Assembly: GCF_041821025.1 (NCBI RefSeq)
Contig: NZ_JBGUAY010000011.1
Span: forward strand, 1 to 64,000
Length of the DNA: 64,000 bases
Origin: Egicoccus sp. AB-alg6-2
GTDB lineage: Bacteria; Actinomycetota; Nitriliruptoria; Nitriliruptorales; Nitriliruptoraceae
Direction of reading: 5' to 3'
Shown one piece after another: positions 1 to 64,000 of the stretch; the stretch's first letter is position 1, and every line of letters begins with the position of its first letter. The notes beneath the pieces were generated by a model. That model saw only the letters and a program-made list of their open reading frames with translations. It made no database searches and had not been told where the DNA came from. Both the position numbers and the translations under genes were made by a program.

Positions 1-4
1 AGCC

Positions 5-832
5 TCACATCCGGTCGTGGTGCCGGTGGTCGTGGTGGTGGGACTCGTCGAGCACCACCGTGCCGTCGTCGAGCACGTGGACGTGACCTCCGTAGGCGCG
101 GGTCAGGTGCTCGGGCGTGAGGACGTGCGCCGGCGGACCGGCCGCGACCACCCGGGTGGCCATCAACACGGTCGTGTCCGCGAGCTGGGCGGTACCCACG
201 TCGTGGGTGGTCAGGACCACGGTCGCGCCGCGATCGCGCTCGGCCGCGACGACCTCCGTGATGGTCTCCTGGGTGACGAGGTCGAGCCCCGTGATCGGCT
301 CGTCGAGGAGCAGCACCTGCGCCCGTTGGGCGAGTGCCTGCGCCACGTACACGCGCTGCCGTTGCCCGCCGGAGAGTTCCAGCAGCTGTCGGTCGAGGAG
401 ATCGGTGATGCGGAGGCGCTCGACGGCGTCGTCGACCGCCTCGCGGTCCTCGCTTCCCAGTGGCCGGAAGGCGCCACGTAGGCCGTAGCAGCCCATCCTC
501 ACCGTCTCTTGCACGGTCAGGGGGACCGCCTCGTTCGCGACGGTCGTCTGCAGCACGTGGGCGACCTGGCGGCGCATGGTTCTCGGCGGTCGGCCGAGCA
601 CCGCGATGCTGCCGCGGTCGGGGCGGATGAGCCCGGAGATGGTGCCGAGCAGCGTCGACTTCCCGGAGCCGTTCGGCCCGATGATGGCGACGACCTGCCC
701 GCGCGCGAACTGCAGGTCGACGGCGTCGACGGCGCGGATCCCGCCGTAGTGGACGCCGAGCCCCCGCATCACGATCGCCGGGGCGGTGGCGGCGGCTTCG
801 GAATCGGTTCGTCCCCGCCGGGTGGAGGTCAT
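5..832 (-). CDS. Zinc/manganese ABC transporter ATP-binding protein
   Basis: ATPase of a metal-ion importer, working at the inner face of the membrane with the divergently encoded binding protein and permease. Walker A GPNGSGKST lies at about residues 52-60, the signature LSGGQ at 153-157 and Walker B VLLLDEP at 173-179. The frame is open upstream to 886, but the ATG at 832 gives a normal 275-residue protein and leaves an intergenic promoter region. An odd feature is the histidine-rich tail (DESHHHDHRHHDRM), which may bind or sense metal in the cytoplasm (inference). The gene is complete, with its stop at 5-7. Zinc is favoured over manganese because of the histidine-rich partner and the nearby Zur-like gene. 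Confidence 0.9.
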   Translation of the reverse strand: MTSTRRGRTDSEAAATAPAIVMRGLGVHYGGIRAVDAVDLQFARGQVVAIIGPNGSGKSTLLGTISGLIRPDRGSIAVLGRPPRTMRRQVAHVLQTTVANEAVPLTVQETVRMGCYGLRGAFRPLGSEDREAVDDAVERLRITDLLDRQLLELSGGQRQRVYVAQALAQRAQVLLLDEPITGLDLVTQETITEVVAAERDRGATVVLTTHDVGTAQLADTTVLMATRVVAAGPPAHVLTPEHLTRAYGGHVHVLDDGTVVLDESHHHDHRHHDRM

Positions 833-948
833 GGTCGGCTCGCTTTTAGGAACAGTTCCCATTACCCTCATCGGAACGGGCGACACAAGCTACCGCCGCG
901 GCAGCGCGCGGGCGTCGCCGTCCTCACGACGAATCGATCGGTCTGCTC
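833..948. promoter_or_regulatory. Divergent metal-transport promoter region with palindrome
   Basis: This region separates the ATPase gene (minus strand) from the binding-protein gene (plus strand). It holds the least GC-rich stretch nearby and a perfect 11-bp palindrome GGAACAGTTCC at 849-859, next to TTTTA and ATTA runs. A Zur-type repressor is the obvious candidate ligand because one is encoded at 3062. The sequence does not match the usual actinobacterial Zur box closely, so the operator call is tentative. Confidence 0.4.
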
Positions 949-2106
949 GTGTCCCTGCTCGGCTCTCGTTCCCGCCCCTCCCGTGCCGCCGTCGCGCTGG
1001 CCGGTGTCGCCCTGATGCTGGCGGCCTGCGCCGGCGACGGCGGGCAACTCACGGAGCCGGAACAGGCCGAGTCCCCGGAGGTGGATGCGCCGACGACGAA
1101 CGCGCCGGACGAGTCGGCCGAACCCGGGATCGTCGACGAGGGTGACCAGACGCTGGTCGTCGCCACCACCAGCATTCTCGGCGACGTCGTGTCCAACGTC
1201 GTCGGCGACGATGCGCGGGTGGAGGTGCTCGTTCCGCCCGGTGTCGACCCCCACGGCTACCAACCCTCCGCGAGCGACGCCGCGCTGCTGCGCCAGGCCG
1301 ACCTCGTCGTCGCCAACGGACTCGGGCTCGAGGAGAACCTGGTCGACGCCATCGACGCGGCGTCGTCGGAGGGCATCCGGGTGCTCGAGCTGGCCGAACA
1401 GCTCGATCCGATCGAGTTCGGCGTCGCCGACCACCACGACCACGCGCACGACGACGACCACGCGCACGACGACGACCACGCGCACGACGACGAGCACGGC
1501 CACGACGACGAGCACGGCCACGACGACGAGCACGGCCACGACGACGACCACGCGGGTCACGACCACGGGCCGCTCGACCCGCACATCTGGTTCGACCCCG
1601 AGCGCATGGCCGACGCGGTGCAACTGATCGCGGCCGAGCTGGGCGAGGTCGGCGCCGGCGACTTCGACGACCGCGCCCTGGCGTACGCCGACGAACTCCG
1701 TGCGCTCGATCACGAACTGGCGGAGTTGTACGCCACGATCCCGTCCGAGCGTCGCCTGTTGGTGACCAACCACGACTCGCTGGGCTATCTCGCGCACCGC
1801 TACGACTTCGAGGTGCTCGGGACCGTCGTGCCAGGGGTCTCGACCCAGGCCGAGGCGGACGCGCGCGCCTTCGCGGCGCTCGTCGAGACCATCGAGGAGA
1901 CGGGGGTGCCGGCGATCTTCACCGAGAACGTCGAGTCGTCCGCGCTCGCCGATCAGCTCGCCACCGAGGTCGGCAGTCGTGGGGGCCCCGAGATCGCGGT
2001 CGTCTCGCTGTACACCGATGCGCTCGGCGAGCCGGGCAGCGATGCCGCGACCTACGTCGACCTGCTGCGTGAGAACGCCCGGCGGATCGTCGACGCGCTC
2101 GGCTGA
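949..2106 (+). CDS. Metal ABC transporter substrate-binding lipoprotein (ZnuA/TroA family)
   Basis: Extracytoplasmic metal-capture lipoprotein of cluster A-I. The GTG start gives a lipoprotein signal ending in the lipobox LAAC, with the lipidated cysteine at residue 27. The family core follows (VVATTSILGDVV, DPHGYQPS, DPHIWFDP), including the conserved histidines expected to bind metal. A long loop of alternating His and Asp residues (about 160-205) comes from six 18-bp tandem repeats. Such loops are typical of zinc-specific binding proteins. The permease gene follows after 57 bp in the same direction. Zinc specificity is inferred from the loop and from the adjacent regulator. Confidence 0.92.
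   Translation: MSLLGSRSRPSRAAVALAGVALMLAACAGDGGQLTEPEQAESPEVDAPTTNAPDESAEPGIVDEGDQTLVVATTSILGDVVSNVVGDDARVEVLVPPGVDPHGYQPSASDAALLRQADLVVANGLGLEENLVDAIDAASSEGIRVLELAEQLDPIEFGVADHHDHAHDDDHAHDDDHAHDDEHGHDDEHGHDDEHGHDDDHAGHDHGPLDPHIWFDPERMADAVQLIAAELGEVGAGDFDDRALAYADELRALDHELAELYATIPSERRLLVTNHDSLGYLAHRYDFEVLGTVVPGVSTQAEADARAFAALVETIEETGVPAIFTENVESSALADQLATEVGSRGGPEIAVVSLYTDALGEPGSDAATYVDLLRENARRIVDALG
1441..1548 (+). repeat. 18-bp tandem repeat encoding the His/Asp-rich loop
   Basis: Six consecutive 18-bp units are visible: three of the form cacgcgcacgacgacgac and three of the form cacggccacgacgacgag, each with one-base variants. Each encodes six residues of the H-A-H-D-D-D or H-G-H-D-D-E type. 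Because the unit is a multiple of three, gain or loss of copies would change loop length without shifting frame. Confidence 0.9.
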
Positions 2107-2163
2107 TGTGATCCACTTGCTGGCCGTCGCCGGCCGTCCCCCGACCATCCCGCGGAGCGCCCC

Positions 2164-3024
2164 GTGCTGGAGTTGATCAGCGAGCCGTTCGCCTACGGGT
2201 TCATGCGCAACACGCTGATGGCCGGCCTGCTCACCGTGGTCGCGAGCTCGCTCATCGGCACGTGGGTCGTGATGCGTGGCATGTCGTTCATGGGCGACGC
2301 GCTCGCCCACGGGGTCCTGCCCGGCATCGCGATCGCCTACGTGCTGGGTGGCAACCTCCTGGTCGGTGCGGCGATCAGCGCAGCCGTCATGATCGGGGGC
2401 GTGAGCGTCGCCAGCGCCCGGAGCCGCCTCGGCGACGACACCGCGATCGGGCTGCTGTTCGTCGGCATGCTCGCCCTCGGCGTCGCCGTCATCTCGCGCA
2501 GCGGGGCGTACGCAGGCGACCTGACCACCATCCTGTTCGGCTCCCCGCTCGGGGTCACCAGCGACCAGGTGCGCACGGTGGCCCAGGCGACGGCGGTCAC
2601 CGTCGTCGTCACGATCGCGATGTACCGGCCGTTCCTGGTGCTGTCGTTCAGTCGCGCCAAGGCCGAGGTCCTCGGGTTGCGTCCCGGCCTCACCCACCTC
2701 GTGATGCTGGCCCTGGTCGCCATGGTCATCATCAGCTCGTTCCGGGCGGTCGGCACGATGTTGGTGTTCGCGTTCATCGTCGCCCCGCCGGCGACCGCCG
2801 CCCTCGTGTCGCGGCGCGTACCGGTGATGATGGGCGTGGCGATGTTCATCGGCGCCCTCGGCGTGATCGCGGGGCTGCTGCTGAGTTTCCACCTCGGGCT
2901 CGCCGCCGCACCGACCATCGCCGGTCTGACCGTAGCCGCCTTCTTCGTCGTGCTCGCCGTGCGCGAGAGCCTCGATCGCGCCCGCACGTGGCGACACCGG
3001 CACGCGCCCGCTGCGGCCGGCTGA
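2164..3024 (+). CDS. Metal ABC transporter permease (ZnuB/AztB family)
   Basis: Integral membrane permease of the zinc/manganese importer, 286 residues with about eight to nine hydrophobic segments. The N-terminal part contains the family hallmark GTWVVMRGMSFMGDALAHGVLPG, seen here in pieces (VVMRGMSFMGDALAHG, VLPGIAIAY). The GTG at 2164 is chosen because it starts just before the first membrane segment. It lies 57 bp after the binding-protein stop and is probably co-transcribed with it. It would pair as a homodimer with the ATPase encoded divergently at 5-832. Confidence 0.92.
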   Translation: MLELISEPFAYGFMRNTLMAGLLTVVASSLIGTWVVMRGMSFMGDALAHGVLPGIAIAYVLGGNLLVGAAISAAVMIGGVSVASARSRLGDDTAIGLLFVGMLALGVAVISRSGAYAGDLTTILFGSPLGVTSDQVRTVAQATAVTVVVTIAMYRPFLVLSFSRAKAEVLGLRPGLTHLVMLALVAMVIISSFRAVGTMLVFAFIVAPPATAALVSRRVPVMMGVAMFIGALGVIAGLLLSFHLGLAAAPTIAGLTVAAFFVVLAVRESLDRARTWRHRHAPAAAG

Positions 3025-3035
3025 CCACCACGGTC

Positions 3036-3053
3036 CGCGGGTTGCGGCCCGCG
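3036..3053. terminator. Convergent hairpin between permease and regulator
   Basis: A perfect inverted repeat, CGCGGG-TTGCGG-CCCGCG (6-bp stem, 6-base loop), lies in the 37-bp gap between two convergent genes. There is no T-run, which is common for terminators in very GC-rich genomes. Function is inferred from position. Confidence 0.45.
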
Positions 3054-3061
3054 TGGCGACG

Positions 3062-3496
3062 TCAGCTGCAGGTGGCGCAGGTACCGACGAGCTCGAAGCG
3101 GTGCGAGTCGACGTCGAAGTCGGTCTGGCGGCGGGCCTCGTCGGCGGCCTCGGCGAGCGCCGACTCGATCCGAGCCGGCAGCACGACGTCCTCGAGACGA
3201 CCGCACAGCGAGCACAGCAGGTGGTGGTGGTGCTCGGAGAGCTCCTCGGTGAGCTCGTAGCGGGCGACGTCGTCGGTCGAGGCCAGGCGGTGCACCGCGC
3301 CGCACTGCTCGAGGGTCGCGAGGTTGCGGTAGAGCGAGCTCTGCGACTGGCGTGCACCGAGATGCTGCAGCTCGGGGATCGTCACGGGCCGGCCGGCATC
3401 CATCAGCAGCTGCACGAGTTGACGGCGCCCGCCGGTGTAGCGCTGACGCGCCCGGCGAAGCTGCTCGTCGACGGTGTCGTGGATGTCGGTCGTCAT
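3062..3496 (-). CDS. Fur-family metal regulator (probable Zur)
   Basis: Dimeric winged-helix repressor of the Fur family. The helix-turn-helix region contains the typical LYRNLATLEQCG stretch. The C-terminal half has a HHHH cluster and two CxxC pairs (CSLC and CATC) that hold structural zinc in Fur/Zur proteins. The ATG at 3496 gives 144 residues; an in-frame GTG at 3514 would add six. It is convergent with the metal transport genes, so control of zinc uptake is the most likely role, although Fur-family metal choice cannot be read from sequence alone. Confidence 0.88.
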   Translation of the reverse strand: MTTDIHDTVDEQLRRARQRYTGGRRQLVQLLMDAGRPVTIPELQHLGARQSQSSLYRNLATLEQCGAVHRLASTDDVARYELTEELSEHHHHLLCSLCGRLEDVVLPARIESALAEAADEARRQTDFDVDSHRFELVGTCATCS

Positions 3497-3652
3497 GCGG
3501 GCAGCATAGGTCACGTTCTCGGAATGGCGATCCCGGTCGGAATCGGCGAGAGCCCGCGGCGGGCGAACCAGTAGACTCCGCGGCGACGCGTGTCCGTCCG
3601 TCGTCTCGACAGGCCGCTCGCCGGCCGCATCCGCTTGCTGGAGTACCTCGCC

Positions 3653-4636
3653 GTGCGCATCCGTTCCCTGCTGTCAGCCGCCATGCTCGCGGCCCTCCTC
3701 GCCGGTTGCGGCGGCGCGACCACCCCGGGGGCCGCGGCCACGGTCGACGGCGAGGTCATCTCGCGCGAACGCCTCGAGAGCGCGGTGCGCGAACTGACCG
3801 GCGACAGCGCGTCGATGGACGCCGAGGAGCGCAACGAGCTCGTCGGGGACACCCAGCGGCGGGTGCTGAGCTTCCTGATCCAGGCCCAGGCGATCATCAA
3901 CCTCGCCGACGAGCGCGGCATCACCGTCGACCCGGCCGAGGAAGCGGCCAGGTTCGAGGAGGACGTCGAAGGCTTCGGCGGCGAGGAGGCGCTGGCGCAG
4001 CAGTTGTCCGCCCAGCAGAGCGGTCTGACCGTCGAGCTCTACCGCGACGTCCTCATCCCGGCCAGCCTCCGCCTCGACCTGCTGCGCGAGGAGCTCCTCG
4101 GCGAGGTCGAGGTCGAGGAGGTCGAGACCCGCACGGTGCGCCACATCCTGGTCGAGACCGAGCCCGAGGCCCAGGCGATCGTCGACGAGCTCGCCGACGG
4201 CGCCGACTTCGCCGAACTGGCCCAGCAACGCTCCACCGACCCCGGTAGCGGTGCACAGGGCGGCGAACTCGGCGACAACCCTCGTGGTGCGTTCGTGCCG
4301 CCCTTCGACGACGCCGTGTGGTCCGCCACGATCGGTGAGGTCGTCGGACCGGTCGAGTCCGACTTCGGGTTCCACGTCCTCGAGGTGACCGACGAGGGCA
4401 GCGTCGAGCAGGCGGCCGGCGGCGGCAGTCGCGACCAGGCTGCGCAGGGGCAGCTCGACCAGTTGCTGGCCAGTGCGTTCGCGGACGCCGAGGTCACGGT
4501 CGCGCCGGGGCTCGGCCGTTGGGACGCTGAACTGCAGCAGGTGGTCGCGCCCGAGCGTGTCGGCCAGGGCGCCGAACCGGGGCAGCAGCCCGGCGACCTG
4601 CTCGACGACCCGGTCGACGCGCCGGCCGAGGAATGA
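3653..4636 (+). CDS. PrsA/SurA-like peptidyl-prolyl isomerase lipoprotein
   Basis: Secreted foldase anchored by a lipid, about 327 residues. The GTG at 3653 has GGAG about 9 bases upstream and begins a lipoprotein signal ending in LAGC (Cys19). A SurA-N-like helical region is followed by a parvulin rotamase domain at about 158-243, with the family signatures VRHILVET, FAELAQQ, GGELGD and VGPVESDFGFHVLEV. The protein is strongly acidic. The frame is open farther upstream, but those codons would precede the signal peptide. It overlaps the mazG start by four bases (ATGA), so the two are probably translationally coupled. Confidence 0.88.
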   Translation: MRIRSLLSAAMLAALLAGCGGATTPGAAATVDGEVISRERLESAVRELTGDSASMDAEERNELVGDTQRRVLSFLIQAQAIINLADERGITVDPAEEAARFEEDVEGFGGEEALAQQLSAQQSGLTVELYRDVLIPASLRLDLLREELLGEVEVEEVETRTVRHILVETEPEAQAIVDELADGADFAELAQQRSTDPGSGAQGGELGDNPRGAFVPPFDDAVWSATIGEVVGPVESDFGFHVLEVTDEGSVEQAAGGGSRDQAAQGQLDQLLASAFADAEVTVAPGLGRWDAELQQVVAPERVGQGAEPGQQPGDLLDDPVDAPAEE

Positions 4637-5793
4637 GCGGGGGCGCGCCGCCCAGGGTGGTGCTGGTCGAGACCTCCGACGCCCTGCCCGGCCTGCTGCC
4701 GTTCCAGGCGTGGGACGTGCTCGGAACCGCGCCGGTCGTGCACCTGCGCGACCCCGACACCCACCCGAGCGCGAAGCACCTGTACTTCGCCGGCCTGGAC
4801 CTGCAGCCGCTGGCTCCCGCCACGCTCGGCCGCGCCGAGCTCGACCTGACCAAGCCGGGCAGCCCCGAGGATCGGCGCATCGCCAAGGCGCTGCTCGAGT
4901 ACGCGGTCCGTGAAGGCGTGGCGGTGTACCTGCTCGGTCCCGGGGACGAGGGGCTGGGTCCGACGCTGGGTGGCCAGGCCGGTGAGCACGACGCCGAGGT
5001 CGAGTTCGTCTTCATGGCGCAGCAACCCGCCGGCGCGGAGTTCGTCCGGCTCGTCGACGTGCTCAAGCGGCTCCGCGACCCCGAGGACGGCTGCCCCTGG
5101 GACCTGGAGCAGGATCACGCCAGCCTCGCGAAGTACCTCGTCGAGGAGACCTACGAACTCATCGACGCGATCGAGCGGGAACACGACGTCGACATCGCGG
5201 AAGAGCTCGGTGACGTGCTGCTGCAGGTCGTGTTCCAGGCCCAGGTGGCCAGCGATCGTCGTGCCTTCAACATCGACGACGTGACGCGCGGCATCGTCGA
5301 CAAGCTGGTGCGGCGTCACCCGCACGTGTTCGCCGACGGCGACGCGGACACCGCCGAGGACGTCCAGCGCAACTGGGACGCCCTGAAGGCCCGCGAGAAG
5401 GTGGGACGCACCGGCCCGTTCGACGGCGTGCCACCGGCGCTGCCCGGCCTGATGCTGCTCGAGACGCTCGAGCGCAAGGCCGCCAAGCGTGGGTTCGACT
5501 GGAGCGATCCGACCGAACCCGCCGCCCGCGTGACCGAGGAGCTCGGCGAACTGCTGGACGCCGGGACGGACGAGGAGCGCCTCGAGGAGCTCGGTGACCT
5601 GCTCGGCGCCGTCGTCGGCCTCGCGCGCGCCCTCGACCTCGATCCCGAGGTGGCGGCGCGGGCCGCGGCGCGCAAGTTCCGGGCCCGCTTCGAGGCGGTG
5701 CTGGCCCTCGCGGTCCAGCGGGAGTTGCCGGTCGACGACCTCAGCCGGGACACGTGGCTGGAGCTGTGGGACGAGGTCAAGGCGCCCGACTGA
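4633..5793 (+). CDS. mazG: MazG nucleoside triphosphate pyrophosphohydrolase
   Basis: House-cleaning enzyme that hydrolyses NTPs to NMP and pyrophosphate. Two MazG domains are visible. The first is at about 139-240, with GCPWD, the metal motif EETYE and EELGDVL. The second, about 275-340, is shorter, with EELGE and EELGDLL. About 135 residues precede them. This extension resembles the N-terminal part of actinobacterial MazG proteins and may be a remnant of the tetrapyrrole-methylase-like domain seen in YabN-type fusions (inference). The ATG overlaps the stop of the foldase gene. Confidence 0.93.
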   Translation: MSGGAPPRVVLVETSDALPGLLPFQAWDVLGTAPVVHLRDPDTHPSAKHLYFAGLDLQPLAPATLGRAELDLTKPGSPEDRRIAKALLEYAVREGVAVYLLGPGDEGLGPTLGGQAGEHDAEVEFVFMAQQPAGAEFVRLVDVLKRLRDPEDGCPWDLEQDHASLAKYLVEETYELIDAIEREHDVDIAEELGDVLLQVVFQAQVASDRRAFNIDDVTRGIVDKLVRRHPHVFADGDADTAEDVQRNWDALKAREKVGRTGPFDGVPPALPGLMLLETLERKAAKRGFDWSDPTEPAARVTEELGELLDAGTDEERLEELGDLLGAVVGLARALDLDPEVAARAAARKFRARFEAVLALAVQRELPVDDLSRDTWLELWDEVKAPD

Positions 5794-5812
5794 CCGGGCC
5801 GGTCGTCCCGAC

Positions 5813-5818
5813 TAGGCT
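5813..5818 (+). promoter_or_regulatory. Possible -10 element TAGGCT
   Basis: TAGGCT lies 38 bases before the ATG at 5856 and fits the actinobacterial -10 pattern TAnnnT. The same hexamer precedes purN and sdhC in this window. No convincing -35 is visible, so this is a weak call. Confidence 0.3.
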
Positions 5819-5855
5819 GCCGCCCCCGCCGGATCCCTGCCAGCCGAGGACGCGC

Positions 5856-6185
5856 ATGTCCACCGACGACGTCGCCACCGACGCCAACGGGTCGGGCGCG
5901 CCCGCGAGCATCCGCCCTCCCGATCTCGCGCCCGACGAGGTCCGCGGCAACGAGGACGTGCTGGCCGGCTGGGACACCGACGTCGACGTCGCCGACCTGG
6001 CGCGATGGCAGGTGGACCGGGCGCCGTTCCCGACCGACGCCGTCGTGGTCGTCGGTGCGAAGGTGGCGGGTGCCCTCATCGGTGCCGCCGTCGACCAGCG
6101 ACGCGGGCGCGGGTTCGTGGTCGGCGCGATGGCCGGACTGGCCGCCGGCGTCGTCACCCGCCGCCTGTGGCGCCTGGACGTCTGA
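5856..6185 (+). CDS. Small membrane-associated protein of unknown function
   Basis: 109 residues, not recognised as a named family. The N-terminal 65 residues are acidic and proline-containing. The C-terminal part has two short hydrophobic stretches rich in Ala and Gly (VVVVGAKVAGALIGAAV and FVVGAMAGLAAGVV) ending in RRLWRLDV. This looks like a glycine-zipper-type membrane hairpin. The ATG at 5856 is chosen because GAGGA lies just upstream; the longer open frame begins inside mazG. It sits between mazG and enolase in the same direction. Confidence 0.65.
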   Translation: MSTDDVATDANGSGAPASIRPPDLAPDEVRGNEDVLAGWDTDVDVADLARWQVDRAPFPTDAVVVVGAKVAGALIGAAVDQRRGRGFVVGAMAGLAAGVVTRRLWRLDV

Positions 6186-8170
<1,985 letters not shown>

Positions 8171-8378
8171 GCGACGGCAGGTCGATCGGACGTCCGGTCG
8201 GTGTTGCCCCTGGCGGCTGCGCTCCGTACCGTTACGGGGTGCGGAGCTCGGTTGTGGCTCCGCCGATCGCGCGCCCGGTCCCGTCTGCGGACCGGGTCCC
8301 TTCACCGCCAGCCGCCGACGTGCGGCTACGACCGGGGCCCCCAGGCGTCTCGCGCGAGCGCCCCGCGCCCCACAGGAG

Positions 8379-8762
8379 TTGGTCCAACTGCAGGGACAGA
8401 TCGTCAAGGGCAAGGTCGTCCGGCTCGAGGAGTACGGCGCATTCGTCGAGGTTCCGACCGAGGACGGAGGCATCGTCACCGGGCTGGTCCACGTATCCGA
8501 GGTCGACGCCGACTTCGTCGAGAACATCTACGCCTACCTCGCCGAAGGCGACGAGGTCGACGTCAAGGTGCTCGACGTCAAGGAGGACGGCAAGGTCGAC
8601 CTGTCCATCAAGCGTGCCGACCCGGAGTGGCAGGACGAGGAGTCCGTCAACCTGCGGTCCAAGCTCGACAAGGACTTCAACAAGCGTCTGCGCCGCTTCA
8701 TGCACAAGTCGCAGATGATCCAGGGTGAGGCGCGCCGACAGCGTCGCGGACGCGTCGGCTGA
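8379..8762 (+). CDS. S1-domain RNA-binding protein (GSP13-like)
   Basis: Small RNA-binding protein with one S1 domain covering about the first 75 residues (IVKGKVVRLEEYGAFVEV, GLVHVSEVDADFV, GDEVDVKVLDVKEDGKVDLSIK), then a basic tail rich in K and R. It resembles the general stress protein 13 group, which associates with ribosomes. The start is uncertain. The TTG at 8379 gives MVQLQGQ, but AGGAG at 8374-8378 is almost adjacent to it; a CTG at 8388 has better spacing from that site. The stop overlaps the next gene (TGATG). Confidence 0.82.
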   Translation: MVQLQGQIVKGKVVRLEEYGAFVEVPTEDGGIVTGLVHVSEVDADFVENIYAYLAEGDEVDVKVLDVKEDGKVDLSIKRADPEWQDEESVNLRSKLDKDFNKRLRRFMHKSQMIQGEARRQRRGRVG

Positions 8763-9439
8763 TGCCGTTCCCCGACGGGGCCGCGCGCCCCGTCCCCAGG
8801 GACGTGCCCGGCGCCTCGGACCGCGAGGCGCCGGACGTCGGTGTGCGCCCGACCGGCGTGCCCGGCCCCCAGCCCGACGCCGTGCGGCCCGATCCGCAGG
8901 CCTCGTACGAGCGGGCGCTGGCGGCCGCGCCGGCCGACCGGCGCGAACAGGCCATCGTCTCGGTGCAGTTGGGTCGTCCCGCCCGCGGCGCCCCGGCCGT
9001 GGTGCACCGGTGCGTGTACGGGCTGCCGACGGTGGTGCGTGTCGCTCCGCGGTTGGACGACGGCACGCCGTTTCCGACGACGTTCTGGCTCACGTGCCCG
9101 GTCATGCGGTCACGGGTGGGCGGCCTCGAGGCCGATCACGCCATGGTCGGGCTCAACGAACGGCTCGGCACCGACGACGAGTTCGCCGCTTCGTACGCGG
9201 CCGCGTCGGAACGCTACGTCGCCGCACGGGACCAACTTGGCGAGCCGTTGCCGGGCAACCCGAGTGCTGGCGGCATGCCGGGGCACATCAAGTGCCTGCA
9301 CGTGCACGCGGGGCACACGCTGGCCACCGGCGACAACGTGGTCGGGCAGTGGACGGTCGAGCACACCACCCCGGCGCCGTGCCGCGGCCCGTGCGTGACC
9401 GAGGGCGAGGTCGCCGCCCGCATGGAGCGCTCGTCGTGA
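8762..9439 (+). CDS. DUF501 domain-containing protein
   Basis: 225 residues. The DUF501 region spans about 55-215, with the conserved cysteines and phrases TTFWLTCPVMRSRVGGLEA, GHIKCLHVHAGHTLA and VVGQWTVE. The biochemical function is unknown. DUF501 proteins sit between the FtsB-like gene and Ppx/GppA in many actinobacteria, as here. The start overlaps the S1 gene stop by one base, and its own stop overlaps the next start (GTGA), so this is a tight operon. The first 50 residues are proline-rich and variable. Confidence 0.85.
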   Translation: MPFPDGAARPVPRDVPGASDREAPDVGVRPTGVPGPQPDAVRPDPQASYERALAAAPADRREQAIVSVQLGRPARGAPAVVHRCVYGLPTVVRVAPRLDDGTPFPTTFWLTCPVMRSRVGGLEADHAMVGLNERLGTDDEFAASYAAASERYVAARDQLGEPLPGNPSAGGMPGHIKCLHVHAGHTLATGDNVVGQWTVEHTTPAPCRGPCVTEGEVAARMERSS

Positions 9440-10362
9440 CCGCGGCCCGGGCCGCCGTCGATGTCGGTACCAACTCGGTCCGGCTCCTGATCGTCGACGC
9501 CGACGGCCGCCGGATCGCCCGCGAGCTGACGATCACCCGCCTGGGTGCCGGCGTCGACCGCAACGGCCACCTCGACGACGAGGCCCTGCAGCGGACGCTC
9601 GACACCATCGCCCGCTACCGCGAGCTGTGGACCGCGGCGGGGGTGACCGACCGCGTCCGGATCGCGGCCACGTCCGCCGTCCGTGACGCCGGTGACCGCG
9701 ACCGCTTCTTCGGCGGCGTCCGCGAGGTCGCCGGCGTCGACGCGGAGGTGCTCAGCGGCGAACAGGAAGCGGCCCTGACCTTCGCCGGCGCTGCGGGTGC
9801 CGTCGACGTGGTCGCTCCAGTCGCGGTCGTCGACGTCGGCGGCGGTTCGACCGAGCTGGTCGTCGGCGACGACGGCGGCGACGTGGCCGGTAGCGTGTCG
9901 ATGCAGCTGGGCTGCGTACGGCTCACCGAGCGCCACCTGGCGACCGATCCGCCCGCCGCCGCCGAAGTGGTTGCGGCGCGCGCCTTCGTGGACGAACGCC
10001 TCGACGAGGCCGATGCCGGCCTGTCGTTGCAGGGCGCGGACCTGGCGGGGGCGCGGTCGTTGGTGGCGGTCGCCGGCACGGCCACGACCCTGGCCGCGCT
10101 GCACCTCAACCTGCCGGCCTACGAGGAGCGCCGCATCCACGGCGCCCGCGTGCCGCTCTCCGCGCTGCTCGAACTGACCGAACGCCTGCTCGCCATGTCC
10201 GCGTCTGAGCGCGCCGCTCTGGGCCCGGTGCAGCCGGGCCGGGAGGACGTCCTGCACGGCGGCGCCCTGGTGCTCTCGCGCGTGGCGCAGCGCTACGACT
10301 TCGATGATGTCGTGGTCAGCGAGTCCGACATCCTCGACGGCCTGGCCGCCTCACTCGCCTGA
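9436..10362 (+). CDS. Ppx/GppA family exopolyphosphatase
   Basis: Polyphosphate or pppGpp phosphohydrolase of the ASKHA superfamily, 308 residues. Phosphate-loop motifs are AVDVGTNSVRLLIVD at the N-terminus and VVDVGGGSTELVVG near residue 130, with ATSAVRDAGD and the catalytic-region glutamate in SGEQEA between them. The length matches the short actinobacterial Ppx form with only the two ASKHA domains and no C-terminal HD domain. The GTG at 9436 is chosen because it overlaps the DUF501 stop. It is the last gene of the eno operon and ends at a bidirectional hairpin. Confidence 0.92.
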   Translation: MTAARAAVDVGTNSVRLLIVDADGRRIARELTITRLGAGVDRNGHLDDEALQRTLDTIARYRELWTAAGVTDRVRIAATSAVRDAGDRDRFFGGVREVAGVDAEVLSGEQEAALTFAGAAGAVDVVAPVAVVDVGGGSTELVVGDDGGDVAGSVSMQLGCVRLTERHLATDPPAAAEVVAARAFVDERLDEADAGLSLQGADLAGARSLVAVAGTATTLAALHLNLPAYEERRIHGARVPLSALLELTERLLAMSASERAALGPVQPGREDVLHGGALVLSRVAQRYDFDDVVVSESDILDGLAASLA

Positions 10363-10364
10363 CC

Positions 10365-10388
10365 GCGACCGTCGTGTCAGACGGTCGC
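10365..10388. terminator. Bidirectional hairpin terminator
   Basis: A perfect 9-bp stem, GCGACCGTC and GACGGTCGC with loop GTGTCA, fills the 30-bp gap between the convergent ppx and cytosine permease genes. Position and symmetry suggest termination from both sides. Confidence 0.7.
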
Positions 10389-10392
10389 CGTT

Positions 10393-11697
10393 TCAGACGG
10401 CCGCCGCGGGTCGCCCGAGGTCCGACGCCCGCCGTCCGACGAGGTAGGCGCCCACGATCGCCACGACGATCGCCACCACCGGCGGGATGAAGACGCCGTA
10501 CCGGCTCGACAGCCACGCCAGCAGGGTCGCCACGGCGTAGACGGCGAGGTTCTCCCAACGCACGGCAGGGAAGCGGTAGTCGAGTGGTTCGGGCATCCCG
10601 CCGCGCCAGTTGGCGAGGAAGTCACCGATGATCACGCCGCCGATGGCGGGGATCAGGATGCCGAGCCAGGCCAGGTAGCCGATCAGGTTGTCGTAGATCG
10701 GCAGGGCGAGCAGCGTCCCGACGATCACGCCACCGACCACGAACGGCTTCTTGGTGTTGGCGTTGAACAGCTCGGCACCGGCGACGCCGAAGTTGTAGGC
10801 GGTGTTGTCGTTGGTGGTCCACAGGTTGGCGACCAGGAACACCAGGCCCCACCCGATCAGGTTGAGCGCGAACAGCACCTCGACGAAGTCGCCGATGCCG
10901 AACGCCAGCGCCCCGATCCCGCCGAAGAAGATCATGAGCAGCTCACCGACGAAGAACGCGATCGTGGCCGAGGTGACCCCCTGGGTGGGGGTCCGGGCGA
11001 ACCGAGTCCAGTTGGGCGCCTGCGTGCCCCCGGAGGCGAACGTGCCGACGATGGCGGTGACCGCGGCGGCGACCGTCATCTCCCCGGTCCCGGTGAGCCC
11101 CCCGAGGCCGCCGATCCCGCCGACCTCCGTGAGCGAGCGCCACGTGACCCAGCCGGCCAGGATCAACAGCAGCGGCACGGACACGGCCGAGAGCAGTTCC
11201 ATGCCGCGGTAGCCGTAGTAGGCGGTCACGCCCATGACGGCCCCGCCGACCAGGATCAGGACCCAGCGCCACACGGGTCCGTCCAGGCCGGTCACCTGCT
11301 GGGTCAGCAACGCCAGGGTCGCGACCGTGACGCCGTACCAGCCGATCTGCGTCCCGCCGAGCAGCAACGAGACCAGCTTCGCGCCCTTGTCGCCGAAGGC
11401 GTAGCGGGACATCACCACGGTGGTGAGGCCGGTGCGGGCTCCGACGGCGCCGAGGGCGGAGACGTAGACACCCAGCACGGCCGAGCCGAGGAGGGCGACG
11501 AGCAGGAACTCGTTGAACGAGAACGCGGGCGCGATGCTGGCTCCCGCGAGCATCGTCGGGGTGAAGAAGGTGAAGCCGAGCAGGACGACCCCCAGCGACA
11601 GCACGCCCTTGCGGGCGTGCAGGGGGACGATCTGCAGCGGGTAGTCGGGGTCGATGCCGTCGGGCGCCGGCGCGCGGGTGTCCGCGGTGTCACTCAT
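10393..11697 (-). CDS. codB: NCS1-family cytosine permease
   Basis: Nucleobase transporter, 434 residues with about twelve hydrophobic segments. Recognisable CodB-like stretches include LLGFTFFTPTMLAGA, RTGLTTVVMSRYAFG, GGTQIGWYGV and NLWTTNDNTAYNFG. NCS1 permeases import cytosine or related bases with a cation. The ATG at 11697 overlaps the stop of the upstream cytosine deaminase by eight bases, so the two are co-translated. That pairing is what points to cytosine rather than another base. Confidence 0.9.
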   Translation of the reverse strand: MSDTADTRAPAPDGIDPDYPLQIVPLHARKGVLSLGVVLLGFTFFTPTMLAGASIAPAFSFNEFLLVALLGSAVLGVYVSALGAVGARTGLTTVVMSRYAFGDKGAKLVSLLLGGTQIGWYGVTVATLALLTQQVTGLDGPVWRWVLILVGGAVMGVTAYYGYRGMELLSAVSVPLLLILAGWVTWRSLTEVGGIGGLGGLTGTGEMTVAAAVTAIVGTFASGGTQAPNWTRFARTPTQGVTSATIAFFVGELLMIFFGGIGALAFGIGDFVEVLFALNLIGWGLVFLVANLWTTNDNTAYNFGVAGAELFNANTKKPFVVGGVIVGTLLALPIYDNLIGYLAWLGILIPAIGGVIIGDFLANWRGGMPEPLDYRFPAVRWENLAVYAVATLLAWLSSRYGVFIPPVVAIVVAIVGAYLVGRRASDLGRPAAAV

Positions 11698-12160
11698 GAC
11701 CGATGTCCTCGTTCCAGATCGCCGGGTGCTCGGCGATGAACTGTTGCAACAGGTCGATGCAGCGCTGGTCGTCGAGCACGTGGACCTCGACCCCGTGCTC
11801 GGCGAGCCAGTCGTGGCCCCCGTGGAACGTTCGTGCCTCGCCGATGACGACCCGGGAGATGCCGAACTGGCGCACCAGTCCGGCGCAGTACCAGCACGGC
11901 GAGAGGGTCGTGACCATCGTCGTGCCGCGGTAACTGCGTTGCCGGCCCGCACGCCGGAACGCGTCGGTCTCGCCGTGGACCGACGGGTCGTCCTCCTGCA
12001 CGCGGCGGTTGTGGCCGCGTCCGAGCACCTGTCCGTCGGTGCCGATGAGCGCGGCGCCGATCGGGATGCCACCCTCGGTGCGGCTCGCGACGGCCTCCTC
12101 GACGGCGACGTCGAGCCATCGAAGCATGGTGGCGTCGTCTGGGCTCTCGAGGTGGTTCAT
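11690..12160 (-). CDS. Cytosine deaminase, yeast FCY1 type
   Basis: Small zinc-dependent deaminase, 156 residues, that converts cytosine to uracil. The zinc and proton-shuttle residues are in VHGETDA (His, Glu) and LSPCWYCAG (two Cys). It resembles the yeast enzyme rather than the large amidohydrolase CodA of enteric bacteria: GGIPIGAALIG, VLGRGHNRR, TTLSPC and the C-terminal FIAEHPAIWNEDIGHE all match that fold family. The ATG at 12160 is chosen; the frame is open farther into the divergent gene. It overlaps the permease gene, forming a cytosine salvage unit. Confidence 0.9.
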   Translation of the reverse strand: MNHLESPDDATMLRWLDVAVEEAVASRTEGGIPIGAALIGTDGQVLGRGHNRRVQEDDPSVHGETDAFRRAGRQRSYRGTTMVTTLSPCWYCAGLVRQFGISRVVIGEARTFHGGHDWLAEHGVEVHVLDDQRCIDLLQQFIAEHPAIWNEDIGHE

Positions 12161-12281
12161 GCGGCAACTCCCGGTCGTCGGGATCTTGCCAGCTGCGTGC
12201 GACGGTGGCCCCACATTTCGCGTCGCGTCGCGGCCGCCGTGTCGCGTAGCGTGCGCGCAGGCGGAGCGAGGGCGGAGTCGG

Positions 12282-13724
12282 GTGGACGAGCGGTTGGACC
12301 CGGCGGTCTTCTGGCCGCGCCTGCGGGAGGCGCTGGTGCAGGTTCCCGAGGACGCACGCACCCCGCCGCCGGAAGCGCGCGTCGGGGCGGTCCTCGTGCT
12401 GCTCGAGGACACGCCGGAAGGGCCGCGCGTCGTGCTGACGCGCCGCCGCCGCGACATGCGTTCGCACCCCGGGCAGGTGTCGTTTCCCGGCGGGCGTCTC
12501 GACCCGGGGGAGTCGGTCGACGAGGCGGCGCTGCGCGAGGCCCGCGAGGAGATCGGACTCCGTGGTCACACCGTCGAGATCGTCGGTGTGGGGCCGAAGT
12601 TCTACATCCCGCCGTCGCGGTTCTGGGTGGTGCCGGTCCTGGCGCGCTGGCGGCAGCCACATCCGCTGACCGAGAACCCGTGGGAGGTCGACGAGGTCCT
12701 CGAGGTGCCGCTCACCCAACTGCTCGACCGGTCACGGTGGCGGCACGCGCCGTTGAGCCTGCGCGGGTCGACCTGGGCGTGGCAGCTCGATGCCGACATC
12801 CTGTGGGGGGCGACCGCGATCGTGATGGCGTTGCTGCTCGACACGGCCGTCGAGGGCTGGTCCGGGGGCCTGCAGCCGCACGAACTCGGCGAGAAATTCG
12901 CCGTGCGGCCGTGGGAGCAGGTGCCGTCCTGGGAACGGCGGGTGCGTCTCGAGGGCGAGTTGCCGTCCCGGTCCCAGGCCGAGGTCGAACACGTGGCCGC
13001 GGCCCAGGTCCGGCAGGTACGGGAGTGGCTCGACGGGCGGGGGGTGGGGCCGCTCGTGCGGGCCGAGCAGGCGGGGCGGGCCGCCGCACACGCCCTCCGT
13101 CGGCTGCACGGCGGCGACCTGGCCGACGTGACGATCACGGTGCTGGCCGGCCCGAGCGAGAACGGCGCAGGTGGACTGGCAGCGGCGCGTCTGCTGGTCG
13201 CGGCCGGTGCCGGGGTCGAGGTGGTGACGGTCGGACCTCCGCGGCATCCGCAGCAACTCGCCGTCCTGGAAGCCGCGGGTGTGCCCCTGACGTCCGTGAC
13301 CGCCGAGACCTTCAACGATGCCAGGGCGCCCGGCCAGGTCGTGCTCGACGCCATGCTCGGCGTCGGGACCGAGCCGCCCCTGCGCGATCTGCCGGAGGTC
13401 GCCGCGACCTGGCTGCGCCGCCACGACGTCCCGGTGGTGTCGCTCGATTTGCCGACCGGGCTGTCGGCTGACGCGGGGGTCCGGGGGCCGTGCGTGACCG
13501 CGGACGTCACGGTCGCCATCGGTGCCCCGACCCGCGGCCTGGCCGAGCGGATCTCCCACGCCTACGTCGGCGATCTCTACCTCGCCGATCTTGGCGTCCC
13601 ACCCGCGGCGTGGCGCGCCGCCGGTGTCTCGACCCCGCCGACGTTCAGCAGCGGCCCGCTGGTGCGGCTGACCGCCGACGACGTGGGCACCGACGCCGGC
13701 ACCCCCGACCAGGGCCAGCTCTGA
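12282..13724 (+). CDS. Fusion of CoA-pyrophosphatase-type Nudix and YjeF_N-like domains
   Basis: 480 residues with two domains. At about 35-200 is a Nudix hydrolase with the CoAse signature LTRRRRDMRSHPGQVSFPGG and a complete Nudix box at 71-93 (G-x5-E-x7-REAREEIGL). At about 255-460 is a Rossmann-like region resembling the NAD(P)H-hydrate epimerase domain YjeF_N: DAMLGVGTEPPLRD, SLDLPTGLSADAG and AIGAPTRGL. The nucleotide-loop motif, normally GNNGGDG, reads SENGAGG, so its aspartate is missing. No dehydratase domain follows. The GTG at 12282 has GGAG upstream. A role in cleaning up damaged or surplus cofactors is inferred; the second domain may be inactive. Confidence 0.8.
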   Translation: MDERLDPAVFWPRLREALVQVPEDARTPPPEARVGAVLVLLEDTPEGPRVVLTRRRRDMRSHPGQVSFPGGRLDPGESVDEAALREAREEIGLRGHTVEIVGVGPKFYIPPSRFWVVPVLARWRQPHPLTENPWEVDEVLEVPLTQLLDRSRWRHAPLSLRGSTWAWQLDADILWGATAIVMALLLDTAVEGWSGGLQPHELGEKFAVRPWEQVPSWERRVRLEGELPSRSQAEVEHVAAAQVRQVREWLDGRGVGPLVRAEQAGRAAAHALRRLHGGDLADVTITVLAGPSENGAGGLAAARLLVAAGAGVEVVTVGPPRHPQQLAVLEAAGVPLTSVTAETFNDARAPGQVVLDAMLGVGTEPPLRDLPEVAATWLRRHDVPVVSLDLPTGLSADAGVRGPCVTADVTVAIGAPTRGLAERISHAYVGDLYLADLGVPPAAWRAAGVSTPPTFSSGPLVRLTADDVGTDAGTPDQGQL

Positions 13725-13734
13725 CGATCGTCGT

Positions 13735-15011
13735 TCAGGCCGCCGGGTCGAGGACGCGGCCGACGAACAACACCGCGCTCGTCGGCTTGTGCCGGATCAG
13801 GTAGAGGAATGGCTGGTCGGCTCGGACGGTCACTACGGGCTCGGGGGGCCCGCTGTCCTCGAAGAGGAGTGCCGTGGCGGCCGCCGCGACCGTCCCCTGC
13901 TCGTCGACCGCGATGTCCGCGGCGTGGATCGCGTCCTCGAGTGTGATGCCGGACGCGATGCCGTCGTAGCCCCGACGCCAAAGATGTCGGCAGCGCCGAG
14001 GTCGCCCTCGATCAGGCCGCGCAGGTCGACCTGACTGCTGCTCTCGAACCGGGGCAGGAACAACTCGACCGCTTGACCGCTCGCATTCGCGTCGATCTCG
14101 TCGACGAGTTCTCGACCGAGTTGCGCCTCCACCTCGGCGTAGCTTCCCACGGCTGGGACGACGACCAGCATCGACCGCTCGTGCCGAGATAGGGGATCTC
14201 GGTGGCGACGTAGGCGTCCGTCGCCACGGCCGGCCCGGACAGTTCGAGTTCGTGCATGAGCGGCACCGTGACGGTCGAGCCGTCCAGACGCGTGAAGTCG
14301 GGGGCTTCGGTGCCGTACTTGCCGAAAAGCCGTGCCCAGTCCGCTTCGAGGTAGAGCGCGTTCACCAGCACCAACGCCGAGTCTGCGTTCAGGGCGCCCA
14401 TGGGAAGCAGGTTGGAGATCAGGTCCTCGGTCTGCTCGGCGACCCAGTCGTTGATGTGCGCGCGGGAGCCGTCGGGGTCGGCCTTCAGAGGAAGTGGTTC
14501 CACGCGGGCGCCGAACCAGGTCGCGAGGCGCTCGTCGTACCCGTCGACGGTCGTGAAGCCGCTGTCGGGGAACTGCAGGTTGGCGAGTCGCACGACCGGA
14601 CCGCCGACATCGGTCACCCCCTGCTCGAGCGTGTTGAACGCCTCCCACCGGGCTTCGCCGTCGACCGGATACCCGAACAGCTCGGACAACGCTTCTGCCG
14701 TCTCGCCACTGGCGCCCGCATCGGCCATGCCGAAGGCAATGCCGATGGACAGCGGCGACAGCACGAGGTCATCCGCGGACTCCGCGGCCGCGGCGGCGAA
14801 CAGCCGGTAGCCGACGTCGTTGAGCCCGGCGACGAGATCCGGCACGTCAGGCGAGTCCGGCGTGGGACGCTCGATGTCGAGCGCCGCGAGTGCGGTCTGG
14901 GTCGCCGCCGGCCCGACCGTCGGGCGCGTCGGGCGACGCACCGCAGGCGGTGATCACGAAGGCGGCCACCAGAATCGTCGCCGGGAACCGTGTTCGAACC
15001 ATGCTCGGCAT
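13735..15011 (-). pseudogene. Frameshifted serpin lipoprotein gene
   Basis: A serpin-type protease inhibitor can be traced over three frames. The ATG at 15011, preceded by GGGGGG, opens a lipoprotein signal ending in TAC (MPSMVRTRFPATILVAAF, then VITAC). The serpin body continues in another frame from about 14940 (LSPLSIGIAFGMADAGASG, VNALYLEADW), shifts again near 14181-14192 (to SMLVVVPAVGSY, LFLPRFE) and again near 13968-13976. The last part encodes the reactive loop hinge EQGTVAAAATA and the conserved ADQPFLYLIRHKPTSAVLFVGRV, ending in the stop at 13735. Each shift fits a one- or two-base indel. Real decay and sequencing error are both possible. Confidence 0.8.
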
Positions 15012-15072
15012 GTTGCCCCCCGTCATCGGTGGGACGGCACGCGATGCCGAATGGTTGCAGGCGCGTTCGTTG

Positions 15073-15155
15073 TGCGGGCGGTGGGATTCGAACCCACACG
15101 GGCTTGCGCCCCAAGGCGTTTAAGGCCTCTCTGTCTACCGTTCCAGCACGCCCGC
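15073..15155 (-). tRNA. tRNA-Leu (anticodon UAA)
   Basis: An 83-base cloverleaf reads on the minus strand. The acceptor stem GCGGGCG pairs with CGCCCGC, with discriminator A at 15073 and no encoded CCA. The anticodon loop is CTTAAAC, giving anticodon TAA. The T arm is GTGGGTTCGAATCCCAC, and a long variable arm is present, as expected for a class II leucine tRNA. Confidence 0.95.
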
Positions 15156-15167
15156 ATGGCCAGAAGC

Positions 15168-16097
15168 CTAAACGAGGGCCAGTTGTTTCATCGGGCGTGG
15201 CGATGGATCCGCGTCGGGCGATCGTGCCTCCCTGCTATGCCGCGCACGGGCGCCGCGGTTCCGACCGCGGTAGGTCGGTGTCAGGGCGTGGCAGTTTGGG
15301 CAGAGCAGCCGCAGGTTCTGCAACCGGTTGTCACGCCGGTCGCCGTTGACGTGGTCCAGTTCCAGTGGCACTTCGCGTCCTTGCCACTCGGTCAGACCGC
15401 AGCGCTCGCATGCCCATGTCTTCAGCCCGACGCTGACGAGCCGCCGGCCGAGGTCGGTGAAGCGATTCGCCGTGTTCGCTGCGAGCTCCGGTGCCAGCTT
15501 GTCGAGCAGAAAGCGGACTCGTGTGCCCGCCGAGCCGAAGTGAGTCAGGTCGACCTCATAGCTTGCGACGCTTGCAGCGAAGCGCGCGTAGGCCGTGCCG
15601 CATGGCACGAAGCCGAGATCACGGATCACGGCCGCGATCGAGAAGTTGCCGAGCACGGCACGCCGAAATTCGTGCTCGGGGAAGGACTTGGCGCCTTTTC
15701 CGTCTCCGGTGGTCCCGGGGGACGGCCGGGGCCCCCTTCGCGACCACTCCGCCGGTAGACGCTGGCCCAGCTGACGCCCCCGCTCCCGCAACCGTCGGTA
15801 CGTCGGGTGGCAGGCCTTGAGCCCGAGGCGTCGGCATAGATCCGGGTAACCAGACGCCGCCGCGACGGCGGCGAGGAAGTCGGCGTCGGACACATGACGT
15901 GCTGTCGGTCGCGCCAGAAACCGCAGATCGATCCCGAGCTCGGCCGCGTAGTCATAGACGGTCTCGTAGTTGGCGCCGCGGGGGACGAGACCCAGTGCGC
16001 GGCAGAGGTCGGCCATCGTCTTCGTCCCGGGGTCCGCGACGGCGGCCCGGAACTGCACTTCCGTGTAGCGGCGTCGACCCACGACGCATGTCCTCAC
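15168..16097 (-). CDS. HNH endonuclease-type protein with three N-terminal HTH-like repeats
   Basis: 309 residues. The C-terminal part (about 225-285) is an HNH module: CERCGL, then LELDHVNGDRRDNRLQNLR and LCPNCHA. The first 200 residues hold three roughly 45-50-residue units that share the pattern aromatic-x-x-A-V, D/V-L-x-LG and a downstream tyrosine: units starting near YTEVQFRAAV, VSDADFLAAV and FPEHEFRRAV. They look like small helix-turn-helix DNA-binding modules (inference). The GTG at 16097 has a G-rich site upstream. It ends 12 bases from the tRNA-Leu gene. No integrase or methylase is nearby, so a homing or defence role is only speculation. Confidence 0.72.
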   Translation of the reverse strand: MRTCVVGRRRYTEVQFRAAVADPGTKTMADLCRALGLVPRGANYETVYDYAAELGIDLRFLARPTARHVSDADFLAAVAAASGYPDLCRRLGLKACHPTYRRLRERGRQLGQRLPAEWSRRGPRPSPGTTGDGKGAKSFPEHEFRRAVLGNFSIAAVIRDLGFVPCGTAYARFAASVASYEVDLTHFGSAGTRVRFLLDKLAPELAANTANRFTDLGRRLVSVGLKTWACERCGLTEWQGREVPLELDHVNGDRRDNRLQNLRLLCPNCHALTPTYRGRNRGARARHSREARSPDADPSPRPMKQLALV

Positions 16098-16201
16098 CCG
16101 CCCCCACGGATCCAGCGACTTGCCGGTCCGAACCTACAGGTGGGCCGTGACACGGACCGCCCTAAGGTGGCGACTCTCCACAGGCGATCTCCGAGGTGTC
16201 C

Positions 16202-17785
16202 ATGAGCGCACGCTGGTTCCCGCACGGGGTGGTGGCGAGTCCCCACCACCTCGCCTCCACCGCCGGCGCGCGGGTCCTGGCCGACGGTGGCAACGCGGTC
16301 GATGCCGCTGTCGCCGCCAACCTCGTGCTCGCCGTGGTGACCCCCTATTTCTGCGGTGTCGGTGGCGACCTGCTGGCCATCGTCTGGGACGGCGAGGCGC
16401 ACGGGACCGTCAGCGCCGGCGCCGCTCCCGCGGGCGCCACGCCCGAGGCGATCCGCGCGGCTGTCGACGCGGGGCACGGTGACCCGTCGGTGTCGATGCC
16501 GGGCACCGGCGGGATGCCGATGTTCGGCGCGCTGCCGGTCACGGTGCCGGGCGCGGTGGCCGGCTGGTTCGACCTCCTCGACCGGTTCGGCACCCGTGCG
16601 TTCGGCGACGTCACCGCGACGGCGATCGAGCTCGCCGAGCACGGTTTCCTGCTCAGCCCCCACGGCGCCCGCTTCCCCGAACGTGCCCGGGCCCGCTTCG
16701 GTGACCAGCCGGACTGGATGGCGAATTACGGCCGGATGGAGGCCGGGCGGCGCTTCGTCCAAACCGACCTCGCCGCGACCCTCCGCACGATCGCCGAGGA
16801 CGGCCCGTCGGCCTTCTACACCGGCCGCATCGCGGACGCGATCGTCGAGGTGCTGCAGCGTGGCGGTTCGACGATGACCGCCGACGATCTCGCTGCCCAC
16901 CGGTCGCGGCTGGTCACGCCGATGTCCGGTCGCTACCGCGAGCTCGAGGTGCTCGAGCTGCCCCCGCCGACGCAGGGGGTCACCGCCCTGACGGCGCTCG
17001 GCATCCTCGACCGGTTGGGTGACCGCCTCCCGGACGATCCGGCGGCCGCCGCCCACCTGCAGGTCGAGGCGATCCGGGCCGCGCTCGCCGACCGCGAGGA
17101 ACACGTCGCGGATCCGCGCACGATGACGGTCGATCCGGCCGGCCTGATCGTGCCGGCGCGCCTTGACGCGATGGCCGCCGCGGTCGATGCCGAGCGGGCT
17201 GGCGCCTGGCCGCCGGCACGACCGGCCGCCGGAGGTACGGCCTATCTCTGCGCCGCTGACCGGGACGGGCTGCTCGTCAGCCTGATCCAGTCGAACTTCG
17301 TCGGGTTCGGCTCGGGCGTCGTCGTACCGGGTACCGGCATCGGGCTGCACGACCGCGGCGCCCACTTCAGCCTCGAGCCGGGTGACCCGAACGTGATCGG
17401 CCCGGGAAAGCAGCCGCTGCACACCCTGATCCCGGCGATGGCCCTGCGCGACGGGGCGCCGGAGGTGGTGTTCGGCACCATGGGTGGCGACGCCCAGGCG
17501 CAGATCCACACCCAGCTGCTGGGCCACCTCGTCGACGGCGGCGCCGACCCGCAGGACGCGGTTGCGGCGCCCCGGTTCGTGGTCGAGGTGGCCGACGGCT
17601 CGGTCGCGGTGGAGGCGGACGCCGACCCGGCCATCGCGGCGGGGCTGCGTGAGCGCGGCCACACCGTCACCGACCTCGAGGCGCGGTCGCACAGTGCGGG
17701 TCACGCCCACGCGATCCGCCTGGTCGCCGGCGGCTACGAGGCGGGTAGCGACCCGCGCTCCGAGGGCGGCGCCATCGGCCACTGA
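16202..17785 (+). CDS. Gamma-glutamyltransferase family protein
   Basis: Ntn-hydrolase of the gamma-glutamyltranspeptidase family, 527 residues, which should self-cleave ahead of a catalytic threonine. N-terminal family motifs are GGNAVDAAVAANLVLAVV and PYFCGVGGD. The candidate nucleophile is the Thr in GGTAYLCAADRDG. The usual Thr-Thr-His order is Thr-Ala-Tyr here, as in the YwrD-like branch rather than classical GGT. GFGSGVVVPGTGI and GTMGGDAQAQIHTQLL follow. No signal peptide is seen, so it is probably cytoplasmic. The ATG at 16202 has GAGG five bases upstream. The substrate is unknown. Confidence 0.85.
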   Translation: MSARWFPHGVVASPHHLASTAGARVLADGGNAVDAAVAANLVLAVVTPYFCGVGGDLLAIVWDGEAHGTVSAGAAPAGATPEAIRAAVDAGHGDPSVSMPGTGGMPMFGALPVTVPGAVAGWFDLLDRFGTRAFGDVTATAIELAEHGFLLSPHGARFPERARARFGDQPDWMANYGRMEAGRRFVQTDLAATLRTIAEDGPSAFYTGRIADAIVEVLQRGGSTMTADDLAAHRSRLVTPMSGRYRELEVLELPPPTQGVTALTALGILDRLGDRLPDDPAAAAHLQVEAIRAALADREEHVADPRTMTVDPAGLIVPARLDAMAAAVDAERAGAWPPARPAAGGTAYLCAADRDGLLVSLIQSNFVGFGSGVVVPGTGIGLHDRGAHFSLEPGDPNVIGPGKQPLHTLIPAMALRDGAPEVVFGTMGGDAQAQIHTQLLGHLVDGGADPQDAVAAPRFVVEVADGSVAVEADADPAIAAGLRERGHTVTDLEARSHSAGHAHAIRLVAGGYEAGSDPRSEGGAIGH

Positions 17786-17799
17786 CGCGGCCGGGACGG

Positions 17800-17822
17800 G
17801 GCGGCCGCTGCGGCGGGCCGCC
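17800..17822. terminator. Possible hairpin after gamma-glutamyltransferase
   Basis: GGCGGCC and GGCCGCC form a 7-bp stem with a 9-base loop just downstream of the stop. The remaining 130 bases to the LacI stop hold nothing else I can support. Confidence 0.35.
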
Positions 17823-17952
17823 GTACGAGGCAGTGACGTCGTGGCGCGGCGGTGCTGCCCGGACGAGGTGTGCCTCGCCGATGCCGCACGACCTCGGGGT
17901 CGCATCACCCGCGGTCGCCTCACCGCCGTCGAGGTGGGGAGGCACCGGCGGG

Positions 17953-18978
17953 TCAGGGGCCGGTGACGGCCGCCGGCACGCGGGCGGGGCCGGTCGAGGC
18001 CCGCACGACCAGCTCCGGCCGGAAACGCAGCTCGGGAATCGGGCCGTCCATGGTCGGCGGCTCGTTGAGCAGCTGGACCACGGCCTGGGCCATCGCCTCG
18101 AACGGCTGCTGCACGGAGGTCAGCGGCGGTTCCACGTAGGCGTTCGGGCCGGCGTCGTCGAAGCCGATCACGGACACGTCGGCGGGGACCGAGAACCCGG
18201 CCTCACGAACGGCCCGGATCGCGCCGAGCGCCATGAGGTCGCTGCCGCACACGATGCCGGTCGCGCCCCTCGCCAGCAGTTGCACGGCGGCGGCGTGGCC
18301 GCCCTCGATGCCGTACAGCGTCTCGCTGATCAGCTCGACGTCCTGGCCCGCGTCGGCGATCCCGCGGCGGTAGCCGTCGGCGAGCTCGACGCTGGGCAGG
18401 TAGCGGCGAGGCCCGATGGCCAACCCGACGGTGCGGTGGCCGAGCGCGGCGAGGTGCGCCACGGCCTGACGCGATGCGGCGGCGTGGTCGACGGTGACGC
18501 CGGGCACGTCGCAGTCGTGCGGGCGGCCGTTGACGAGGACCGTCGCGATCCCGCGCGATACCAGGTCGGCGTAGCGCGCGTGGTCGTCGTCGGCTGACAG
18601 GTCGGCGCCGAGCCCCGACACCACGATGACGCCGGCCACCGCGTGGTCGATCAGGACGTCGAGGTAGTCGCCCTCGACCATGCCCGCGGGCGTCGAGGTG
18701 CACAGCACGGTGGTCAGCCCCTCGCCCGCCAGGCGCGACTCGATGGCCTGGGCGAAGCGCGGGAACACCGGGTTGTCGAGTTCCGGCACGATCAGTCCGA
18801 CGAGGCCGCGGCGCCGCGCGCGGGCGACACCGACGGGCTCGTAGCCGAGCTGGTTGAGCGCCTGCAGCACTTCGCGCCGGGTCGTCTCGGAGACGCCCGA
18901 CTTGCCGTTGAGGACCCGGCTGACCGTGGCCTGGCTGACTCCGGCGAGGTCAGCCACGTGGCGAAGACGTGGTTTCAC
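17953..18978 (-). CDS. LacI-family transcriptional regulator
   Basis: Sugar-responsive repressor, about 341 residues. The N-terminal DNA-binding head reads HVADLAGVSQATVSRVLNG, followed by the hinge and a periplasmic-binding-protein-like effector domain (VGLIVPELDNPVFPRF, VIVVSGLGAD, HLAALGHRTVGLA, SVIGFDDAG, LTSVQQPFEAMAQ). The GTG at 18978 gives a normal N-terminus; an ATG at 19008 would add ten residues and overlap a candidate operator. It is divergent from malEFG and the glucosidase gene, so it most likely represses them and itself, with a maltodextrin-derived sugar as inducer (inference). Confidence 0.92.
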   Translation of the reverse strand: MKPRLRHVADLAGVSQATVSRVLNGKSGVSETTRREVLQALNQLGYEPVGVARARRRGLVGLIVPELDNPVFPRFAQAIESRLAGEGLTTVLCTSTPAGMVEGDYLDVLIDHAVAGVIVVSGLGADLSADDDHARYADLVSRGIATVLVNGRPHDCDVPGVTVDHAAASRQAVAHLAALGHRTVGLAIGPRRYLPSVELADGYRRGIADAGQDVELISETLYGIEGGHAAAVQLLARGATGIVCGSDLMALGAIRAVREAGFSVPADVSVIGFDDAGPNAYVEPPLTSVQQPFEAMAQAVVQLLNEPPTMDGPIPELRFRPELVVRASTGPARVPAAVTGP

Positions 18979-19012
18979 GAGGTCAGCGTAGTCGCTGGAT
19001 CGTTCCATGATG

Positions 19013-19020
19013 AAACGTTT
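19013..19020. promoter_or_regulatory. Candidate LacI-family operator (AAACGTTT)
   Basis: AAACGTTT, with a central CpG and flanking bases giving TGAAACGTTTTG, has the form typical of LacI/GalR operators. It lies in the intergenic region immediately upstream of the regulator's alternative ATG start. Confidence 0.5.
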
Positions 19021-19043
19021 TGCGGAATTTTTCCCAAGACCCT

Positions 19044-19055
19044 GCAAGATCTTGC
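19044..19055. promoter_or_regulatory. Candidate operator, perfect palindrome GCAAGATCTTGC
   Basis: A perfect 12-bp palindrome in the low-GC region 69-80 bases before the malE ATG. TTGCAAG-like half sites are known for actinobacterial maltose regulators, so this is the better candidate for control of malE. It overlaps the best -10-like stretch (TATGGT at 19056-19061). Confidence 0.5.
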
Positions 19056-19123
19056 TATGGTCCTGCCACAGGTTGGGCCGCAACGTCATGACGGCCCACT
19101 GGCCGTTCCAGGAGAAGTGTTCG

Positions 19124-20455
19124 ATGACCAGCTTGAGGAAGTGGCTGGCGGTCGTTCCGGCCGCCGCGCTCGTGCTGACCGCATGCGGCGGCACGGAAGA
19201 GCCCACCGCCGAGGAGCCCGAGACCGAGGCGCCCGCCGAAGAACCGACCGAGGAGCCCGCCGAGGAGGAGCCGGCCGAGGAAGAGCCGGCCGAGGAGGAA
19301 CCGGCCGAGGGCGAGGAGGACGCCATCGCCCGCGCGGACGCCGACCTGGTGATCTGGGCCGACGACACCCGCGCACCGATCCTCGAGCCCCTGGCGCAGG
19401 AGTTCGGGGAGGCCGAGGGCATCACCGTCGCGGTGCAGGAGGTGCCGTTCGACCAGATCCGTGACCTCGTCTCGGTCCAGGGCCCGGCGGGCCAGGGGCC
19501 CGACGTGTTCATCGGCGCCCACGACTGGCTCGGCGAGCTGGCCGAGAACGGCGTGGTGGAGCCGCTCGACCTCGGCGCGGCCGCCGGGGACTACCTCGAG
19601 GTCGCCACGCAGGCGTTCAACTACGACGGCACCAACTACGGGTTGCCGTACTCGATCGAGAACATCGCGCTGATCCGCAACACCGAGCTGGCGCCCGAGC
19701 CGGTCACCACGCTCGACGAGATGGTCCAGGTCGGCCTGGACGCGGTGGAGGCCGGCGACGCCGACCTGCCCGTGGCCTGGCAGCAGGACCCGGGTGACCC
19801 GTTCCACAACTACTGGGTCGTCACCGGTGCCGGCGGGTACGTGTTCGGCCAGGACGAGGACGGCTCCTACGACGGCAGCGACGTCGGGCTCGACTCCGAG
19901 GGCGGCCTGCGTGCGGCCGAGATCTTCGGTGAGCTCTACGAGCAGGGCGTCGTCAACTCCGACATCACCTACGACGTGATGATCGACACCTTCGCCAGCG
20001 GTCGTGCCCCGTTCGCGATCACCGGTCCGTGGGCACTGGGCGACTTCGGCGACGTCGACTTCGAGGTCGAGCCGCTGCCGCAGGTCGACGGCAACGACCC
20101 CGGCCCGTTCGTCGGCGTGCAGGGCGTGATGGTGTCGGCGTTCGCGGAGAACTCGCTCGCGGCCACCACGTTCGTCCTCGACTACCTCGGCCAAGAAGAG
20201 GTCCAGCTCGAGCTGTACGAGGCCGGTAACCGCCCGCCGGCGCTGGTCAGCGCCTTCGAGTCCGTGCAGGACGACCCGGTCGTCGCCGGCTTCGGCGCCG
20301 CCGGCGAGACCGGCCGGCCGATGCCCGCGATCCCGGAGATGGGCGCGGTCTGGGGCGCCTGGACCGACGCCTACCAGAACATCTTCTCGGGCAACGACCC
20401 GCAGGAGGCGTTCCAGGAGGCGGCGGAGCAGATCCGCAACGCCATCGCCGGTTGA
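19124..20455 (+). CDS. malE: Maltose/maltodextrin-type ABC transporter substrate-binding lipoprotein
   Basis: Extracytoplasmic sugar-binding lipoprotein, 443 residues. The ATG at 19124 has AGGAG nine bases upstream and opens a signal ending in the lipobox LTAC (Cys21). A Glu/Pro-rich, highly acidic linker of about 40 residues (units such as AEEEP) tethers the binding domain. MalE-like features include LVIWADD, PFDQIRDLV, GPDVFIGAHDWLGELAENG, YGLPYSIENIALI and the tail GNDPQEAFQEAAEQI. The open frame continues upstream, but only into the promoter region. It is first in an operon with malF and malG. Maltodextrin specificity is inferred from similarity and from the GH13 gene. Confidence 0.9.
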   Translation: MTSLRKWLAVVPAAALVLTACGGTEEPTAEEPETEAPAEEPTEEPAEEEPAEEEPAEEEPAEGEEDAIARADADLVIWADDTRAPILEPLAQEFGEAEGITVAVQEVPFDQIRDLVSVQGPAGQGPDVFIGAHDWLGELAENGVVEPLDLGAAAGDYLEVATQAFNYDGTNYGLPYSIENIALIRNTELAPEPVTTLDEMVQVGLDAVEAGDADLPVAWQQDPGDPFHNYWVVTGAGGYVFGQDEDGSYDGSDVGLDSEGGLRAAEIFGELYEQGVVNSDITYDVMIDTFASGRAPFAITGPWALGDFGDVDFEVEPLPQVDGNDPGPFVGVQGVMVSAFAENSLAATTFVLDYLGQEEVQLELYEAGNRPPALVSAFESVQDDPVVAGFGAAGETGRPMPAIPEMGAVWGAWTDAYQNIFSGNDPQEAFQEAAEQIRNAIAG

Positions 20456-20474
20456 TCCGCGCGACCTCGCGCCG

Positions 20475-22157
20475 ATGAGCCGAAACGCCGACGCGGGCCG
20501 GGGGACGAACACCCCCCGGCCCGCCGGTCGTCCGGGCGGGCCGGGGGCGGCGACGCCGTTCGCCGACCGTCTCGCGGCCAGGCTCGGCTCCAACAGCGTC
20601 ACCGGCCTGTTCGCCAAGCTCGTCTTCCTCGGGGTGGTCAACGGGCTCGGCCTCTACGCCGTCTCCACGTTGCTGCCCGCCCGCGCCTGGACCCCGCTGG
20701 TCATGGTGATCGTGGCCACGCTGGCCATCGACGCGGTCTACCTGTCCAAGCGCGCGCTGCCACTGAAGTTCATGGTGCCCGGGACGGTCGCGCTGCTGGT
20801 CTTCCAGGTGTATCCGGTGCTCTACACCGCCTACATCGGCTTCACCAACTACGGCACCGGCAACGTCCTGACCCAGGAGCAGGCGGTCGGCCGCATCATC
20901 GCCGGCGCGACCCGGGTCCCCGAGGACGCGACCCGGTTCCGCTCCCGACCCCTGGTCGACGACGCCGACGGCTCGCTGGCGTTGCTGCTCACCGACCCCG
21001 ACGGCGACGTGTTCCTCGGCACCGGGGACGGACTGGAGCCGTTGGCCGAGGGCGACGTGGTCGGTGAGGGCAACGACACGGTCGTCGCCGGGCGCTTCCG
21101 TCCCATGACGCTGAGCGAGGCGTCGCAGCGCGAGGCCGAGGTGCTCGCCTTCGCGGTGCCCATCACCGACGACGCCGCCGCCGAACTCGAAGAGGGTGCG
21201 GCCGCCGACGCCATCAGCGTGCAGACGTTCACCTCGGCCGCCGTTGCCGTCGCGGCGCTCGAGCACGACCCGGCCAGCGGCGTGATCACCGACACCGCGA
21301 CCGGCCAGGTCTACGAGCCCGTCGAGGGCACCTACACCGCCGCGGACGGCACGACCCTGCGCCCTGGCTACCGCGACGTGGTCGGCTTCGGCAACTACGA
21401 GCGGGTGCTGACCTCGCCCGCCATCCGGGGGCCGTTCTTCCGCGTGTTCGTGTGGACGTTCGCCTTCGCGATCCTGTCGATGCTCACGACGTTCGTGATG
21501 GGCCTCGCGCTGGCGATGGCCCTCAACGACCCGCGGATCAAGGGCCGTCGGCTGACGCGGTCGCTGCTGATCGTTCCGTACGCACTGCCCTCGTTCATGA
21601 CGGCACTGATCTGGCGCGGTCTGCTCAACCAGTCGTTCGGGCCGATCAACCGGATGTTCGACTGGAGCGTGCCCTGGTTGTCGAGCCAGGCGTTCGCCGG
21701 TGCGCTGCCCAAATTCTCGATCCTGCTGGTGAACCTGTGGCTCGGCTTCGGCTACATGTTCCTGATCAACACCGGCGCGCTGCAGGCCATCCCGGCGGAC
21801 CTGACCGAGGCCGCCAGGGTCGACGGCGCGTCGGGGTGGCAGGCGTTCCGCAACATCACCCTGCCACTGCTGCTGGTCGCGGTCGGGCCGTTGCTCATCG
21901 CCTCGTTCGCCTTCAACTTCAACAACTTCAACGTGGTCTACCTGCTCACCGGCGGCGGCCCACCGATCGGCGGGACGCCGACCCCGGCGGGCCACACCGA
22001 CATCCTCATCAGCTACAGCTACCGGCTGGCCTTCGAGAGCGGCCGCGGCCAGGACTTCGGGCTCGCCGCCGCGGTGTCCACCATCATCTTCTTCCTGGTG
22101 GCGGTCTTCAGCTATCTCGGCTTCAAGCGGACCGCGGTCCTCGAGGAGATCAACTGA
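20475..22157 (+). CDS. malF: Maltose-type ABC transporter permease MalF
   Basis: Membrane permease, 560 residues. The N-terminal part carries about three membrane segments. A large extracytoplasmic insertion of about 200 residues (about 135-320) follows, equivalent in position to the P2 domain of E. coli MalF, which contacts the binding protein. The C-terminal permease core has the ATPase-docking EAA motif EAARVDGASGWQAFRNITLP. The first 35 residues are glycine- and proline-rich and probably cytoplasmic. The stop overlaps the malG start (TGATG). Confidence 0.92.
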   Translation: MSRNADAGRGTNTPRPAGRPGGPGAATPFADRLAARLGSNSVTGLFAKLVFLGVVNGLGLYAVSTLLPARAWTPLVMVIVATLAIDAVYLSKRALPLKFMVPGTVALLVFQVYPVLYTAYIGFTNYGTGNVLTQEQAVGRIIAGATRVPEDATRFRSRPLVDDADGSLALLLTDPDGDVFLGTGDGLEPLAEGDVVGEGNDTVVAGRFRPMTLSEASQREAEVLAFAVPITDDAAAELEEGAAADAISVQTFTSAAVAVAALEHDPASGVITDTATGQVYEPVEGTYTAADGTTLRPGYRDVVGFGNYERVLTSPAIRGPFFRVFVWTFAFAILSMLTTFVMGLALAMALNDPRIKGRRLTRSLLIVPYALPSFMTALIWRGLLNQSFGPINRMFDWSVPWLSSQAFAGALPKFSILLVNLWLGFGYMFLINTGALQAIPADLTEAARVDGASGWQAFRNITLPLLLVAVGPLLIASFAFNFNNFNVVYLLTGGGPPIGGTPTPAGHTDILISYSYRLAFESGRGQDFGLAAAVSTIIFFLVAVFSYLGFKRTAVLEEIN

Positions 22158-23104
22158 TGGCCGCCGATCCGGTCCCGATGCCGGTCCCCACCGCCGAGCA
22201 CGCCAAGCTGCGAAACGGCGCCGCCGGTCGCGTCCGCAACGCGTCGTCGCCACGGGGGGTGCGGTGGTTCAGGGAGCTCGGCTGGCGCTACGTCGTCGCC
22301 GCCCTCGCCGTGGCGTTCGCGCTCATGCCCGCCTACTTCGTCGTGCTCGCCTCGTTCTCGCCGACCGCGACCCTGCAGGGCAGCCAGCTCCTGCCGCGGG
22401 AGGTCACGACGGCCAACTACACGCGCCTGTTCCAGGTCACGCCGTACTGGACCTGGCTCGGCAACTCGCTCAAGATCGCGGGTGGTGCGGCCGCGGTGAA
22501 CATGCTGCTGTCGGCGATGGCCGCCTACGCGTTCTCGCGGCTGCGCTTCACCGGACGGCGGGTCGGCCTGCTGGCGATCCTGCTGATGCAGATGTTCCCG
22601 CAGCTGCTCGCCAACGTGGCGATCTTCCTGTTCCTGGTGAACGTGCGGACCTACTTCCCGACGATCGGCTTCGGGACCCAGCTCGGGTTGTTCCTGGTCT
22701 ACCTCGGCGGCGCGCTCGGGACGAACACGTGGCTGATGAAGGGCTTCTTCGACACCGTGCCGACCGACCTCGACGAGTCGGCGCGTGTCGACGGGGCGAC
22801 GCACGGCCAGATCTTCGTGCGCATCATCCTGCCGCTGTCGGCGCCGATCCTGGTCGTGGCCGGCCTGTTGTCGTTCATCTTCCTCTTCAACGAGTTCATC
22901 CTCGCGAGCATCCTGCTCGGCCAGGAGGACGGCAACCAGACCCTCGCCACGGGGCTGTACCGCTTCATCGACCAGAACTACGGCCAGCAGTGGGGTCCCT
23001 TCGCCGCCGGTGCACTCATCGGTTCCCTGCCGACGCTGCTGCTGTTCCTGTTCGGTCAGCGGTGGATCGTCTCCGGGCTGACGACCGGCTCGGTCAAGGG
23101 CTGA
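22157..23104 (+). CDS. malG: Maltose-type ABC transporter permease MalG
   Basis: Second permease subunit, 315 residues and about six membrane segments. The EAA docking motif is ESARVDGATHGQIFVRIILP. Other MalG-like segments are AAYAFSRLRFTGRR, NTWLMKGFFDTVP and NEFILASILLG. The ATG overlaps the malF stop by one base. No malK-type ATPase gene follows; the next gene begins one base later and encodes a glycosidase, so the importer must use an ATPase encoded elsewhere, as MsiK does in Streptomyces (inference). Confidence 0.93.
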   Translation: MAADPVPMPVPTAEHAKLRNGAAGRVRNASSPRGVRWFRELGWRYVVAALAVAFALMPAYFVVLASFSPTATLQGSQLLPREVTTANYTRLFQVTPYWTWLGNSLKIAGGAAAVNMLLSAMAAYAFSRLRFTGRRVGLLAILLMQMFPQLLANVAIFLFLVNVRTYFPTIGFGTQLGLFLVYLGGALGTNTWLMKGFFDTVPTDLDESARVDGATHGQIFVRIILPLSAPILVVAGLLSFIFLFNEFILASILLGQEDGNQTLATGLYRFIDQNYGQQWGPFAAGALIGSLPTLLLFLFGQRWIVSGLTTGSVKG

Positions 23105-23105
23105 C

Positions 23106-24995
23106 GTGGGCGACCTGCTCGAGCAGCCCCACCACACCGGTTCGCCGGCCCATGTCGCGACGCCCGCCGGGCGGGCCGTCGTCGCGCCGCGACTCGGGGA
23201 CCGCGTCGTCGTACGCGTCGAGGTGCCGCACGCCGCGGCCGTCGACACCGTCCACGTGCGTACCAGCCCCGACACCGAGCCGGCCTACGCCCCGGCACGT
23301 CGCCTCCTGCGCGGCGCCGCCGTCGACGTGTGGGAAGCCGAGGTCGAGGTGGTCAACCCCGCGACCCGCTACCGCTTCCTGCTCGACGGTGGCGGCGGGC
23401 AGCGGTGGCTGACCCAGGTGGGGATGGCGGCGAACGAGGTCACCGACAGCAGCGACTTCGCGCTCGTGGCGACGCCCCCTCCGCCGAGCTGGGTCGCCGA
23501 CAGCGTGCTCTACCAGGTGTTCCCCGACCGCTTCGCCCGCTCAGCGGCGTCCGTCGACTGGCCGGACTGGGCCGAGCCGGCCGGCTGGGACGAACCGGTC
23601 GCGGCGGCGCCTCCGTCGTCGATGCGGCAGCTGTACGGCGGCGACCTGCGGGGCGTCACCGAGCACCTCGACCATCTCGAGGACCTCGGCGTGACCGGGA
23701 TCTACCTCAATCCGCTCTTCCCGGCGACCGAGAACCACCGCTACTGCGCGACGGACTTCACCACCGTCGACCCACTGCTCGGTGGGGACGCCGCCCTCGC
23801 GGAGTTGAGCGCCGCCCTGCACGACCGCGGGATGCAGGTTGTCGGCGATCTCACGCTCAACCACTCCGGTGACGGCCATTCGTGGTACCGGGCGGCGCTG
23901 CGCGACCCCGCCGGCGTCGAAGCCGGCTTCTACCTGTGGCGCGACCATCCGGGCGGCGTCGCACAGGCCTGGGCGGACGTGCCGACCCTGCCCAAGTTCG
24001 ACCATCGCAGTGCGGAGCTGCGTCGCCGCCTGTACGACGGATTCGACTCGGTCGCGGCGAGCTGGCTGGGCGAACCGTTCTCACTGGACGGCTGGCGCGT
24101 CGACGCCGCCAACGTCGCCGGGCGCTCCGGCGCCATCGACCTGAACGCGCAGATCCAGCGGCAGTTGCTGGCCACCATGCACGACGCCCGTGGCGGCGAC
24201 GCCTACCTGCTGGCCGAGCACTGCCACGACGCGACGGGCGACCTGCAGGGCGAGGGCTGGCACGGGACCATGGACTACCTCGGCTTCACGCGGGCGGCGT
24301 GGAGCTGGTTGGGCGACCCGGCCGGTGCCGGCGACTCCCTGGGCATGCCCGTGCCACTGGCGCGTCGAGGGGGCGCCGCGGTCGCGCGGGGACTGGAGCT
24401 GGTCCGCGGGCAGGTCCCCTGGCGCAGCGTCGTCCACTCGGTGTCGCTGCTCGGTTCCCACGACACGGCGCGCTGGGCCACCGTCGCGGGTGACCCGGGC
24501 CGACGCGACGTCGGGCTGGCCTGGCTGCTGACCTTCCCCGGGGTGCCGTCGATCTTCTACGGCGACGAGATCGCGCTGCCGGGCGAGTCGAGCGTGCCGG
24601 CCCGTCTCCCCATGCCCTGGCACCGCCGTGAATCGTGGGACCACGCGACGCTGGCCTGGACCCGGCGCCTGGTCCGGTTGCGCCGGCGGTCGGCGGCGCT
24701 GCGCCACGGTGGGCTGCGGTGGGTGCACCAGGCCGACGACCAGTTGGTCTATCTGCGCGAACATCCCGACGAGCGGATGCTGGTGCAGTTGACCCGCGCT
24801 TCCGTCGACCCGCTGCGCCTCGATGCGTCGCTGCTGCAGCTCGCGCCCGGGGTCGGCGCTGCGGCGGAACTCGGGCACCCACCGCTCACGGTCACCGCCG
24901 CCGAGGTGCGGTTGCCGGGGGCCGACGGGCCGGTCGCACGCGTCTGGCGCCTTCCGCCTGCCCCGTACGTTGCTCCGGCGTCGCTCGACGCCTGA
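23106..24995 (+). CDS. GH13 alpha-glucosidase / maltodextrin hydrolase
   Basis: Alpha-amylase family enzyme, 629 residues, resembling neopullulanase and maltodextrin glucosidase. An N-terminal beta domain (about 1-120) precedes the catalytic barrel. Conserved regions are GDLTLNHSG, the nucleophile Asp in DGWRVDAAN, the acid/base Glu in LLAEHCHD and the third acid in LGSHDTARW. There is no signal peptide, so it should act in the cytoplasm on maltodextrins brought in by malEFG. The GTG at 23106 starts one base after the malG stop, so it belongs to the same operon. Exact specificity cannot be read. Confidence 0.9.
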   Translation: MGDLLEQPHHTGSPAHVATPAGRAVVAPRLGDRVVVRVEVPHAAAVDTVHVRTSPDTEPAYAPARRLLRGAAVDVWEAEVEVVNPATRYRFLLDGGGGQRWLTQVGMAANEVTDSSDFALVATPPPPSWVADSVLYQVFPDRFARSAASVDWPDWAEPAGWDEPVAAAPPSSMRQLYGGDLRGVTEHLDHLEDLGVTGIYLNPLFPATENHRYCATDFTTVDPLLGGDAALAELSAALHDRGMQVVGDLTLNHSGDGHSWYRAALRDPAGVEAGFYLWRDHPGGVAQAWADVPTLPKFDHRSAELRRRLYDGFDSVAASWLGEPFSLDGWRVDAANVAGRSGAIDLNAQIQRQLLATMHDARGGDAYLLAEHCHDATGDLQGEGWHGTMDYLGFTRAAWSWLGDPAGAGDSLGMPVPLARRGGAAVARGLELVRGQVPWRSVVHSVSLLGSHDTARWATVAGDPGRRDVGLAWLLTFPGVPSIFYGDEIALPGESSVPARLPMPWHRRESWDHATLAWTRRLVRLRRRSAALRHGGLRWVHQADDQLVYLREHPDERMLVQLTRASVDPLRLDASLLQLAPGVGAAAELGHPPLTVTAAEVRLPGADGPVARVWRLPPAPYVAPASLDA

Positions 24996-25011
24996 ATCGC
25001 TCGGGGACCCC

Positions 25012-25119
25012 ATGTTCGGCTTCTACTCGAATCGGCTCGGCTGCCTCGGATCGATCGTCGTCTCGATCATCGGCACGCTGCTGTTGTTCGGCCTGATGAA
25101 CCTGCTCTTCCGGGGTTGA
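25012..25119 (+). CDS. 35-residue single-pass membrane protein
   Basis: Very short ORF with ATG at 25012, preceded by GGGGA. The peptide begins MFGFYSNRLGCLGS, followed by a hydrophobic segment (IVVSIIGTLLLFGLMNLLF) and a stop. Small proteins with the same FYSNRxGCLGS start and one membrane helix recur in actinobacteria (from memory, not searched). Function is unknown. It lies 16 bases after the glucosidase stop. Confidence 0.7.
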   Translation: MFGFYSNRLGCLGSIVVSIIGTLLLFGLMNLLFRG

Positions 25120-25138
25120 GCCCGGACAGGTGCTCCAG

Positions 25139-25354
25139 CTAGGCCGGGGGATCGGAGTCGTCGGAAGGATCGCGTTCGTCGGCCGGCGGCTGGCCGTCCG
25201 GGTTCTGGACGACGTGCTGCTCGTACGCGCGTTGCCGGCGGAGGGAACGCGCCACGACGAGGCCGAGCACGGCGAGCACGACCACGGGCGCCACGAATCC
25301 GAGTGCGCCGCCGGGTGCGCCCGTCTCGGCCGCCAGGACGCCGATCGCGTGCAT
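25139..25354 (-). CDS. 71-residue membrane protein of unknown function
   Basis: One hydrophobic segment (FVAPVVVLAVLGLVVA, about 20-36) is followed by basic residues (SLRRQR) and an acidic, proline-containing tail ending DPSDDSDPPA. The architecture is coherent for a small type III membrane protein and the codon usage is normal. It is convergent with the 35-residue protein gene. I do not recognise a family. Confidence 0.6.
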   Translation of the reverse strand: MHAIGVLAAETGAPGGALGFVAPVVVLAVLGLVVARSLRRQRAYEQHVVQNPDGQPPADERDPSDDSDPPA

Positions 25355-25452
25355 CGGTCAGCTCCCGGTCTCGACGGCGCGCTCGGTGGTCGTTTCGACT
25401 GGCGTACCGTAGCGGCGAGATCCGCGTGCCCGTTCCGAAGGGAGCCGCCGCC

Positions 25453-25692
25453 GTGTCGGATGTCCGGACCGTGCAGTTGGGGCAGTTCACCGACGACAAC
25501 GCCGAGGTGGTCGCCGAGGCGCTGGACCGAGCCGGCATCGTCTGGTGGCACAAGACGGCGGGGCGCTACACCCGCATCCTGTCCGCCGCGGACTGGGGCA
25601 CGCGCATCTACGTCGACGCGTCCCGCCTCGAGGAGGCCCGTGCGCTGGCCCGGGCGGCGCTGACCCCGGAGGCCGGTCCGACGTCGGGCTGA
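25453..25692 (+). CDS. 79-residue soluble protein, DUF2007-like
   Basis: Begins with GTG at 25453, with GGAG about 8 bases upstream. It reads MSDVRTVQLGQFTDDNAEV, then AEALDRAGIVWWHK and GTRIYVDASRLEEARALA. The beta-alpha-beta pattern with a terminal EEARALA helix resembles the DUF2007 / putative signal-transducing fold, but similarity is weak. No partner is evident. Confidence 0.62.
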   Translation: MSDVRTVQLGQFTDDNAEVVAEALDRAGIVWWHKTAGRYTRILSAADWGTRIYVDASRLEEARALARAALTPEAGPTSG

Positions 25693-25811
25693 CCACGGTC
25701 GCCCCCGCCCCGCCGCCGGGCGCGCAGCGCAGCAATCGCCGAACCGCACCCGCGGTTGCCGTCTGCGCGGTACACCTCGCGGTGGAACTCTTCCGCTGTG
25801 GTGGTCCGCCG

Positions 25812-27632
25812 ATGCGCCGACGCTGGTTCGCCCTGCTGGTCGCCCTCGCCCTCACGGCCCCGGTCCTCGGGGTCGGCGCCCCCGCCCACGCGGCCACCGG
25901 CACCGGTGCGTGCGCGGGACACCTCGTACCGGCCACGGCATTCACGGACACGCTGGCCTCGCCCCACCGCGCCGCCATCGACTGTGCCGTGTGGTGGGGG
26001 ATGGCCAACGGTCGCTCCGCCAGCCGCTTCGACCCCGCCGCTGCGGTCACCCGGGGCCAGACGGCGGCGATGATCGCCCGCCTGTTGCGCAACGCCGGTC
26101 GCAGCCCGTCCGAGGTCGCTTCGGCCGGGTTCCCCGACACCGTCGGCCACGTGTTCGAACGCGACATCGATGCCCTGGCCGCCCTCGACATCGTCGCAGG
26201 GGGCGCGGACGGCCGTTTCGGGCCGGACGTGCCCGTGACCCGGGCGCAGATGTCGGCCATCCTGGCACGCACCTTCGCCAACGGGTTCGGTGCCCCGCTG
26301 GCGGCGGGTCCGGTGCCCTTCCGCGACGTTCCCGTCGACAACGTGCACCGTGCCGCGATCGGGCAGCTGGTCGGCGCCGGGATCGTGGCCGGGACCACAC
26401 CGACCACGTTCGCTCCGAGCCGGGCCGTCTCGCGTGAGCAGATGGCCTCGTTCACGACCCGGTCGGCGCATGTGCTGCTCGCGGGTGGGCTCGTGCGACG
26501 ACCCGCAACCCGGCCGGCGGCCGACGACGCCTATGCGAGCCGGATGCGCGGTGCGTGGGTGCACCTGTTCGACGACGCGCTCAAGACCCGCGCGGGCGTC
26601 CGCGCCGTGGTCGACGAACTGGCGGCTGCCGACGCGAACGTGATCATCGCCCAGGTCGCGCGCCGGCACGACGCCTACTACGACTCGTCGGTGCTGCCGC
26701 GAACGGCCGATCCCCGCCTCGCACGTGATTTCGACGTGCTGGCGGAACTGATCACGGCCGCGCACGCCCGCGGCATCGAGGTCCATGCCTGGTTCGGCGT
26801 CGCACCCACCTGGCACGACGTCTACCGCGGGTTGCCCGCGCCGGCCGGGTGGATGCACACCACCCACGGGCTTGGCGCCCCCGTGGATCGCCGCTGGGTC
26901 ACCCGTACCAGCGACGGCAGCTGGACGAGCTACCTCGATCCGGGCGTGCCCGCCGTCCGTCAGCACGTCGCGGCCGTCGTCGGGGAACTGGCACGCAACT
27001 ACGCCGTGGACGGCATCCACCTCGACTACGTCCGCTACGAGTCCCCCGCCTACGGCTACAACCCGCTGGCTCTGGCGGCCTTCCGGCGGGACACCGGCGC
27101 CACGGGGACGCCGGCCAACAACGATGCCGCCTTCACGGCGTGGCGGCGGGACCAGACCCGCAGGATCGTGCTCGCCGCCAGGGAAGCCATCCGCGCCTCG
27201 GGCCGGGACGTGACCCTGTCGGCGGCGGTGATCACCTGGGGCGCCGGCCCGCGGACACACGACGCGGCCGGCTTCCGTCAGACCCTGCCCTACACCCGGA
27301 CCCTGCAGGACTGGGACGGGTGGGTCCGACGCGGCGAGGTCGACGCGGTCGTGCCCATGAACTACTTCCGTGCCCACGAGGCCGAACCGGCCCGCTGGTT
27401 CGACGCGTGGCTGGCCTACGAGCGCGCGCTGGCGGCCACGACGGACGTGCAGGTCGTGCCGGGTCCGGCCGGCTACCTCAACCGACCGGCAGCGGTGCAC
27501 CGCCAGGTGACCACGGCGATGCGGGTCGACGGCGCCGTCATCTATTCCTACCAGCAGCCGACGGAGGATGCCTCCCGAGCGGTGTGGGGCGAGCTGGCAC
27601 GCTCACGGTGGCACTACGCCCCGATCCGCTGA
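25812..27632 (+). CDS. SLH-domain GHL10 glycosyl-hydrolase-like protein
   Basis: Secreted 606-residue protein. The signal peptide is residues 1-27 (cleavage after APAHA). Three S-layer-homology modules occupy about 35-220 (AIDCAVWWGMANG, ALAALDIVAGGADGRFGPDVPVTRAQM, QLVGAGIVAGTTPTTFAPSRAVSREQM). The C-terminal 380 residues are a GHL10/DUF187 barrel (RGAWVHLF, IHAWFG-like EVHAWFGVAP, YAVDGIHLDYVRY, AVVPMNYFR, GAVIYSYQQ). The DGIHLDYVRY stretch carries the likely catalytic acids. SLH modules would anchor it to cell-wall polymers. The substrate is unknown, probably a polysaccharide. It is convergent with the NlpC/P60 gene with a 3-bp gap. Confidence 0.88.
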   Translation: MRRRWFALLVALALTAPVLGVGAPAHAATGTGACAGHLVPATAFTDTLASPHRAAIDCAVWWGMANGRSASRFDPAAAVTRGQTAAMIARLLRNAGRSPSEVASAGFPDTVGHVFERDIDALAALDIVAGGADGRFGPDVPVTRAQMSAILARTFANGFGAPLAAGPVPFRDVPVDNVHRAAIGQLVGAGIVAGTTPTTFAPSRAVSREQMASFTTRSAHVLLAGGLVRRPATRPAADDAYASRMRGAWVHLFDDALKTRAGVRAVVDELAAADANVIIAQVARRHDAYYDSSVLPRTADPRLARDFDVLAELITAAHARGIEVHAWFGVAPTWHDVYRGLPAPAGWMHTTHGLGAPVDRRWVTRTSDGSWTSYLDPGVPAVRQHVAAVVGELARNYAVDGIHLDYVRYESPAYGYNPLALAAFRRDTGATGTPANNDAAFTAWRRDQTRRIVLAAREAIRASGRDVTLSAAVITWGAGPRTHDAAGFRQTLPYTRTLQDWDGWVRRGEVDAVVPMNYFRAHEAEPARWFDAWLAYERALAATTDVQVVPGPAGYLNRPAAVHRQVTTAMRVDGAVIYSYQQPTEDASRAVWGELARSRWHYAPIR

Positions 27633-27635
27633 GGG

Positions 27636-28898
27636 TCAGACGCGGCCGTAGCCCACGATGTCCTTGCGGGACAGGCCGTCGCCGCGGACGCGGACGTTGG
27701 CGCCGGTGTAGGGCGCTTCGACGACGCTGCCGCCACCGATGTACATGGCCACGTGCGAGATGCCGCTCACCGAGCGTCCGTAGAAGATCAGGTCGCCCGG
27801 CTGCAGTTCCCCGCGGGAGATGCGCTTGGTGAAGGCGTACTGGGACCGCGACGTGCGGGTGATCTCGACGCCGGCCGCCCGCCACGCGAACGAGGTCAGG
27901 CCGGAGCAGTCGAAGCTGTTGGGCCCGCTGCCGCCGTACTTGTACGGCTTGCCCACCTGGGCCATGGCGGTGTCGATCGCCGTCTGGGCGGAACGACGTG
28001 CGGAGGGGGCGGGCGCCGGCGCTGGCTCCTCGCTGGGTGCGGCCGACGGCGCGGGCGACGGCGCCGGTGCGGCGGGCGAGGGCGACGGCGCGGCCGGTGC
28101 TGGTGGCGAGGTGGCCGACTCGGCCGCCTGCTCGCGGGCGGCGCGTTGCTCGGCCTCGCGCCTCGCCTCGCGTTCCCGCTGCTCCTCGCGCGCTCGTTCC
28201 TCGGCCTCGCGGCGCGCGCGCTCCTCGGCCTCGCGCCGGAGTCGCTCCTCCTCGGCGCGCCGACGCTCCTCCTCCTCGCGGTGCTCGGCGGTGGTGATCT
28301 GCTGCTCGAGCTCGGCGATCTCCTCGCGCTGCGACTCGACCAGGGCGTCGAGCTGCTCGCGGCGTTCTGCGACCTCGTCCGCCTGCGTCCGCGCCGAGCG
28401 CCGCTGCTCGGCGAGCCGCTGCTCGGTGGCCGCGATCGCGGTACGGGCGGCGCCCAGACCCTCGAGGTCGGCGCGCTGACCGGCCAGCACCCGGCGCAGC
28501 GTGGCGGCCTTCGCGCCCGCATCCGTGGGGTTGCCGGCGACGAAGATCGAGGACAGCTCCAGGCTCGGCCCCAACTTGTGGATGCGCCGCACGTGGTCCT
28601 CGGCCAGGGCGCTCAGCCCGGCCACCTCGGCCGTCAGCGCGGCATGCTCGGCCTCGGTCGCCGCCAGCTCGGCCTCGGCGGCCTCGAGCGCCACCGCCGC
28701 CTCGTTGTAGTCCTCGACGACCTCGGCGACCTCCATCATCAACTCGTCGAGGCGGGCCTGTACGTCGTCGCGTTGGCCGCGCAGTTCCTGCGAGCTCGGT
28801 TGTGCGGCAGCGGGCAGCACGCTGGCGAAGACGACCGCCAGCGCGGTCACCACCGCCATCAGGGCACGCGACGATCCACGGCTGACGACGAGCGGCAC
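27636..28898 (-). CDS. NlpC/P60 cell-wall endopeptidase, RipA-like
   Basis: Secreted peptidoglycan hydrolase, 420 residues. The GTG at 28898 has GAGG upstream and opens a signal peptide (about 1-32). A coiled-coil region (about 35-200) precedes a highly charged EEERRRAEEERLRREAEE-type helix, a Pro/Ala/Ser-rich linker (about 250-300) and the C-terminal NlpC/P60 domain (about 305-420). Catalytic residues are the Cys in FDCSGLTSFAW and the His in ISHVAMYIG. This layout matches RipA/CwlO-like enzymes that act in cell separation, with autoinhibition or activation through the coiled coil (family knowledge). Confidence 0.93.
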   Translation of the reverse strand: MPLVVSRGSSRALMAVVTALAVVFASVLPAAAQPSSQELRGQRDDVQARLDELMMEVAEVVEDYNEAAVALEAAEAELAATEAEHAALTAEVAGLSALAEDHVRRIHKLGPSLELSSIFVAGNPTDAGAKAATLRRVLAGQRADLEGLGAARTAIAATEQRLAEQRRSARTQADEVAERREQLDALVESQREEIAELEQQITTAEHREEEERRRAEEERLRREAEERARREAEERAREEQREREARREAEQRAAREQAAESATSPPAPAAPSPSPAAPAPSPAPSAAPSEEPAPAPAPSARRSAQTAIDTAMAQVGKPYKYGGSGPNSFDCSGLTSFAWRAAGVEITRTSRSQYAFTKRISRGELQPGDLIFYGRSVSGISHVAMYIGGGSVVEAPYTGANVRVRGDGLSRKDIVGYGRV

Positions 28899-28952
28899 GG
28901 CAGACCTCGGCACGGACGGGAGGTGAGGACACAAGTCCTCGGCGGGCGCAGG

Positions 28953-29477
28953 CTACAACTCGCGTGCGGCCAGTGTCCCTCCGACCACCAACACGCCGGC
29001 CAGAGCGCTCAACGGCGGCCCGATGCCCGCCCGCACGTGCAGCTCGAGGGCGACGCCCATGGGGAGCCGGCGCGCGAGTTGGGCCAGTTGCCCGCCTTCG
29101 GCCCCGGCGATCCCGTCCAGCGCCGGGGCGGGACCGAGCCAGGCCGCCACGGCGGTCGCGACCAGTCCCAGGCCGCAGCCGAGGAGCACGCGCCTGGCCA
29201 CGAGCGGCGGTCGGTCGAGTGCGACCAGGACACCCAGCACGACGGCGACGAGGCCCAACGCGAGCGTCGACCAGCCCCACACCGTGTCCGGCACCCCCGT
29301 CAGCGAGGCCACCGCCCGCTGCTGACGCGTCCCGAGCATCGCGACCTCGGCCATCGCGTGGAACCAGGGGCTGCGGGCGGCCACGATCGCCACCAGTCCG
29401 CCGATCGCCGACACCGACCCGGCCAGCCCACCGCCCCGCATGGCGAGCCGGGCAGACAGCGCCAGATCGCCCCGCAC
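28953..29477 (-). CDS. Four-helix membrane protein of unknown function
   Basis: 174 residues with about four hydrophobic segments (AGSVSAIGGLVAIVAA, TLALGLVAVVLGVLVAL, LLGCGLGLVATAVAAWL and LSALAGVLVVGGTLA). The GTG at 29477 has AAAGGGA upstream. It lies upstream of the NlpC/P60 gene on the same strand and may be co-transcribed with it. No family recognised. Confidence 0.7.
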   Translation of the reverse strand: MRGDLALSARLAMRGGGLAGSVSAIGGLVAIVAARSPWFHAMAEVAMLGTRQQRAVASLTGVPDTVWGWSTLALGLVAVVLGVLVALDRPPLVARRVLLGCGLGLVATAVAAWLGPAPALDGIAGAEGGQLAQLARRLPMGVALELHVRAGIGPPLSALAGVLVVGGTLAAREL

Positions 29478-29551
29478 CGGTCCCTTTCCGCTCCGCCGAT
29501 CGATCGCCAGATCCTAGTCGGCATGCGGGTTCCGGTCGCCGGACGACTCGA

Positions 29552-29557
29552 TAGGCT
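29552..29557 (+). promoter_or_regulatory. Possible -10 element TAGGCT before purN
   Basis: TAGGCT lies 100 bases before the purN GTG, in the spacer between divergent genes. It is the same hexamer as at 5813 and 38815. No clear -35 is visible. Confidence 0.3.
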
Positions 29558-29656
29558 CCGCCGACGACGCCCCCGACAGGGGGCGGACCGGTCGCCGGCG
29601 TCGCCGGGCCACCCTCGCACCGACCGCTCGTTCCCGCGATCCGTCCCGGAGCCATC

Positions 29657-30283
29657 GTGCCGTCTGCGTCGCGCCGCCCGACCCGGCTGGCCGTGCTGGT
29701 GTCGGGCGGAGGGACCAACCTGCAGGCGTTGCTCGACGCGATCGACGCCGATGCCGACTTCGGCGGCGAGGTGGTGGTGGTTGCCGCCGACCGCGCCGAC
29801 GCCGGTGGCCTCGAGCGCGCACGCGAGCGGGGCATCGCGACGGTCGTCCAACCGTTGGCGGCGCACGGCGATCGAGGCGCCTGGGAGACCGCGCTGCGGC
29901 GCGACGTCGAGGCACACCGACCGGACGCCGTCGTGCTGGCCGGGTTCATGCGGATCCTGTCGAACGCCTTCCTGTCGGGCTGGCCGGACCGCGTGCTCAA
30001 CACCCATCCCTCCCTGCTCCCGGCCTTCCGTGGCGCCCACGCCGTCCGGGAGGCCCTCGCCTACGGTGTCCGGGTCACCGGGTGCACGGTCCACCTCGTC
30101 GACGAGGAGGTCGACCACGGGCCGATCGTGGCCCAGGAGGTCGTCCCGATCCACGCCGAAGACACCGAGGACCGGCTGCACGAACGCATCAAGGCGGCCG
30201 AGCACGCCCTGCTGCCCGCCTGCGTGAAACTGCTGTGCCACGACCGTCTGAAGGTGAGCGGTCGGCTCGTGCACGTCCTGTGA
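29657..30283 (+). CDS. purN: Phosphoribosylglycinamide formyltransferase
   Basis: Third step of purine synthesis: transfers the formyl group of 10-formyltetrahydrofolate to GAR. 208 residues, normal length. LAVLVSGGGTNLQALLDAI binds the phosphate. Catalytic Asn and His are in LNTHPSLLPAFRGAHA, and the catalytic Asp is in VDEEVDHGPIVAQ. The start is GTG. It is followed directly by purH and folD, so purine steps and the folate one-carbon supply are grouped. The 3' end is duplicated (see repeat). Confidence 0.96.
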   Translation: MPSASRRPTRLAVLVSGGGTNLQALLDAIDADADFGGEVVVVAADRADAGGLERARERGIATVVQPLAAHGDRGAWETALRRDVEAHRPDAVVLAGFMRILSNAFLSGWPDRVLNTHPSLLPAFRGAHAVREALAYGVRVTGCTVHLVDEEVDHGPIVAQEVVPIHAEDTEDRLHERIKAAEHALLPACVKLLCHDRLKVSGRLVHVL

Positions 30284-30301
30284 CTCGTGCACGTCCTGTG
30301 A
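30266..30301 (+). repeat. 18-bp tandem duplication of the purN 3' end
   Basis: ctcgtgcacgtcctgtga occurs twice in direct succession. The first copy ends purN; the second repeats the last five codons and stop after it. The second copy's final bases feed into the purH ribosome binding site (tgAGGAG). Confidence 0.9.
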
Positions 30302-30310
30302 GGAGAACCC

Positions 30311-31864
30311 GTGAACACGCCGCTGTCGCTCCCGGCCATGACGCCCGTGCGTCGTGCGCTGATCAGCTGCTTCGACAAGACCGGCGTCGCCGACCTCGCC
30401 CGCGCCCTGCACGACCTCGGCGTCGAGGTGATCTCGACCGGATCGACCGCACAGACGCTGCGTGATGCCGGCGTCCCGGTCACCGGTGTGTCCGAGGTGA
30501 CGGGGTTCCCCGAGTGCCTCGACGGTCGGGTCAAGACCCTGCACCCCACGGTCCATGCCGGGATCCTCGCCGACCGTACCGACCCCGCCCACGTCGCCGA
30601 ACTGGACGAGCTCGGCATCGAGCCGATCGACCTGGTCGTCGTCAACCTCTACCCCTTCCGCCAGACCGTGTCGTCGGGGGCGAGTGCGCCCGACGTGGTC
30701 GAGATGATCGACATCGGCGGACCCACCATGGTGCGTGCGGCGGCCAAGAACCACGGATCGGTCGGGGTGCTGGTCGACCCCTCCGACTATCCGCGGGTGC
30801 TCGACGAGCTCCGCGAGACCGGTGCCTTGTCGTTCCCGCTGAAGCGCGACCTGGCCGGCAAGGCGTTCCAGCACACCGCCGCCTACGACGCCGAGATCGC
30901 CGGCTGGTTCCAGCGCGAGGAGACCTTCCCCGCGCAGCTCGGCATGGCCCTGCCGCGCCGCAGCACGCTTCGATACGGCGAGAACCCGCACCAGGCCGCG
31001 GCGTTCTACATCCACACCGGTGGCGGCGGGCTCGGCGAGGCCGAGCAGCTGCACGGCAAGGAGCTGTCGTTCAACAACCTGCTGGACACCGATGCCGCCT
31101 GGGGCCTGGCGATCGACGTCGACGAGCCGGCCGTCGCCATCATCAAGCACACCAATCCGGCCGGGTTCGCCGCCGCGGACGACCTGCCGACGGCCTACGC
31201 CCGCGCGCTGGAGGGGGACCCCGTCAGCGCCTTCGGTGGCATCGTCGCGGCGAACCGTCCGATCGACGGCGAGACGGCACGCCGCATCACCGAGGTGTTC
31301 ACCGAGGTGGTCGTCGCGCCCGGGTACGACGACGACGCGCTCGAAGTCCTGCGCGAGAAGAAGAACCTGCGCATCCTGCGGATGCCCTCGGCGCAGCGTC
31401 CGCGTCACGCGTGGGACCTGCGCAGTGTCAGCGGGGGCCTTCTGGTCCAGCACGGCGACGTCGGCGACGAACCGTGGGAGGAGTGGCGGGTCGTCACCCG
31501 CACGCAACCCGACGAGTCGGACCTCGCCGACCTGCGTTTCGCCTGGATCGCGTGCAAGCACACCAAGTCCAACGCGATCGTGCTCGCCAGGGACCTGCAG
31601 GTGGTCGGGGTCGGTGCGGGACAGATGAGCCGCGTCGACAGCGTGCGTCTCGCGGTCGAGCGTTCGGGCGACCGTCACGTCGGCAGCGTGCTGGCCAGCG
31701 ACGCCTTCTTCCCCTTCCGTGACGGCCCCGACGCGGCGGCCGCCGCAGGGGTGCGCGCCATCGTCCAGCCCGGCGGCTCGGTCCGCGACGACGAGGTGAT
31801 CGCGGCCGCCGACGAGCACGGCATCGCCATGGTGCTCACCGGTCGCCGGCACTTCAGGCACTGA
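30311..31864 (+). CDS. purH: Bifunctional AICAR formyltransferase / IMP cyclohydrolase
   Basis: Catalyses the last two steps to IMP. 517 residues. The N-terminal MGS-like cyclohydrolase domain (about 10-200) contains [38 protein letters not shown] and NLYPF. The C-terminal transformylase contains [20 protein letters not shown] and KHTKSNAIV, with the catalytic Lys-His pair. The GTG start has AGGAG at 30301-30305, partly provided by the duplicated purN tail. Same operon as purN and folD. Confidence 0.97.
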
Positions 31865-31903
31865 TCCGTCCGCTCCGTCACGCCAGCGCGCCAGGAGAAA
31901 CCG

Positions 31904-32776
31904 TTGACCGCACGCATCATCGACGGCAAGGCCCTCGCACAGAAGGTGCGTGCCCGCATCGCCGACGACGTCGCCCGCCTGAAGGCGGAGCACGACGTCC
32001 GACCGGGACTGGCCGCCGTGCTCGTGGGTGAGGATCCCGCCTCGCAGGTGTACGTCGGGATGAAGCACCGTGCCACGGAGGAGGCGGGAATGCTGAGCCG
32101 GCAGCTGGTGCTGCCCGCGGACACCTCGCAACGCGACCTCGAGGCGCTGGTCGCCGACCTCAACGCCGACGACGCGATCGACGGCATCCTGGTGCAGCTG
32201 CCGCTGCCGGACCACCTCGACCCGCAGCCCGTCCAGGAGCTGATCGACCCGACGAAGGACGTGGACGCGCTCAACCCCTACACCGCCGGCCGGCTGGCGA
32301 TCGGGGACCCGACGTTTCTGTCGTGCACCCCGTACGGGGTGCTCCAACTGCTCGCCGAGGCCGGGGTCGAGACCGCCGGCGCCCACGTGGTGGTCGTCGG
32401 CCGCAGCAACCTCGTCGGACGGCCGTTGTCGGTCATGCTGACCCTCAAGGGCCGCGACGCCACGGTCACCCTGGCGCACTCGCGAACCGCCGACCTGGCC
32501 GCCGTGTGCCGGACGGCCGACGTGATCGTCGCAGCCGTCGGTCGCATCGGCCTGATCACCGCCGACATGGTTCGTCCCGGCGCCACGGTCATCGACGTCG
32601 GCACCAACCGCGGCGAGGACGGCCGGTTGGTCGGGGACGTGGACTTCGCCGGCGTCCGCGAGGTCGCCGGCGCCATCACCCCGGTCCCCGGCGGGGTGGG
32701 CCCCATGACGGTGACGATGCTGCTGCAGAACACGCTCGAGGCGGCACGTCTGCGCCGCGGCCTTCCCCGGAACTGA
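31904..32776 (+). CDS. folD: Methylenetetrahydrofolate dehydrogenase / cyclohydrolase
   Basis: Bifunctional cytosolic enzyme that interconverts methylene-THF and formyl-THF, the donor for purN and purH. 290 residues. Family motifs are [14 protein letters not shown] with the catalytic lysine, [39 protein letters not shown] and [12 protein letters not shown]. The start is TTG at 31904, preceded by AGGAG. Encoding it right after purH makes functional sense. Confidence 0.96.
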
Positions 32777-32837
32777 CCCCCGGGAACCACCGGTCCGTCC
32801 GCGACGTCCCATCGGTGACGAAGCGGAGGAGACCGCG

Positions 32838-33386
32838 ATGGGGCAGCGGACGTGGTCGGTACTGGTCGGCGGTGCGCTGGTGCTCGCCGCCTGTGCCGGC
32901 GGCGGCACCAGCGGCAGTGAGGGCACCGGTGGCCAGGGCATCGCGGTGGGGGAGCCGGCCGCCGGCGGGGAGCCGGGATTCGACCCGGACGACACCGTCA
33001 ACGGTGATCCGGACACGCCGGTCTCCAGCGGTCCGGTGGAACCCGACGCAGCGATGGGCGACGAGCTCGTCCCGACCCTCGTGGACCCGACGCCCGGCAT
33101 GGTGGACGTGGCGGCGATCGGCTGGGAGGGAGCCCAGCCGCTCGGTGACCGCGACGACGCGGTGTTGATCACGTGGTGGTCCGGCGTCGAGCCGTGCCAC
33201 GTCCTGGACCACTACACGGTGCTCGAGACCGCCGAGCAGGTCGAGGTGACGCTGTTCGAGGGTCGCCAGCCCCCCGAGGACGGCGGCGACCAGGCCTGCA
33301 TCGAGATCGGTCGCTACACCGGCGTCGTCGTCGAACTCGACGCCCCGCTCGACGGCCGCACCGTCGTCGACGGCACCGGCACCTGA
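32838..33386 (+). CDS. Lipoprotein of unknown function
   Basis: 182 residues. The ATG at 32838 opens a signal ending in LAAC (Cys19). A Gly/Pro/Glu-rich linker runs to about residue 75. The C-terminal half looks like a small beta domain (AVLITWWSGVEPCHVLDHYTVLE, VEVTLFEG, GRYTGVVVELDAPLDGR) with two cysteines that could pair. Similar lipoproteins with a PCxxLD motif occur in actinobacteria, but I cannot name a family. It is convergent with the methyltransferase gene with a one-base gap. Confidence 0.75.
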   Translation: MGQRTWSVLVGGALVLAACAGGGTSGSEGTGGQGIAVGEPAAGGEPGFDPDDTVNGDPDTPVSSGPVEPDAAMGDELVPTLVDPTPGMVDVAAIGWEGAQPLGDRDDAVLITWWSGVEPCHVLDHYTVLETAEQVEVTLFEGRQPPEDGGDQACIEIGRYTGVVVELDAPLDGRTVVDGTGT

Positions 33387-33387
33387 A

Positions 33388-34008
33388 TCAGAGGCGCGTC
33401 GCCGTGCCGACCAGGCCGGGACTGGCGGGACCGGGCAGCGGCAGCCGGACGTGCCGCAGGTCGGCCACGTCGAAGCCGGCCGCGCGCAGCGACGGCAGCG
33501 GATCGCGGGTGAGGTGGCAGCCACCGGCGAGCGGCTTCCACACCGGCTGCACGAACCGCTGCAGACGCAGCATCCCGTCCTCGCCGGCGACGTGCTCGAG
33601 CAGCACGAACCGGCCGCCCGGGCGCAGGACCCGGTGCACCTCCGCCAGCGACGCCGCCACGTCGCGCACCGAGCACAGCACCAGCGTCGACACCGCGACG
33701 TCCACGCTCGCGTCCGCCAGTGGCAACCGCTCCGCCGGCGCGACCACCACCTCGACGTCGAGCTTGCCGACCAGGCGCCGTCGTCGTGCCCGGTCCGCCA
33801 TCGGGGGCGACGGTTCCACCGCGACGACCCGACGGACACGGTCGCCGTAGTGTTCGAGGTTCGCGCCGGTGCCCGCGCCGATCTCGACGACCTCGCCGTC
33901 GATCGACCCGAGCAGGTGCCGGCGCAACTCGGCCAGTCCGCGGCGCTCGACGCGGGCCAGCATCGGGTCGTACACGGCGGCGAACACGCGCTGCACGACG
34001 GAGTTCAT
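33388..34008 (-). CDS. Class I SAM-dependent methyltransferase (UbiE-like)
   Basis: 206 residues. The SAM-binding motif I is [16 protein letters not shown]; motif II/post-I is [14 protein letters not shown]; then [25 protein letters not shown] and [14 protein letters not shown]. This places it with the Methyltransf_11 group near UbiE-type enzymes, many of which act on lipids or quinones. The substrate is unknown. It is divergent from malate dehydrogenase. Confidence 0.85.
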
Positions 34009-34055
34009 GGGTCTGCCGTCCGAGGTCGACCATCAGGGTAGGCGGGTGCCCGCAC

Positions 34056-34061
34056 TACGCT
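34056..34061 (+). promoter_or_regulatory. Possible -10 element TACGCT before mdh
   Basis: TACGCT lies 80 bases before the mdh ATG in the divergent spacer and fits TAnnnT. Weak call, no clear -35. Confidence 0.25.
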
Positions 34062-34135
34062 CGGAAACCGATCCGTCGGCGCCGCCGTGTGCGCGCGGCG
34101 GGTCCCGTCGTCCGTCCGCGTCCCAGGAGCCCCTC

Positions 34136-35125
34136 ATGAGCTCGCCCGTCCGTGTCGCCGTCACCGGTGCCGCCGGCCAGATCGGCTACGCCCTGCTGTT
34201 CCGCATCGCCTCCGGGCAGATGTTCGGTCCCGACACCCCCGTCGAGCTGCGCCTCCTCGAAGTGACGCCGGCCCTCGGAGCGCTCGAGGGCGTGGCGATG
34301 GAACTCGACGACGGCGCGTTTCCGCTGTTGACCGGCATCGAACTGTCCGACCAAGCCGAGGTCGCGTTCGACGGGGTCAACGTGGCCTGCCTCGTCGGGG
34401 CCAAGCCGCGCGGGCAGGGCATGGAGCGGGCCGACCTGCTCAAGGACAACGGCAAGATCTTCACCGGGCAGGGCCAGGCGCTGGCCGCCTCCGGCGCGTC
34501 GGACCTCAAGGTCGCCGTCGTGGGGAACCCGGCCAACACCAACGCCCTGATCGCCGCGGCAAACGCCGACGGGGTCCCGGCCGAGCGCTTCACCGCGATG
34601 GTCCGGCTCGACGAGAACCGCGCGAAGTCCCAGCTGGCGAAGAAGGCCGGTGTGCCGGTCGCCGAGGTGACCAACCTCGCCGTCTGGGGCAACCACTCGC
34701 CCACGATGGTCCCCGACTTCGACAACGCCAGGATCGGTGGCCGACCCGCGACCGAGGTGATCACCGACCGCGACTGGCTCGAGGGCGAGTTCCTCAGCAC
34801 CGTGCAGCAGCGCGGGAGCGCCATCATCCAGGCGCGCGGCGCGTCGTCGGCGGCATCGGCGGCCAGTGCGCTCGTCGACCACGTCGCCAACTGGTGCGGC
34901 GGCCGGCCGACCGCCGACGGCGACTGGGTGTCGATGGCCGTCCCCTCCGACGGCTCGTACGGCGTCGCCGAGGGCCTCATCTCGGGCTTCCCGGTCACGA
35001 CCGACGGCGCCGGCAGCTACCAGATCGTGCAGGGGCTCGAGCTCAGCGACTTCACCAAGGCCAAGCTGCAGGCGTCGGTCGACGAGCTGTCCCAGGAACG
35101 CGACGCCGTGCAGGACATGCTCTGA
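34136..35125 (+). CDS. mdh: Malate dehydrogenase
   Basis: TCA-cycle NAD-dependent oxidation of malate to oxaloacetate. 329 residues, type 2 (cytosolic-like) MDH. The nucleotide loop is [13 protein letters not shown]. The substrate-binding arginines are in [12 protein letters not shown] and [10 protein letters not shown], and the catalytic His is in [13 protein letters not shown]. The ATG at 34136 has AGGAG about six bases upstream. It is monocistronic, ending at a strong hairpin. The encoded reaction continues the succinate dehydrogenase pathway found 4 kb downstream. Confidence 0.97.
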
Positions 35126-35160
35126 CGTTTCCTGCCGCCGGTTCCTGCTGCCATGCAAGA

Positions 35161-35188
35161 GCGCCGCGCCCGGGGACGGGCGCGGCGC
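35161..35188. terminator. Strong hairpin after mdh
   Basis: GCGCCGCGCCC and GGGCGCGGCGC form a perfect 11-bp stem (12 bp with the flanking A-T pair) around the loop GGGGAC. It lies 35 bases after the mdh stop and also downstream of the small minus-strand ORF, so it may end transcription from both sides. No T-run. Confidence 0.7.
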
Positions 35189-35212
35189 TACGCATGACGT
35201 CGTGTGGTGCCG

Positions 35213-35293
35213 TCAGCCGAGGTCGGCCAGACACTGTGCGACGACGTGTGGCGGGTAGATGACCGGGCGGCTATATTGCGCGTCCTGATGCAT
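35213..35293 (-). CDS. 26-residue ORF with a very strong ribosome binding site
   Basis: A 27-codon frame on the minus strand starts at ATG 35293, preceded by AAAGGAGAGGTG, one of the best Shine-Dalgarno sequences in the window. The peptide starts MHQDAQYSRPVIYPP and ends AQCLADLG, with one cysteine. It lies alone in the 320-base gap between mdh and the GNAT gene. YSRPVI vaguely recalls the YxxPxL leader motif of some modified peptides, but no maturation genes are near. A small regulatory or leader peptide is possible. Nothing else was found in 35126-35445 apart from this ORF and the hairpin. Confidence 0.5.
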   Translation of the reverse strand: MHQDAQYSRPVIYPPHVVAQCLADLG

Positions 35294-35445
35294 CACCTCT
35301 CCTTTCGCTGCCCGTTTCGATCGCGCTTCGTGGCGCGGGGCGTGGGGGCACTATGACCGGTGTCGACCGCTACCGCCGCCGCTGAAGGTGACCGAAGGTC
35401 GATCGGGGACGCACGCTGGCCGCGCGGGCAAGCCGGCGGGATGGG

Positions 35446-36009
35446 TCAGAGCGGCAGTTCGCCGGGTCGGATGCCCCAGACGTTGGCGTCGACACGCGGC
35501 GCCCGGCGGTCACCGGACGGACCGTCGACCATCGCGTCGCGCAGCGTCCCCTCGTGGACGAAGCCGAGCCGCCGGGCGACCGCGTTGGAGCCGGCGTTGG
35601 ACGCCGCGGCGTGCAGGCCTACGTAGCCGAGTTCGAGCGGTCCGAAGGCGAACTCGAGCAGGAGCCGGCCCCCGCGCACGGCAACGCCCCGGCGACGGGC
35701 CTCGGGCGCGATCCAGTAGCCGAGCTCACCGCTGAGGTCTGCGACGTCGATGCCGAGTCCGATCGCGCCGAGCACGCGGTCGCGTTCGTCGACGGCGAGC
35801 AGGTGGACGCCACGGCCGTTGGCGAGGCTGTCCCGGCTGAACCGGACGAACGCCCGCGCGTCCGCCCGGGTGTACGGCGACGGCACCCGCGTGAACCGTT
35901 GCACGTCGGGGTCCTGGCAGCAGCGCGCGATCACCGACACGTCGGACTCGGTCGGCGGGCGCAGCCGGACGGGACCGCTGCTGAGGTGCGGCAGTTCGAT
36001 GGGCGGCAC
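35446..36009 (-). CDS. GNAT-family N-acetyltransferase (RimJ/RimL-like)
   Basis: 187 residues, acetyl-CoA-dependent transferase of the Acetyltransf_3 type. Features are the N-terminal VRLRPPTESDVSVIARCCQDPDV, a central GELGYWIAPEARRRGVAVRGGRLLLEFAF with the acetyl-CoA loop (R-R-R-G-V-A), and NAGSNAVARRLGFVHEGTLRDAM. This group includes ribosomal-protein acetylases and many enzymes of unknown target. It is divergent from trpS. Confidence 0.88.
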   Translation of the reverse strand: MPPIELPHLSSGPVRLRPPTESDVSVIARCCQDPDVQRFTRVPSPYTRADARAFVRFSRDSLANGRGVHLLAVDERDRVLGAIGLGIDVADLSGELGYWIAPEARRRGVAVRGGRLLLEFAFGPLELGYVGLHAAASNAGSNAVARRLGFVHEGTLRDAMVDGPSGDRRAPRVDANVWGIRPGELPL

Positions 36010-36124
36010 CGTCTGCTCCTCGGACGCGCCCGCGTCGGGGGTCGCCGGGGCAACGCTACCTTCACGGCCCCGCCGTCCGGCCCGTGCCGGCCGTTCCCAA
36101 CCGTTCCGACCTCAGGAAGCGACC

Positions 36125-37129
36125 GTGACCCGCGTTTTCTCCGGCATGCAGCCGAGTGGTGAACCGCATCTGGGCAACCTGCTGGGCGCGTGGGTGAACT
36201 GGGTCGCGATGCAGGACGAGGCCGACTGCGTCTACTGCGTCGTCGACCTGCACGCGATGACCTCACCGGCCGAGCACGACCCGCAGACGCTGCGGTCCCG
36301 GACGGTCGAGCTCGCGACGGGGATGCTCGCGGTCGGCGTCGACCCGCAGCGCTCGATCCTGTTCGTCCAGTCGCACGTGCACGAGCACGCCGAGTGCACC
36401 TGGCTGTTCAACTGCGTCGCCGGTTTCGGGGAGCTGCGCAAGCAACCGCAGTTCAAGGACAAGTCCGAGGGCCGCGGCGAGTCCGTCAGCGTCGGACTGT
36501 TCGACTACCCCGTGCTGCAGACGGCCGACATCCTGCTCTACCACGCCGACGAGGTCCCGGTGGGCGAGGACCAACGCCACCACATCGAACTCGCCCGCGA
36601 CATCGGCCAGCGGTTCAACCACCGCTTCGGTGACGTGTTCACCCTGCCGAAGGCCGTGCATCCGCGGGCCGGGTCGCGCGTGATGGACCTACAGGACCCC
36701 ACGAGCAAGATGTCGAAGTCGCAGTCGAGCGAGAAGGGGATCGTCCGGCTGCTCGACGACCCGAAGCAGATCGAGAAGAAGTTCAAGAGCGCCGTCACCG
36801 ATTCGGCCAGCGACATCCGCCACGACCGTGCCGAGAAGCCGGGCGTCTCCAACCTGCTCGAGATCCTCGCGGCCGTCACCGGCGATCCGGTCGACAAGCT
36901 GGCCGCCGAGTACGACGGTGGCGGCTACGGTCCGTTCAAGCAGGCGGTGGCCGATGCCGTCGTCGAGCGCCTCCGCCCGTTCCAGGACCGCTACCGGGAT
37001 CTGCACCGCGACCCCGGCGAGGTGGCCGCGCTGTTGGCCGATGGCGCCGAGCGTGCCCGCGCCATCGCCGCACCGACGCTGGCGGATGCAAAGCGGGCGA
37101 TGGGGCTGCTCCCGCCCGGCCAGGCGTGA
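36125..37129 (+). CDS. trpS: Tryptophanyl-tRNA synthetase
   Basis: Class I aminoacyl-tRNA synthetase, 334 residues, normal length. The HIGH-equivalent signature is PSGEPHLGNLLG and the KMSKS loop is SKMSKSQSSEKG. Tryptophan-binding segments include CVVDLHAMT and PVGEDQRHHIELARDI. The GTG at 36125 gives the expected VTRVFSGMQPSG start with AGGAAG upstream; the open frame extends farther into the divergent spacer but is not needed. It overlaps the hydrolase gene by four bases. Confidence 0.97.
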   Translation: MTRVFSGMQPSGEPHLGNLLGAWVNWVAMQDEADCVYCVVDLHAMTSPAEHDPQTLRSRTVELATGMLAVGVDPQRSILFVQSHVHEHAECTWLFNCVAGFGELRKQPQFKDKSEGRGESVSVGLFDYPVLQTADILLYHADEVPVGEDQRHHIELARDIGQRFNHRFGDVFTLPKAVHPRAGSRVMDLQDPTSKMSKSQSSEKGIVRLLDDPKQIEKKFKSAVTDSASDIRHDRAEKPGVSNLLEILAAVTGDPVDKLAAEYDGGGYGPFKQAVADAVVERLRPFQDRYRDLHRDPGEVAALLADGAERARAIAAPTLADAKRAMGLLPPGQA

Positions 37130-37884
37130 GCGCGGTGGCGCCGTCGGCCCCCCTGCGACTCAACACCCATCTGTGGAATCCGCTCGGTGAGCGCCGGGCG
37201 CTGCTGCTGCACGGGCTCGGATCCGACGGTGGTTGCTGGTGGCGGCTGGCGTCGGAGCTCGCGGACGCCGGGTGGCTGGTGCTCGCCCCCGACCTGCGCA
37301 GCCACGGCATGAGCCCGACCGCCGCGAACCACACGATCGCGGCGTTCGCGGCCGACGTCGCCTTGCTCGGCGACCGCTGGGACCTCATCGTCGGGCACTC
37401 GCTCGGCGGGGCCGTGGCCGCCCAACTGCTGACCGAGCCCGACCGGGCGGCCGCGGCGGTGCTCGTCGACCCGGTCCTGCGCCTCGACGACGCCGACCGC
37501 GAGGCGGTTCGCGCCGCGCAGCGGCGCGACGTCGGCGAACTCGATGCCGCCGCCGTGGCGGCCGCCCACCCACGATGGGACGCCCGCGACGTCTGGCGCA
37601 AGGTGCTGGCGGCGCGGCGCGTCACGCCCGACGTCGTCGACGCCGTCGTCGACCACAACGATCCCTGGGATCTGACCGGCCACGCCGCGTCCTGGCGGGG
37701 TCGGGTACACCTACTGGTCGCCGACCCCGCACATGGGGGGCTGCTCGACCCGACCCTGGCCGCCACGCTGGCGCAGGCCCCCGACGTGACGACCGAGACG
37801 GTCGCACGCGCCGGTCACAGCATCCATCGCGACCGTCCCGACGTCGTCGCCGACGCCGTCGAGCGGATCACGGCCCACAACTGA
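37126..37884 (+). CDS. Alpha/beta hydrolase
   Basis: 252 residues. The canonical alpha/beta-hydrolase order is visible: oxyanion region LLLHGLGSDGGCWW, nucleophile Ser in GHSLGGAVAAQLL, and catalytic His in RAGHSIHRDRPDVV. The catalytic acid is probably the Asp in LLVADPAHG. No signal peptide. The substrate is unknown. The GTG start overlaps the trpS stop (GTGA), so the two are probably coupled, though no functional link is known. Confidence 0.88.
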   Translation: MSAVAPSAPLRLNTHLWNPLGERRALLLHGLGSDGGCWWRLASELADAGWLVLAPDLRSHGMSPTAANHTIAAFAADVALLGDRWDLIVGHSLGGAVAAQLLTEPDRAAAAVLVDPVLRLDDADREAVRAAQRRDVGELDAAAVAAAHPRWDARDVWRKVLAARRVTPDVVDAVVDHNDPWDLTGHAASWRGRVHLLVADPAHGGLLDPTLAATLAQAPDVTTETVARAGHSIHRDRPDVVADAVERITAHN

Positions 37885-37913
37885 GGTCGGTGGCGCCGTC
37901 ATGGAGGAACGAC

Positions 37914-38330
37914 ATGGACACCGAGGACGACGCCACACCCGGCCCGACGTCCGAACCGCTGCGCTTCGACGACGATTCGCAACTGCCGGCCGACGCCTCG
38001 GTCACCGTCTTCTGGCGTCCCGGCTGCATGTTCTGCAGCGCGCTGTTCCGTGAGCTGGAGCGGACCGGACTGGTCTTCGGACGTCGCGACATCTGGGAGG
38101 ACGAGGAGGCAGCGGCCTTCGTGCGGTCGGTCGCCGACGGCGACGAGACCGTGCCGACCGTCCGCGTCGGCGACCTCGCGCTCGTCAACCCCTCGGCGCG
38201 TGACGTCCTGCGTGCCGTCGCCGATCGCGATCCCGGGTCGCTGCCGGAGACCGCGCGCAACCAGCTCGCCCAGGGACCGGGCCGCGTCGGCCAGTTCCTC
38301 GGCCGACTCCTCGGCGACGGCCGCGAGTGA
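37914..38330 (+). CDS. Glutaredoxin-like (mycoredoxin-type) protein
   Basis: 138 residues. A thioredoxin-fold core runs from about residue 27 to 110: VTVFWRPGCMFCSALFRELE carries the CxxC redox pair (CMFC); DETVPTVRVGDLALVNPS carries the cis-proline. Mycoredoxins of actinobacteria use mycothiol in place of glutathione. That this protein does so is inference. The acidic N-terminal 25 residues and the C-terminal tail of about 30 residues are extensions. The ATG at 37914 lies 29 bases after the hydrolase stop. Confidence 0.82.
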   Translation: MDTEDDATPGPTSEPLRFDDDSQLPADASVTVFWRPGCMFCSALFRELERTGLVFGRRDIWEDEEAAAFVRSVADGDETVPTVRVGDLALVNPSARDVLRAVADRDPGSLPETARNQLAQGPGRVGQFLGRLLGDGRE

Positions 38331-38331
38331 A

Positions 38332-38350
38332 CCTGACGGCCGGTGTCAGG
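38332..38350. terminator. Possible convergent hairpin
   Basis: CCTGAC and GTCAGG form a 6-bp stem with a 7-base loop between the convergent redoxin and hypothetical genes, overlapping the latter's stop. Weak. Confidence 0.35.
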
Positions 38351-38681
38351 CCGGCGCGAGCGTGCCGTTCGCGCCGATCCGTGACACCTGGCGCAGGACG
38401 TACTCGATCACCTCGAGATCGCGTGCGAGCTGGGCAGCCCGCTCCTGCGGGAGCGGCCCGGTGCGACCCGAGGCGGCCGCCGCGAGGGCCGAGGCGGCCC
38501 GATCCCGGCGCGTCCGCATGCCGCCGGGCCCGCGCCGGGCGAGGTGGCGGCGTACCTGCTCGAGGTGCTCGGTCGGCTCCGGACCTCCCTGCCGGGCGAT
38601 GGTGCGCAGCAGCACGGCGCAACGGGCCGCCAGCACCGCGGCACGCACCTCGGGGGGCGTCTGCGACATCATCGTGGTCAC
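38346..38681 (-). CDS. Hypothetical helical protein
   Basis: 111 residues, rich in Ala, Arg and Glu, predicted mostly helical (VRAAVLAARCAVLLRTIARQ, RAAQLARDLEVIEYVLRQVS). No membrane segment or known motif. The GTG at 38681 or the ATGs a few codons later could start it. It is kept as a gene because no better frame covers this interval and the composition is protein-like. It is divergent from sdhC. Confidence 0.5.
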   Translation of the reverse strand: MTTMMSQTPPEVRAAVLAARCAVLLRTIARQGGPEPTEHLEQVRRHLARRGPGGMRTRRDRAASALAAAASGRTGPLPQERAAQLARDLEVIEYVLRQVSRIGANGTLAPA

Positions 38682-38814
38682 CGGCCTGCTCTCCTCGTCT
38701 CCCTCCGTTCAGACGCGCAAGCGTGGCCCGTGGTTGCGTCGGAAGCGTTCGACGATCGCGTCAGCCGCCACGCCGGACGCCGCCGCGCGCGCAAGGGGGC
38801 CGGGACCGCGGTGA

Positions 38815-38820
38815 TAGGCT
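38815..38820 (+). promoter_or_regulatory. Possible -10 element TAGGCT upstream of sdhC
   Basis: TAGGCT lies 153 bases before the sdhC ATG in a 291-base spacer that otherwise holds no gene I can support. A long 5' leader would result. Weak call based on the recurring hexamer. Confidence 0.3.
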
Positions 38821-38972
38821 CCAAGACGTGGCGGTGCCGGACCGGTGGGTGGGCCTGCCACCACGTCAACTCCTCGCGGTGCCCCAACTCCTTCCTGCAG
38901 GGACCACCCGTGCCAGGCGGCGTGTGCACGGCGCCCCACCGGGATGGCGGCCTTCCAGGAGAGAGCAGCGCG

Positions 38973-39722
38973 ATGGCGACCAAGGTCACCGGGGTCACGC
39001 AAGGCGGCCCCCCCAATCCATCCGGTGGAAAGACGCGGCGGCCCTTCCTGGTCGACCTCTACGGGTCCGCGGTCGGCAAGAAGTACGTCATGGCCATCAC
39101 CGGGATGGTGTGGCTCGGCTACGTCTTCGCCCACATGGTCGGCAACCTCAAGATCTACCTCGGCGCCGAGGATTTCAACCACTACGCCGAGTTCCTGCGC
39201 GCGGGCCTGTTGGTCCCGATCGTGCCCGAGGAAGGGGCGCTGTGGGGGATGCGGGTCCTGCTGCTGGTGACCCTGTTCTTCCACATCCTCGCGGCGTACC
39301 AACTGACGGTGATGAACCGCAACGCCCGGCCCGAGCGGTACCAGGCGCGTCGCGAGTTCGTCGCGGCCGACTTCGCCGCCCGCACGATGCGCTGGACCGG
39401 CGTGATCGTGCTGTTGTTCCTGCTCTACCACATCGCCGACCTCACCCTGGGGTGGGTGAACCCGGCCGAGGCGGGCTCGACGCCGTATGACAAGCTGATC
39501 GCGAGCTTCTCGCAGCCGCTGGTCGCGGCCTTCTACGTGATCGCCAACCTCGTGCTCGGCATCCACATCTACCACGGTGCCTGGAGCATGTTCCAGTCGA
39601 TGGGCTGGAACAACCGCAAGTTCAACCACTGGCGGCGGGCCTTCGCCATCGGCTTCGCCGTGATCGTGATCGGCGGGAACGTCTCGTTCCCCCTGGCCGT
39701 GCAGTTCGGACTCGTCGGCTAG
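38973..39722 (+). CDS. sdhC: Succinate dehydrogenase cytochrome b subunit
   Basis: Membrane anchor of complex II, 249 residues with about five membrane segments, the fused b558-type anchor that needs no SdhD. Conserved stretches include GKKYVMAITGMVWLGYVFAHMVGNLKIY, here split as GKKYVMAITGMVW and FAHMVGNLKIY, then LFLLYHIADLTLG and LVLGIHIYHGAWSMFQSMG. Histidines in HMVGN, YHIAD and IYHGAW are candidate haem ligands. The ATG at 38973 has AGGAGA upstream. First gene of sdhCAB. Confidence 0.93.
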   Translation: MATKVTGVTQGGPPNPSGGKTRRPFLVDLYGSAVGKKYVMAITGMVWLGYVFAHMVGNLKIYLGAEDFNHYAEFLRAGLLVPIVPEEGALWGMRVLLLVTLFFHILAAYQLTVMNRNARPERYQARREFVAADFAARTMRWTGVIVLLFLLYHIADLTLGWVNPAEAGSTPYDKLIASFSQPLVAAFYVIANLVLGIHIYHGAWSMFQSMGWNNRKFNHWRRAFAIGFAVIVIGGNVSFPLAVQFGLVG

Positions 39723-39794
39723 GCAGCCGCAATCGGGGCGGCCAGGCCGTCACGCCAACCGGCACGACCGCTCCGCGGGACAAAGGCAGCAGCG

Positions 39795-41711
<1,917 letters not shown>

Positions 41712-41715
41712 CGGA

Positions 41716-41738
41716 TGCGGGGGGCTGCGCCCCCCGCA
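41716..41738 (+). terminator. Intercistronic hairpin between sdhA and sdhB
   Basis: TGCGGGGGGC and GCCCCCCGCA form a perfect 10-bp stem with a three-base loop, in the 64-bp sdhA-sdhB gap. It has no T-run. It may be an attenuator or an mRNA-stability element that sets the subunit ratio rather than a full terminator (inference). Confidence 0.5.
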
Positions 41739-41775
41739 GACCCCCCGTTGCCGCATCGACCGCGAAGAGGCTGCA

Positions 41776-42528
41776 ATGAATCTCACGCTACGAGTCTGGC
41801 GTCAGGCCGGTCCGGACGCACCGGGTCGGTTCGAGACCTACCACGCCACCGACGTCAGCGAGGACGCGTCCTTCCTCGAGATGCTCGACCACGTCAACGA
41901 GTCGCTCATCGACGCCGGTGACGAGCCGATCGAGTTCGCCCACGACTGCCGCGAGGGCATCTGCGGCACCTGCGGCCTGATGATCAACGGGCAGGCGCAC
42001 GGCCCGGAACGCGCCACCGCCACCTGCCAGCTGCACATGCGCAAGTTCGCCGACGGCGACGAGATCGTGATCGAGCCGTGGCGGGCAGCCGGCTTCCCCG
42101 TGGTGCGCGACCTCGTCGTCGACCGCTCCGCCTTCGACCGCATCGTCGAGGCCGGCGGCTACATCTCGGTCGACACCGGTTCGGCACCCGACGCCAACCT
42201 GATCCCGGTGCCGAAGGAGGTCGCGGACGCATCGATGGACGCGGCCGCCTGCATCGCCTGCGGCGCCTGCGTCGCGGCCTGCCCCAACGGTGCCGCGCAG
42301 CTGTTCACCTCGGCGAAGATGGCGCACCTCAACGTGTTGCCCCAGGGTCAGCCCGAGCGCTACGAGCGGGCGGTCAGCATGGTCGACACCATGGAACAGT
42401 TCTTCGGCTCCTGCACCAACATGGGCGAGTGCGAGGCCGCCTGTCCCAAGGGGATCTCGATCGACTTCATCGCCTGGATGAACAAGGACTACCGGAAAGG
42501 CAAGATGCGGTCGCGCCGCAGCGCCTGA
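41776..42528 (+). CDS. sdhB: Succinate dehydrogenase iron-sulfur subunit
   Basis: Electron-transfer subunit of complex II, 250 residues. The [2Fe-2S] ligands are in [15 protein letters not shown] plus TCQL. The second and third clusters use [14 protein letters not shown] and [15 protein letters not shown]. The ATG at 41776 follows GAAGAGG. It is last in sdhCAB, 32 bases before the mutase gene, with which it may be co-transcribed. Confidence 0.96.
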
Positions 42529-42560
42529 CCTTCGACAGCCACGACGCGAGGGGTCTTTCG

Positions 42561-44150
42561 ATGGCGGACGAGGAACCGACGGCGGTCAGCGGCTTCCCGA
42601 TCGAGGCGGTCTACGGCCCCGGGCACCTCGAGGGATTCGACCCCGCGGAGCGCCTCGGGGACGCCGGCGCCTACCCCTACACCCGCGGCGTCTACCCGAC
42701 AATGTACCGCGGGCGGCTGTGGACGATGCGGCAGTACGCCGGCATGTCGACCGCGCAGGAGTCCAACCGGCGCTACAAGTACCTGCTCGAGCAGGGCACG
42801 ACCGGACTCTCGGTCGCGTTCGACCTGCCGACGCAGATGGGCTACGACTCCTCGGCCGAGATCGCCGACGGCGAGGTCGGCAAGGTCGGCGTCGCCATCG
42901 ACACCGTCGAGGACATGAAGGCGCTCTTCGACGGCATCCCGCTGGACCAGGTGTCCACGTCGATGACCATCAACGCGCCGGCGTCGCTGCTGTTGCTGAT
43001 GTACCAGATCGCGGGTGAGGAACAGGGGGTCGCGCCCGCCGACCTGCGCGGCACGATCCAGAACGACGTGCTCAAGGAGTACATCGCCCGCGGCACCTAC
43101 ATCTACCCGCCGGCCCCGAGCCTGCGGATCATCGCGGACACGTTCGGCTACTGCGCCGAGGTGTTGCCGCGCTTCAACACCATCTCGATCTCGGGCTACC
43201 ACATGGGCGAGGCCGGGGCGACGCCGGTCCAGGAGATCGCATTCACGCTCGCCGACGGCATCGCCTACGTGCAGGCCGCGATCGACGCGGGCCTCGACGT
43301 CGACGCTTTCGCGCCGCGGCTGTCGTTCTTCTTCGTCGCCCGCTCGACGCTGCTCGAGGAGATCGCGAAGTTCCGGGCCGCCCGGCGGCTGTGGGCGTCG
43401 ATCATGCGCGACCGGTTCGGTGCGCAGGATCCCCGGTCGCAGATGCTGCGCTTCCACACCCAGACGGCGGGCGTGCAGCTGACCGCCCAGCAGCCCGAGG
43501 TCAACCTGGTCCGCGTCGCCATCCAGGCCCTGGCCGCCACGCTCGGCGGGACCCAGTCGTTGCACACCAACAGCTACGACGAGGCGCTCGCCCTGCCGAC
43601 GGAGAAGTCGGCGCGACTCGCGTTGCGCACCCAACAGGTCATCGCCCACGAGACCGACGTCCCGGCCTCGGTGGACCCGCTGGCCGGCTCGTACCTGATC
43701 GAGTCGATGACCGACACGATCGAGGCCGAGGCGCGCGGGTACCTCGAGCAGATCGACGAGATGGGCGGCGCCGTCGCGGCGATCGAACAGGGCTACCAGA
43801 AGGGCGAGATCGAACGCGCGGCCTACGACCTCGCGCGCGACATCGACGCCGAGCGCCAGATCGTGGTCGGCGTGAACCGCTACCGCACCGACGACGAGCT
43901 CGCACCGGAGCTGCAGCGCATCGACGAGTCGATCCGTCAGGACCAGATCTCGCGCATCGAGACGGTGAAGGCGCAGCGTGACCAGGGTGGCGTGGACGCG
44001 GCACTCGACGACGTGCGTCGGGCCGCCAAGGGCAACGACAACCTGTTGCCGCCGATGCACGACGCGCTGCGGCGTCGCGCGACGCTGCAGGAGGTCTGTG
44101 ACGTGCTGCGCGACGAGTTCGGCGCCTACGTGCCCTCCGAGCGGTTCTGA
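42561..44150 (+). CDS. Methylmalonyl-CoA mutase large subunit
   Basis: Radical B12 enzyme that interconverts methylmalonyl-CoA and succinyl-CoA. 529 residues: only the substrate-binding barrel is present and the C-terminal B12-binding domain is missing, as in two-subunit mutases. Conserved parts include [56 protein letters not shown] and [12 protein letters not shown]. The Tyr in YPTMY and the Arg in ARGTY match methylmalonyl-type active sites rather than isobutyryl-type ones. Position after sdhB fits a role in feeding succinyl-CoA into the TCA cycle. The small subunit must be encoded elsewhere. Confidence 0.9.
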
Positions 44151-44234
44151 ACCCGTCGCCACCGACCGGCCGCGACGGCGCCTCCGGCCCCTCGCACGTA
44201 CGCGCGGGCGGGCAGGGACGACCCGGCACGCGGG

Positions 44235-44240
44235 TAGGGT
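44235..44240 (+). promoter_or_regulatory. Possible -10 element TAGGGT before lpdA
   Basis: TAGGGT lies 43 bases before the lpdA GTG in the 132-base gap after the mutase gene. Fits TAnnnT; weak. Confidence 0.28.
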
Positions 44241-44282
44241 CGCTGACAACCACGCCATGACACGACCTGCTCGAGGCTGCTC

Positions 44283-45689
44283 GTGAGCACGCAACGCATC
44301 GTCATCCTGGGTGGCGGACCGGCCGGGTACGAGGCCGCGCTCGTCGCGTCCGAACTCGGTGCCGACGTCACCATCGTCAGCGACGAGGGTCTGGGCGGCA
44401 ACAGCGTGTTGTGGGACTGCGTCCCGTCGAAGGCGCTGATCGTGGCGGCGGAGGCGATGGGCTGGATGCACCTTGCCGAGGACCTCGGTGTGCACCTGCC
44501 CGAGGGCCGCAGCATCGACCGCACCGTGGTCGACTTTCCGAAGGTCGCCAGCAACGTCCTGCAGCTCGGCGCCAACCAGTCGCGCGACATCGAGGCCAAG
44601 GTCACGGCAGGAGGTGTCGATCTCATCCGCGGCCGTGGCCGCATCTCCGGCTACCACGAGGTGACGGTCACCGACGCCGACGGCGGCGAGCGGGTCCTGC
44701 CCGCCGACTACGTCCTGGTCGGAACCGGCTCCACCGCCCGGGTGCTGCCGTTCTTCGAGCCCGACGGCGAACGGGTGCTGGTGGGTCAGCAGGTCTACGG
44801 GCTGCCCGAGGTTCCCGAGCACCTCGTCGTGGTCGGCTCCGGCGCGACCGGCGCCGAGTTCGCCCACGCGTTCCGCCGCTTCGGTGCCGAGGTGACCCTC
44901 GTCAGCTCGCGCGATCTCATTCTGCCCACCGAGGATCCCGACGCGGCGCAGGTCATCGAGGACGTCTTCGAACGGCGCGGCATGACGATCCTGCGCAACG
45001 CACGGGCCGTGTCCTGTGAGCGGCGCGGCGACGAGGTGGTCGTCGGTCTGAAGGACGGTTCCGACGTCGTCGGCAGCCACGTGCTGTTCACGGTCGGGCA
45101 GGTGCCGAGCTCCCGCGACATCGGGCTCGAGACGGTCGGTGCGGCCGTCAACGAATGGGGCGGGATCGACGTCGACTCCGTCGGCCGCACGGACTGCCGC
45201 TGGGTGTATGCCGCCGGCGACGTCACCGGACGGGTCATGCTGGCGTCGGTCGCGGCCATGCAGGGCCGGACCGCGATGTGGCACGCGCTGGGTCAGGCCG
45301 TCCAGCCGATCCGCTGGGACGCGGTGGCGGCGACCATCTTCACGGATCCGGAGGTGGCGACCGTCGGCATCTCCGCCGACGAGGCCGTCGCGGCCGGTGT
45401 CCCGGTCGAGACGGCGCGACTCGATTTCCGGGGCAACCCGCGCGCGAAGATGACCAACGGCGTCGACGGCTTCGTGAAGGTCCACGCCCAGGTCGGCTCG
45501 GGCACGGTCGTCGGGGGTGTGGTCGTCTCGATGCGTGCCAGCGACCTGATCCAGCCGCTTGCGGTGGCGGTGCAGAACCGCCTGACCGTCGCCCAGCTGG
45601 CCCAGACCATCACGGTCTACCCGTCGATGGCCGGATCGGTTGCCGAGTGCGCCCGCATGCTCATGGCGCGGCTGGACGCCACGCGCTGA
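44283..45689 (+). CDS. LpdA-like NAD(P)H:quinone reductase (flavoprotein disulfide reductase family)
   Basis: 468-residue FAD enzyme closely resembling M. tuberculosis LpdA (Rv3303c), a quinone reductase rather than a lipoamide dehydrogenase. The FAD loop is IVILGGGPAGYEAALVASELG and the NAD(P)H loop is VVVGSGATGAEFAHAFRRFG. The family disulfide is broken: the region reads GGNSVLWDCVPSK, with Ser41 in place of the first Cys and only Cys46 retained. The C-terminal IQPLAVAVQNRLTVAQLAQT and VYPSMAGSVAECAR match LpdA, and the His-Glu pair typical of lipoamide dehydrogenase is absent. Role in quinone or redox homeostasis is inferred from that family. Confidence 0.88.
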   Translation: MSTQRIVILGGGPAGYEAALVASELGADVTIVSDEGLGGNSVLWDCVPSKALIVAAEAMGWMHLAEDLGVHLPEGRSIDRTVVDFPKVASNVLQLGANQSRDIEAKVTAGGVDLIRGRGRISGYHEVTVTDADGGERVLPADYVLVGTGSTARVLPFFEPDGERVLVGQQVYGLPEVPEHLVVVGSGATGAEFAHAFRRFGAEVTLVSSRDLILPTEDPDAAQVIEDVFERRGMTILRNARAVSCERRGDEVVVGLKDGSDVVGSHVLFTVGQVPSSRDIGLETVGAAVNEWGGIDVDSVGRTDCRWVYAAGDVTGRVMLASVAAMQGRTAMWHALGQAVQPIRWDAVAATIFTDPEVATVGISADEAVAAGVPVETARLDFRGNPRAKMTNGVDGFVKVHAQVGSGTVVGGVVVSMRASDLIQPLAVAVQNRLTVAQLAQTITVYPSMAGSVAECARMLMARLDATR

Positions 45690-45708
45690 CCGTCGGTCGA
45701 CCGCGAGG

Positions 45709-45732
45709 GGGCCCCCGCCGTGGCAGGGGCCC
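45709..45732. terminator. Bidirectional hairpin terminator
   Basis: GGGCCCC and GGGGCCC form a 7-bp stem around a 10-base loop in the 64-bp gap between the convergent lpdA and secreted nuclease genes. Confidence 0.6.
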
Positions 45733-45753
45733 GTCGCCGTCTGGCGGGTCCGG

Positions 45754-48700
45754 TCAGGGGTGACGGCCGCCCGTCGCCACCCAGGCCACGCAGTGGCCCT
45801 GGTTGCGGAACGGGCGCGTGAAGTTGCGCCAGCCCCCATCGGCGCACTCGTCCATCGTCGCGGGGATGGCCATGAGGTCCAGTCCCACGAGGACGGGGTC
45901 GTGGTCGGATGACCGGAAGGCACTCGGGTCGTAGTAGCGCTCGGCGACGTCGGCCGTGCGGAACCGCTGGTTGCCCGACACCCCACAGCACGACTCGAGG
46001 TAGTCGATGGCCGGCACCTCGTCCGCGTTGATGTTCCACGCCGCCGCGCCGGTCACGTACGGCATCAGGTCGGCGTCGGCCAGCGCGTGGTCGAGATAGC
46101 CCTGTGTCGCGTCGAACGTGTACGTGTAGGGCATGACGTCATCGGCCGCGTAGTGGTCCAGCAGATCGGTGTAGCCGGCCTGCTGGAGCGCCCGGATCGG
46201 GTCCTCCTGCGCGTAGGCGTTGAGGTCACCGATGATGAGATCGCCCCGCGCCTGTTGTCCGGTGGGGTCGGTCGCCAGCCAGTCCGCCATCGCCTGTGCG
46301 GCGCGTAGGCGCACACCGTTGCAGTTGCCCTGGCGGGCGTCGTTGTCGGCCGCCAGGCAGGCGGATCCCTTGGACTTGAGGTGGTTCACGGTCACGGTGA
46401 CGGAGCGCCCGGTGGCGAGCTCGGTGAAGGTCTGGGCGAGGGCCGGCCGGCTGCGTTGGTCCTCGAAGCGGGGGTCGACCGAGCTGTCGAGGATCGCGAA
46501 GTTCCCGCTCGGCACGACGGTCGCCGGCTTGTAGATGTAGGCCAGCTTGATCGCGTCCGTGCCGATCCGGCCGGTGTCGAGGTAGTCGTACACCTCGGCG
46601 CCGAGCGTGGTGTTGACCGCATCGACCAGCGCGGCGGCGGCCTGACGGTCGCCTGCGTCGTTCTCGATCTCGATGAGGCCGAGGACATCCGCGTCCATGC
46701 GCACGATCGCGTCGACGATCTTCTCGGTCTGGCGGTCGAACTCCGACGGCGTCACGGCCCCGCGGGCGGTCGGGAATCCGGTCGCGGTCGCGTGGTCGTC
46801 GCCGACGAAGTACCCGTCACCGTTGAAGTAGTTGAGGACGTTGAAGCTGGCGACGGTGAGGCTGCCACCGACCTCGGGCGGCGTCTGCGGACGGGGACGC
46901 GAGCGGTTGGTCCGCAACTCCTCGGTGATCTCGCCGATGTCGACCGGCTGCAGCCGCCATTCGCCGAACCCGAAGTGCAGGATCGTGGGCACGTCGCGCA
47001 GCTGGTCGCCGATGCGCAAGGTGTCACCGGGCACGACGTAGGGGAGCGGGTCGAGGTTCTGTCCCGTCCGGCCGTCGTCGAGGATGATGTTGTTGGCGGC
47101 GTTGTACGCCACGACGGCCTCGTAGGCGGCGTCGTCGCGGGGATCGACCACGTTGGTCGGGTTCTGCAGCACGCCGCCCGAGGACAGGCGGACCTCGCCG
47201 AACCGCTCGATCTGGAAGAACTCGACCACGGTCAGCTCGTCGTGCACGACCCGCATCGACTCGAGCGGCTCGAACACGTCCCCTCGATCCGCGGGATGCG
47301 TCGGGAGCGGCAGCTGTGCCGGCGGCGGCAACGTGGCGTCGACACCGGTGTCGGCACAGACCGCGAGGTCGGAGGCACTCACCTGCGTGACCCCGTTGAA
47401 CTCGCTGGGCCGGCCGACGACGTGGACGAGGTCGCCGACCTTGCCGTCGAACGCGCCGGGACCGTCGAAGACGAACACGCCCTCGGACGTCGCCGGGTCG
47501 TCGTCACGGTCCTCCTCGATCGCCTCGACGAAGAACCCGCGCAGGCCCTGGTTGGCCGGGATGCCGCTGTCGCCGCCGGAGGTGAAGTCGGCCGTCACGA
47601 CGCCACGCGTGAGCACGAGCTGGCCCGCGATCGGGGTCTCGCTGCCGTCCCCCTGGATCTCGTTGACGACCGTGATGTCGTCGTCGGTCGCCGTGCAGAC
47701 GTCCTCGGGGAACTCGGGGTCGGGGTCGGGAACGGGCCGCTCACGGCACGGCGCCGGCTCGACTGCGCTGTTGCGCGGCGAGGGCGCACCGGTGGCGAAG
47801 TCGGCCGCGTTGTCGTCGGTGTCGACGCAGCCGGCCTCGTCGCGGATCGCGGCGGCGGTGGCACTCAGGGTGGGCGCCGCGCCGTTGCCCTCGAAGCAGT
47901 TCGCCCCGCCGTAGCCGACCAGGTCGATGACGGTGGTCGGACAGGAACCCTGCAGCGCCGTCGTCGAGTCGGTCAGCGCGACCTTGCCCGCGCCAGCGGC
48001 CATGGGGATGGACCCGGTCGTGTCCGCGGTCGGCAGTGCCTGGCTGCCACCGCTGCCGGCCGCCTGCTGGACGAGGTGGTAGCCGCCGGCGGGAATCGTG
48101 CCACTGAGCGGCGTGACCTGCCAGGAGGTGCCGGTCGACGAGGCGTACTGGACCGCGTGGCCCTGCAGATCGACCGCCTGGTCGCCGCGGTTGAACAGCT
48201 CGATGAAGTCGTGGGTGAGGGTGGCCCCGCTGTTCCCACCGCCGCCGTAGACCTGGCTGATCACGACGGTCGCGTCGGCCGGGTCAGGGTCGGGGTCGGG
48301 ATCCGGGTCGGGATCGGGGTCAGGGTCCGGGTCGGGCTCGTTCGAGCCGTCACAGGGGGCGGCCGGCGTGCCGCTGTTGCGGGGTGCCGGGGAACCCGTC
48401 GAGAAGTCGGCCGCGTTGTCGTCCGTGTCGACGCAGCCCGCGCCGTTGCGCAGCGCGGCCGTCGTGTTGCTCAGGGCCGGGGTGGAGCTGCCTCCCTCGC
48501 CGCAATTGGCGGTGCCGTAACCCACGAAGTCGAGGAGCTCGGCGCCGCCTGGGCAGATCTCCGTCGGAACCGTGGCGTTGCTGGCGAACAGGGCGATCTT
48601 GCCGCTGCCGCCAGCGAGGTTGATGCTGCCGGTTGCATCGGCCGGCGGCAGCGCCGACCCCACGGATGCGTTGCTCGTCGCCAGCTGGACCAGGTAGTAC

Positions 48701-48996
48701 CCGCCGGGAGGAATCGAGGCCCCGGCCGGCAGGATCGCGTTATTGGTCCATGACGTCCCGGATGAGGACGCGTACCGCAGCGTGTAGCCACCGACGTCCG
48801 CGGTGGCGTCGCCGGCGTTGAAGAGCTCGACGTAGTCGTGCGTCAGCGTCGCGCCGCTGTTGCCCCCGCCGCCGTAGACCTGGCTGATCACCACCCCCGG
48901 GCCGGTCGGCTCGGCCTCCTGGGCGAGGGCGCCCGTTGCGACCGGCAGGACGCTGGCGAGGAGGGCGAGGACGACGAGGAGCGTGAACCGGCGCAT
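45754..48996 (-). CDS. ExeM/NucH-type extracellular endonuclease with two lamin-tail domains
   Basis: Secreted 1080-residue protein. The ATG at 48996 has AAGGG upstream and opens a signal peptide (about 1-27). Two lamin-tail domains follow (about 31-165 and 240-380), both starting VVISQVYGGGGNSGATLTHD, separated by a Glu/Asp-Pro linker of repeated DP. Next is an OB-like nuclease accessory region (about 440-600), then an endonuclease/exonuclease/phosphatase domain (about 620-1040): VASFNVLNYF, DVLGLIEIEND, VNHLKSKGSAC, IIGDLNAYAQEDP and SSDHDPVLVGL. The last 40 residues carry a small motif, CADGGW, then RNQGHCVAW. It probably degrades extracellular DNA for phosphate or nutrients (family knowledge). 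Confidence 0.9.
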   Translation of the reverse strand: MRRFTLLVVLALLASVLPVATGALAQEAEPTGPGVVISQVYGGGGNSGATLTHDYVELFNAGDATADVGGYTLRYASSSGTSWTNNAILPAGASIPPGGYYLVQLATSNASVGSALPPADATGSINLAGGSGKIALFASNATVPTEICPGGAELLDFVGYGTANCGEGGSSTPALSNTTAALRNGAGCVDTDDNAADFSTGSPAPRNSGTPAAPCDGSNEPDPDPDPDPDPDPDPDPDPADATVVISQVYGGGGNSGATLTHDFIELFNRGDQAVDLQGHAVQYASSTGTSWQVTPLSGTIPAGGYHLVQQAAGSGGSQALPTADTTGSIPMAAGAGKVALTDSTTALQGSCPTTVIDLVGYGGANCFEGNGAAPTLSATAAAIRDEAGCVDTDDNAADFATGAPSPRNSAVEPAPCRERPVPDPDPEFPEDVCTATDDDITVVNEIQGDGSETPIAGQLVLTRGVVTADFTSGGDSGIPANQGLRGFFVEAIEEDRDDDPATSEGVFVFDGPGAFDGKVGDLVHVVGRPSEFNGVTQVSASDLAVCADTGVDATLPPPAQLPLPTHPADRGDVFEPLESMRVVHDELTVVEFFQIERFGEVRLSSGGVLQNPTNVVDPRDDAAYEAVVAYNAANNIILDDGRTGQNLDPLPYVVPGDTLRIGDQLRDVPTILHFGFGEWRLQPVDIGEITEELRTNRSRPRPQTPPEVGGSLTVASFNVLNYFNGDGYFVGDDHATATGFPTARGAVTPSEFDRQTEKIVDAIVRMDADVLGLIEIENDAGDRQAAAALVDAVNTTLGAEVYDYLDTGRIGTDAIKLAYIYKPATVVPSGNFAILDSSVDPRFEDQRSRPALAQTFTELATGRSVTVTVNHLKSKGSACLAADNDARQGNCNGVRLRAAQAMADWLATDPTGQQARGDLIIGDLNAYAQEDPIRALQQAGYTDLLDHYAADDVMPYTYTFDATQGYLDHALADADLMPYVTGAAAWNINADEVPAIDYLESCCGVSGNQRFRTADVAERYYDPSAFRSSDHDPVLVGLDLMAIPATMDECADGGWRNFTRPFRNQGHCVAWVATGGRHP
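48289..48348 (-). repeat. Short repeat encoding an Asp-Pro linker
   Basis: Repeated GACCC(C/G/T)-type hexamers encode about ten DP pairs between the two lamin-tail domains. Such linkers are rigid and extended, and the DNA is prone to slippage in multiples of six. Confidence 0.8.
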
Positions 48997-49114
48997 GCGG
49001 CGACCCTTGTGAGCGATGCCGGAGGACCGGGCACAGATGATCACGTGCCACGAAACGGGTAGTCACATCCGGCTATCGGGTCGGCAACCTACGCCCACCC
49101 TTCGGGTCATGTCC

Positions 49115-49143
49115 CCGGCCCGCGCGCGTGCTGCGCGGGCCGG
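49115..49143 (-). terminator. Strong hairpin after the carboxylase alpha gene
   Basis: CCGGCCCGCGC and GCGCGGGCCGG make a perfect 11-bp stem with a 7-base loop, starting four bases beyond the stop of the minus-strand carboxylase gene. No T-run. Confidence 0.75.
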
Positions 49144-49146
49144 CTC

Positions 49147-50922
49147 TCAGCTCGCGTCGCCGATACTGGCCAGGACGGCCCCCGACTCGACCACGTCCCC
49201 GGCGGCGAAGCCGATCTTGGTGACGGTGCCGTCCCGGTGCGCGGTGATGTTGTTCTCCATCTTCATCGCCTCGAGCACGGCGACCAGGTCACCGGCCGCG
49301 ACCGTGTCGCCCTCGGCCACGGCGTACTTGACCACCGTGCCCTGCATGGGCGCGACCAGGTCGTCGGTCGACGCCGCGGCCTTCTGGCCGCCGGACCCGC
49401 CGGGCCGTCCCCGCCGCTTGGCAGGGGCCCCGGCCGTCGCACCCCCGGCGCCGAGCGCGAGGTCGCCGAACACGCGCACGCCGATCCGCTTGCCGCCGAC
49501 CTCGACGGTCACCTCGCGCGAGGGCTCGCCGTCAACGCCCTCGCCGGGGGCTGCCGGCCCCTGCGGCTCGAGCCCCGACAGGTCCCACTCGCGCTCCACG
49601 GAGACGGTGGCGTGCTCACCCGCGGCGAACTGCTCGTTGGTCATGGCCAGGCGGTGGAACGGGACGGTGGTCGGGATGCCTTCGATCACCAGCTCGTCCA
49701 GGGCGCGTGACATGCGCGCGCGGGCGGCGTCGCGGTCGGCGCCCCACACGATCAGCTTCGCGATCATCGAGTCGTAGTCGCGCGGCACCTCGTAGCCCGA
49801 CTCGGTGCCGGTGTCGAAGCGCACCCACGGCCCCAGCGGCGGAACGAGCCGCGTGATCAGCCCCGGGGTCGGCATGAAGTTGGTCGCCGGCTCCTCGGCG
49901 TTGATCCGGACCTCGATCGCGTGACCCGTGAGCGTGACCTCGTCCTGGGTCAGGCCCATGCCGTCGCCGGCGGCGATGCGCAGCTGGGCCTGGGCCAGAT
50001 CGACGCCGGTCACGAGTTCGGTGACGGGGTGCTCGACCTGCAGGCGGGTGTTCATCTCGAGGAAGTAGAAGGTCTCGTCGTCGGCGTCGAGCAGGAACTC
50101 GCAGGTGCCGGCGTTGTGGTAGCCCATCTCCCGGGCGACCTCGATGGCGGCGGTCCCGATCCGGTCGCGCAGGTCCTGCGAGATGCCCGCGGCGGGGGCC
50201 TCCTCGACCAGCTTCTGGTGGCGACGCTGCAGGGAACAGTCGCGTTCGCCGAGGTGGATCAGCGTGCCGTCGAGATCGCCCAGCACCTGGATCTCGATGT
50301 GGCGCGGACGTTCGAGATAGCGCTCGAGGTAGCACTCGCCGCGGCCGAACGCGGCCTTGGCCTCGCGTTGCGCGGCTTCGAGGGCCTCACGCATCTCGTC
50401 GGCGTTGCGCACCACCTTCATGCCGCGACCGCCGCCGCCGAACATCGCCTTGACCGCGACCGGATAGCCGTACTCGTCGCCGAAGCGGATCGCCTCGTCG
50501 GGATCGTCGGTGGGCTCCTGGGTCCCCGGTACCACGGGGACGCCGGCCGCCAGAGCGACGGCCCGGGCGGAGAGCTTGTCGCCCATCTTGCGGATCGCCT
50601 CGGCCGGCGGACCGACGAAGGTCATCCCTGCCTCGGCGACCGCGTCGGCGAAGTCGGCGTTCTCGGACAGGAATCCGTAGCCCGGGTGGATCGCGTCGAC
50701 GCCGGCCTCGCGGGCGACCGCCAGGATGCGTTCGACGTTGAGATAGGACTCCGAGGCCGCCGCCGGACCCAGCAGGTAGGCCTCGTCGGCCAGCCTCACG
50801 TGGGGGGCGTCGCGGTCGATCTCGCTGTACACGGCGACACTGCGGACACCGAGTTCCTTGCAGGCGCGAATGACGCGGATGGCGATCTCGCCGCGATTGG
50901 CGACCAGGACGGCGTCGAACAC
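49147..50922 (-). CDS. Acyl-CoA carboxylase alpha subunit (biotin carboxylase + BCCP)
   Basis: 591-residue AccA3-type protein. Biotin carboxylase covers about 1-445: VLVANRGEIAIRVIRACKELG, HPGYGFLSENADFA, the ATP-grasp loop GGGGRGMKVV, RDCSLQRRHQKLVEEAP and EMNTRLQVEHPVTE. The C-terminal biotin carrier domain (about 515-591) has the biotinylated lysine in EAMKMENN. A Gly/Ala/Lys linker joins them. It charges biotin with CO2 for the carboxyltransferase encoded at 52571. The GTG at 50922 gives the normal VFDAVLVANRGEIA start. It shares the locus with the beta and epsilon subunits and biotin ligase, so acetyl/propionyl-CoA carboxylase is likely. Confidence 0.95.
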   Translation of the reverse strand: MFDAVLVANRGEIAIRVIRACKELGVRSVAVYSEIDRDAPHVRLADEAYLLGPAAASESYLNVERILAVAREAGVDAIHPGYGFLSENADFADAVAEAGMTFVGPPAEAIRKMGDKLSARAVALAAGVPVVPGTQEPTDDPDEAIRFGDEYGYPVAVKAMFGGGGRGMKVVRNADEMREALEAAQREAKAAFGRGECYLERYLERPRHIEIQVLGDLDGTLIHLGERDCSLQRRHQKLVEEAPAAGISQDLRDRIGTAAIEVAREMGYHNAGTCEFLLDADDETFYFLEMNTRLQVEHPVTELVTGVDLAQAQLRIAAGDGMGLTQDEVTLTGHAIEVRINAEEPATNFMPTPGLITRLVPPLGPWVRFDTGTESGYEVPRDYDSMIAKLIVWGADRDAARARMSRALDELVIEGIPTTVPFHRLAMTNEQFAAGEHATVSVEREWDLSGLEPQGPAAPGEGVDGEPSREVTVEVGGKRIGVRVFGDLALGAGGATAGAPAKRRGRPGGSGGQKAAASTDDLVAPMQGTVVKYAVAEGDTVAAGDLVAVLEAMKMENNITAHRDGTVTKIGFAAGDVVESGAVLASIGDAS

Positions 50923-51094
50923 GACTCTCGACCTCGGGCAGGGGACAGACCTCGACCCGCGGCAGACTAGTGACCCGTGCGGCCGAACTCCGCCGCCGGG
51001 GCTGGTCGCCCGCTCGACGACCCGCGGATTGGCGTCCGCGAGGGGGTGTCGCCACACTGCCGCCGCCTCGTCGCCACGTCGAAAGGACGGCACC

Positions 51095-51478
51095 GTGCGC
51101 CGCCCCGGTCCGCGCCACCTGCTGGTCGCCGCCACCCTGGTCCTGGCCGGTTGTGGTGGCGGGCCGCCAGCACCGGTCGAACCCGCCGTCGTCGGCACCC
51201 CCGACGACGACGGGATCCTGCGCGTGACCGGGACCGACCGGCTGCAATGGGACCCGGCCGGCCTGGCCGCACCCGCCGGCGAGATCGTCTTCGAGTTGCG
51301 CTGCGAGGACCGCGTCAACCACAACCTCGTGGTCGGCGAGGAACGGACGGTCGTCGCCGAGTGCGGCCCCGGAGGGACTGATCAGGGCACCCTCGACCTC
51401 GAACCGGGCGAGTACCCCTACGTGTGCACCATCCCCGGCCACGAGTCGTCGATGCGCGGCCTGCTGACCGTCGAGTAG
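51095..51478 (+). CDS. Cupredoxin-like lipoprotein
   Basis: 127 residues. The GTG at 51095 has AAAGGA upstream and opens a signal ending in LAGC (Cys20). The beta-sandwich carries type I copper ligands: His in CEDRVNHNLVVGEE, and Cys-His-Met in YVCTIPGHESSMRG. Such proteins carry electrons or copper at the cell surface. It is divergent from the carboxylase alpha gene and is followed by a second cupredoxin lipoprotein. Confidence 0.82.
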   Translation: MRRPGPRHLLVAATLVLAGCGGGPPAPVEPAVVGTPDDDGILRVTGTDRLQWDPAGLAAPAGEIVFELRCEDRVNHNLVVGEERTVVAECGPGGTDQGTLDLEPGEYPYVCTIPGHESSMRGLLTVE

Positions 51479-51652
51479 CTCGCCTGGCGGCCGTCCCGAC
51501 CGTCGTCCCGGCGGCGTACGCACCGCCCGCGCGCCGGTTGGCAGCCCGCGACGACGCGCAGGTACGCTGCGGGTCGCCGGCGGCACAGGTGGCCGTACGT
51601 GCCTCGAGTCGTCGGATCACCGTCACCTCCACGTGTCCTCCAAGGAGCCGTC

Positions 51653-52231
51653 GTGCGTCGCGCCACGCTGGGACTGGTCACCGCCGCGGGTCTGCTCGTC
51701 GCGGGCTGTTCGCCCATTCCCGCCGGTGCCGAAGAGGCCGCCGCCGTGCGCTGCCCCGAGGGCTCGGACTGCTTCGACCCCATCCAGCCGGTCGGCCCCG
51801 GCGGCGACATCTCCCTGGACATGGGCAACTTCTTCTTCGACAACCTCGAGGGCACCCCGGTCACGGGTGAGGTAACCGTGACCGTGACCAACGTCAGCGA
51901 CGCCTACCACAACGCCGAGTTCCTCGGCGCGGCCGACGGCTCGGGCATTCCCGAGGCCGACGGTGGCGAGACCGGCGAGGACACGGTCCTGCTGTTCCCC
52001 GGCGAGTGGACGGTCATCTGCAACGTCCCGGGGCACCGCTCGGCCGGCATGGAGACCACCGTGACGGTCTACGCCACGCAGGAAGAGGCCGACGCCGCCC
52101 TGGCCGAACTCGGCGAGCAGCCCGAGGAGGGCGCCGACCCGACCGCCCCCGCGGAGGAGCCCGAGCTGCCCTCCGCAGGCGGGGACGGCGACGAGGCCGA
52201 CAGCGTCGCCGAGGACGCGACCGACGAATAG
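51653..52231 (+). CDS. Second cupredoxin-like lipoprotein with acidic tail
   Basis: 192 residues. The GTG at 51653 has AAGGAG upstream and opens a signal ending in VAGC (Cys19). Copper ligands are the His in SDAYHNAEFLG and Cys-His-Met in VICNVPGHRSAGM. After the cupredoxin domain (about 40-140) comes an acidic, Pro-rich tail of about 50 residues ending AEDATDE. It shares the ligand pattern of the gene 174 bp upstream but not its N-terminal part, so this looks like an old duplication or a functional pair. It is convergent with the carboxylase epsilon gene. Confidence 0.83.
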   Translation: MRRATLGLVTAAGLLVAGCSPIPAGAEEAAAVRCPEGSDCFDPIQPVGPGGDISLDMGNFFFDNLEGTPVTGEVTVTVTNVSDAYHNAEFLGAADGSGIPEADGGETGEDTVLLFPGEWTVICNVPGHRSAGMETTVTVYATQEEADAALAELGEQPEEGADPTAPAEEPELPSAGGDGDEADSVAEDATDE

Positions 52232-52244
52232 ACCGACGGATCGG

Positions 52245-52574
52245 TCAGCTGCGGGGCTGGACCAGGTCCGCGGGGCTCACCGCGACGCGGCCACCCACGC
52301 CCTCGAGCAGGGCCGCCCGCGTCCAGGCGGGTGTCGCTCGACGGCCCCCGCGGGTCTCCGGTTCGTCGGTCCGCGGCACGTCGACCGGTGTGAGCGCGAC
52401 GACGATGGCGGCCAGGTCGACCGTCGTCGGTGCGCCCTGACGTACCTCGATACGGAGATCGCTCACAGGTCCGGGTTCGTTCCCGTCGCTCACAGGTCCG
52501 GGTTCGTTCGCGTCGCTCACAGGTCCGGGTTCGTTCGCGTTGCTCACAGGTCCGGGTTCGTTCGCGTTGCTCAC
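52245..52574 (-). CDS. accE: Acyl-CoA carboxylase epsilon subunit with repeat-encoded N-terminus
   Basis: Small carboxylase accessory subunit. The core (about 73 residues from GTG 52466) reads [20 protein letters not shown], then AIVVALTPV and [11 protein letters not shown], matching the epsilon pattern of an N-terminal VxxGxPT-like stretch and a Trp-Arg near the C-terminus. The frame is open upstream through four 27-bp repeats to GTG 52574, which overlaps the beta subunit stop (GTGA). This gives 109 residues with an N-terminal run of (VSNANEPGP)-like units. Five GTGAGC codon pairs could serve as starts: 52574, 52547, 52520, 52493 and 52466. Which is used cannot be told. Confidence 0.78.
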
Positions 52575-52576
52575 AG
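52461..52576 (-). repeat. 27-bp tandem repeat at the carboxylase beta/epsilon junction
   Basis: Four full 27-bp units (52461-52487, 52488-52514, 52515-52541, 52542-52568) plus an 8-bp partial unit. Units differ at only one or two positions. On the minus strand each begins GTGAGC and encodes nine residues, V-S-(N/D)-(A/G)-N-E-P-G-P, so copy changes keep the frame. The partial unit includes the stop of the beta subunit gene. Confidence 0.95.
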
Positions 52577-54127
52577 GGGAATGTTCCCGTGTTTGCGGGC
52601 GGGCCGGGCCTCGCGCTTGGTGCGGGTGAACCGCAGCGCCCGGACGAGTTCGACGCGCGTGCGTGACGGCTCGATGACCGCGTCGACGTAGCCGCGTTCG
52701 GCGGCCCGCCACGGGTTGGCGAGGTCGGTCGCGTAGCGCTGTTCGAATTCCTCGTGCAGCGCGTCGGGGTCCTCGGCGGCCTCGAGCTCACGGCGGTAGA
52801 GGATGTTGACCGCCCCCTTGGCCCCCATGACGGCGATCTCGGCCGTCGGCCAGGCGAGGTTGACGTCCGCGCCCAGGTGCTTGGAACCCATCACGTCGTA
52901 GGCGCCGCCGTAGGCCTTGCGCACGATCACGGTCAGCTTCGGCACCGTGGCCTCGGCGTAGGCGTACAGCAGCTTGGCGCCGTGCCGGATGATGCCGCCG
53001 TACTCCTGGTCGGTGCCCGGCAGGAACCCGGGGACGTCGACGAAGGTCACGATCGGGATGTTGAACGCGTCGCAGAAGCGCACGAACCGCGCCGCCTTCT
53101 CCGAGCTGTCGATGTCGAGCACCCCGGCCAGGTAGGCCGGCTGGTTGCCCACGACGCCGACCGTCTGCCCGTCGAGGCGGGCGAGCCCGACCACGATGTT
53201 CTCCGCGTAGTGCTGATGCACCTCGAGGAACTCACCGTCGTCGACGACGTGGCGCACGATGTCGCGCATGTCGTAGGGCTGATTGGAGCTGTCGGGCACG
53301 AAGGTGTCGAGCTCCTCGACGACGCGTTCGGGGTCGTCGCCGGTCTCGACGACCGGCGGCAGCTCGAGGTTGTTCGCCGGCAGGAAGCTCAGCAGGTACT
53401 TGACGTCCTCGAGGCAGCTCTCCTCGTCCTCGGCGGCGAAGTGGGCCACCCCCGACTTCGAGGCGTGCGACATCGCGCCGCCGAGCTGTTCCATCGTGAC
53501 GTCCTCACCGGTGACCGTCTTGATCACGTTCGGGCCGGTGATGAACATGTGCGACGTGTCCTTGACCATGAACACGAAGTCGGTGATGGCGGGCGAGTAG
53601 ACCGCCCCGCCCGCGCACGGTCCCATGATCGCGCTGATCTGGGGGATCACCCCCGAACTACGCACGTTGCGTAGGAAGATGTCGCCGTAGCCGCCGAGGC
53701 TGACCACGCCCTCCTGGATGCGGGCGCCACCGGAGTCGTTGAGCCCGATGACGGGCACCCCCATCTTCTCCGCGAGGTCCATGACCTTGACGACCTTGGC
53801 CGCGAACACCTCGCCGAGCGACCCGCCGAACGCGGTGAAGTCCTGGCTGAACACGCAGACGCGACGCCCGTCGACGGTGCCGTGGCCGGTCACGACGCCG
53901 TCACCGAGGATCTTCTTGTCCTCGAGCCCGAATCCGGTCGCCCGGTGGACCGCGAACGCGTCGGTCTCGACGAACGAACCCTCGTCGAGCAGCAGGTCGA
54001 TCCGCTCGCGGGCGGTCAGCTTGCCGCGGTCGTGCTGCTTCGCGATCGCCTGATCGCCACCGCCGGCCATGGCCTCGGCCTGCCGGCGACGCAGTTCTTC
54101 GAGCTTGTCCTTCGTGGTCTCGGCCAC
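52571..54127 (-). CDS. Acyl-CoA (propionyl/acetyl-CoA) carboxylase beta subunit
   Basis: Carboxyltransferase subunit, 518 residues, AccD/PccB type, which moves CO2 from biotin to acyl-CoA. Conserved features include [35 protein letters not shown], the oxyanion glycines in [13 protein letters not shown] and [26 protein letters not shown], here cited in parts ([20 protein letters not shown]), and [19 protein letters not shown]. The residue after the DVPGFLPG stretch that separates acetyl from propionyl preference was not resolved. The start is GTG at 54127, and it overlaps the epsilon gene. It is divergent from birA. Confidence 0.95.
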
Positions 54128-54195
54128 GCGAACACCTTCCGGTGGACGGGGACGCAGGCGGGCACTGGAGCGAGGCAGCCGCCGCGAGGTCGGGC

Positions 54196-54205
54196 ATCCT
54201 AGCCT
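54196..54205. promoter_or_regulatory. Overlapping divergent -10-like elements (carboxylase beta / birA)
   Basis: On the minus strand TAGGAT (54201-54196) fits a -10 for the carboxylase beta gene. On the plus strand TAGCCT (54200-54205) fits a -10 for birA. They share two bases at the centre of a 114-bp spacer. No -35 boxes were recognised. Confidence 0.38.
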
Positions 54206-54241
54206 TCACCACCTCTCCGCCCCCGAGCCGACCGAGGCAGC

Positions 54242-55042
54242 GTGGCCGATGACCTCGCCGGGCACGAACGCGTGGCAGCGTTGCTGTCCGGGCCGCTGGC
54301 ATGGCACACCGTCGAACACGTCGAGGAAGTTGCTTCGACCCACGATCTCGCCCTGGAACGGTTGCGCTCGGGCGTGCAGCCCGGACTGATCGTCGTGGCC
54401 GACCGGCAGACCGCCGGCCGCGGCCGCCAGGGTCGCACCTGGCTCGACGGTCCCGACCCGCACGCGTCGCTGATGTTGACCGCGACCGTCTCCACCCCGC
54501 CGGTCCATCCCACCCTGGTGCCGCTCGCCGCCGGCCTGGCGACGGCCGACGCCCTGCGCCGCGCCGGCGTGACCCCGTTGCTGAAGTGGCCCAACGACGT
54601 GCTGATCGACGGGCGCAAGGCGGCCGGGATCCTGGTCGAGCAGCATCGGCTGCGGGTCGGTGACGTCCTGCTCATCGGCATCGGCATCAACGTCGACTGG
54701 CGGGGCACCGAACGCGACGGTGACCAGGCCGCGTGGACCTCGATCGCCGAGGAGACGGGGGCGGAGGTCGACCGCGGCGACCTGCTCGCCGACGTGCTGC
54801 GCGGGTTGGCCGCCTGGCTCCACTCGGTGCCGGGAGACCCCCTGCGGCTGCTGATCACCTACCGCGACGTCTGCGCCACCATCGACGCCGAGGTCCGGGT
54901 CGACTTCCCCGACGGGTCCTCGATCGAGGGACGGGCGGTCGACCTCGATCGCGAGGGTCGGCTCGTGGTGGACACCCCGCAGCGCCAGGTCGCCGTCGGT
55001 GCCGGCGACGTGCACCACCTCCGGGTGACGCGGGGCGGGTGA
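54242..55042 (+). CDS. birA: Biotin-[acyl-CoA-carboxylase] ligase
   Basis: Attaches biotin to the carrier domain of the carboxylase alpha subunit. 266 residues. The biotin/ATP loop is GRGRQGRTW; other markers are EVASTHDLA, LKWPNDVLIDGRKAAGIL and the C-terminal SH3-like domain (GRAVDLDREGRLVV). There is no N-terminal helix-turn-helix, so this is the monofunctional form that does not repress biotin genes. The GTG at 54242 places it divergent from the carboxylase beta gene, an expected partner. Confidence 0.94.
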   Translation: MADDLAGHERVAALLSGPLAWHTVEHVEEVASTHDLALERLRSGVQPGLIVVADRQTAGRGRQGRTWLDGPDPHASLMLTATVSTPPVHPTLVPLAAGLATADALRRAGVTPLLKWPNDVLIDGRKAAGILVEQHRLRVGDVLLIGIGINVDWRGTERDGDQAAWTSIAEETGAEVDRGDLLADVLRGLAAWLHSVPGDPLRLLITYRDVCATIDAEVRVDFPDGSSIEGRAVDLDREGRLVVDTPQRQVAVGAGDVHHLRVTRGG

Positions 55043-55079
55043 GCCCGTGCGGGGATCGCCCCTCCGACGCCGGCAGTAG

Positions 55080-55091
55080 TTTGACGTCAAA
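55080..55091. promoter_or_regulatory. Candidate operator TTTGACGTCAAA
   Basis: A perfect 12-bp palindrome 37 bases before the acyl-CoA dehydrogenase start; with flanks, TAGTTTGACGTCAAAGTA is symmetric at 16 of 18 positions. It sits in one of the least GC-rich patches of the region and where a promoter is expected. A dimeric TetR-, MarR- or MerR-type regulator of acyl-CoA catabolism is a reasonable guess; no regulator gene is adjacent. Confidence 0.55.
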
Positions 55092-55127
55092 GTAATCTGA
55101 CGGGAAATCGTCCGAGAGGGAGCCGTC

Positions 55128-56270
55128 GTGGCGTTGTCGTTCGCGTTGAGCCCGGAGCAGGAAGAGTTCCGCAAGGTCGTGCGGCGGTTCGCCGAGGACG
55201 TCATCGCCCCGGCGGCCGACGAGATGAACGCGCAGGCGCGGTTTCCGGTCGAGATCGTGCGGCAGATGGGTGCCCTCGGGCTGTTCGGCATCCCGTTCAG
55301 CTCCGCCTACGACGGGATGGACGGCGACTACCTGACCCTGTGCCTCGCGATCGAGGAGCTCGGGCGGGTCGACCAGTCGATGGGCATCACGCTGGAGGCC
55401 GGCGTCGGCCTGGGCGCCGCCCCCATCGACGAGTTCGGCACCGAGGAGCAGAAGCGACGGTGGCTGCCGGAGCTGTGCCGCGGCGAGAAGCTCGGCGGGT
55501 TCGGCCTGACCGAGTCGGGGGGCGGCTCCGACGTGTTCGGCGCCACCCGCACGAGGGCGGTGCAGGACGGCGACCACTGGGTCATCAACGGCGGCAAGGT
55601 CTTCATCACCAATTCGGGCACCGAGATGACCTCGATCGTGACCGTCACCGCCTTCACCGGCGACGACGAGATGACCGCGATCGTCGTCCCGGTCGACACG
55701 CCCGGGTTCTCGGTCGCGCCGCCGTACCGCAAGGTCGGCTGGCACGCCTCCGACACCCGGGAGCTGATCCTCGAAGACGTCCGCGTCCCGGTCGAGAACA
55801 CCCTGGGCGAACGTGGTGCCGGGTTCCGTCAGTTCCTCAAGACGCTCGACGACGGCCGCATCGCCATCTCCGCCCTGGCCGTCGGACTTCTCCAGGGGTG
55901 CGTCGACGAGTGCGTGCGCTACAGCCACGAGCGCGAGGCGTTCGGCAAACCGATCGGCAAGCAGCAGGCGCTGGCCTTCAAGATCGCCGACATGGAGGTG
56001 GCGGCCCAGACGGCGCGGCAGATGTACTACTACGCCTGCTGGCTCAAGATGCAGGGGCAGCCGTACAAGCGCGAGGCGTCGATCAGCAAGCTGTACTCGT
56101 CCGAGCAGGCGGTCACGGCGGCCCGCGAGGCGACCCAGGTGTTCGGTGGGTACGGCTTCACCACCGAGTACCGCGTGGGCCGGTTCTACCAGGACGCGAA
56201 GATCCTCGAGATCGGCGAGGGCACCTCGGAGGTGCAGCGGATGCTGATCGCCCGCTCCCTCGGTCTGTGA
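55128..56270 (+). CDS. Acyl-CoA dehydrogenase
   Basis: FAD-dependent enzyme that introduces the 2,3 double bond into acyl-CoA. 380 residues. FAD- and substrate-binding motifs are GGFGLTESGGGSDV and WVINGGKVFITNSG. The C-terminal part has FGGYGFTTEYRVGRFYQDAKI and EIGEGTSEVQRMLIARSL, the latter with the catalytic Glu position of short/medium-chain types. The start is GTG. A palindromic operator candidate precedes it. Proximity to the carboxylase suggests short- or branched-chain acyl-CoA use, but chain length cannot be read. Confidence 0.94.
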   Translation: MALSFALSPEQEEFRKVVRRFAEDVIAPAADEMNAQARFPVEIVRQMGALGLFGIPFSSAYDGMDGDYLTLCLAIEELGRVDQSMGITLEAGVGLGAAPIDEFGTEEQKRRWLPELCRGEKLGGFGLTESGGGSDVFGATRTRAVQDGDHWVINGGKVFITNSGTEMTSIVTVTAFTGDDEMTAIVVPVDTPGFSVAPPYRKVGWHASDTRELILEDVRVPVENTLGERGAGFRQFLKTLDDGRIAISALAVGLLQGCVDECVRYSHEREAFGKPIGKQQALAFKIADMEVAAQTARQMYYYACWLKMQGQPYKREASISKLYSSEQAVTAAREATQVFGGYGFTTEYRVGRFYQDAKILEIGEGTSEVQRMLIARSLGL

Positions 56271-56277
56271 CGCCGCG

Positions 56278-57258
56278 TCAGGTCTCGAGGAACCGCATCA
56301 TCGGCTCCGGGTAGCGCGTGCCGGCGACTCCCTGCGGTGGCAGCGCGTCGTCCAGGCGACGCAGCGTGTCGGCGTCCAGCGTCAGGTCGAGGGCCGCGAC
56401 GTTCTCGTCGATGCGCTCCGGACGCGTCGTGCCCGGGATCGGCACGATGGTGTCGCCCTGCGCCAGCACCCACGCCAACGCCACCTGCGCCGCCGTCGCG
56501 TCGTGCTGCGTCGCGACCTCCTCGACCAGTTCCACCAGCCGCAGGTTCGCGGCCATCGCCTCCTGCTGGAAGCGCGGGTGACGGCGTCGACCGTCGGTCT
56601 CGTCGAGGTCGTCGACGGTGCGGATCTTGCCGGTCAGGAAGCCGCGACCGAGGGGTGAGTAGGCCACCAGTCCGATGCCGAGGTCGGTGAGCGCGGGCAG
56701 CACCTCGCGCTGCACCTCGCGGGTCCACAGCGACAGCTCCGTCTGGACCGCCGTGATCGGATGCACGGCATGGGCCCGACGGATCGTGTCGGCGCCGGCC
56801 TCGCTGAGCCCGAGGTAGCGCACCTTGCCGGCGCTCACCAGTTCGGCCATCGCCCCCACGGTCTCCTCGATCGGGACCCGCGGGTCGACGCGGTGCTGGT
56901 AGTACAGGTCGATGACCTCGACGCCGAGCCGTCGCAATGACGCGTCGCAGGCGCGGTGGACGTAATCGGGGCGACTGTCGGGCCCGCGGTCGGGGTCCTC
57001 GAGGCTGCGGGCCCCGAACTTGGTGGCCAACACGATGTCGTCGCGGCGGGTGTCGAGGACGCGCGCGAGCAGCCGCTCGTTCGTCTCGGGCCCGTAGATG
57101 TCGGCCGTGTCGAGCAGGTCGATGCCCTGCTCGAGCGCCCGGTCGATCGTGGCGAGGGACCGCGCCTCGTCGGCACCGGCATACGCGAACGTCATGCCCA
57201 TGCATCCGAGCCCGAGCGCGCTGGTCTGCAGCCCCTGCCCCAGCTGGCGGCGTTGCAT
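56278..57258 (-). CDS. Aldo/keto reductase
   Basis: 326-residue NADPH-dependent oxidoreductase of the AKR13-like group. It has the TIM-barrel tetrad Asp-Tyr in LLDTADIYGPETNE, Lys in VLATKFGAR and His in LYYQHRVDP. The cofactor region is IPGTTRPERIDENVAAL. The start is ATG with GGAGGT upstream on the minus strand. It is convergent with the acyl-CoA dehydrogenase gene. The physiological substrate is unknown; many relatives reduce sugar or aromatic aldehydes. Confidence 0.92.
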   Translation of the reverse strand: MQRRQLGQGLQTSALGLGCMGMTFAYAGADEARSLATIDRALEQGIDLLDTADIYGPETNERLLARVLDTRRDDIVLATKFGARSLEDPDRGPDSRPDYVHRACDASLRRLGVEVIDLYYQHRVDPRVPIEETVGAMAELVSAGKVRYLGLSEAGADTIRRAHAVHPITAVQTELSLWTREVQREVLPALTDLGIGLVAYSPLGRGFLTGKIRTVDDLDETDGRRRHPRFQQEAMAANLRLVELVEEVATQHDATAAQVALAWVLAQGDTIVPIPGTTRPERIDENVAALDLTLDADTLRRLDDALPPQGVAGTRYPEPMMRFLET

Positions 57259-57339
57259 ACCGACCTCCTCGTCGATGGCCGACGTTAGTGCCTCGTACCC
57301 TGCGGCTGTCAGGCCCGTCCGCCGCCAGTCGAGGAACCG

Positions 57340-58143
57340 ATGGCCGATCGCTACACGTCACGACTCGCGCTCGTGCTCGACGAGCCGCTCGAGGAGGTGG
57401 CCGGCATCGTCAAGGCGGCCGGGCAGGCGAAGGACATCGACCGGGGTGCACCGCTGCGTGGCGCCGGCGACCTGGCCTACGAGGTGCACTGGGGCGGGCG
57501 GATGCAGAAGGCCGTCGTCCGGGCCGTCGCCGACGAGCACGACGGCGCGCCGCTGCTGCGCACCGAGACCTACGTCGGCAGTGACGGCCTGAGCAACGGC
57601 ATGCAGCGCCAGGCGAAGCTGCTCCAGGCCCTGGCCCGCCAACTTCGGGGCCGCGTCCAGGGGGTCCGGGACTTGACCGCCCTGGTCGACCGCGACCAGG
57701 CCTGGATGAACCGGCTCGCCATCGGCGCCGTGGAACACGGTGACGGCATCGTCACCAAGGCCGACGGTGAAGGCACCTGGTGGGTCCGGACGCACGGGGC
57801 GGCACGCTTCGACGTCCCGGACCTGGAGCTGTACGGACTCAACGCCGCGCAGATCTCGGCTGCCGAGGTGGCACTCGAGCACGTGCACAGCCAGCTGCTG
57901 CGTGGTGGGCTGCGCGCGCAGATGTCGTTGCCGGACGGCACGCTCGTGCGCCTGGTCCCGGTCCTCGAGGCATGGCAGCACGTGCCGTTGGACTGGCCCG
58001 GTGTCGGCAAGGCGGGTCACGAGCGCGGCCCCGGCCTCGACGGTCCGCGTGCCACGCTGTCGCTGCTGCACAAGCCGCGTCTGGGCCGGTACAAGACCGA
58101 CCTCGAGGGCGTCGTGGAGTTGCTGCCCGCTTCGGCCGGGTGA
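57340..58143 (+). CDS. Protein of unknown function
   Basis: 267 residues, soluble, no signal or membrane segment. It begins MADRYTSRLALVLDEPLEEV, with a middle section rich in charged helices (QRQAKLLQALARQLRGRVQGVRDLTALVDRDQ, cited here in part), then GEGTWWVRTHGAARFDVPDLELYG and a C-terminal LSLLHKPRLGRYKTDLEGVVELLP. The TWWVRTHGxxRFxxPDLE stretch looks like a conserved core. I do not recognise the family. It is divergent from the aldo/keto reductase and convergent with the broken S66 peptidase gene. Confidence 0.75.
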   Translation: MADRYTSRLALVLDEPLEEVAGIVKAAGQAKDIDRGAPLRGAGDLAYEVHWGGRMQKAVVRAVADEHDGAPLLRTETYVGSDGLSNGMQRQAKLLQALARQLRGRVQGVRDLTALVDRDQAWMNRLAIGAVEHGDGIVTKADGEGTWWVRTHGAARFDVPDLELYGLNAAQISAAEVALEHVHSQLLRGGLRAQMSLPDGTLVRLVPVLEAWQHVPLDWPGVGKAGHERGPGLDGPRATLSLLHKPRLGRYKTDLEGVVELLPASAG

Positions 58144-58181
58144 CGGACCGACTGGTTGCGTCGTCCTGCACCGTCGCTGGG

Positions 58182-59212
58182 TCAGGTGACCGCGGCCTCG
58201 AGGAACGTGATCGTCCGCGTGTCCGGGTCGACCCGGGTGCGGATGCCCTGCGGCACGGTCCACATCGGGTCGGTGTGGCCGAAGTCGACGTTGGACACGA
58301 CCGGCAGCCGGTCCAGCCGCTGCTCCTGGCGGACGACCCGCAGCACGGCCTCGTCGTACGCGGCGTGGTCCGCGATGGGCAGGTCGGCGCCGCCCGGACG
58401 CCCGAGCACGGTCCCTGCGAGCTGGTGCAACTCGCCGTTGACCGCGAGGCTGCGCAGGAAGGAGGTCAGGAGCGCCGGAGGTGGGGCCTCCTCGCTGGTC
58501 TCGAGCATCAGCACCGTGCCTGCGAGCGAAGGCCACCACGCGGTGCCGTGCAACCAGTCCAGCACCTCGACACAGGCGACCAGCGATTCGCCTTCGCCCG
58601 ACTCGCCGCGTGCCACCGCCAGCCGGTCGCTGGCTGCAGACGGCGACGTCGGCGTTGGTTCGACGCGTCACCCCAGTCGAGGTGCTCGACGGTCCAACCG
58701 TCGTCGTTCTCGGGCCACACGAGTTGGGCTTCGGGTTCGAACAGCGTGCGCCGCACGCCGTCGACGAGGTAGCGGTGCAGGCCGCCGTTCTCGGCGAAAC
58801 CGGCCATGACGGCCGGGCCGTAGAACGACGTGATGCCGACCCGGCGGAGCGCCAGGTGCGTGATGGTGGTGTCGGAGTAGCCGAGGAGAACCTTCGGGTT
58901 GGCCGCGAGCAGGTCGAGGTCGAGGAAGGGCAGGAGGCGGATCGAGTCGTCGCCCCCGATCGTGGCGACCACACCGGCGATCTTCGGATCGGCGAACGCG
59001 CGGTGCAGGTCGTCCGCTCGTGCCTTCGGGTCGCCCGCGAGCTCCGCGGGGTCGGCCAGCGTGTGCGGCATCTCGACGACCTCGACGCCGAACGCCTCCT
59101 CGAGTTGCCGCTTGCCGTCCGCATAGCGCTGTGGGAACGCCCCGGGGCCGCCCCAGGACAACGACACCGCCGCCAGCCGGTCCCCGGTCCGCAGTCTGCG
59201 CGGCTTGATCAT
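58182..59212 (-). pseudogene. S66 LD-carboxypeptidase-type gene, frameshifted
   Basis: Two overlapping frames together give a full-length S66 peptidase. The N-terminal part (ATG 59212) has GDRLAAVSLSWGGP and the nucleophile serine in VLLGYSDTTITHLAL, continuing to ATGWRW. The rest, with GEGESLVACVEVLDWLHGT and VVSNVDFGHTDPMWTVPQG, is in another frame. The change lies near 58608-58620 and fits loss of one base. S66 enzymes cut murein tetrapeptides or related peptides in the cytoplasm. The 176 bases between this and the next gene hold nothing I can support. Sequencing error is possible. Confidence 0.8.
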
Positions 59213-59388
59213 CAGCTCCGTCCCCTCCTCGGCCGGTCGGGACCGTAGGCGTGCGGGAGGCTTGGCGGCCCATCGGAACGGGCGTGGCGGCGCGCGGACA
59301 CGCCGAACCCACCACGGATCGGCCGCAGGGCGGCGCGACCGTCGTGGTGAGCTCGGCGTGGCGGGTCGGTGTGGTGGCGCTCGGTGCG

Positions 59389-60891
59389 TCAGAAGGGAAC
59401 TGGCGCGGGCTGCCCGGTGCCCTCGTGCGGGCTGGCTCTGGCTTCACCGTCGATGGGCCCGGCCCGAGGTCTGTGGTCGGGAGCGTCAGCAGGGGCCTCG
59501 GCTCGGGGGCGTGGGAGCCAGCGTGGCCGGGTGCTGGTGGGGCTGGTGGTCACGGTCAGGCCGCTGCGGGGGTGGTGCCAGGTGCGGGTGCCGTTGGTGG
59601 TTTGGGTGCAGTGCCAGCCATCGGTGTCCTTGGTGCGGTTGGCGGGTCGGCACAGGGGTGCGAGGTTGTCGATGTCGGTGGGGCCGGGCGGGTCGTGCGG
59701 CCGTGTGGGGTGCCAGGGTCGTGCGTGGTCGAGATCGCACGAGAGCGCGGCGGTGGTGCAGCCGGGTTCGGTGCAGGTGTCGTGCAATGCGAGCGTGGCG
59801 TGTGAGAGCCAGCCGGTGGGGACGCGGTGTTGGCGGCCGATCCCGACCACGCCGCCACGGTCGTCGATGACGATGGTGCGCAGGTCCGCGCCGCGTTGGT
59901 CGGTCAGCCGGCGTGCGGCGGCGCTGTCGAGCAGCATCCGGCCGCCGGCGAGGTGGTGCAGCAGCCTGGCGGGGGCCTGGTCACGGTCGCACAGGGTGTC
60001 GAGTTCCGCGACCACCAGCAGTGTGGGCACCTTGCGGGTGTTGCTGCGGTCGGCCGTATCGAGTTGTTCGATCAGGCGGGCCAGCCGGCGTCGCCCGGTC
60101 GTCTCGGCGAGGTGGCGGGAGGTGTCGGGGTCGTGGGCGTAGCCGAACCGGCGGCCGGTCGCCACCGGTGGTGGGCCGGGATTGGTGGCGTTCTCCAGGA
60201 TCGCGAACGCCTGGGGGCCGGCCTCGTCGAAGAACCGGCCGCCAGAGCCGTCCAGGCGGGGCTGCAATGCCAGGAACTCGGCCGGTTCACTGTCGGCGGG
60301 TTCGGGGGTGGTGGAAGGGGCCAGGTCGGCGATCAGCCATGCCGCCAACGACCCGAGCCGGTCGGGATCGGCCGTCTCCGACTGGTCGATCACCTGCACC
60401 AACGCGTCGTCGAGCTGCTGGTCGCTCGCACGAGGCAGCTTGTCGACCTGCAGCACGAGCGTGCGGAGCTGGCTCCACGACACCCGGCCCTGCGACAACG
60501 CGTCGAGCAGTCCGGGCAGCCGCCGGCATACCTGCGCGCAGGTGAGCAGCATCCGCCGGTCGGTGCCGGTTCGGCGGGCGACGATCAACAGCCACTGCTC
60601 GAGCGCGACACCGGTGACCGTCTCGGCAACGGAGGCGTCCTGCAGCCGGATGATCGATTCGATCGCGGACGCGATCAACCGGTCCACCTGCCGCAACGTC
60701 GCCAACAACCCGGCCAGCTCGGGCACCTCGGCCAGCACCGGGAACTCGTCGGCCGGGTCCGCCCAGCCTGGCACCGAGGTGGTCTGCGGCCCCGAGATCG
60801 CCCCGTTCACGGGTCGCGGCGTACCGCTGGCATCCGCGACCAACGACGACCCGCCGGCGGCGGGGACGGCAAGCGCGGTCGTCGAGGTCAT
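59389..60891 (-). CDS. DUF222 / 13E12-repeat HNH endonuclease-like protein
   Basis: 500 residues. The N-terminal 330 are the DUF222 region (VPELAGLLATLRQVDRLIASAIESI, VSWSQLRTLVLQVDKLP, ADLRTIVIDD, cited in parts). The C-terminal HNH module has TEPGCTTAALSCDLDHARPW and DNLAPLCRPANRTKDTDGW. These proteins are abundant in actinobacterial genomes, and their role is unknown; a link to mobile elements is often suggested. No flanking repeats were seen. The tail after the HNH motif is basic and proline-rich. Confidence 0.88.
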   Translation of the reverse strand: MTSTTALAVPAAGGSSLVADASGTPRPVNGAISGPQTTSVPGWADPADEFPVLAEVPELAGLLATLRQVDRLIASAIESIIRLQDASVAETVTGVALEQWLLIVARRTGTDRRMLLTCAQVCRRLPGLLDALSQGRVSWSQLRTLVLQVDKLPRASDQQLDDALVQVIDQSETADPDRLGSLAAWLIADLAPSTTPEPADSEPAEFLALQPRLDGSGGRFFDEAGPQAFAILENATNPGPPPVATGRRFGYAHDPDTSRHLAETTGRRRLARLIEQLDTADRSNTRKVPTLLVVAELDTLCDRDQAPARLLHHLAGGRMLLDSAAARRLTDQRGADLRTIVIDDRGGVVGIGRQHRVPTGWLSHATLALHDTCTEPGCTTAALSCDLDHARPWHPTRPHDPPGPTDIDNLAPLCRPANRTKDTDGWHCTQTTNGTRTWHHPRSGLTVTTSPTSTRPRWLPRPRAEAPADAPDHRPRAGPIDGEARASPHEGTGQPAPVPF

Positions 60892-61006
60892 GAAGCGACC
60901 ATATGCACGTGGGACAGCCCGGCCGCTGCGGACATCGGCCGGGCTGGGGAAAACCCATCGTCCCCCACACCCCAGCGCGTCGACCGGTCCCGAAGGCGCG
61001 TTCAGG

Positions 61007-61366
61007 TCAAGGGGAGGGCCGCAGAAACTCCAGCCGGTTGCCGAAGCAGTCGTCGACGTAGAAGCGTTGGAAGCCCGGAAGGAGCCCGTCGGGCCGGATC
61101 TCGAAGCCGGCGTCGGTCAACCGGCTCCTCACGGATTCGAGGTCGTGCGCGAGTATGCCGGGGTGCGCCTTCCTCGCCGGCACGAACGGGTCCTCGACAC
61201 CGAGATGGATTTCCAGACCACCACCTCGGAACCACACCCCGCCACGCGTGGCCAGCGCCGAAGGCTTCGGGACCTCGTCGAGTCCGAGAACGTCACCGTA
61301 GAAGCCGCGGGCACGGTCCTCGCCGGCAGGCGGTATCGCCAGTTGGACGTGGTGGAGCGTGAACAT
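61007..61366 (-). CDS. VOC-family (glyoxalase/dioxygenase-fold) protein
   Basis: 119 residues with two beta-alpha-beta-beta-beta modules. It begins MFTLHHVQLAIPPAGEDRAR and includes FYGDVLGLDEVPKP, WFRGGGLEIHLGVEDPF and FYVDDCFGNRLEFLRP. The metal-site positions (His in HHVQL, His/Glu in LEIHLG and NRLEF) are present. The enzyme activity is unknown. It is not typical of methylmalonyl-CoA epimerase. The ATG at 61366 has GAGGCGG upstream; longer in-frame starts would run into the divergent ABC gene. Confidence 0.85.
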   Translation of the reverse strand: MFTLHHVQLAIPPAGEDRARGFYGDVLGLDEVPKPSALATRGGVWFRGGGLEIHLGVEDPFVPARKAHPGILAHDLESVRSRLTDAGFEIRPDGLLPGFQRFYVDDCFGNRLEFLRPSP

Positions 61367-61535
61367 CAGGCCGCCTCGACGTGAGCGCAGCACGACCATA
61401 GTTCTGCCGCGGCCACCGTTCTTGCCGTGGCTGGCCAGCCCTCGCTCTTGCGTGTCGCCCCGTCGTGCCCAGCCGTGGAGCGGTCTGCTAGACCTCACGA
61501 CGGCGTGCGCAGAGGGGGTCGTCATCGACGTCGAC

Positions 61536-62534
61536 GTGGCCGGACTCGGCAAGACCTACAAGGTGCCGGTCCGTGAGGCCGGGTTGAAGGCCGCGATCAA
61601 GAGCCTGGTCCGGCGTGAGCACCGTGAGGTCCCCGCGGTCTCGGACCTGTCGTTCGGGATCGAGCGGGGGGAGATGGTCGGCTTCCTCGGACCCAACGGC
61701 GCCGGGAAGACGACCACGCTGAAGATGCTCTCGGGCCTGCTGCACCCGACGACGGGCCAGGCCCGGGTGCTCGGCCACGAGCCCTACCGGCGCGAGCGCA
61801 CGTACCTGGCACAGATCACGCTGGTGATGGGCAACCGCAACCAGCTGCAGTGGGACCTCCCCGTCGTCGACTCGTTCGAGATGAACCGCGCCATCTTCGG
61901 CATCGCCCGCCCCGACTTCGAGCGCACCCGCGACGAACTGGTCGAACTGCTCGAGATCGGCCACCTCGTCACCAAGCCGGTCCGCAACCTCTCGCTGGGG
62001 GAGCGGATGAAGGCCGAGATCGCCGGCGCGCTGCTCCACCGGCCCCAGGTGCTGTTCCTCGACGAGCCGACGATCGGCCTGGACGTGACGATGCAGAAGC
62101 GCATCCGCACCTTCCTCGCCGAGTACAACGCCCGCTACGGCGCGTCGGTGATGCTGACCAGCCACTACATGGCCGACGTCACGGCGCTCTGCCGGCGCGT
62201 GATCGTGATCCACCACGGGCGATTGCTCTACGACGGCCCGCTGTCGGAGCTCGCGGAACGGTTCGAGACCGCCAAGACGGTGGGGGTCACGCTCGCCGAA
62301 CCCGGCGCGGACCTGTCCCGTTACGGCGAGGTGGTCGCCGTCGACGGTGCCAGGGTCACGCTCCGGGTCGCGCGTTCCGAGGCATCCGCGGTCGCGGCTC
62401 GACTGTTGGCGGACGTGCATCCGACCGACCTGACCATCGAGGACCCGCCCATCGACGACGTCATCGAGCGGGTGTTCGCGACGCCGGACCAGCCGGGCAG
62501 TGCCGTGCCCGGCAGCGAGAAGCTGCGCGGATGA
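61536..62534 (+). CDS. ABC-2 exporter ATP-binding protein (COG4586-like)
   Basis: ATPase of a two-permease exporter, about 332 residues. Walker A is FLGPNGAGKTTTLKMLSGLL, the signature NLSLGERMKAEIAGALLHRP and Walker B VLFLDEPTIGLD. The long linker with ITLVMGNRNQLQWDLPVVDSF is characteristic of this group. A C-terminal regulatory region (about 235-332) follows. Start choice is uncertain: the frame is open from 61359, GAGGGGG lies at 61512-61518, and the first good start codon is GTG 61536. It overlaps the permease gene (ATGA). Confidence 0.88.
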   Translation: MAGLGKTYKVPVREAGLKAAIKSLVRREHREVPAVSDLSFGIERGEMVGFLGPNGAGKTTTLKMLSGLLHPTTGQARVLGHEPYRRERTYLAQITLVMGNRNQLQWDLPVVDSFEMNRAIFGIARPDFERTRDELVELLEIGHLVTKPVRNLSLGERMKAEIAGALLHRPQVLFLDEPTIGLDVTMQKRIRTFLAEYNARYGASVMLTSHYMADVTALCRRVIVIHHGRLLYDGPLSELAERFETAKTVGVTLAEPGADLSRYGEVVAVDGARVTLRVARSEASAVAARLLADVHPTDLTIEDPPIDDVIERVFATPDQPGSAVPGSEKLRG

Positions 62535-63391
62535 GTGCGGACACCGCGGCCCGGCCGGCGCCCCCGCCGCTGGCCCGCGTCGGCCGACCCCGACAGATGC
62601 TGGACTTCTACGCGACCGTGGCGCGCACCGCCGTGCAGGAGCAGTTCCAGTACCGCGCCGCCAACTACATGTACATGATCGGCATGGTGGTCGAACCGGT
62701 CATCTACCTCGTGGTGTGGTCGGTCGTCGCGGAAGCGAGCGGCGGCGAGGTGGGGGGCTACACGCCGGGCGGGTTCGCGGCGTACTACATCGTGTGGATG
62801 CTGGTGCGGAACATGAACATCGTGTTCACGCCCTACGGCTGGGAGTTCCGCATCCGCGAGGGTCAGCTGTCGGGGATGCTGATCCGTCCGATCCATCCGT
62901 TGCACTACGACCTGGCGTATTTCGCCGGATGGAAGGTGATCGCGGTCCTGCTGTGGATCCCGATCGCGGTCGTGCTGGCGCTGCTGTTCCCGCCAGAGCT
63001 GACCGTCGACGCGGCCCAGGCCGTCACCTTCTTCGTGGCCATCTGGGGCGCCTACGTCATCCGTACGCTGCTGCTGTTCGTGCTCGGCATGGTGACTCTG
63101 TGGACGACGCGGGTCGCCGCGCTGTTCGAGCTGTACTTCACCGCCGAACTGCTGCTGTCGGGGCGGCTGGTCCCGCTCGACCTGATGCCCGACTGGGTGC
63201 TGCGCTGGGTCGACCTGCTGCCGTTCCGTTCGACGTTCGGGTTCCCGATCGAAGCGCTGGTCAGCGACCTCTCGGGCCCGCAACTGGTGCGCGGGCTGCT
63301 CGCGCAGGCGTTCTGGATCGGGTTCGGCTGGGTGCTGGCGATGGTGGTGTGGAAACGCGCGATCCGCCGCTACAGCGCGGTGGGCAACTGA
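62531..63391 (+). CDS. ABC-2 exporter permease 1
   Basis: 286 residues with about six membrane segments, of the type paired with COG4586 ATPases. Recognisable are FQYRAANYMYMIGMVVEPVIYLVVW, cited in parts (YRAANYMYMIG, VVEPVIYLVVW), then RNMNIVFTPYGWEFRIREGQLSGMLIRP and the C-terminal LPFRSTFGFPIEAL. The ATG overlaps the ATPase stop, and its own stop overlaps the next start (TGATG). The exported substrate is unknown. Confidence 0.85.
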   Translation: MSADTAARPAPPPLARVGRPRQMLDFYATVARTAVQEQFQYRAANYMYMIGMVVEPVIYLVVWSVVAEASGGEVGGYTPGGFAAYYIVWMLVRNMNIVFTPYGWEFRIREGQLSGMLIRPIHPLHYDLAYFAGWKVIAVLLWIPIAVVLALLFPPELTVDAAQAVTFFVAIWGAYVIRTLLLFVLGMVTLWTTRVAALFELYFTAELLLSGRLVPLDLMPDWVLRWVDLLPFRSTFGFPIEALVSDLSGPQLVRGLLAQAFWIGFGWVLAMVVWKRAIRRYSAVGN

Positions 63392-64000
63392 TGCCGGCCC
63401 CTGCGGCTCCGGTCCGCCACGGACTCGCGCGACCCGAGGCTGTCCGACGCCGTGACGTCGTCCGCACGCTGGTCGGCGTCAGCGCGCTCAACGAGTTGCA
63501 GTACCGGGTCAACTTCTTCCTGCAGCTGTTCCAGTCGTTGGTGGCGCTGGCAACCGCGATCGCGGTGGTCGCGCTGGTCTTCCTCTACACCCCCTCGCTC
63601 GGCGGCTGGTCGCCGTGGGAGCTGATGGTCGTCGTCGGGGTCCACACCGCGCTCGGCGGCGTCATCCGCTCGGTGATCCAGCCCTCGATGCAACTGCTGA
63701 TGGAGGACATCCGTGAAGGCAAGCTCGACTTCGCCCTGACCAAGCCCGTGGACGCGCAGATGCTGGTGAGCCTGCGTCGGATCACGGTGTGGCCGCTCGT
63801 CGACGTCGTCGTCGGGGCCGGGGTGGTGGTCGTCGCCGCCACCCGGATCGAGGGGGTCACCATCCTGGGCATCGCCCTGGCCGTCGCCGCCGTGCTGCTC
63901 GGCGCCGTCATGATCTACTGCCTGTGGCTGGTCATCACGACCGGGGCGTTCTGGATCGTGCGGATGGAGCACGTCGCCGAGCTGTTCAACGGCCTCTACC
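63391..64000 (+). CDS. ABC-2 exporter permease 2 (cut by window edge)
   Basis: The first 203 codons are visible and no stop is reached before the window ends. It begins MPAPAAPVRHGLARPEAVRR, then a family-like ALNELQYRVNFFLQLFQSLVAL and REGKLDFALTKPVDAQMLVS, with at least four membrane segments. It is the second, non-identical permease of the exporter. The start overlaps the previous stop by one base, so all three genes form one operon. Confidence 0.85.
   Translation, partial: MPAPAAPVRHGLARPEAVRRRDVVRTLVGVSALNELQYRVNFFLQLFQSLVALATAIAVVALVFLYTPSLGGWSPWELMVVVGVHTALGGVIRSVIQPSMQLLMEDIREGKLDFALTKPVDAQMLVSLRRITVWPLVDVVVGAGVVVVAATRIEGVTILGIALAVAAVLLGAVMIYCLWLVITTGAFWIVRMEHVAELFNGLY

Follow-up and report, generated by a model that had tools for sequence, protein, structure and literature searches.

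A 26-codon open reading frame convergent with mdh in Egicoccus, very probably a genus-restricted microgene

A 26-codon ORF on the minus strand, lying between an mdh-like gene and a GNAT-like gene in the stretch of 64,000 nucleotides analysed here (the window), is very probably a real gene. Comparison of the genomes of the genus gives good reason to regard it as a translated microgene with a promoter of its own, and no convincing homologue was found beyond the genus, to which it appears to be restricted. The ORF (ATG at 35293, stop at 35213) and the Shine-Dalgarno (SD) sequence AAAGGAGAGGTG directly 5' of its ATG were found as the initial annotation had described them. The features of the locus, in window coordinates, are the following:

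34136..35125, plus strand: mdh-like gene, conserved convergent neighbour of the ORF
35160..35189, no strand assigned: GC-rich hairpin of 12 pairs, lying between the convergent ORF and mdh, putative bidirectional terminator
35213..35293, minus strand: 26-codon ORF MHQDAQYSRPVIYPPHVVAQCLADLG, ATG to TGA, kept in all four genus genomes and with a coding signal
35294..35305, minus strand: SD AAAGGAGAGGTG, immediately 5' of the ATG, conserved, strength rank 23 of 4189
35362..35395, minus strand: TCGGTCACCTTCAG-N15-TCGAC, a conserved stretch and candidate promoter or operator
35446..36009, minus strand: GNAT-like gene, upstream neighbour, not kept at this position in G001 and G003

The mdh-like gene is taken to encode malate dehydrogenase, following the name in the initial annotation. 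The ORF is not a shadow of a larger gene, as had been claimed, since the plus-strand frames overlapping it (34087-35262 and 35204-35356) differ, by our own reading, from the frame of mdh itself. Its SD forms with the presumed anti-SD letters of the 16S tail a duplex of energy -12.9, which ranks 23rd among the 4189 ATG, GTG and TTG triplets of the window, and an SD as strong at any early candidate start is found in two of the 49 crudely called window genes. The site is thus strong, as had been noted, but not unique, and the word "exceptional" says a little too much because 22 start triplets of the window score better. SD-like sequences stronger than that of the ORF also precede the start triplets of three short frames elsewhere in the window, at 49676 (plus strand, 33 codons), 14610 (minus strand, 41 codons) and 62347 (plus strand, 28 codons). 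That the ORF sits in the largest non-coding gap of the window could not be established: the mdh-GNAT gap measures 320 nt, while other gaps reach 467-561 nt in the crude gene set, a rough one that includes at least one doubtful ORF and that, having missed GNAT, overstated the mdh-GNAT gap at 624 nt; it probably exaggerates the other gaps as well.

Conservation and coding signal within the genus

The ORF lies beside mdh in all four genus genomes examined (the window's own, G001, G002 and G003), which are the four sequences underlying all the conservation statistics given here. Identity to the window protein is 88% in G003, 81% in G001 and 92% in G002, and 21 of the 26 columns are invariant among the four proteins of 25-26 residues. 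Conservation of frame and start in close relatives had been proposed as a check on the ORF, their loss being the outcome that would speak against it; the loss is not seen, because frame, start, SD and position of the stop are retained in the four genomes. The SD carries one small change in G001. The G002 copy lacks one codon, the frame being preserved, and has an extra base at the stop that leaves a stop (TAG) in place.

Purifying selection on the amino-acid sequence is indicated by column shuffling, by third-position bias and by pN/pS. In the four-genome alignment the variable columns fall at codon positions 1, 2 and 3 in the numbers 2, 3 and 10, respectively. After removal of the start, the stop and codon 6 (gapped in G002), shuffling of the columns gave a mean of 10.7 amino-acid changes against the 5 observed (P 0.0041, 20,000 shuffles), and the shuffles doing as well without any stop amounted to 0.28% (P 0.0028). 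Read in the other five frames, the same columns yield 6-13 amino-acid changes, with stops in three of these frames. Synonymous and nonsynonymous divergence were compared for each pair of genomes, with pN below pS in five of the six pairs and pS equal to pN (0.13) in the pair formed by the window's genome and G001. Moreover, the ORFs of G001 and G002 differ at one of about 19 synonymous sites, against a pS of 0.32 for mdh in the same pair. Because of these few synonymous differences and of the equality of pS and pN in the former pair, the nucleotides of the ORF may themselves be constrained, and part of their conservation may act at the level of RNA or DNA.

Distribution outside the genus

Among 61 genomes (the own genome and 60 others), mdh was matched in 39, and 30 of these 39 loci were examined. 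The mdh gene was located in 28 of the 30 (it was missed in L071 and L074), and the ORF together with the core of its upstream element is present in all four genus loci and in none of the 24 others, four of which (L051, L052, L065 and L072) are shortened by contig ends. A GNAT gene, a trpS-like gene or both follow mdh in 19 of these 24 loci; in other genera of the family mdh adjoins GNAT or the trpS-like gene without the ORF, an arrangement that corresponds to an empty site. The possibility that the mdh-GNAT gap of L056, L061 and L068 (genus g11) contains a diverged homologue was considered and rejected, as the gap is occupied by a different spacer insert with a palindromic repeat. This conserved element, of the type GCGAGAAGCAGCGGATATCCGCTGCTTCTCGC, adjoins an incomplete further copy in each of the three loci.

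A protein search of the 61 genomes (E up to 1) gave matches in six, namely the four genus members and two weak ones, G011 (E 0.58, in a 514-residue frame) and G009 (E 0.89, in a 101-residue frame), both judged to be due to chance. Small frames at L022 and L024, among seven weak-match loci, were read and rejected. In a profile search of 66 genomes of the class, 53 had a match at E up to 5, with values below 0.02 in the four genus members alone; the next-best match (E 0.024) was again to the 514-residue frame. The same kind of search in 296 genomes of the phylum gave four at E up to 0.01: three genus members, with G001 left unmatched, and G306 (E 0.002), where positions 5-21 match inside a 94-residue frame that was read and judged to be chance. 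The search of phages returned 26 records (E about 2-10), all of mycobacteriophages and with all ten of the matches listed lying in integrases, which were likewise attributed to chance. No match to the ORF was found in plasmids; viral contigs gave 13 pattern matches, none confirmed, and genome contigs nine, one of them confirmed, which to judge from its length and match position is the contig of G001. The single named record carrying the ORF is JAGXST010000190.1, from a MAG labelled Actinomycetota. As for families, the protein matched none in Pfam and NCBIfam and no PDB sequence, and had one chance-level match in PHROGs (E 0.11), while a permissive Rfam scan of the region gave sub-gathering matches alone. 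No title found in the literature concerned this gene, although this does not prove it unpublished.

Transcription unit, proposed mechanism and alternative readings

The 5' neighbour of the ORF is GNAT in the window (gap of 152 nt) and in G002 (137 nt). In G001 its place is taken, at 173 nt, by another co-directional gene (552-residue frame), and the G003 neighbour, read by eye as a response regulator, starts 255 nt away and runs divergently, so that, at least in G003, the ORF needs a promoter of its own. A scan found no sigma-70 promoter for the ORF. The best conserved upstream stretch in the four genomes, located 93-113 nt 5' of the ATG, is TCGGYCACCTTSAG-N15-YCGAC, the putative promoter or operator of the ORF; an ECF-type promoter was also considered, and the evidence spoke neither for nor against it. 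In this element 19 of 34 columns are invariant, compared with at most 12 in 300 shuffles, and 12 of 14 in its block, compared with at most 8 in 300 shuffles. The motifs GGYCACCTT and YCGAC at the 18-nt spacing of the ORF occur once in each of the four genomes, in the ORF's own copy, and matches with one mismatch amount to 26-40 in each genome, where a reversed control gives 9-14. A regulon of the element was looked for and rejected; two further exact matches (G000 C5 and G002) have the same context and look like one coding sequence. TCGGY and RYCGA stand at the two ends of the element and form an imperfect inverted repeat, which may be an operator or an RNA hairpin. On the other side of the ORF, the 12 pairs of the GC-rich hairpin are unbroken in the four genomes; a scan for T-tract terminators did not flag it, and it is putatively a terminator common to the ORF and the convergent mdh.

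The four proteins have GRAVY values of -0.32 to 0.01, and are thus soluble by composition. This composition agrees poorly with a type I toxin (a hydrophobic, membrane-spanning peptide). Besides one invariant Cys and a SRPVxYPP segment, the peptide has a potential short helix in its C-terminal stretch, with a helical moment that is not significant (P 0.061). In the mechanism proposed, the upstream element would act as promoter or operator for a monocistronic and well-translated transcript of about 200 nt, whose product would be a soluble protein of 2.7-2.9 kDa. An extended Pro/Tyr segment (SRPVxYPP) would be followed by the short C-terminal helix HVVAxCLADLG, with V17, V18, C21, L22 and L25 on one face, and the microprotein would work in trans by docking on a partner protein, the most likely of its possible mechanisms and one put forward tentatively. 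It is conceivable, at a similar level of confidence, that a young gene, equipped from the outset with a regulatory element of its own, arose or arrived 3' of mdh in the ancestor of the genus and encodes a 26-residue trans-acting regulator functioning as protein, as RNA or as both.

The main rival to the microprotein reading is a dual-function small RNA, in which the block UCGGYCACCUUSAG would act as a seed, base-pairing either to SDs of further mRNAs or to that of the ORF itself, and the ORF would be a second function. The upstream element contains CACCTT, and this allows for an RNA role since it is complementary to part of the SD; the block, which includes this anti-SD-like CACCUU, is also the best conserved portion of the upstream region. 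RNAalifold pairs CACCUU with GAGGUG in the SD of the ORF, with six pairs kept in the four genomes, the leader of the window's ORF, folded as a single strand, forms the same pairing, and the scarcity of synonymous differences between G001 and G002 would fit as well. However, in the folds of G001 and G003 CACCU pairs locally instead, so that the four folds disagree, and the paired positions never vary, hence they provide no covariation. Local hairpins 5' of the SD beat shuffles in two of the four genomes (P 0.016 and 0.046; 0.23 and 0.49 in the others), the folding energy of the leader stretch is ordinary in all four, the ORF region has no Rfam match at the gathering score, and the coding signal of the ORF stands without any RNA role. 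This explanation is regarded as rather improbable.

The small number of sequences and the shortness of the frame, together with the conserved DNA elements that flank it, could also suit an ORF that arose by chance in a spacer conserved as DNA for some other reason, such as a promoter or terminator. Against it are the third-position bias, the shuffle result (P 0.0041), the in-frame indel and the properly spaced SD, as well as the 6-13 changes in the other five frames and the stops in three of them, and the probability left to it is small. Still less probable, to the point of being hardly tenable, is a regulatory leader peptide or uORF controlling a downstream gene: the shortness of the ORF, its strong SD and its two adjacent prolines would agree with it, but in the four genomes the stop is followed by the GC-rich hairpin and then by mdh on the opposite strand, and there is no adjacent co-directional gene. 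The leader proposed by the initial annotation thus finds no support, and neither does its modified-peptide precursor among the nearby genes, as the upstream gene varies and no conserved neighbour was seen in the genus loci besides mdh; RiPP maturation enzymes were looked for by eye in loci of about 5 kb and none was seen, although one might be encoded elsewhere.

The microprotein reading concerns a class of genes, those of fewer than 30 codons, that annotation mostly overlooks. For its size the ORF has unusually clear comparative support, and the empty site seen in other genera is well defined; these make it a tractable case for studying how new microgenes emerge together with a control region of their own. 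Among known systems, SgrS/SgrT and SR1/SR1P are dual-function sRNA/mRNAs. The ORF locus resembles them in its short transcript (here inferred), in a conserved block apart from the small ORF and in a terminal hairpin, but differs in lacking a consistent RNA structure, and its base-pairing target is putative. SpoVM, Sda, MciZ and SgrT are examples of orphan bacterial small proteins of less than 50 residues, to which no sequence relation of the ORF protein was found in Pfam, NCBIfam, PDB or PHROGs. With orphan small proteins as a general class the ORF shares a tiny soluble or amphipathic product, an independent gene preceded by a good SD, confinement to one lineage and a tendency to be missed by annotation; it is a new, unnamed lineage-restricted small protein of a kind that is itself already known.
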